Positions 1 to 20,494 of a stretch of DNA of 20,494 bases are shown here, in pieces. Each line of letters opens with the position of its first letter. Within the stretch, counting starts at the first letter, position 1. The position numbers and the translations under genes are program-made. The notes under the pieces are model-generated. The model was given only the letters and a program-made list of their open reading frames with translations, made no database searches and was not told the origin of the DNA. Origin of the DNA: a virus; IMG/VR virus record IMGVR_UViG_3300033153_003241, positions 1-20,494 of that record; one strand, 5' to 3'.

Positions 1-25
1 TCATCTCTCTTTGGTGTTAAAGGTT
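1..25 (-). repeat. Exact 25-base leader repeat, copy A
   Basis: Positions 1-25 are identical to 193-217. Read on the minus strand, each copy holds CCTTTAACACC, then AAGAGAG and an ATG start codon. The copy therefore covers the leader and start of a gene continuing left of the window. Confidence 0.85.
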
Positions 26-195
26 TCTAACTCACCACCTTGATGTAACCTTTCAACGCAATCACACCATTCAGTAGTATTCTTATTATATACTTCCGCA
101 CACCTTTGCCCGAAAGTTTGTCCCGTTGCAAACACAAATAGAATTATTACAATCCCAACTAACAAACCTGCGAGTAGAGGTTTTTCTAGTTTCAT
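1..195 (-). CDS. Small membrane-anchored protein, 64 aa
   Basis: Unrecognised small protein. Residues about 7-24 are strongly hydrophobic and form one likely membrane helix with a short basic N-terminus (MKLEK). The remaining ~40 residues are polar and carry Cys at 32, 44 and 46. If the N-terminus stays inside, the Cys-containing tail would lie outside the cytoplasm. The stop TGA at 3-1 overlaps an ATG at 4-2, so another gene probably begins at the left edge of the window. The ATG at 195 follows a 25-base sequence repeated exactly at the end of this gene (1-25 and 193-217), so this gene and the next one share the same leader. Function unknown; a superinfection-exclusion or other envelope role would be a guess. 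Confidence 0.7.
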   Translation of the reverse strand: MKLEKPLLAGLLVGIVIILFVFATGQTFGQRCAEVYNKNTTEWCDCVERLHQGGELETFNTKER

Positions 196-217
196 CTCTC
201 TTTGGTGTTAAAGGTTA
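193..217 (-). repeat. Exact 25-base leader repeat, copy B
   Basis: Second copy of the 25-base repeat at 1-25. It spans the leader and ATG of the small membrane protein gene and reaches the 3' end of the upstream gene (stop at 215-217). It looks like a reused gene-boundary module. Confidence 0.85.
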
Positions 218-595
218 GTACCATGCGTAGTAGTACATGTCGTCACCAGCCTGCCAATCATCAAGTGTTTCATTCACTATCTTGAGCGTGTCTGCTATGT
301 CTCTCATGTACCATTCTCCATACGACGTGTCCCCAAAGAAGAACCCACTTGTTGTGGGTAGTAGTTCTTCAGCAACTTCGGCTCCGCCTCTGATTACTTT
401 TAAACACCTACGCTGTAGGTCTAATAAGTCTTTCTTCGTCACACCAATTTTAGTACAGTTGTCCTCTTCGTCTGGCGCTAGATTGCGCGTGAAGTATTGG
501 TGTATGGCATTAGCCTTGCGCCAATACCCTAAGTCTACCTCATCGATATCCTCATGTTCACGAGGACTGCGATTCAAATACATATCTAATCCCAT
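215..595 (-). CDS. Conserved phage hypothetical protein (MGLDMYL family), 126 aa
   Basis: The N-terminus MGLDMYL, the central GYWRKANAIH, and the LPTTSGFFFG plus EWYMRDI segments match a hypothetical protein common in phages of many hosts. I know of no established biochemical function. It is soluble and acidic, with several Trp and Tyr residues and no membrane helix. The ATG at 595 overlaps the stop of the upstream gene (586-588), implying coupled translation. The family match is from memory of its sequence pattern, so the function field should stay empty. Confidence 0.8.
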   Translation of the reverse strand: MGLDMYLNRSPREHEDIDEVDLGYWRKANAIHQYFTRNLAPDEEDNCTKIGVTKKDLLDLQRRCLKVIRGGAEVAEELLPTTSGFFFGDTSYGEWYMRDIADTLKIVNETLDDWQAGDDMYYYAWY

Positions 596-822
596 GTTAT
601 TTTACCGTCTATTTTTTTATCAATCTCATTACGTAACTCTTTAGAGAGCAATTCAGTGGGCAGGTAAACGAGGTTGTCCTCGTTGTCATACATGCTCACC
701 TCCAGATCCTCCACCTCGTGTTCAATAAGAGGCGGGGTATCATATGTACCTTCGTCCCGGTACACAGCGACCTGCGCTAATACATATAGCGTCTTTCCGT
801 TGTAGTCTAATTCAAACTCCAT
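586..822 (-). CDS. Hypothetical acidic protein, 78 aa
   Basis: Unrecognised. The first half alternates hydrophobic residues in a beta-like way (FELDYNGKTLYVLAQVAVY), and the rest is acidic with a charged C-terminal helix (ELRNEIDKKID). It ends in TAG and overlaps the downstream gene. Its ATG at 822 lies directly beside the TGA (826-824) of the small membrane gene upstream. It shows no catalytic motif. Confidence 0.7.
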   Translation of the reverse strand: MEFELDYNGKTLYVLAQVAVYRDEGTYDTPPLIEHEVEDLEVSMYDNEDNLVYLPTELLSKELRNEIDKKIDGKITWD

Positions 823-823
823 A

Positions 824-967
824 TCAATATCCCATCAATGAGTTAAGGCCTTTGATTATCACGTAGAAGAACGTGAATATAGGGCCGTATATAAATACGT
901 ATGCAAGTATCTCTGCGAACAATGAAGGCTTGCGTCTTGGTTGAAATTCTTTAGGTGTCTTAGGCAT
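824..967 (-). CDS. Small single-helix membrane protein, 47 aa
   Basis: ATG at 967-965 opens 47 codons ending in TGA at 826-824. The product begins MPKTPKEFQPRRKPS, a basic polar N-terminus, followed by a hydrophobic aromatic stretch (residues about 17-39, including AYVFIYGPIFTFFYVI) that is a likely membrane helix, then a short polar tail. The positive-inside rule would place the N-terminus in the cytoplasm. It overlaps the methyltransferase stop upstream by 8 bases and almost touches the next start, filling an otherwise empty 137-base gap. Function unknown. Confidence 0.65.
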   Translation of the reverse strand: MPKTPKEFQPRRKPSLFAEILAYVFIYGPIFTFFYVIIKGLNSLMGY

Positions 968-1607
968 AAGTCAAGTCATTTAATTTTAATATTTCCAAAC
1001 ATAAATCATGCGGTATCTTGCTCCGCTCATGGTTGTTGGCTCTCCCTTGAGTGCCGGTCTGCGAACCTCGTGGTGCAGCCTCATGACAAGGGTCACCATT
1101 CTTACACATAGGACGTGGGCTCCAACGTGAGTCGTTAGTCCATATGTCTGTTGGCTTCATACGTGTGTCTCCATACTGACAATACGTAACAGTGTGTCGT
1201 ATCGGGTGACGCTTCATGAAGTCCATCTTGCGTAGCATACCACGAGGGTTCTCAATGTAGTACACAAGGTTAGGGTTCAACAGTGTAAAGTAGTGTATCA
1301 ACTCATGGACTTTATCCAAAATCTTATCACTCTTTACAGCGAACTCTGACGTAGGTTCTTGTCCGTTGCGGTGGTGTCTCACACCTGCAATGCTGTACGA
1401 TGTACACGGGGGTGATGCCCAGATCACGTCGGGTACCCATAGATTCTGACCGAATCCATGCACCTCTGCTACATCAAAGTCTAAGATGTCCACGACGTAA
1501 TCAATACCACCGAATTGTTTAATGTCACTTGAGAATACATTCATCCCAAGTTCTTCTGCGGCTTTACCCACTGAACGTGAGCCGGCAAATAATTCTAATA
1601 CTTTCAT
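960..1607 (-). CDS. Cytosine-C5 DNA methyltransferase, compact phage type
   Basis: Predicted to transfer a methyl group from S-adenosylmethionine to C5 of cytosine in DNA, probably protecting phage DNA from host restriction. Visible motifs: motif I LELFAGSRSVGKAA (residues 4-17) for cofactor binding; motif IV ASPPCTSYS (64-72) with nucleophile Cys68; motif VI ENPRG (119-123); a QYGD.R.KPTDIWTN block (144-158); and a C-terminal ERSKIP block. At 215 residues it is shorter than cellular Dcm-type enzymes, leaving little room for a separate target-recognition domain, so the target sequence cannot be predicted. The chosen ATG (1607) gives the normal N-terminus just ahead of motif I and follows a leader similar to the one at 6967-6989. 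The Cys-rich stretch at residues 168-174 (CKNGDPC) may be specific to this subfamily. Confidence 0.88.
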   Translation of the reverse strand: MKVLELFAGSRSVGKAAEELGMNVFSSDIKQFGGIDYVVDILDFDVAEVHGFGQNLWVPDVIWASPPCTSYSIAGVRHHRNGQEPTSEFAVKSDKILDKVHELIHYFTLLNPNLVYYIENPRGMLRKMDFMKRHPIRHTVTYCQYGDTRMKPTDIWTNDSRWSPRPMCKNGDPCHEAAPRGSQTGTQGRANNHERSKIPHDLCLEILKLNDLTYA

Positions 1608-1627
1608 AAGGCAAGTTGTATTTAGTT
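1605..1627 (-). repeat. Leader repeat type 3, copy A
   Basis: The plus-strand sequence at 1605-1627 matches 6967-6989 except for one inserted base on each side. On the minus strand both read as an A-rich leader ending TTGCCTTATG, where ATG starts the downstream gene. Confidence 0.6.
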
Positions 1628-1931
1628 ATCTGTATTCTATTTTCCACACCTTCACGGTGCCTTCGTTAATCATAGCGAACACGCTATCCCAATCGTCAGC
1701 ATCCATTGCCCACTCAAGGTCATCCTTGTGGTGTGGTATTCCAAAGTTGCTGTACGCAAATCGACCGGTGTTGATTACGAAATCTCCATCGTCGTTCTTG
1801 CTCGCTGTCCACCTGTACTTGTTGTCGCACATCACGGACACCAGATCAATCTTGATTTGGCGTATCGAATCGTGTGGATGCGGGTTTACGCTTAGTGTAG
1901 GTGGGTAGTCCACCAATTGTCTATAAGTCAT
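1626..1931 (-). CDS. Hypothetical protein, 101 aa
   Basis: Unrecognised soluble protein, rich in Asp and Trp (KYRWTASKNDDGDFV, DDLEWAMDADDWDS), with no membrane segment or clear catalytic motif. Start ATG at 1931 overlaps the small upstream gene by 11 bases. It sits directly upstream of the methyltransferase in the same transcription unit, separated by 18 bases. Coding status rests on length, frame continuity and tight packing. Confidence 0.7.
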   Translation of the reverse strand: MTYRQLVDYPPTLSVNPHPHDSIRQIKIDLVSVMCDNKYRWTASKNDDGDFVINTGRFAYSNFGIPHHKDDLEWAMDADDWDSVFAMINEGTVKVWKIEYR

Positions 1932-2076
1932 ATTCTTGTCTATTAAATTCTACTTCTGCTGTTGCAAGCACCTCGAGTGCTCGGTCTAACTTGATGCGTA
2001 TATAAGTATTGTGCATCAAGTCGGCAGTGTCCCGTGCATCCTGCACGAGACTTGCCACTTGATTTAGGTTACTCAC
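1921..2076 (-). CDS. Small helical protein with GTG start, 51 aa
   Basis: A GTG at 2076-2074 opens 51 codons ending in TAG (1923-1921). The product starts SNLNQVASLVQDARDT after the initiator and continues with alternating hydrophobic and charged residues (LDRALEVLATAEVEF), typical of one or two amphipathic helices. It overlaps the upstream stop by 8 bases and the downstream start by 11, as its neighbours do, and fills a gap of about 137 bases. No function can be assigned. The alternative is non-coding spacer, but the overlap geometry and helical pattern favour a gene. Confidence 0.6.
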   Translation of the reverse strand: MSNLNQVASLVQDARDTADLMHNTYIRIKLDRALEVLATAEVEFNRQEYDL

Positions 2077-2617
2077 CACGCTTTGAGGTTAGTCGTTCAA
2101 AGAAACTTACTTTCTCATTCACATCACGCGTCACTTCATCAGCAAGAGATTGTAGTTGAGAGAGTTCAACCTCTTCAATCTCCGGCTCAGTGTTGGCCTT
2201 GAGTGTTGATTCAAGTCCCTTAAATGCAACGAACTCATCGAGTTGAGTTACCTTACGGATAGCCATAGCCAACAGCGGGTCGGTGCTGTCATTGGATATG
2301 AACTCACGTAGTAATTGCTTCGCTTGATTCGCATCAAGTGATTCAATCTCCACGTTCTCCAGGATCGTAGGGGTATTAGGTACCACCGCTCGCTTGAGTA
2401 CTCGTGAGTCCTCTGCGATAGGTGTAATAGATGTTAGGGTAGGTAAGTTCCTACCTCTACCACAAAATTCTACGAACGCCAAACGCGCATCCTCGTAGTC
2501 GTTTGCGAACACTGTAAAGTAAGACAGCATTGTCTCACCTGCCGGTGCTACTCGGTCAATACTTTTGCTACCCTCACCTAAGTATGGATTGGGCACGGTT
2601 ACTGCAAATACTTTCAT
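2069..2617 (-). CDS. Hypothetical protein, 182 aa
   Basis: Unrecognised. The N-terminus (MKVFAVTVPNPYLGEGSKSIDR) leads into a region YFTVFANDYEDARLAFVEF that resembles small phage proteins with an alpha-beta fold. The C-terminal half is acidic and helical. I chose the second ATG (2617-2615) of the pair ATGCTTATG because the same double-ATG leader precedes the amidotransferase, where the second ATG must be the real start. The first ATG (2623) would add only two residues. Confidence 0.72.
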   Translation of the reverse strand: MKVFAVTVPNPYLGEGSKSIDRVAPAGETMLSYFTVFANDYEDARLAFVEFCGRGRNLPTLTSITPIAEDSRVLKRAVVPNTPTILENVEIESLDANQAKQLLREFISNDSTDPLLAMAIRKVTQLDEFVAFKGLESTLKANTEPEIEEVELSQLQSLADEVTRDVNEKVSFFERLTSKRGE

Positions 2618-2653
2618 AAGCATAGGTGTGCGGTGTTATCCTCTTGCACTCTT
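2615..2653 (-). repeat. Leader repeat type 2, copy A
   Basis: This 39-base segment matches 4384-4422 at 34 of 39 positions. On the minus strand it ends CCGCACAnCTATGCTTATG at a gene start. This copy also encodes the last residues of the upstream 68-aa protein; the other copy is largely intergenic. Confidence 0.8.
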
Positions 2654-2842
2654 GAGTTTCGTTGTTACTAAATCATCTATGTCGCTTATCGCTAATTCGA
2701 TTTCATGGGCTTGCGACCCGCCATCTTCTATCTCCATCATACATAGGTCAAAGAAGTCATGCACCTCATCCGTAAGGTCTGGGTGCTTGGCCACGATGTC
2801 CTTGCAGTATGTAATAAAGTTATCCAACATCTTGTCATCCAT
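2636..2842 (-). CDS. Hypothetical acidic protein, 68 aa
   Basis: Unrecognised small helical protein with an acidic centre (DFFDLCMMEIEDGG) and a basic end (KLKSARG). ATG at 2842 lies two bases after the upstream stop at 2844. Its last codons and stop fall inside a leader repeat shared with the amidotransferase gene, so its C-terminus was probably set by the insertion or reuse of that module. Confidence 0.7.
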   Translation of the reverse strand: MDDKMLDNFITYCKDIVAKHPDLTDEVHDFFDLCMMEIEDGGSQAHEIELAISDIDDLVTTKLKSARG

Positions 2843-2843
2843 T

Positions 2844-3083
2844 TTAAACTGTGTAAATTGTTTCGGTTACGCCGGTCTTACCATTGTAAAACAAAGCGGC
2901 ACCTCCATCATTCCCTTCATCATCGCACTGCAATATCAATTGCGTGTCGTCCTGGAATATTAAGACGAGCGGGTTCTTGTACCACATTAAACCCTCCATC
3001 TCTACATCATCCAATCTTCTCACCGCTTTTACGGTTTTGTTCTTCAGCAGTTTGCCGAATCTTTCTACATGTTCGTTAGCCAT
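2844..3083 (-). CDS. Conserved phage hypothetical protein, 79 aa
   Basis: The pattern GLMWYKNPLVLIFQDDTQLILQCDDEGNDGGAALF matches a small protein family seen in many unrelated phages (aromatic WYK, hydrophobic strand, DDEGNDGG). The function is not established. The likely fold is a small beta structure with an acidic turn. The start ATG at 3083 follows a leader CCTTATAACACACGAT resembling the exact leader repeat at 193-217. A 55-base gap rich in A and T separates it from the upstream gene. Confidence 0.78.
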   Translation of the reverse strand: MANEHVERFGKLLKNKTVKAVRRLDDVEMEGLMWYKNPLVLIFQDDTQLILQCDDEGNDGGAALFYNGKTGVTETIYTV

Positions 3084-3138
3084 ATCGTGTGTTATAAGGT
3101 TTGTAATCCGTTAATCAATTCCAAACTTGTTAAAAAAA

Positions 3139-3408
3139 TTAAGTGTTTGTACCTACTCCTTCATAGTGATTGATGAGGTCTTCGAGTGCCTCCTCATACT
3201 TGAAGGAACCGTGATTGATGTTCGGGAAGTAGGTGTTGTGAAACTCACGGGCTGTGTACTCACTCAGTACCACATCCGCATAGGTTCCGCCTCCGTTTCC
3301 ATCATTCCAGATCCGCACACCAGGCACACTGGTTGTGCATTCGTAACCCAATCCACGTCGGGTGTTAAAGTAACGGACTCCCGTTACCTTCAATTCTAAA
3401 TTATTCAT
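3139..3408 (-). CDS. Hypothetical protein, 89 aa
   Basis: Unrecognised. It begins MNNLELKVTGVRYFNTRRG and contains a Gly-rich segment DGNGGGTYADVVLSEYT, suggesting a beta-rich fold, then an acidic helical end. I chose ATG 3408, the second ATG in an ATGCTTATG leader; the first is at 3414. A still longer start at 3459 would overlap most of the tiny Cys-rich gene upstream and is less likely. The start overlaps that gene's stop (3401-3403). Confidence 0.7.
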   Translation of the reverse strand: MNNLELKVTGVRYFNTRRGLGYECTTSVPGVRIWNDGNGGGTYADVVLSEYTAREFHNTYFPNINHGSFKYEEALEDLINHYEGVGTNT

Positions 3409-3505
3409 AAGCATTTGTTTTAACTGCACATTCGTGCTCCATAATATCTCCGTTGTCATCTACGATGTCGTAGCAACAACACTCACAAGTCACGTACTCT
3501 TTCAT
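3401..3505 (-). CDS. Tiny Cys-rich protein, 34 aa
   Basis: ATG at 3505-3503 overlaps the amidotransferase stop (TAATG) and opens 34 codons ending in TAA at 3403-3401. The product MKEYVTCECCCYDIVDDNG has Cys at 7, 9, 10 and 11 and another at 26, with a His at 25, so it could bind a metal. The precise stop-start overlaps on both sides strongly suggest that it is translated. Function unknown; it might act with the amidotransferase encoded directly upstream. Confidence 0.6.
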   Translation of the reverse strand: MKEYVTCECCCYDIVDDNGDIMEHECAVKTNAYE

Positions 3506-4386
3506 TACGATACATCTTTAAGTTCGTCACCCTCGTAGCCACACTCAAGTGACGACCACAATTCTATTACCTCATCCACAGCCTCTAGGTTGTAGGCACC
3601 ACACTCCATGCACTCTGAGTTGAAGTTTATCGGTGGATGTTCTGCGCCACACGCTTTACAATCGTAGGCACCATGCAGTGGTGCTTCAAGTTCGTATGCT
3701 ATCTCATCCAACTCATCGGTAGTAGTTATACCAAAGGATTCGTTCCAAGCATCCACATCGGCTTGGTCATCATCCCAATCGTATACGTAATTGCTGGATC
3801 CTGTGACGGCTGTGCTTCCGTAGTAGCGTACCGCCTTGCTGTGTGAGTCATTGCTGAACCAATTATCTCCAATCCATTCTCCAAGTTTCTCCCCGAAGAT
3901 GCACCATTCACCGGTGTTGTCAAGGAACACAACCTTGTTTGTACCACCTAAGTAAGTGTAGATAGCATCCTCAATGAAAGGATTGTCAAGCATCTCCATG
4001 CTCATGTTAGGTATTGTGCTGAGTAATTCTGCGAACTCAGCGGTATCGCTTTTGTCCTTAGTGCCGAAGCCGGATATCACACCGTTGTGTACAAGCCCTA
4101 GCGTATCCGTTACAGGGAACGGGTGTAGGTACTCATCGCTCATACCATGAGTAGCGATACGGAAGTGCAACAGCATGGGCTTGTTGCCCACATCTGAAGT
4201 CTTGAGCGACACATAGCGTTCGAGGAACGTGTTGAATGAGTCCCCACCTTTGTTAGGAAATTTCTCAATACATAGCACACCATCATTGATGTACAAAATA
4301 CCGGCACCATCATCGTTGTAGTTCCAACAGTTCTTTAGTTTTTTCTTAGGCAACATCTTGCCTGCATTCATAATTGCAATACACAT
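3505..4386 (-). CDS. Class II glutamine amidotransferase with C-terminal zinc ribbon
   Basis: Predicted Ntn-type glutaminase releasing ammonia from glutamine for a partner enzyme. The ATG at 4386 puts Cys at residue 2 (MCIAIMNAGK), the catalytic N-terminal nucleophile once Met is removed. An earlier ATG pair (4392, 4413) would bury that Cys, so I reject it. Further family features are the NYNDDGAGILY segment, HFRIATHG, and LVHNGVISG, which resembles the conserved HNG block of these enzymes. The C-terminal part holds CKACG and CMECG pairs, a zinc ribbon. It lies 50 bases downstream of the amidoligase gene, and glutaminase-amidoligase pairs are a known theme in phages and bacteria. The product of the pathway is unknown. 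Confidence 0.85.
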   Translation of the reverse strand: MCIAIMNAGKMLPKKKLKNCWNYNDDGAGILYINDGVLCIEKFPNKGGDSFNTFLERYVSLKTSDVGNKPMLLHFRIATHGMSDEYLHPFPVTDTLGLVHNGVISGFGTKDKSDTAEFAELLSTIPNMSMEMLDNPFIEDAIYTYLGGTNKVVFLDNTGEWCIFGEKLGEWIGDNWFSNDSHSKAVRYYGSTAVTGSSNYVYDWDDDQADVDAWNESFGITTTDELDEIAYELEAPLHGAYDCKACGAEHPPINFNSECMECGAYNLEAVDEVIELWSSLECGYEGDELKDVS

Positions 4387-4422
4387 AAGCATAGTTGTGC
4401 GGTTATATCCCATTGCACTCTT
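4384..4422 (-). repeat. Leader repeat type 2, copy B
   Basis: Leader of the amidotransferase gene, 34 of 39 positions identical to 2615-2653. It contains the ATGCTTATG double start. Similarity continues weakly for about ten further bases. Confidence 0.8.
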
Positions 4423-4436
4423 CGGTTTCGGTTATA

Positions 4437-5798
4437 TTATTTTTCTGAAAGTTCATCCATTGCATTCAGCGTAGGCTGTGCATCCAAGCGGTACGCTGAC
4501 CCGTATGTTCCTACGAGTCTGTCCACTGCATCTTGTGAGTAGGTTACTATCACACTACCTTTGACCTTGCGGTTTTTCAATCGTCTTACTGCGCTCTTGA
4601 AGAACACACCCACACCATCAGCACTGAAGTCGTATGAGCCATACAAATCATCAGCGAACTGAGCGTACAGGCTCACTACCTTGAACACTTGCTCCTCTGA
4701 GTACACCTTACGCAAGTGAACACCCAATTCGTTCTTAGGACTGAGCATCATTGTAATTACTTGCAACGGCTTGATGTGTTCGTTCTTGCACATGATGCGC
4801 ATCAGATCCCTGCGCCACAATAGATTGGTGCTAGACTTGAACGCCGGTGGTAAACGAAACTCAATGTATCTACTTTGAACATTGACTGCCGAGTATTTAC
4901 CGGCACGCTTGTAGTCAACAGGCTAGCGCTTGAGTGGTGAGTACGTGTTACCCAATCGGTGTCTCCATATTGCAAGGAACAGCGGAACGAAAGCAAGAAT
5001 ACTATCGAAGAAGTCCTCGCCCGAAGTACCACGCTTACCTACATTGATGTGCCCACCACATGCGCTGCTGTAATCAGCACCGAGATGTTCACGAAGCACT
5101 CGACTCTCCTTGATTTGCGTGTCCAACCTATCGGTAAACAAGTCAAACACAGGGCTAACCAATTCGAACCCGGAAGATTCACACAAACTACTGTCTGCCT
5201 CACGACACCATCCCGTGTCATCCACCTCATGCAAGTCCCACGAATAAATTACATCGCTATCCTCTTTCTCTACCTCGAAACCAATCGTGTGTCTAGTGTC
5301 GGGTGTAGTGTAGTCCCTGCGGAACCCTCCATGATACGGGTGAATTTTTTCCTGCATAGCGTCATACTCAGTTACGTAGCACTCACGTCTATCGCTCCAC
5401 CAAATCTCATTACCCTCATCGTCAATGTGGTATGTTTCCCCATCATCCTCGCAGTACAGCGTGTCATCTGACCATGCCCACTCGCCCTCATGACGGCTAC
5501 GACAGCCATCTATGTACCGAATTTGGTAACCATCTTCCATGTGCGGGAACCACACCGGGTCACCACATACCAAATGGCGCACGTTATCATTCCATTCATC
5601 AACAAGGACTGTAACCTCCTTGTATCCACCATCCATGTGAACCATGTGGGTTTCACATTCGCTTTCAACGGCGTACTCGCCCTCATACTCACTCGGTGCA
5701 GTCAGCACTAGACACACCGTGACTAGTCTTTGCTCACCATAGTAGTCGACAATCAAATTGTCCGACTCATCCGTTCTTCTATTATCATCCATAGGCAT
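4437..5798 (-). CDS. Amidoligase interrupted by in-frame TAG
   Basis: Predicted ATP-dependent ligase of the COOH-NH2 (glutamine-synthetase-like) amidoligase superfamily, forming an amide or peptide bond on an unknown substrate. The N-terminal part (residues ~1-155) is acidic and rich in Trp, Cys and His. The amidoligase core follows: HTIGFEVEKED, then CGGHINVG. Codon 292 is TAG (4925-4923), directly after GNTYSPLKR. The same frame continues PVDYKRAGKYSAVN and YIEFRLPP, the expected next motifs of the family, down to TAA at 4437. Without readthrough the product lacks the conserved EFR strand. I chose ATG 5798 or 5792 (ATGCCTATG); a GTG at 5828 is possible. The amidotransferase downstream is the likely ammonia donor. 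It could be a recent pseudogene, a readthrough gene or a sequencing error. Confidence 0.75.
4923..4925 (-). other. In-frame amber codon inside amidoligase
   Basis: TAG on the minus strand with context CGC TAG CCT. Both sides encode continuous amidoligase sequence in one frame. TAG also ends several other genes here (586, 1921, 6515, 9137, 10201, 11968), so genome-wide reassignment of TAG is unlikely. Confidence 0.85.
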
Positions 5799-5839
5799 AG
5801 ATTTATGTGCATCATTAGCCTTGCACACTTAGGCTTAGG

Positions 5840-5926
5840 GGACTGCATGGGACTCGAACCCATAGTACACCCAAACACCACGTTATAAACCAAAACCAAA
5901 AAGAATTGGTGCTTGTGTAGCAGTCC
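5840..5926 (-). ncRNA. tRNA-like three-way-junction RNA, copy 1
   Basis: The ends GGACTGC (5926-5920) and GCAGTCC (5846-5840) form a 7-bp acceptor-like stem. The 3' arm is a canonical tRNA T-arm: ATGGG, loop TTCGAGT, CCCAT (5863-5847). Between them, instead of D and anticodon arms, lies one extended hairpin: TACAC pairs with GTGTA at its base, then AGCACC with GGTGTT, enclosing a T-rich loop. I cannot fit a normal anticodon arm, and no CCA is encoded. It lies in the leader between the promoter at 5963-5997 and the amidoligase. RNase P and RNase Z might process it like a tRNA. It could instead be a decayed tRNA, but copy 2 argues for a maintained structure. Confidence 0.6.
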
Positions 5927-5935
5927 GTTTATAGT

Positions 5936-5946
5936 GTGGTCACCAC
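5936..5946. promoter_or_regulatory. Palindrome upstream of tRNA-like RNA 1
   Basis: GTGGTCACCAC (plus strand) is an 11-base near-perfect palindrome located nine bases before the 5' end of the tRNA-like element. The same palindrome with identical spacing precedes copy 2 (6486-6496). As RNA it can form GTGG-TGA-CCAC. It may be an operator, a processing signal or part of the RNA. Confidence 0.55.
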
Positions 5947-5962
5947 TTCCAAAACATCCCCA

Positions 5963-5997
5963 CAAACATAGGGTAACTATCTGATAATCAGTGTTAA
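5963..5997 (-). promoter_or_regulatory. Bipartite promoter for tRNA-like RNA and amidoligase operon
   Basis: On the minus strand TTAACACT (5997-5990) is followed after 19 bases by TATGTTTG (5970-5963), a perfect match to the Bacteroidota -7 box TAnnTTTG. A second TTTAACA box lies 11 bases further upstream (6009-6003). The promoter at 7713-7747 has the same elements and spacings. Transcription would begin near 5957, just before the palindrome and tRNA-like RNA. Confidence 0.7.
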
Positions 5998-6029
5998 AGA
6001 GTTGTTAAAACTCATTCTTAACCTTCGGT

Positions 6030-6194
6030 TCATCGGGTGAGTGACCTGATCACACCCACATCCACCGTACCATACGTGTCATGCACCTTACATAGGTACG
6101 CATGAGCCTCGCGCCATTTCCTGCTTTGCACACCATGTGTGTTCACACTCTTATACACAGCGAGGGCTTTCTTTATCCGGGTCAACTCATTCAT
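6030..6194 (-). CDS. Small basic protein, 54 aa
   Basis: ATG at 6194 overlaps the upstream stop (TGA 6193-6191) and opens 54 codons to TGA at 6032-6030. The product begins MNELTRIKKALAVYKSVNT and contains SRKWREAHAYLCKVHD, giving a basic helical protein. Overlap geometry and a protein-like composition support a real gene in what would otherwise be a gap of about 265 bases. It is unrecognised; a nucleic-acid-binding role is possible from its charge, but nothing specific is seen. Confidence 0.6.
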   Translation of the reverse strand: MNELTRIKKALAVYKSVNTHGVQSRKWREAHAYLCKVHDTYGTVDVGVIRSLTR

Positions 6195-6397
6195 ACCTCA
6201 ACGAATTTCAGTCCATAAACAGAGGGGTAATACATGTTCACCTTACCACTCGAACTAGGCTTGTGTGGTGGGTAAATTCCACGCACTACATCATTCACAC
6301 CACGAGACGTTACCACAGCATCACCCATGTTCACCTCTACACCAGTGTCTATACGCACTAACTTCACTTCAACTCCATCGTAATTTTTCATACTCAT
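6191..6397 (-). CDS. Conserved phage hypothetical protein, 68 aa
   Basis: Small beta-rich protein. The pattern GDAVVTSRGVNDVVRGIYPPHKPSSSGKV with a C-terminal YYPSVYGLKF resembles a small hypothetical protein seen in other phages. No function is established. Starts at 6397 (ATGAGTATG) or 6391 differ by two residues. It begins 16 bases after the second tRNA-like RNA, so that RNA lies in its leader. Its stop overlaps the next start (ATGA). Confidence 0.75.
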   Translation of the reverse strand: MSMKNYDGVEVKLVRIDTGVEVNMGDAVVTSRGVNDVVRGIYPPHKPSSSGKVNMYYPSVYGLKFVEV

Positions 6398-6412
6398 TCA
6401 CATTTATTTAGG

Positions 6413-6476
6413 GGACTGCGAGTGTCACGAGCACTCAGTACAAACAGGGCACAGGTATCCCCTTTGTAGGCAGTCC
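6413..6476 (-). ncRNA. tRNA-like three-way-junction RNA, copy 2
   Basis: It has the same terminal stem as copy 1: GGACTGC (6476-6470) with GCAGTCC (6419-6413). The 3' arm is again 5-7-5, GAGTG, CTCGTGA, CACTC (6436-6420), but with different bases that still pair. The middle hairpin TACAAA with TTTGTA, then GGG with CCC, is shorter than in copy 1. Junction sequences (TACA entering, TGTACT leaving) and the following CCCCTAA are shared. The T-loop is not canonical here, so aminoacylation is doubtful. Compensatory changes in two stems against an invariant first stem indicate selection on structure. Confidence 0.55.
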
Positions 6477-6485
6477 GTTGTAGGT

Positions 6486-6496
6486 GTGGTCACCAC
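6486..6496. promoter_or_regulatory. Palindrome upstream of tRNA-like RNA 2
   Basis: GTGGTCACCAC, identical to 5936-5946 and at the same distance from its tRNA-like element. On the minus strand the similarity extends upstream through a TTTTGGA segment. There is no perfect TAnnTTTG box here. Confidence 0.55.
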
Positions 6497-6514
6497 CATC
6501 CAAAAAGTACAGTA

Positions 6515-6736
6515 CTATTTGCGCTTTGCCCTACGGGTTTCACGCTGGGCTTGTGCCCTATGTACCTTGCGGTCAATCCGGTCAGCATACATGTTCTCAA
6601 GTGCATCGGCTTTCATCTTGCCTCGCACCTTACGCTTACTTGCACTTGCAGTCTTGCCGCCTAGTGTTGGTGCGCTCACCACTCGGACTACGTACTCATA
6701 GCCCTTGTGGTTGCGGTGTGTTGCGAAATTTCCCAT
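6515..6736 (-). CDS. Small highly basic protein, 73 aa
   Basis: Strongly Lys and Arg rich, especially the C-terminal half (SKRKVRGKMKADA, RIDRKVHRAQAQRETRRAKRK), so it may bind nucleic acid. The N-terminal part GYEYVVRVVSAPTLGG looks like a short beta hairpin. No family recognised. The ATG at 6736 overlaps the upstream stop (TAATG), and it ends with TAG at 6515-6517 just ahead of the second tRNA-like RNA. Confidence 0.7.
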   Translation of the reverse strand: MGNFATHRNHKGYEYVVRVVSAPTLGGKTASASKRKVRGKMKADALENMYADRIDRKVHRAQAQRETRRAKRK

Positions 6737-6969
6737 TACGCATTAGGGTTTTGTGGGTTGATGAACATCTCGAAGTTCCCTTGCACAAGTAAGCGGAACT
6801 GCGGGTCACGAACACTTGCATATGCACCACTCACCATGTCTGTGAAGAAGCCGAAACTTGCGTAGGCATCGGTGTGTAAGAAATCCTCAAACAGATTTTC
6901 GATGAAGTCGCTACCTAGTGTACGCTCTAGGGCTTGTAGTTGTGCGGTTGTTTTGTCGTTTGTACTCAT
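6736..6969 (-). CDS. Hypothetical protein, 77 aa; first gene of the minus arm
   Basis: Unrecognised helical protein (LQALERTLGSDFIENLFEDFL followed by aromatic FGFFTDMVSGAYASV). It is the first minus-strand gene beside the non-coding control region. ATG at 6969 follows the leader TTGCCTTATG, matching the methyltransferase leader at 1605-1627. No perfect TAnnTTTG box is visible directly upstream; a TTTAACA box (7057-7051, minus) could mark an upstream promoter. Confidence 0.72.
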   Translation of the reverse strand: MSTNDKTTAQLQALERTLGSDFIENLFEDFLHTDAYASFGFFTDMVSGAYASVRDPQFRLLVQGNFEMFINPQNPNA

Positions 6970-6989
6970 AAGGCAATGTTGTTTTAGTT
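6967..6989 (-). repeat. Leader repeat type 3, copy B
   Basis: Leader of the first minus-strand gene, matching 1605-1627 except for one inserted base on each side. Both run from an A-rich stretch to GCCTTATG. Confidence 0.6.
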
Positions 6990-7224
6990 TTGATTATCGA
7001 TTCAACACCACAAACAAACGGCGGGTTTTTTTAATACTATCACAACAAAATGTTAAAATCCCTGCGCATTATGCCCACCAATTTTCCTGCGCACATACAG
7101 GATCAGATCACGTGCCCGTATGATGAAGGGGGTTGGTCAGTCAGTCCCTCGTGTAATGAGCAAGGCTTGCCTTGCGAAGGTGTGTATGTGTACGTGTAAC
7201 ACGCGCGTGATTGAAGGCTTTGCC

Positions 7225-7243
7225 TTTAACATCCTTTAACACT
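7225..7243 (+). promoter_or_regulatory. Tandem TTTAACA boxes with full TTAACACT
   Basis: TTTAACA at 7225-7231 and 7235-7241, ten bases apart; the second extends to TTAACACT (7236-7243), as in the two complete promoters. Nineteen bases downstream the sequence is GCATTTTA, a poor -7 box, so this is a protein-binding site or a weak promoter. Confidence 0.45.
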
Positions 7244-7333
7244 GCGTCAAATATGAGATTTCGCATTTTAAGGGGGTGTAGTGCTCACCAAACCGGATTC
7301 AAGGTATGGGAGGTAGGGGGAAGCCGAGATAGT

Positions 7334-7379
7334 ATAGAGATATCCCCCTACCACTACGTAGTAGGGGGTATATCTATAG
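7334..7379. repeat. Long imperfect inverted repeat
   Basis: The arms are TATAGA (7334) pairing with TCTATA (7379), an inner TAT/ATA, then CCCCCTA with TAGGGGG around the palindromic centre CTACGTAG (7353-7360). Small bulges separate the segments. It has no T-run after it, so it is not a typical terminator. Cruciform or initiator-recognition roles are possible. Confidence 0.7.
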
Positions 7380-7413
7380 AAAATAATTGACAAATCCAAA
7401 TGAAAAAACACGC

Positions 7414-7455
7414 TTTAACAAAACTTTAACAGCACGTTTTAACAAGGCTTTAACA
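7414..7455 (+). repeat. Four phased TTTAACA iterons
   Basis: TTTAACA at 7414-7420, 7425-7431, 7438-7444 and 7449-7455, with start-to-start spacings of 11, 13 and 11. The copies lie on roughly one face of the helix in AT-rich DNA. No -7 box follows at promoter distance. Confidence 0.7.
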
Positions 7456-7531
7456 GAAAATTTTTGTATTCATGTGTGTAGGCGTATGTGCGCACAGGCA
7501 GGGGCGCAGGCGTGCCCGCGTGCCCGAGCGG

Positions 7532-7592
7532 GCGCGTGTGTGTATGTATGTACAGGTGCGCGTGTATGTGCGTATGTGTGCGCGCGTGCATG
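7532..7592. other. Alternating purine-pyrimidine tracts (Z-DNA prone)
   Basis: Positions 7532-7554 and 7556-7592 alternate purine and pyrimidine without a break (23 and 37 bases), separated by one G. They are mainly GC, GT and AT dinucleotides. Such tracts can adopt the Z form under negative supercoiling. Confidence 0.75.
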
Positions 7593-7700
7593 GGTTGATT
7601 CTTCCCACCCTTTTATATATCAACCCCCTACCGAGCGTGTACGTGTGAGCGCATACAGGATCTGGCGGGCGCATAATGCACACGTAAGATAGAAACACAC

Positions 7701-7747
7701 TTTAACAAGGCGTTAACACTTTACAGCGAAAATACCCCCTATGTTTG
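7701..7747 (+). promoter_or_regulatory. Bipartite promoter for the gene at 7771
   Basis: TTAACACT (7713-7720), 19 bases, then TATGTTTG (7740-7747), matching TAnnTTTG. An extra TTTAACA box (7701-7707) lies 11 bases upstream of the GTTAACA core at 7712. This mirrors the minus-strand promoter at 5963-6009. Expected start of transcription is near 7754, leaving a short A-rich leader before ATG 7771. Confidence 0.75.
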
Positions 7748-7770
7748 CGGTGTAACCAAAACGAAATACA

Positions 7771-8196
7771 ATGAAAAATTTACCCGAAAGAACGATTGAA
7801 CTACTACGTAGAGACATGGAAAAATTTGACAAACAAGTGCGTGACTGCGTGGTACGTATGTACGACTCGATTGTGGTCAATGCAGTGAACGCATTAACCA
7901 AAGACCATCCCGAAGTAGTTACACTACTTAAAATTGTTAATGAAGTTGCCGATACACTCGACCTTGTGCATGATGTGTGCAAGGTGACACACGAGCACTT
8001 GTGTCACATGAGCCTAGTGTACTCGTACTGCGACTTTGCGCAAATGGGCGGCACACCTACGGACGTGGTTTGTGACTTGATTGGTGACATTCTCACCGAT
8101 GAAGTAGAGGCTACCACACGTGAAATCTACAGCCCGACATTCGAACTGCTCGACATGGACTCACACTTGCAGGTGTTCGCAACGTACCCGGATTGA
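7771..8196 (+). CDS. Hypothetical helical protein, 141 aa, possible early regulator
   Basis: Unrecognised. It is almost entirely helical in appearance (MKNLPERTIELLRRDMEKFD and repeated heptad-like hydrophobics), acidic towards the C-terminus, with several Cys and His in the middle (VCKVTHEHLCHMS, YCDF). No helix-turn-helix or enzyme motif is evident. It stands alone in its own transcription unit, with a strong bipartite promoter upstream and a Rho-independent terminator right after it, beside the candidate origin. That placement suggests an early regulatory, replication or host-takeover role, but this is inference from position only. Confidence 0.78.
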   Translation: MKNLPERTIELLRRDMEKFDKQVRDCVVRMYDSIVVNAVNALTKDHPEVVTLLKIVNEVADTLDLVHDVCKVTHEHLCHMSLVYSYCDFAQMGGTPTDVVCDLIGDILTDEVEATTREIYSPTFELLDMDSHLQVFATYPD

Positions 8197-8216
8197 GCAT
8201 ACATGATGCACACACG

Positions 8217-8245
8217 AAGCCCCGCCTTGAGCGGGGTTTTTTTTT
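8217..8245 (+). terminator. Rho-independent terminator
   Basis: CCCCGC (8220-8225), loop CTTGA, GCGGGG (8231-8236), followed by nine T. The stem can extend by A-T pairs into the T-run. It lies 21 bases after the stop of the 141-aa gene. Confidence 0.9.
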
Positions 8246-9136
8246 GCCCAAATCGAAAAACAACAGTTGCGCGGGGGCATTATGCGCGTCCAGGTGCGCG
8301 GGATCAGATCCAGGCGCGCGTGCGTACATACCTGCGCTTAGACCTGCGCGAGCGTGCACATATATGGGCGCATGCGTTACACATATACGCGAGGCTATTT
8401 TCAGCCGTTCTAAGGGACTTTCTCCTCTTGGGTGGTGTGTTGGTATTGTTGGCGGTAATGGATTCGTTAGGCGTTCTCTTGGGGTGGTTAGTGCGCCTCC
8501 AATGGTGGGGCGTGGGGTTGCGGTTCTCTTGTGGGGTTGTTTGTGGGCGTGATTTGTTCCCCCCCCTCTTGTACGGGGGGCGGGTGGGGGTGCTGTCCGG
8601 TGCACCTATGGGGGCGTGGTGCGCTCCGGTGGGTGCATACGAGCCCGTGTGCATACCTGCGCTCCCGTGTGCATGGTGCGCATGCGTGCACAAACGCCCA
8701 AACCTGTGCACGTGTTCGCCTGTGTGCACACCCCCCCGTTCGTGCGGATGCGTTCGGGTGCGCGCGCGCTGGCGTCCATATAATATATTATCCCCACCAG
8801 AAACATTTCTCAGCAATTTTTACGGATCAGGAGTCATGACCCGTGTTGTTTCAACTGATGTGCCGAATCGATACCCCTATAACAAAACACCCCCCGATAA
8901 ACGGAGGGTATTTCTTGTCGCTGTGATACGCGAAGCATGCGAAAAATTTTGAGCAAATTAAGGGCCCTTTGAAAACTTTATTCCGACGTAGTATGTCTGA
9001 GTTTCTTCTTGAACCGTTCAGTATCCATTGACGCTGATGCTATGGATAAAGAACTATTGTGTCCCAGTACGTCGTTAAGACGGGATGAAGGTACAAGAAA
9101 AAAATGAGAATGTCAATAGTATAAAGTACTCAATGA
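8246..9136. other. Non-coding GC/GT-rich region
   Basis: About 890 bases without a convincing gene. The open frames across it give Arg, His, Cys and Pro-rich translations unlike the acidic, helical neighbours. Three zones: 8260-8400 with GC-rich alternating words and GGATCAGATCC (8301-8311); 8400-8650, very rich in G and T on the plus strand with similar GTTCTCTTG segments near 8473 and 8523; and 8640-8800 with dense palindromic words such as GTGCAC, GCATGC and TGCGCGCGCGC. A weak hairpin CCCCCCG/CGGAGGG (8890-8908) lies near the right side. From 8960 on the base composition returns to normal. Confidence 0.55.
8559..8593 (+). other. C8/G6 hairpin and G-quadruplex-prone run
   Basis: Eight C (8559-8566), loop TCTTGTAC, six G (8575-8580) form a strong hairpin. 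The G side continues CGGGTGGGGG, giving enough G-runs for a quadruplex on the plus strand. The two folds compete. There is no T-run directly after it. Confidence 0.5.
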
Positions 9137-9589
9137 CTATGCAAAGTCTTCATAGGTAATCCATACTTTGTTACCATCAAGAAGTTCTCTGGCCACCCTA
9201 GGGTATACGCTCTGGTATGCATAGGTACTCTTACCAATGAACCCCTTCATGTCCGCAGAGTTACCCAGGAGTAAGCAACCCGCTGTATGCTCATCCGTGT
9301 TTCCTATATGGATTAGTATGTACTCAAACCCTGGTACGTCTCGTACCCACAACATACCGAAGTGCATGTTCGGGAACTTATCTTTATATCTCTGGTGGAA
9401 CCCGCCTACGGTTCTCAATGTGACACGATACGTACCCGCCGGGATCCTGGTTTCACCCATTACCTTCTCGTCACGATGCTCGTCCTCTAAAGTAAAACAG
9501 AGAAACTCTCTACCTTCTTTGCTCTCTAAGTACAATGCTCCAAGAGTAAAGTCGTCTTGGCTATACATTCTTATTACACGTAGTTCCAT
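9137..9589 (-). CDS. DUF5675-like protein, 150 aa
   Basis: The sequence fits the DUF5675 pattern: ELRVIRMY, TLGALYL, FTLED, GETRIPAGTYRV (residues 45-56), MHFGMLWVRDVPGFEYILIHIGNT (75-98) and TAGCLLLG (102-109). The IHIGNT and Thr-x-Gly-Cys order recalls L,D-transpeptidase-like cell-wall enzymes, so a peptidoglycan role has been suspected for such proteins, but I treat that as inference. The ATG at 9589 starts exactly where the family begins; a longer start at 9646 would read through the divergent promoters. The gene stands alone on the minus strand and ends in TAG. Its promoter box (9602-9595) lies only five bases from the ATG. Confidence 0.82.
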   Translation of the reverse strand: MELRVIRMYSQDDFTLGALYLESKEGREFLCFTLEDEHRDEKVMGETRIPAGTYRVTLRTVGGFHQRYKDKFPNMHFGMLWVRDVPGFEYILIHIGNTDEHTAGCLLLGNSADMKGFIGKSTYAYQSVYPRVARELLDGNKVWITYEDFA

Positions 9590-9594
9590 AATTC

Positions 9595-9602
9595 CAAAGA
9601 TA
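9595..9602 (-). promoter_or_regulatory. Minus-strand -7 box TATCTTTG
   Basis: On the minus strand TATCTTTG matches TAnnTTTG and ends five bases before the ATG at 9589. The transcript would be nearly leaderless. Confidence 0.6.
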
Positions 9603-9603
9603 G

Positions 9604-9611
9604 TATATTTG
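9604..9611 (+). promoter_or_regulatory. Plus-strand -7 box TATATTTG
   Basis: TATATTTG matches TAnnTTTG and ends four bases before the ATG at 9616. It lies one base from the opposing minus-strand box. No TTAACACT element is found at the expected distance. Confidence 0.6.
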
Positions 9612-9615
9612 TAGA

Positions 9616-10029
9616 ATGAGATATAGAAGCGACCAGGTAGACCCAAGAAAGAAGATGTACTCTTCTTATGTTCAGAAAGCGCGCAGCATGCGTCCTTTTA
9701 CTATGAACGAAGAAGGATCAGATCCAAGCACGGTGAGAATGGCTACAGAGACTTTCGATGGAGAGAACTGGGTTTCATTCCCTACTATTTTTCCAAAGGA
9801 GGGCAACACTGGTAGCAGCAACCCACAAGATTGGATTGTCTATGATTCACCAGAGGAAGCATACGAGGAGGCTAAACGTAGAGGTGAGGTGTTTGAATTC
9901 GGTAGAGATAAACAGAACGCTTTGATGTTTGGAGAAGGAGCATGGAAGCCTACTGAGTTTACAGAGATGCCTCGGGGTAGAGTTAAGCCATACACTGCGC
10001 CATTCCCTTTTAAAAAATACAGACCATGA
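9616..10029 (+). CDS. Conserved hypothetical phage protein, 137 aa
   Basis: The middle of the protein, with STVRMATETFDGENWVSFPT and EEAYEEAKRRGEVFEFGRDK followed by FGEGAWKP, matches a pattern I recall from other Bacteroidota phages, where it sits near virion or lysis genes. The function is not established. The N-terminal 30 residues are basic. It is the first gene of the right arm, directly after a TATATTTG box with almost no leader, and its stop overlaps the next start (ATGA at 10026). Confidence 0.78.
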   Translation: MRYRSDQVDPRKKMYSSYVQKARSMRPFTMNEEGSDPSTVRMATETFDGENWVSFPTIFPKEGNTGSSNPQDWIVYDSPEEAYEEAKRRGEVFEFGRDKQNALMFGEGAWKPTEFTEMPRGRVKPYTAPFPFKKYRP

Positions 10030-10232
10030 AACTAAAGAAAACAAACAAGAGTGTTAAGGTGCCAGCACCTAAAGGATATCACTGGATGACAGAGGGTGGT
10101 CGTCACTTTCTAATGAAGGGAGACTACAAACCACACAAAGGTGCTTCACCAGATGCGCCCTTCCGCTTAGTTACACATGACAAAGGAAAGAGCACTCCTG
10201 CTATGGAAGCGGCTCGTAAGGCTCGTAGTTAA
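10026..10232 (+). CDS. Conserved small basic phage protein, 68 aa
   Basis: Basic protein with the pattern GYHWMTEGGRHFLMKGDYKPHKGASPDAPF, seen in small uncharacterised phage proteins near structural genes. His and Lys rich, no membrane helix. ATG overlaps the upstream TGA. Its last 32 bases overlap the 3' end of the convergent winged-helix gene. Confidence 0.75.
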   Translation: MKLKKTNKSVKVPAPKGYHWMTEGGRHFLMKGDYKPHKGASPDAPFRLVTHDKGKSTPAMEAARKARS

Positions 10233-10662
10233 AAGGTTCTTCACCTCGCATCTTTCTATACATGCGCGCTACATATAACCTGCCCTTCTGTGTAAGGGCA
10301 TAACGTACCTTGTAATTCATCTTGGTTTCGTCTCTAAAGAAATGATCCTCCATGTTCTGGCTAGGCGTGAGTTTATCAAAGTGTTTATATATCCACCCTT
10401 CTTTCATCAGAGGGTATATATATCTGTCCGCTAACTTCTTCTGGCTTCTATTCATAGACTCTGCTATGTAAGATATAGTCCAGAACTCCAGATCGTAGAT
10501 AAAGAAAAGCAAGTCGACCTCGGCTCTTCCTAGATTCATGTTGTCCTTCGCGTCTCTGTACAGGAGATGCATGTTCTTCATCCCGTTCTCTTGTATATAT
10601 TTCTTCTCAATCTTAGAGAACTCTCTGAACTTCTTCTTTCGGCTTACAGTACTTTTGGGCAT
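10201..10662 (-). CDS. Winged-helix (MarR/PadR-like) transcription regulator, 153 aa
   Basis: Residues about 50-135 read as a winged helix: DLLFFIYDLEFWTISYIAESM, a recognition-helix region SQKKLADRYIYPLMKEGWI, then a wing and the typical YALTQKGRLYVARMY end strand and helix. The N-terminus is very basic (SRKKKFREFSKIEKK). It should bind DNA, perhaps near its own start, where the fibre gene begins on the opposite strand 31 bases away. It is the only minus-strand gene within the structural arm, fitting a switch for late genes. I chose ATG 10662; a longer frame to 11067 is the antisense shadow of the fibre gene. It ends in TAG. Confidence 0.75.
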   Translation of the reverse strand: MPKSTVSRKKKFREFSKIEKKYIQENGMKNMHLLYRDAKDNMNLGRAEVDLLFFIYDLEFWTISYIAESMNRSQKKLADRYIYPLMKEGWIYKHFDKLTPSQNMEDHFFRDETKMNYKVRYALTQKGRLYVARMYRKMRGEEPFNYEPYEPLP

Positions 10663-10667
10663 ATGAG

Positions 10668-10675
10668 TATCTTTG
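10668..10675 (+). promoter_or_regulatory. -7 box TATCTTTG for the structural arm
   Basis: A perfect TAnnTTTG match 18 bases before ATG 10694. On the minus strand TACTTTTA (10688-10681) is a one-mismatch box for the divergent regulator, so the two promoters would overlap. Confidence 0.55.
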
Positions 10676-10693
10676 TTACGTAAAAGTAATACT

Positions 10694-11668
10694 ATGGCAT
10701 CACTTAGTGGAAATAAAATAAAGGATACGTTTGACAAGTTACTTAAACTTGAATCATCGCAACTTTCAGCAACAGAACAAGTAGTAGAAGACGGGGCGGG
10801 AAACAACAGTGCGCTTAAACTTTCTACTGATACAGTAGAGACTACTGGAGAATTAAAGATAACAGGAACACCTTCTACGTCAACAAGCATCACTAAAGCG
10901 TTGATGCTCAATGGATCAGGAATTGTCGTCACTCGTGACCTCAATACAAACCCTATCGGCACTGCATCTATTACAGCGAATACTCCCCTGTCAGCAACAG
11001 GAAGCACGGTTGAACTACAAGATGCAGGAAACTTAGGGCAGGTTACATCTCCTGCAAATGCAGACAAGTACTTGATCTGGGACGAAAGTGCTAGTGCTTA
11101 CAAATACATAGAGCAGGTAGACTTAGTAGCCTCAGTCTCTACTCAAGTAGTTGGCACTGGTCTTCAAACTTTATATGCAAGACCACAAAACAGCAATGCT
11201 GTAGCCACTGGTAGCAGTTCGCCGGTAGTGCAATTCGCAGAAATATTTGGAGACGATGCTGCAACAGGATCGGTATCAGCAGCAACATCATCAGTAATCT
11301 TTGGAGACGCCAATGATTATCTGATTATACCAGAAAGTGGACTCTCTGATCCTAGAGATAATATCTTGGTTAACGAGAAGCAGGGATTCTTTCAGTTGAC
11401 CGCATCTATAGAGGTGGACTCTACAGCAAACACAGATGTTACTTTCGATATCTATGATGCCAGTGCCGCTTCAAAAATTGCAGAAACCTTTAGAACTGTG
11501 AAGAACGGAGAGACTTACCACTTACAGTTCAATGTATTATGGTACAGCGATGGAGCAGCAGGTTATAGGCTACAACTCAGAGGGTCTGCGGGAAGCAGCG
11601 GGGTAACCTACAGCGCGGCCAACTCACATCTTGAAGTAAGATTTTTGGGAACAAACACCTCTTTCTAA
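10694..11668 (+). CDS. Virion fibre-like structural protein, 324 aa
   Basis: The N-terminus MASLSGNKIKDTFDKLLKLE is a conserved opening of phage tail- or head-fibre-like proteins, probably the part attached to the virion. A Ser/Thr/Gly/Ala-rich repeat-like middle (residues ~30-120) suggests a fibrous shaft. The C-terminal ~130 residues (FFQLTASIEVDSTANTDVTFDIYD, YHLQFNVLWYS) look like a beta jelly roll of the kind used in receptor or glycan binding. I chose ATG 10694 rather than a TTG at 10673 because the family begins here and the promoter box lies just upstream. The stop overlaps the next start (TAATG). Confidence 0.75.
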   Translation: MASLSGNKIKDTFDKLLKLESSQLSATEQVVEDGAGNNSALKLSTDTVETTGELKITGTPSTSTSITKALMLNGSGIVVTRDLNTNPIGTASITANTPLSATGSTVELQDAGNLGQVTSPANADKYLIWDESASAYKYIEQVDLVASVSTQVVGTGLQTLYARPQNSNAVATGSSSPVVQFAEIFGDDAATGSVSAATSSVIFGDANDYLIIPESGLSDPRDNILVNEKQGFFQLTASIEVDSTANTDVTFDIYDASAASKIAETFRTVKNGETYHLQFNVLWYSDGAAGYRLQLRGSAGSSGVTYSAANSHLEVRFLGTNTSF

Positions 11669-11970
11669 TGAACCATAAGCAGAGACATGAGGCATTCCAA
11701 CTCATAAGGCTTAAACTAGGGGAGATAGAAGAGATAATGGAGGAGTACGGAGGAAAGAAGCGATACCTATCTATGTATTGTTTTGGAATCTTCGTACCGG
11801 AGTCAGAGGAGGATGACGAGAAGTATGAGTTAATTACCGGAATGCAGATGGCTATGCCCGATGAGTATGAGGTAATGATAGATACTTTAGATGAGGTTTT
11901 CGACGAGCACGTTAATGGAGACGACGAAGACGAAGACTCAAGTAAAATAGATTACTGGTTAAATAAATAG
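11668..11970 (+). CDS. Hypothetical acidic protein, 100 aa
   Basis: Unrecognised. Helical N-terminus (MNHKQRHEAFQLIRLKLGEIEEIMEEYGG), a short hydrophobic strand, then a very acidic C-terminus (EHVNGDDEDEDSSKIDYW). Charge suggests a mimic of nucleic acid or a chaperone-like helper, but that is speculative. It overlaps the fibre gene by one base and ends in TAG one base before the next ATG. Confidence 0.72.
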   Translation: MNHKQRHEAFQLIRLKLGEIEEIMEEYGGKKRYLSMYCFGIFVPESEEDDEKYELITGMQMAMPDEYEVMIDTLDEVFDEHVNGDDEDEDSSKIDYWLNK

Positions 11971-11971
11971 A

Positions 11972-12211
11972 ATGGAACTTATTAGAAAAATCATCATCGG
12001 GACTAACCCGAAAGATGCTATGGCTTACTATGTGGGCCAAAGAGCAGGAGACTCAGTTATTGATTCAATCATACAGGACGAAAGATGTTTTGTTAAATAC
12101 GGAATAAGGCGTTACCTTGTATACATCTACAACAAAGATGAGGGAACGATGCTTTGGAAAACCGTAGATAACATGCCTGTATTAATTGAACATGACTGCG
12201 AATTCTTATGA
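11972..12211 (+). CDS. Conserved phage hypothetical protein, 79 aa
   Basis: The beginning ELIRKIIIGTNPKDAMAYYVGQ resembles a small protein I recall from Bacteroidota phages, encoded near structural genes. No function is established. Probably an alpha-beta fold (RRYLVYIYNKDEGTMLWK). Its stop overlaps the start of the oxygenase gene (ATGA at 12208). Confidence 0.75.
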   Translation: MELIRKIIIGTNPKDAMAYYVGQRAGDSVIDSIIQDERCFVKYGIRRYLVYIYNKDEGTMLWKTVDNMPVLIEHDCEFL

Positions 12212-12756
12212 TTGTAATTGACAACTTTATCAAAGACCCTTCCTTTATTAAACAACTGGAGGACAATAAAGACTACCTCTTTAGTGATAACGGATCTTAC
12301 TACTGGTGGAACGGATGGTGGAACTCACCAGACGATACCATAAAAAAACAACTAATCTCCTATATCTGGAGAGACTATCCGGTATACCCCTCGGTGTCAC
12401 TAGACGGCTTTGAGTATTGGACAGGCCAGTTCGGAGAAGACAAGGCTAATGCAAGCCTTGGTATGCACCTAGATAAAGATGAGGCGCTCTGGAAAAGCAC
12501 GGGGGAAGTTTCATCTCCCATTGTAGGCACTGTGTTCTACCCTGTAGAGATGGACATCGACGGCGGATACCTTGAGGTGTTCTCTAATGGCGCAGAGAAA
12601 CAGCCGGAGCGGATACGTGCAAAACACAACAGGCTAATCATATTCGATGCAGGAGGAACACACCACAGGGTTACAGAGGTAACACGAGGTACCAGATCCG
12701 CTATTGCAATCAACCTTTGGGATAAGAAACCAACAGGAGAACTCCAGGAAGAATGA
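12208..12756 (+). CDS. 2-oxoglutarate/Fe(II)-dependent oxygenase
   Basis: Predicted dioxygenase using Fe(II), O2 and 2-oxoglutarate, probably hydroxylating a protein or other substrate. The metal triad is visible: H87 and D89 in GMHLDKDEAL, and H152 or H153 in GGTHHRVTEV. R163 in GTRSAIAINLWD fits the residue that binds 2-oxoglutarate. The N-terminus (MIVIDNFIKDPSFI) is also typical, and 182 residues is a normal length for a single domain. Such genes are frequent in phages of aquatic bacteria, with mostly unknown substrates. It is translationally coupled to both neighbours (ATGA overlaps). Confidence 0.87.
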   Translation: MIVIDNFIKDPSFIKQLEDNKDYLFSDNGSYYWWNGWWNSPDDTIKKQLISYIWRDYPVYPSVSLDGFEYWTGQFGEDKANASLGMHLDKDEALWKSTGEVSSPIVGTVFYPVEMDIDGGYLEVFSNGAEKQPERIRAKHNRLIIFDAGGTHHRVTEVTRGTRSAIAINLWDKKPTGELQEE

Positions 12757-13409
12757 AATCGCTCTATCACTTTTTAGTACGTGTACCTAAAGTAACTAAG
12801 GACACTATAGAAGTCAACGGTGAAGAAATGTATCTCGACACCAAGTTTGATGAGTTCAAACACAGAACCATGGAAGGCGAAGTGGTTGCTCTACCAGCCA
12901 AGTTTGACACCAATGTTAAAGTAGGAGACACCATGTATTTCCATCACCACGTTGTGCTTGGTGGTAACCACATGATGATGAACGAGGAAACAGTTCAGTT
13001 AGAAGAAACCAAGAAGCGTGGTCAGTTCATAAACCCAGATGACGACATATACGTTGTCCACTATGGAGGTAACTTAGATCCTATATCCTGTCAAGCCTAC
13101 GCATATAAATGCCAAGACACAGGGGAGATAGAGTTGATTAGTGACTGGATATTTATAACTCCAGAGCCAGAGGAAGAGCAAGAGGAAACAATAAAGAGTG
13201 ACATCATTGAACTCATACCAAAAGCGAATCCCCCTAAAGAAAAGAAAGGATACATAAGATGGTCTTCACCTAAGTTAAAGGAACTCGACTTGAGTCCCGG
13301 AGACAAAGTTCTGATTAGAAAGAACTCATCCTATGAGATGGAGGTAAACGGAGAGAAGTTATGGAGAACGTATTTACAATCAATTCATGGCAAAATCGAA
13401 GAAGTATAA
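12753..13409 (+). CDS. Tandem GroES-like (co-chaperonin-fold) protein, 218 aa
   Basis: Two segments resemble the GroES barrel. Residues 42-68 (GEVVALPAKFDTNVKVGDTMYFHHHVV) follow the pattern of a strand, a pro-rich turn, then VKxGDxVxF. Residues 164-211 repeat it (KKGYIRW, LSPGDKVLIRKNSSYEMEV, then a closing hydrophobic strand). GroES proteins are normally about 95 residues, so two copies with an acidic linker (EPEEEQEETIKSD) would fit 218. A role in capsid-protein folding by analogy with T4 gp31 is possible. The assignment rests on motif spacing only. Confidence 0.5.
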   Translation: MKSLYHFLVRVPKVTKDTIEVNGEEMYLDTKFDEFKHRTMEGEVVALPAKFDTNVKVGDTMYFHHHVVLGGNHMMMNEETVQLEETKKRGQFINPDDDIYVVHYGGNLDPISCQAYAYKCQDTGEIELISDWIFITPEPEEEQEETIKSDIIELIPKANPPKEKKGYIRWSSPKLKELDLSPGDKVLIRKNSSYEMEVNGEKLWRTYLQSIHGKIEEV

Positions 13410-13680
13410 TAACATAGACACCGCTGTGCGTTTGATGCAAGCGATGCAGATTGCTATAGAGAACATGATACAGGAAATACAAAAGCCTGTAGACCAGGAA
13501 CTTAGCGGTTCTCAACGTAAAGCAGAACTGCAATCCATAAAGCAGACAGCGGTAGATGCAAAAGAACTTATCGTTGAAAGAGAAAGACTCGAGCAACTCA
13601 TTAAAGGACTCCGGCAAGACGGAGAAATCAAAGAAGAACGAGACTATAGCGGAGGATTCGCAGAGCAATACTCGAAGTAA
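13387..13680 (+). CDS. Helical protein before terL, possible small terminase
   Basis: A 97-residue charged protein, nearly all helical with coiled-coil character (AMQIAIENMIQEIQKPVDQEL; VERERLEQLIKGLRQDGE). Its place directly before the large terminase suggests a small terminase subunit, but no DNA-binding helix-turn-helix is obvious and many small terminases are longer. It overlaps the preceding gene by 23 bases. A scaffold or assembly helper is the main alternative. Confidence 0.6.
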   Translation: MAKSKKYNNIDTAVRLMQAMQIAIENMIQEIQKPVDQELSGSQRKAELQSIKQTAVDAKELIVERERLEQLIKGLRQDGEIKEERDYSGGFAEQYSK

Positions 13681-13708
13681 TCAAGTCTTCATATACTGGG
13701 ATTATTAA

Positions 13709-15808
13709 ATGGCTGGACTTGTAGAGATAGAAGATGAAATTGTCGTCAGTATATGCCCTGACAAAACCGCAGGGGATGTCAGTGTATACTTTGACTTACC
13801 CATACAATTCCCAAAGAAACCTGCTAAGAAGGATATACTATTCCATGACAAGTCCAAGGAAGAGCAATACTGGGTAAGAGAGGAACTACCACAGGAACTC
13901 AGAAGAATACGCTCTATGGAGGAGTGGATGGAGATGCCAGAAGCGTTCCGAAAGAAGTACACTCCATACATTAGTCAAGAATATAAAAGAAGAAGAAATG
14001 GAGTATGGTTCTACAACAACGGGGTACCTACCTACATCACAGGAAACCACTACTTTTTCCTACAGTGGTGTAAGATTGATATCGGATATCCATCCTACCT
14101 TGATTTTCAAAGACAACTATTCATACACCTTGACGCTTGCATAGCAGACCCAAGATGTATTGGGCAGGTGTACGTCAAGTGTCGTCGATCTGGATACACC
14201 AATATGTCGGCAGCAATACTTGTAAATGAAGGAACACAGGTTAAAGAGAAACTGCTGGGCATTATGTCTAAGACGGGTACTGATGCGCAGGAAAATATAT
14301 TCATGAAGAAGGTGGTGCCTATATATAAGTCACTGCCTTTTTTCTTTAAACCTATTCAAGATGGTACTACCAACCCCAGGATGGAACTTGCCTTTCGCGA
14401 GCCATCAAAGAGAATCACTAAAAAGAACAAAACCTCATCAAGAGGCGAGGCTCTTAATACAATTATTAACTGGAAGAACACAACCAACAACGCCTATGAT
14501 GGAGAGAAACTACACATGCTGTACCTGGATGAGGCTGGTAAGTGGGAGAAAGGTAATGATATACGAGAGGCATGGCGAGTACAAAGAACTTGTTTGCTTG
14601 TAGGTAGAAAGATTGTAGGTAAAGCAATGGTCGGAAGCACTGTCAATCCGCTAGACAGAGGAGGAAGGCAGTACAGGGAACTTTACTATTCCAGTAATGT
14701 AAATGATAGAAACGAGAACGGCAGGACAAAGAGCGGCTTGTATGGTTGTTTTATACCAGCATACGATGCCTTGGAAGGTTTCTTTGACAAGTACGGCTTG
14801 CCTGTGGTTGATGATCCAGAGAAAAGTCTTATAGGCCTGGAGGGTGAGTATATAAACCTAGGAGCAAAGACTTACTTAAAGAACGAAAGAAAAGGTTTGT
14901 CTGGAGACTCTTACGAACTAAACGAAGTTATACGACAGTTCCCTTTTACCGAAGCAGAAGCATTTAGGGATAGCGCCAAAGCATCCTTGTTCAACGTACA
15001 AAAAATATACGAACAGGTAGAATACAATGAGGATTTATTTCCGAACCCTGTGGTTGTGGGAAACTTTGTCTGGTCTCTAGGGCAGAAGGATACAGAGGTT
15101 GTGTTTAGTCCTGATCCAAACGGAAGATGGAGGGTAGCATGGATGCCACCTGTAGAATTAAGAAACAAAAAGAAGCCAGAGAATGCATGGCTAGGATGCG
15201 CTGGAGTTGATAGTTATGATATCGACGCAACAGTGGATGGAAGGGGATCAAAGGGTGCTTGCCATTTCTTTAATAAATTCAACCTAGAGTATCCCTCTAA
15301 CATGTTTGTAGCCGAGTATGCTTCACGGCCACCATTGGCAAAGATTTTTTACGAAGATATACTAATGGCATCCAAGTTCTATGGATACCCTGTATTGATT
15401 GAGAACAACAAATATGGAATCGCAAGGCACTTTGAATCAAGGGGTTACGACCACTTCTTGTTAGACAGGCCTACTCATCTTACTTCGAACTACGGAAGCA
15501 AAACAAAAACCAAAGGCATACCATCGAACTCACAGGATGTTATACAGGCCCACGCACAGGCCATAGAATCTTACATACACGCGCACGTTGGTCTCAATGA
15601 GCAGACATTAGAATATGGTAAGATGTATTTTGAAAGAACCCTTGAGGACTGGGTAAATTTTAAGATAGACGATCGTACAAAATATGACCTTTCTATATCA
15701 AGCGGACTAGCCCTTCTTGCGGCGCAAGGCAACAGGCCCGAGAAACCAAAAACAGATTTCAATAGCAAGCAGTTCTTCCGTAAAGGTCAGATAATTATAC
15801 GAAGATAA
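13709..15808 (+). CDS. terL: Large terminase subunit (DNA packaging ATPase-nuclease)
   Basis: Motor that packages DNA into the procapsid and cuts it. The ATPase half shows an adenine-binding segment TGNHYFFLQWC (111-121), a Walker A-like VKCRRSGYTNMSAA (156-169) without the usual GK(T/S), and Walker B MLYLDEAGK (270-277; D274, E275), followed by VGSTVNPLD as coupling motif. The nuclease half begins GCAGVDSYDID, with probable metal ligand D501, then VAEYASRPP (E536) and a late Asp in KIDDRTKYDL. The 699-residue length and the RRSGYT form resemble terminases of crAss-like and other Bacteroidota podoviruses. The gene lies 28 bases after the previous one and 35 bases before the portal gene. Confidence 0.92.
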   Translation: MAGLVEIEDEIVVSICPDKTAGDVSVYFDLPIQFPKKPAKKDILFHDKSKEEQYWVREELPQELRRIRSMEEWMEMPEAFRKKYTPYISQEYKRRRNGVWFYNNGVPTYITGNHYFFLQWCKIDIGYPSYLDFQRQLFIHLDACIADPRCIGQVYVKCRRSGYTNMSAAILVNEGTQVKEKLLGIMSKTGTDAQENIFMKKVVPIYKSLPFFFKPIQDGTTNPRMELAFREPSKRITKKNKTSSRGEALNTIINWKNTTNNAYDGEKLHMLYLDEAGKWEKGNDIREAWRVQRTCLLVGRKIVGKAMVGSTVNPLDRGGRQYRELYYSSNVNDRNENGRTKSGLYGCFIPAYDALEGFFDKYGLPVVDDPEKSLIGLEGEYINLGAKTYLKNERKGLSGDSYELNEVIRQFPFTEAEAFRDSAKASLFNVQKIYEQVEYNEDLFPNPVVVGNFVWSLGQKDTEVVFSPDPNGRWRVAWMPPVELRNKKKPENAWLGCAGVDSYDIDATVDGRGSKGACHFFNKFNLEYPSNMFVAEYASRPPLAKIFYEDILMASKFYGYPVLIENNKYGIARHFESRGYDHFLLDRPTHLTSNYGSKTKTKGIPSNSQDVIQAHAQAIESYIHAHVGLNEQTLEYGKMYFERTLEDWVNFKIDDRTKYDLSISSGLALLAAQGNRPEKPKTDFNSKQFFRKGQIIIRR

Positions 15809-15815
15809 TAAGAGG

Positions 15816-15823
15816 TATATTTG
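15816..15823 (+). promoter_or_regulatory. -7 box TATATTTG before the portal gene
   Basis: A perfect TAnnTTTG match in the 35-base gap between terminase and portal, 20 bases before ATG 15844. It allows separate expression of portal and fibre genes. No TTAACACT element lies at the expected spacing. Confidence 0.6.
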
Positions 15824-15843
15824 CAACAGTAGCAATCTTAAGT

Positions 15844-18276
15844 ATGGACAACGAATACACAAATGGACAATCTTCATTTCCAGACCCACTATGTGGCGTC
15901 GAGGAGAAGATGTCTAAGCAATATGGTCTAAAATATGCGAAGGCCATGTTCGCGCAATGGATTGGAAGTGACTATCAAAATTCATTGTACGGACGCCGGA
16001 ACAGCGAAATGGAGCGCTGCAGAGATTATGCGCAAGGGACACAAGACACATCTATTTATCGACAGATATTAAACTCTCTTGATAACAACAATGGTGATGG
16101 AACCTTGATGACGCTAGACTACACACCGGTTCCCATTATACCTAAGTTCGTTAAGATTGTTGTAAACAAAATTCTATCTAAGGAACCATATCCCCAGATC
16201 GAAGCCGTAGACCCTCTGTCAAAAACAGAGAAGGACAAAAAGAAAAATGCTACAATATTGCGTATCGAGAATCGCGATATGATTGAAGAGGCAAAGTCAC
16301 TAGGGCTGCGCGTAAAGACAGATCCTAGACAACTGCCAGACACCCCAGAGGAAACCGAAATATTCTTAGACACCAACATTAAGACAGACGCAGAAATCTC
16401 TGCTCAGATTGCTACTGAGATGACATTGAAGTGGAATGACTTTAATCAATCTATCTACCGTCGCTGTGTTGAGGATTTGACTACACTAGGAATGGGTGTT
16501 GCAAAAAGAAGCAATGACCCTAACTACGGAATCAAGGAGGAGTATGTTGATCCAAAGAAATTCATACACAACTATACGGACGACCCAACCTTCTCTGACC
16601 TAACATATGCTGGTCATTTCAAGTACATAACAATCATGGACTTGAAGCGCATTGCGGGTAACCAGTTTACAGAACAGGAGTACGAGGTAATTGCTAAGAC
16701 TGTTATGAACAAGTATGGAAACAATCCTACTCAGTTCTCTACGACAGGATCTGGTTACGATAGACCTGGTACAAGATACCGTCAAGGATACGATGAATAC
16801 AAGATAGAGGTTATGGACTTTGAGTTCATGTCTGTCGACGACATCATCTACGAGAAAAAAGAATCAGCATACGGAAACATTGGTTTCTACTATAAGGGCA
16901 ACGAGTACAACGCACCCCAGCAATCTGTATACAACAGAGAGGCGGTCTATATGAAGAACGCTACGGTATACGGAGGTACTTACATTGTAGGTACAGAACA
17001 TGTGTATAACTACGGCCCAAAGAAAAACATTCCTAAGAATGTGCATGATATTTCACGTGCACGTTTATCATACAGCATTGTCGCAACAAACATCCGTGGA
17101 ATGATACCTAAGTCAATGGTATCCTCTGTTATCGGATTTGCCGACATGCTCCAGATCACACACTTAAAACTTCAGCAGTCTATTGCTAAAGCAAAGCCAG
17201 ATGGGATTATTATTGATATTGAAGGCTTAGAGAATGTTCAACTAGGACGCGGTGGAGAACTGCAGCCACTAGAGATTCAAGACATCTACGAACAAACTGG
17301 TGTGTTCTATTACCGTAGTAAGAATCCAGAGGGAGGTTTCCAAAACCCACCTGTCAGAGAAATAGGTAATAGCATTAGAAACATACAGGAACTTGTGGCT
17401 CTTTACAATCACTACTTACGTATGATTAGAGATGCAACAGGTATCAATGAGGTTATGGATGGAACCACTCCAAAAGGAGAAGCCTTAGTGGGTGTGAATC
17501 AAATGGCCGTGCAAGCCGGCAACAATGCTATATACGACATCACTAATGCAGCGATGGTTTTATACAAAAAAGTATGTGATGATATTGTTCGCTGTTTACA
17601 GGTGATACCACCAGACAGTATACTGTATAAAGTATACACAAATGCAGTTGGAGAAACCAACATGGCCGTACTTAGTTCTTTCCATAATCTATCTATGTAC
17701 AACTTCGGAGTAGTGGTTGTTACTGAGATGAATGAAATGGACAAGCAATACCTAGAACAAAACATACAGATTGCTCTTGGACAAAAAGAAATTGACCTTG
17801 AAGATGCGATTGCCATTCGTCAGATTAAAGACGTGGAACAAGCAGAGAGACTCTTGGTGGTTCGCAGAAAGAAAAGAATCAAGCAACAACAAGAGATGAT
17901 GGCGCAGCAGGCTCAGATTCAGTCTCAGTCAAATCAACAGGCATCACAAGTGGCTGCTCAAATGGAGATGCAGAAAAAGCAACTCGAAGCCCAGATCGAA
18001 GCACAGCGGATTCAATTAGAGACGGAAGCCAAAGCACAACTCATACAACTAGAGTATCAGTTCAAGATTCAAATAGAGCAACTCAAAGGAGAGTATGGTG
18101 TGGTTGAGCAACAAGTAGAAAGCGGAGTTCGCATGCAGGCTGAAGCAGAAGCAGAAAACCGTAAAGACCAAAGAATAGATAAACAAGCGTTGGCTCAAAG
18201 CAAACTAATCGCTCAACGCCAAGGCGCCCGCCCACCTCTTGATGAGGATATAGTAACCAAACTAACAGTATCATAA
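15844..18276 (+). CDS. Portal protein, 810 aa
   Basis: Forms the dodecameric ring at the capsid vertex through which DNA passes. Supporting features: position directly after terL; size; VPIIPKFVKIVVNKILSKEP near residue 100; EEYVDPKKFIHNYTDDPTF and KYITIMDLKRIAG, segments typical of crAss-like portals; and a helical region around residues 440-560 (ATGINEVMDGTTPKGEALVG). The C-terminal ~130 residues (about 672-800) are Gln, Glu and Lys rich with long coiled coils (QLEAQIEAQRIQLETEAKAQ), probably a barrel inside the capsid. The next gene follows after one base. An alternative start at ATG 15910 is possible but shortens a conserved-looking N-terminus. Confidence 0.88.
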   Translation: MDNEYTNGQSSFPDPLCGVEEKMSKQYGLKYAKAMFAQWIGSDYQNSLYGRRNSEMERCRDYAQGTQDTSIYRQILNSLDNNNGDGTLMTLDYTPVPIIPKFVKIVVNKILSKEPYPQIEAVDPLSKTEKDKKKNATILRIENRDMIEEAKSLGLRVKTDPRQLPDTPEETEIFLDTNIKTDAEISAQIATEMTLKWNDFNQSIYRRCVEDLTTLGMGVAKRSNDPNYGIKEEYVDPKKFIHNYTDDPTFSDLTYAGHFKYITIMDLKRIAGNQFTEQEYEVIAKTVMNKYGNNPTQFSTTGSGYDRPGTRYRQGYDEYKIEVMDFEFMSVDDIIYEKKESAYGNIGFYYKGNEYNAPQQSVYNREAVYMKNATVYGGTYIVGTEHVYNYGPKKNIPKNVHDISRARLSYSIVATNIRGMIPKSMVSSVIGFADMLQITHLKLQQSIAKAKPDGIIIDIEGLENVQLGRGGELQPLEIQDIYEQTGVFYYRSKNPEGGFQNPPVREIGNSIRNIQELVALYNHYLRMIRDATGINEVMDGTTPKGEALVGVNQMAVQAGNNAIYDITNAAMVLYKKVCDDIVRCLQVIPPDSILYKVYTNAVGETNMAVLSSFHNLSMYNFGVVVVTEMNEMDKQYLEQNIQIALGQKEIDLEDAIAIRQIKDVEQAERLLVVRRKKRIKQQQEMMAQQAQIQSQSNQQASQVAAQMEMQKKQLEAQIEAQRIQLETEAKAQLIQLEYQFKIQIEQLKGEYGVVEQQVESGVRMQAEAEAENRKDQRIDKQALAQSKLIAQRQGARPPLDEDIVTKLTVS

Positions 18277-18277
18277 T

Positions 18278-18676
18278 ATGTCTTGCTCTTGCTCAACAAG
18301 CCAATGTTCTTGTGGAGATCCCACAAACGTAAACATGAACAACGCTGCACAGGTAAACATATGTGCCCGTCGCGGCGATACGTTTCAATTAGACGCCCAG
18401 GTAAAGGACTCTGATGGAACGGCATTAGACCTAACACTGTACACGTATAAAATGGAAGTCAGAGAGTATGATGACGGCCCATTAATTATACCTAGTACAG
18501 ACATAACAATTAGCGGCACCAATGTTGGTGCTTTAACTATTTCTATTTCCGCTACAGATATGCAGGTGGAGCCCGGTACTTATGTATACGGCCTGCAGGC
18601 TACACTAACTTCAGACAGTAGTGTAGATACATGGTTCTATGGAACCTTTGATGTAGTGCAGGATATAGTGCAATAA
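18278..18676 (+). CDS. Cys-rich N-terminal, beta-sandwich virion protein, 132 aa
   Basis: The first 13 residues hold five Cys (MSCSCSTSQCSCG). The rest, from RRGDTFQLDAQVKDSDGTALDL to VDTWFYGTFDVVQ, has the alternating pattern of an immunoglobulin-like or baseplate-type beta domain. Proteins of this shape occur at the base of phage tail fibres. It stands between portal and collagen-like fibre genes, fitting an adaptor role. The Cys cluster could bind metal or crosslink subunits. Function is inferred. Confidence 0.7.
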   Translation: MSCSCSTSQCSCGDPTNVNMNNAAQVNICARRGDTFQLDAQVKDSDGTALDLTLYTYKMEVREYDDGPLIIPSTDITISGTNVGALTISISATDMQVEPGTYVYGLQATLTSDSSVDTWFYGTFDVVQDIVQ

Positions 18677-18690
18677 CAAAACCAAAACCA

Positions 18691-20494
18691 ATGGCCAAAA
18701 TAGATGTCACTGTAGAAAACGGATCTGGACTTGTCTTTGACTTGACAATACCTCCTTGTACAACTATCCTTGTTACAAAGGGAGATGTCAAGCAACTTCC
18801 TGGTGCTAAGGGTCAACCGGGTGATAAAGGACAGAAAGGTCAGAAAGGTGCTCAAGGCGAAAAAGGAATTGAGGGCGCTAAGGGTGCTGAAGGCGCGAAG
18901 GGCGCTGAAGGTGCGAAGGGACAAAAGGGCGCTCAAGGAGAAAAGGGTGACCAAGGCTCAAAAGGTGAAGAGGGTTCTAAAGGAGAAGAGGGAACTAAGG
19001 GCGCACAAGGTGATAAGGGTAGTCAAGGTGACAAGGGTAGCCAAGGCGACAAAGGTGCCCAGGGCGCCAAAGGCCAAGAAGGTTCTAAGGGTGAAGAAGG
19101 AGACAAGGGACAAAAAGGTATAGATGGAACTAAAGGCGCCCAGGGTGACAAGGGTCAAAAGGGTAGCCAAGGTGACAAAGGACAAAAAGGTATAGACGGC
19201 ACCAAGGGAGAACAAGGTGATAAAGGTGCACAAGGCGACAAAGGTGCCCAAGGAGACAAGGGCGCACAGGGCGATAAAGGAGAACAAGGAGAGAAAGGTA
19301 TAGATGGAACCAAAGGTGCGCAGGGAGATAAAGGTGCACAAGGTGACAAAGGTGAACAGGGAGAGAAAGGTATAGATGGCACTAAAGGCGCACAAGGCGA
19401 TAAGGGTGCTCAAGGTGATAAGGGCGAGAAAGGTATCGATGGAACCAAGGGCGCTCAAGGAGATAAAGGAGAGAAGGGTACCGCTGGAGATAAAGGTGCA
19501 CAAGGAGATAAAGGAACAGCGGGAGCCAAAGGTGCACAAGGAGCATCTGGTGAAGGTGGTTCTAAGGGTGATCAGGGAGATAAAGGCCAGAAGGGTACTA
19601 CTGGTGATAAAGGTGCACAAGGAGATAAGGGTGCACAAGGAGCGTCTGGTCAAGACGGGTCTAAAGGTGCCCAAGGTGAAAAAGGTACTGCTGGTGATAA
19701 AGGTGCCCAAGGCGAGAAGGGTACTACTGGTGATAAAGGTGCACAGGGTGCTTCCGGTGAAGGCGGAGACAAAGGCGCCCAGGGTGACAAAGGAGAAAAG
19801 GGTACCGCTGGAGACAAGGGTCAGAAGGGTGAACAAGGCCAAGAAGGTATTGGTGTAAAAGGTGCACAAGGCGACAAGGGTACCGCTGGTGACAAGGGTG
19901 CACAGGGTGATAAAGGTGCACAAGGAGATAAAGGTGCTCAAGGTGCCTCCGGTGAAGGTGGCTCGAAAGGTGCCCAAGGCGATAAGGGTGCACAAGGAGA
20001 TAAGGGTGCACAAGGAGAGAAGGGTATCGACGGCACTAAAGGCGCTCAAGGAGATAAGGGTGCCCAAGGAGCATCGGGTGATGACGGAGCGAAAGGTGAC
20101 CAAGGAGATAAAGGACAAAAAGGAACTGCTGGCGACAAAGGCCAGAAGGGTACTGCTGGAGATAAGGGTGCTCAAGGTGCCTCCGGTGAAGGCGGAGACA
20201 AAGGTGCCCAGGGAGACAAGGGACAGAAGGGTATCGATGGTACTAAAGGTGCACAAGGAGACAAGGGACAGAAAGGTGCCCAAGGAGATAAGGGTCAAAA
20301 AGGTGCACAAGGAGATAAGGGAGAAAAAGGTACTGCTGGAGACAAGGGTGCGCAAGGAGCGTCCGGTGAAGGCGGAGCGAAAGGTGCACAAGGAGATAAG
20401 GGCCAAAAAGGACAGACTGGAGACAAAGGTCAAAAAGGACAGACTGGTGATAAAGGTGCTCAAGGCGCTTCTGGTGAAGGCGGTGCTAAGGGTG
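18691..20494 (+). CDS. Collagen-like Gly-X-Y fibre protein (3' end outside window)
   Basis: The first ~37 residues (MAKIDVTVENGSGLVFDLTI) form a short beta segment, likely an attachment or trimerisation cap. From residue 38 (18802) the protein is built from Gly-X-Y triplets to the end of the window, about 188 of them, mostly GDK, GAQ, GEK, GTK, GID and the block GAS-GEG. One interruption is visible near 19850, where GQEGIGVKG breaks the phase. The chain should form a trimeric collagen-type helix used as a rigid tail or head fibre. It is rich in Lys, Asp, Glu and Gln and poor in Pro, so salt bridges rather than proline would stabilise it. There is no stop in the window; the receptor-binding end is missing. 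Confidence 0.9.
   Translation, partial: MAKIDVTVENGSGLVFDLTIPPCTTILVTKGDVKQLPGAKGQPGDKGQKGQKGAQGEKGIEGAKGAEGAKGAEGAKGQKGAQGEKGDQGSKGEEGSKGEEGTKGAQGDKGSQGDKGSQGDKGAQGAKGQEGSKGEEGDKGQKGIDGTKGAQGDKGQKGSQGDKGQKGIDGTKGEQGDKGAQGDKGAQGDKGAQGDKGEQGEKGIDGTKGAQGDKGAQGDKGEQGEKGIDGTKGAQGDKGAQGDKGEKGIDGTKGAQGDKGEKGTAGDKGAQGDKGTAGAKGAQGASGEGGSKGDQGDKGQKGTTGDKGAQGDKGAQGASGQDGSKGAQGEKGTAGDKGAQGEKGTTGDKGAQGASGEGGDKGAQGDKGEKGTAGDKGQKGEQGQEGIGVKGAQGDKGTAGDKGAQGDKGAQGDKGAQGASGEGGSKGAQGDKGAQGDKGAQGEKGIDGTKGAQGDKGAQGASGDDGAKGDQGDKGQKGTAGDKGQKGTAGDKGAQGASGEGGDKGAQGDKGQKGIDGTKGAQGDKGQKGAQGDKGQKGAQGDKGEKGTAGDKGAQGASGEGGAKGAQGDKGQKGQTGDKGQKGQTGDKGAQGASGEGGAKG
18802..20494 (+). repeat. Coding repeat of nine-base Gly-X-Y units
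   Basis: Tandem nine-base units such as GGAGATAAG and GGTGCACAA recur with many synonymous changes. Larger blocks containing GCCTCCGGTGAAGGCGG recur several times (for example near 19750, 19947, 20180 and 20358), pointing to block duplication. Long open frames on the opposite strand here are by-products of the repeat. Confidence 0.85.

Follow-up and report, generated by a model that had tools for sequence, protein, structure and literature searches.

Two tRNA-like RNA elements that lack an anticodon arm lie ahead of early genes of a marine crAss-like phage, on the minus strand of the window, i.e., the whole stretch of DNA analyzed here (20,494 nucleotides, IMG/VR virus record IMGVR_UViG_3300033153_003241). 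Comparison with related phages revealed a common fold with covarying arms, a conserved gene order, exchange of an element for a real tRNA, and exchange of the neighboring cargo genes. With a probability of roughly 40%, these tRNA-derived leaders serve as punctuation, at which host tRNA-maturation enzymes would cut the early RNA before the next start codon. Each element is preceded by a conserved hairpin, GUGGNGACCACAC, and by the motif AACGGAC, a module that is probably a separate and older part of the site and a candidate binding site for a small basic protein. The initial annotation had placed its repeats correctly at the two junctions, but the repeated unit is larger, including this upstream module and, after copy 1, a candidate pseudoknot; the module and the basic-protein gene, the most widely conserved parts, had been missed. 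The features are as follows.

6515–6736, minus: basic-protein gene, 73 aa, ending RKVHRAQAQRETRRAKRK; no Pfam or PHROGs family
6483–6497, minus: conserved hairpin GUGGUGACCACAC of copy 2, with covarying flanking pair
6473–6479, minus: AACGGAC motif of copy 2
6413–6476, minus: copy 2, type II element (sequence, fold, covariance model, and stem counts)
6409–6412, minus: CCUA tail of copy 2
6191–6397, minus: 68-aa ORF beginning 16 nt past copy 2; cargo, swapped or missing in relatives
5963–5991, minus: conserved region upstream of copy 1, with the CTGATTATCAG palindrome and TATGTTTG, kept in relatives
5933–5947, minus: conserved hairpin GUGGUGACCACAC of copy 1, with covarying flanking pair
5923–5929, minus: AACGGAC motif of copy 1, kept behind the hairpin; its GGAC doubles as the 5' strand of P1
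5840–5926, minus: copy 1, type I tRNA-like element (sequence, fold, and homologues with compensatory changes)
5836–5839, minus: copy 1 tail, CCUA; the consensus behind P1 is [A/C]C[U/C]A
5805–5834, minus: candidate H-type pseudoknot, GCCU-AA-GUGUGCA-AGGC-UAAUGA-UGCACAU, with both-sided stem 2 changes across relatives
4923–5828, minus: after copy 1, first part of an amidoligase-like gene that is a single 458-aa frame in the related genome G001

The minus strand is the coding strand here, and the genes, the hairpin, and the position of the T-arm all agree on it. The stems are symmetric and can be drawn on the plus strand, as in the initial annotation, but that reading was rejected in view of the genes, the T-arm placement, and the conserved context. 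Both copies share one order on the minus strand: hairpin GTGGTGACCACAC, four bases, AACGGAC, closed three-way junction, and CCTA. Copy 2 (6476 to 6413) comes first, directly behind the 73-aa gene, and is followed by the 68-aa ORF; copy 1 (5926 to 5840) lies 550 bases beyond copy 2 and leads into the amidoligase-like gene. The putative function of the latter was assigned by comparison with amidoligase/GATase genes of phi14:2 rather than by a profile match. This gene occupies two frames in the window (4437–4820 and 4923–5828, minus) and one in G001, owing to a frameshift or a sequencing error. Elsewhere in the window, a collagen-like open frame (18691–20493, plus) with G-x-x-G-x-K-G repeats runs past the end of the fragment.

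The region upstream of copy 1 has features of its own. The −7 promoter consensus of Bacteroidetes is TAnnTTTG, and TATGTTTG agrees with it, making this region a candidate host promoter. A blastn search of the promoter-like 33-nt stretch against phages, insensitive at such length, yielded nothing relevant. The clade also keeps a palindrome, CTGANNNTCAG (5981–5991, minus), and a TTTAACA repeat in this region, and CTCTTTAACA, ~50 nt away, resembles the rrn boxA; the palindrome/TTTAACA stretch is a possible operator, promoter, or boxA.

The identical closing stem GGACTGC/GCAGTCC (P1), first noted in the initial annotation, is exact at 5840–5926 and 6413–6476. In copy 1, P1 encloses a long P2 arm with UUGGUUU in its loop and a T-arm, P3 (AUGGG-UUCGAGU-CCCAU), stacked directly on P1. 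Copy 2 has P2 UACAA/UUGUA with an inner AGGG/CCCU hairpin, and P3 GAGUG-CUCGUGA-CACUC. The T-arm-like hairpin originally described for both copies thus has a canonical T-loop in copy 1, but in copy 2 the loop is CTCGTGA. The type II inner hairpin (P2 loop, 6435–6460, minus) bears a motif close to GGNATANCTATGCC, which recurs in the sister phage G033 without P1 or P3, and a variant, GGGATAACTATG, is found ahead of the basic-protein gene in L100, L111, and L170; this motif is possibly a further binding site.

On either strand, the folds of both copies outscored those of dinucleotide-shuffled controls, with z of −2.6 to −3.3. Such scores alone are moderate evidence, and homologues provide the real test. 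Pattern scans of viral contigs identified the same pair of elements in about a dozen related marine contigs, all of the sequences compared being from uncultivated genomes. A covariance model seeded with 8 type II sequences recovered a type II copy from outside the seed, that of G024 (locus L177), with 42.6 bits (E 1e-8), and found no match outside the clade in the phage sets searched. For stem counts, strands were set by hand in 8 type I and 6 type II sequences because MAFFT misaligns type I against type II. Pairs were kept at 93–100% within each sequence's own strands, while swapping strands between sequences lowered pairing to 34% for P2a and 47% for P2b in type I and to 36% for P3 in type II. 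Two-sided changes were seen in P1, P2a, P2b, and P3. The variants of P1 are GGACTGC/GCAGTCC, GGACTAC/GTAGTCC, GGACGGC/GCCGTCC, GGACAGC/GTTGTCC, and GGACTGA/TCAGTCC, and P2 and P3 vary more than P1, yet stay paired. The tRNA-like three-way junction with covarying arms and no anticodon arm, as initially proposed, is thus borne out by homologues that keep the arms through compensatory changes. Matches to GGACTGC...GCAGTCC beyond the window clade have no hairpin and were judged to be chance occurrences. Among cultured relatives, Panino, elemo, and MW202828 have neither the hairpin nor the basic protein, and a search of phi14:2 with the protein profile only gave no match to the basic protein.

The two types differ in how closely they approach a tRNA. 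Type I elements retain a perfect T-loop, GGGUUCGAGUCCC, while the outer T-stem and neighboring pairs change. Their P1 and P3 form a 12-bp acceptor/T stack, built as 7+5 in the window, L105, and L177 and as 6+6 in L026 and L036, and the P2 loop always contains (U/A)GGUU, mostly as UUGGUUA, as in the tRNA D-loop. Type II elements keep the three-way topology and the stack without the canonical T-loop (e.g., CUCGUGA, UUCGUGA, or AGCGAGA). In L003 and L010, the stack is 11 bp or interrupted. A tail, [A/C]C[U/C]A, stands behind P1 in every type I and type II copy of the window clade; it is mostly CUA, with CCCA in L026 and L177 and TCAA in G033. The 3' end of the element lies 4–45 nt ahead of a start codon, and in L003 and L010 the start, AC-U-AUG, comes directly behind P1.

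Neither copy is a tRNA, a tmRNA, or a member of an Rfam family. A clean tRNA model with an anticodon for copy 1 would, according to the initial annotation, have contradicted its reading; ARAGORN found no tRNA in the window, and the Rfam tRNA model gave no match there. A likeness to tmRNA had been noted as well, which holds for the topology, but the Rfam tmRNA model did not match the window at its gathering cut-off or at E ≤ 10, and in homologues it matched only a 17-nt T-arm fragment in L177. No family of Rfam release 15 exceeded its curated cut-off for either element. A tRNA-Gln(ttg) called by ARAGORN in G001, L015, and L113, and absent from the window and most homologues, has 2 bp in its D stem, and its anticodon stem consists of G.U, G.U, U-A, U.U, and U-A pairs; this cloverleaf was rejected because it is contradicted by the covarying P2 and its D and anticodon stems are very weak. 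The YrlA model (RF02553) did not match the window, and its partial match to the type I copy of L177 (19.4 bits, E 0.45, cut-off 69) was set aside as too weak and of the wrong permutation. Low-scoring Rfam matches such as NEAT1 and SNORD27 were regarded as chance, and L200 appears to be a degraded tRNA-Lys, not a family member. In a scan for a T-arm plus ACTA, 94 of the 127 matches were ordinary tRNA or tmRNA genes, and the remainder includes long-range tmRNA halves.

The hairpin, AACGGAC, and the basic protein extend well beyond this clade. At least 12 divergent phage lineages, with leaders that are otherwise unlike, share the protein–hairpin pair, and the hairpin with AACGGAC is also present in phages whose terminase is only 34–49% identical to that of the window. 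In those distant phages, AACGGAC leads into a simple hairpin, a different junction, or some other kind of leader. Because the module is kept in phages without the tRNA-like fold, it is not there for the sake of tRNA enzymes. The pair adjoining the GTG/CAC core is A-T, G-C, C-G, or T-A depending on the lineage, with one U.G and some mismatches in the L160 group and L111; this covariation indicates that the hairpin extends beyond the core and closes a 7-base loop, GNGACCA. Each genome has only one or two hairpins, which is why a general phage promoter was rejected, and the spacing from hairpin to GG varies by 2 nt. Hairpin matches in L096, L163, L165, L166, L168, L171, L175, L176, L346, and L347 have no basic-protein gene and were attributed to chance.

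In every lineage that carries the hairpin, a small basic protein is encoded directly upstream of it, and in L100 and L111 the hairpin is found on both sides of this gene. The N terminus of the protein is divergent and the C terminus reads R-A-x-x-Q-R-x-x-R-R-A-K-R; 11 sequences share 7 invariant positions, counting the initial Met, among them the C-terminal R..QR..RR.(K)R. It belongs to no Pfam or PHROGs family and has no profile similarity to lambda N. Its gene is the first or second after a strand switch and opens a long co-directed early operon. By its terminase matches, the group falls near Crassvirales and relatives, and a virion protein of G001 matches the crassvirus muzzle domain. The G001 record (L150–L154, 82,425 bases) contains near-identical genes near 7.6–11 kb and 67.6–71 kb, which points to a circular genome of ~60 kb (G003 is 60,157).

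G033, which was found through its basic-protein gene, is a sister phage with a terminase 79% identical to that of the window, and it carries a variant of the hairpin, GTGGCGACCACAC, twice. The first is followed, in the type II slot, by a complete tRNA-Tyr(GTA) with a cloverleaf, called by ARAGORN. This tRNA scores 47.9 bits (E 1e-9) against the Rfam tRNA model in an unfiltered search; the fast filter missed it. The second hairpin is followed by a type I-like element; its P1, GGGGUGU/GCACCCC, is entirely different and begins 7 bases past the GG of AACGGAC. AACGGAC can thus be separated as a module from the tRNA-like fold, and the tRNA-Tyr in the type II slot indicates that a tRNA and a tRNA-like element are interchangeable there.

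Behind type I elements, and behind the tRNA-Tyr of G033, lies a candidate pseudoknot, GCC(C/U)-NN-S2-(A/G)GGC-L3-S2', where S2 is GUGUGCA, AUGUGUA, GUGUGUA, AUGUGCA, or CGUGCA and is matched each time by S2'; two pairs of S2 change cleanly on both sides. A scan found 3 patterns of this type in the whole window, so the weight of the candidate comes from the comparison only. In the window, the probable start of the amidoligase-like gene follows closely after it. What lies between the two copies differs among relatives: some have the 68-aa ORF, others a different ORF, and L026, with a spacing of 264, has no ORF. Because this intervening cargo is swapped or absent, the elements are not tied to one gene. 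A further form is the T-arm minihelix, found in L036 and L177 directly ahead of another ORF and after a long structured stretch, with a 6-bp acceptor, a 6-bp T-stem, a UUCGAUU loop, and an ACTA tail. In L036, a type II copy has recombined and the minihelix has taken the place of its 3' half. In L177, it reads GGGUGU-10 nt-AGGGGG-UUCGAUU-CCCCCU-ACACUC-ACUA and is found on the minus strand ~400 bases past the type II copy.

Processing punctuation, one of the roles suggested in the initial annotation, has gained support from the genuine tRNA-Tyr of G033, although cleavage is predicted by analogy with tRNA. The elements would be mimics of the acceptor/T-arm half of tRNA that have lost the anticodon arm and lie inside an early crAss-like phage transcript. 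We infer that the 12-bp stack would be recognized by RNase P on its 5' side and by RNase Z or an equivalent enzyme behind the tail, so that the polycistronic early RNA would be cut just ahead of the next start codon and the new mRNA 5' end capped by a stem or pseudoknot, with a likely effect on expression; the basic protein, encoded directly before the hairpin, would bind the hairpin/AACGGAC module. This explanation is favored because a tRNA in a polycistronic leader must be cut out and the elements share its slot, and because they retain what RNase P and RNase Z measure, T-loop and stack length, while dropping the D and anticodon arms, which are not needed. RNase P requires the T-loop and not the D-loop; the elbow is clamped by RNase Z, for which CCA acts as a deterrent (PMC4919913). 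Among the strongest objections are the type II loop, which is not a canonical T-loop, and the predominance of a CUA tail over the CCA preferred by RNase P; the 11-bp or interrupted stack of L003 and L010 and the CCCA tail, an RNase Z antideterminant, in L026 and L177 also count against it.

A control site resembling lambda nut is a possible alternative, though a less likely one. Here, the basic protein would bind the GUGGNGACCACAC hairpin in nascent early RNA, as lambda N binds boxB, and would make the polymerase or transcript competent for a long operon, the three-way junction being accessory. The adjacency of protein and hairpin in every lineage, the invariant C terminus, the place of the gene at the head of a long operon, the scarcity and covariation of the hairpin, its occurrence on both sides of the gene in L100 and L111, and the variable cargo all agree with this idea, but the 7-nt loop is not a GNRA-like pentaloop as in boxB, no boxA-like sequence lies near copy 2, the protein has no profile similarity to N, and the likeness to tRNA and the tRNA-Tyr are left unexplained. 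The hairpin and the basic protein point to a further function, probably the older one, to which lambda N/nut comes closest as a model; punctuation and a nut-like function can coexist. It is rather unlikely that the hairpin acts instead as a DNA promoter for an RNA polymerase of the phage itself, as in N4, with transcription starting at GGAC and P1 protecting the transcript from decay as a 5'-terminal stem. Crassvirales early genes are transcribed by a virion RNA polymerase (PMC10136315), and in several unrelated leaders (L160, L158, L101, and L180) a stem begins at the GG, as a promoter would predict; however, the first early gene, that of the basic protein, is upstream of the hairpin, so that the gene order fits less well, the spacing from hairpin to GG is variable by 2 nt, the type I P1 of G033 starts 7 nt after GG, and the adjacency of protein and hairpin has no explanation.

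Less probable again is a translation-control leader or tRNA decoy, which would bind EF-Tu, a synthetase, a modification enzyme, or the ribosome and thereby control the adjacent start codon or titrate the factor. The short distance to the start codon (4–45 nt), the AC-U-AUG behind P1 in L003 and L010, and the candidate pseudoknot adjoining the AUG behind type I suit such a role, whereas the gene downstream varies by exchange and is sometimes missing, and for a decoy the cis position within the early operon is odd. That these are decaying tRNA genes without function seems very improbable: a real tRNA-Tyr occupies the site in G033 and the type II T-loop has been lost, but compensatory changes rebuild the arms in many lineages, and P1, the tail, and the hairpin are retained.

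Several known systems are partly similar to these elements. The tRNA-like domain of tmRNA (RF00023) similarly combines an acceptor stem, a T-arm, and one long arm without an anticodon arm; the phage elements, in contrast, have contiguous 5' and 3' ends, span 64–91 nt, contain no tag ORF, and lack the GGAUUCGAC D-loop segment. With tRNA, type I shares the 7-bp acceptor and the 5-bp T-arm with its UUCGAGU loop, and its NC(U/C)A tail may correspond to the NCCA 3' end, whereas an anticodon arm and D stem are missing and the middle arm is variable in length and sequence. Bacterial Y RNA (YrlA) is likewise a tRNA mimic without an anticodon. Y RNA, however, is a permuted tRNA mimic that ends in a Ro-binding stem, whereas the ends of the phage elements are in the acceptor stem. 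Lambda N/nut boxB also combines a small arginine-rich protein with a promoter-proximal early RNA hairpin at one or two sites per genome and a long operon, but here the arginine-rich part is C-terminal, the loop is GNGACCA, copy 2 is without boxA, and a tRNA-like part follows. N4-type hairpin promoters also precede early genes and are few per genome, but differ in gene order and in the constancy of spacing. The precursor of the C4 antisense RNA of phages P1 and P7 is cut by RNase P and, like other non-tRNA substrates of this enzyme, presents a tRNA-like cleavage site (PMC11143913); C4 is an antisense repressor, whereas the elements described here are early-operon leaders whose cleavage is predicted.

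Other reduced tRNA-like RNAs came to light during these searches. Two phage contigs carry RNAs of 81–82 nt, at 2105–2185 (plus) of L227 and 4069–4150 (minus) of L261, whose matches to the Rfam tmRNA model cover it from one end to the other (61.4 and 48.3 bits, respectively) although the RNAs lack the reading-frame part; both have ACTA tails. They are apparent mini-tmRNAs reduced to the tRNA-like domain, and that of L227 sits between tRNA genes. In an unrelated phage, an isolated mini tRNA-like element, GGGCTGT-AGCTTGTTGGGTAACAAG-...-ATGGGTTCGAGTCCCAATCAGTCC-ACTA (L216, ~6451–6472, minus; L220, 2678–2699, plus), lies between a terminator-like hairpin and an ORF and has an acceptor, a D-like arm, and a T-arm, but no anticodon arm.

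The combination of protein, hairpin, and tRNA-like leader appears to be undescribed. Neither the RNA elements nor the basic protein belong to a family of Rfam, Pfam, or PHROGs, and a literature search of incomplete coverage on crAss-like promoters, antitermination, hairpin promoters, and tRNA-like leaders found nothing alike, nor any description of a protein or RNA site controlling early genes in crAss-like phages. Mimicry of tRNA by RNA viruses is known, and so are phage RNAs cut by RNase P (PMC11143913). We tentatively propose, from comparative evidence, a new RNA control cassette composed of an arginine-rich protein, its cognate hairpin with AACGGAC, and an exchangeable leader, which in one clade would be built from tRNA, with a pseudoknot behind it; host tRNA-maturation enzymes, recruited in cis, may thereby set the ends of early mRNAs. 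The leaders of that clade comprise a real tRNA-Tyr, anticodon-less tRNA-like elements, and T-arm minihelices, and both natural states, tRNA and tRNA-like, can be compared at one site.

Among the viruses of Bacteroidetes, the crAss-like phages rank with the most abundant, and, to our knowledge, little has been learned about the control of their early genes beyond the virion polymerase. With its place at the head of the early operon, the conserved protein–hairpin pair offers a concrete candidate for such control. If our reading is correct, the tRNA-like leaders would be one of the rare instances in which a DNA virus cuts or arms its own mRNAs through tRNA mimicry in cis.
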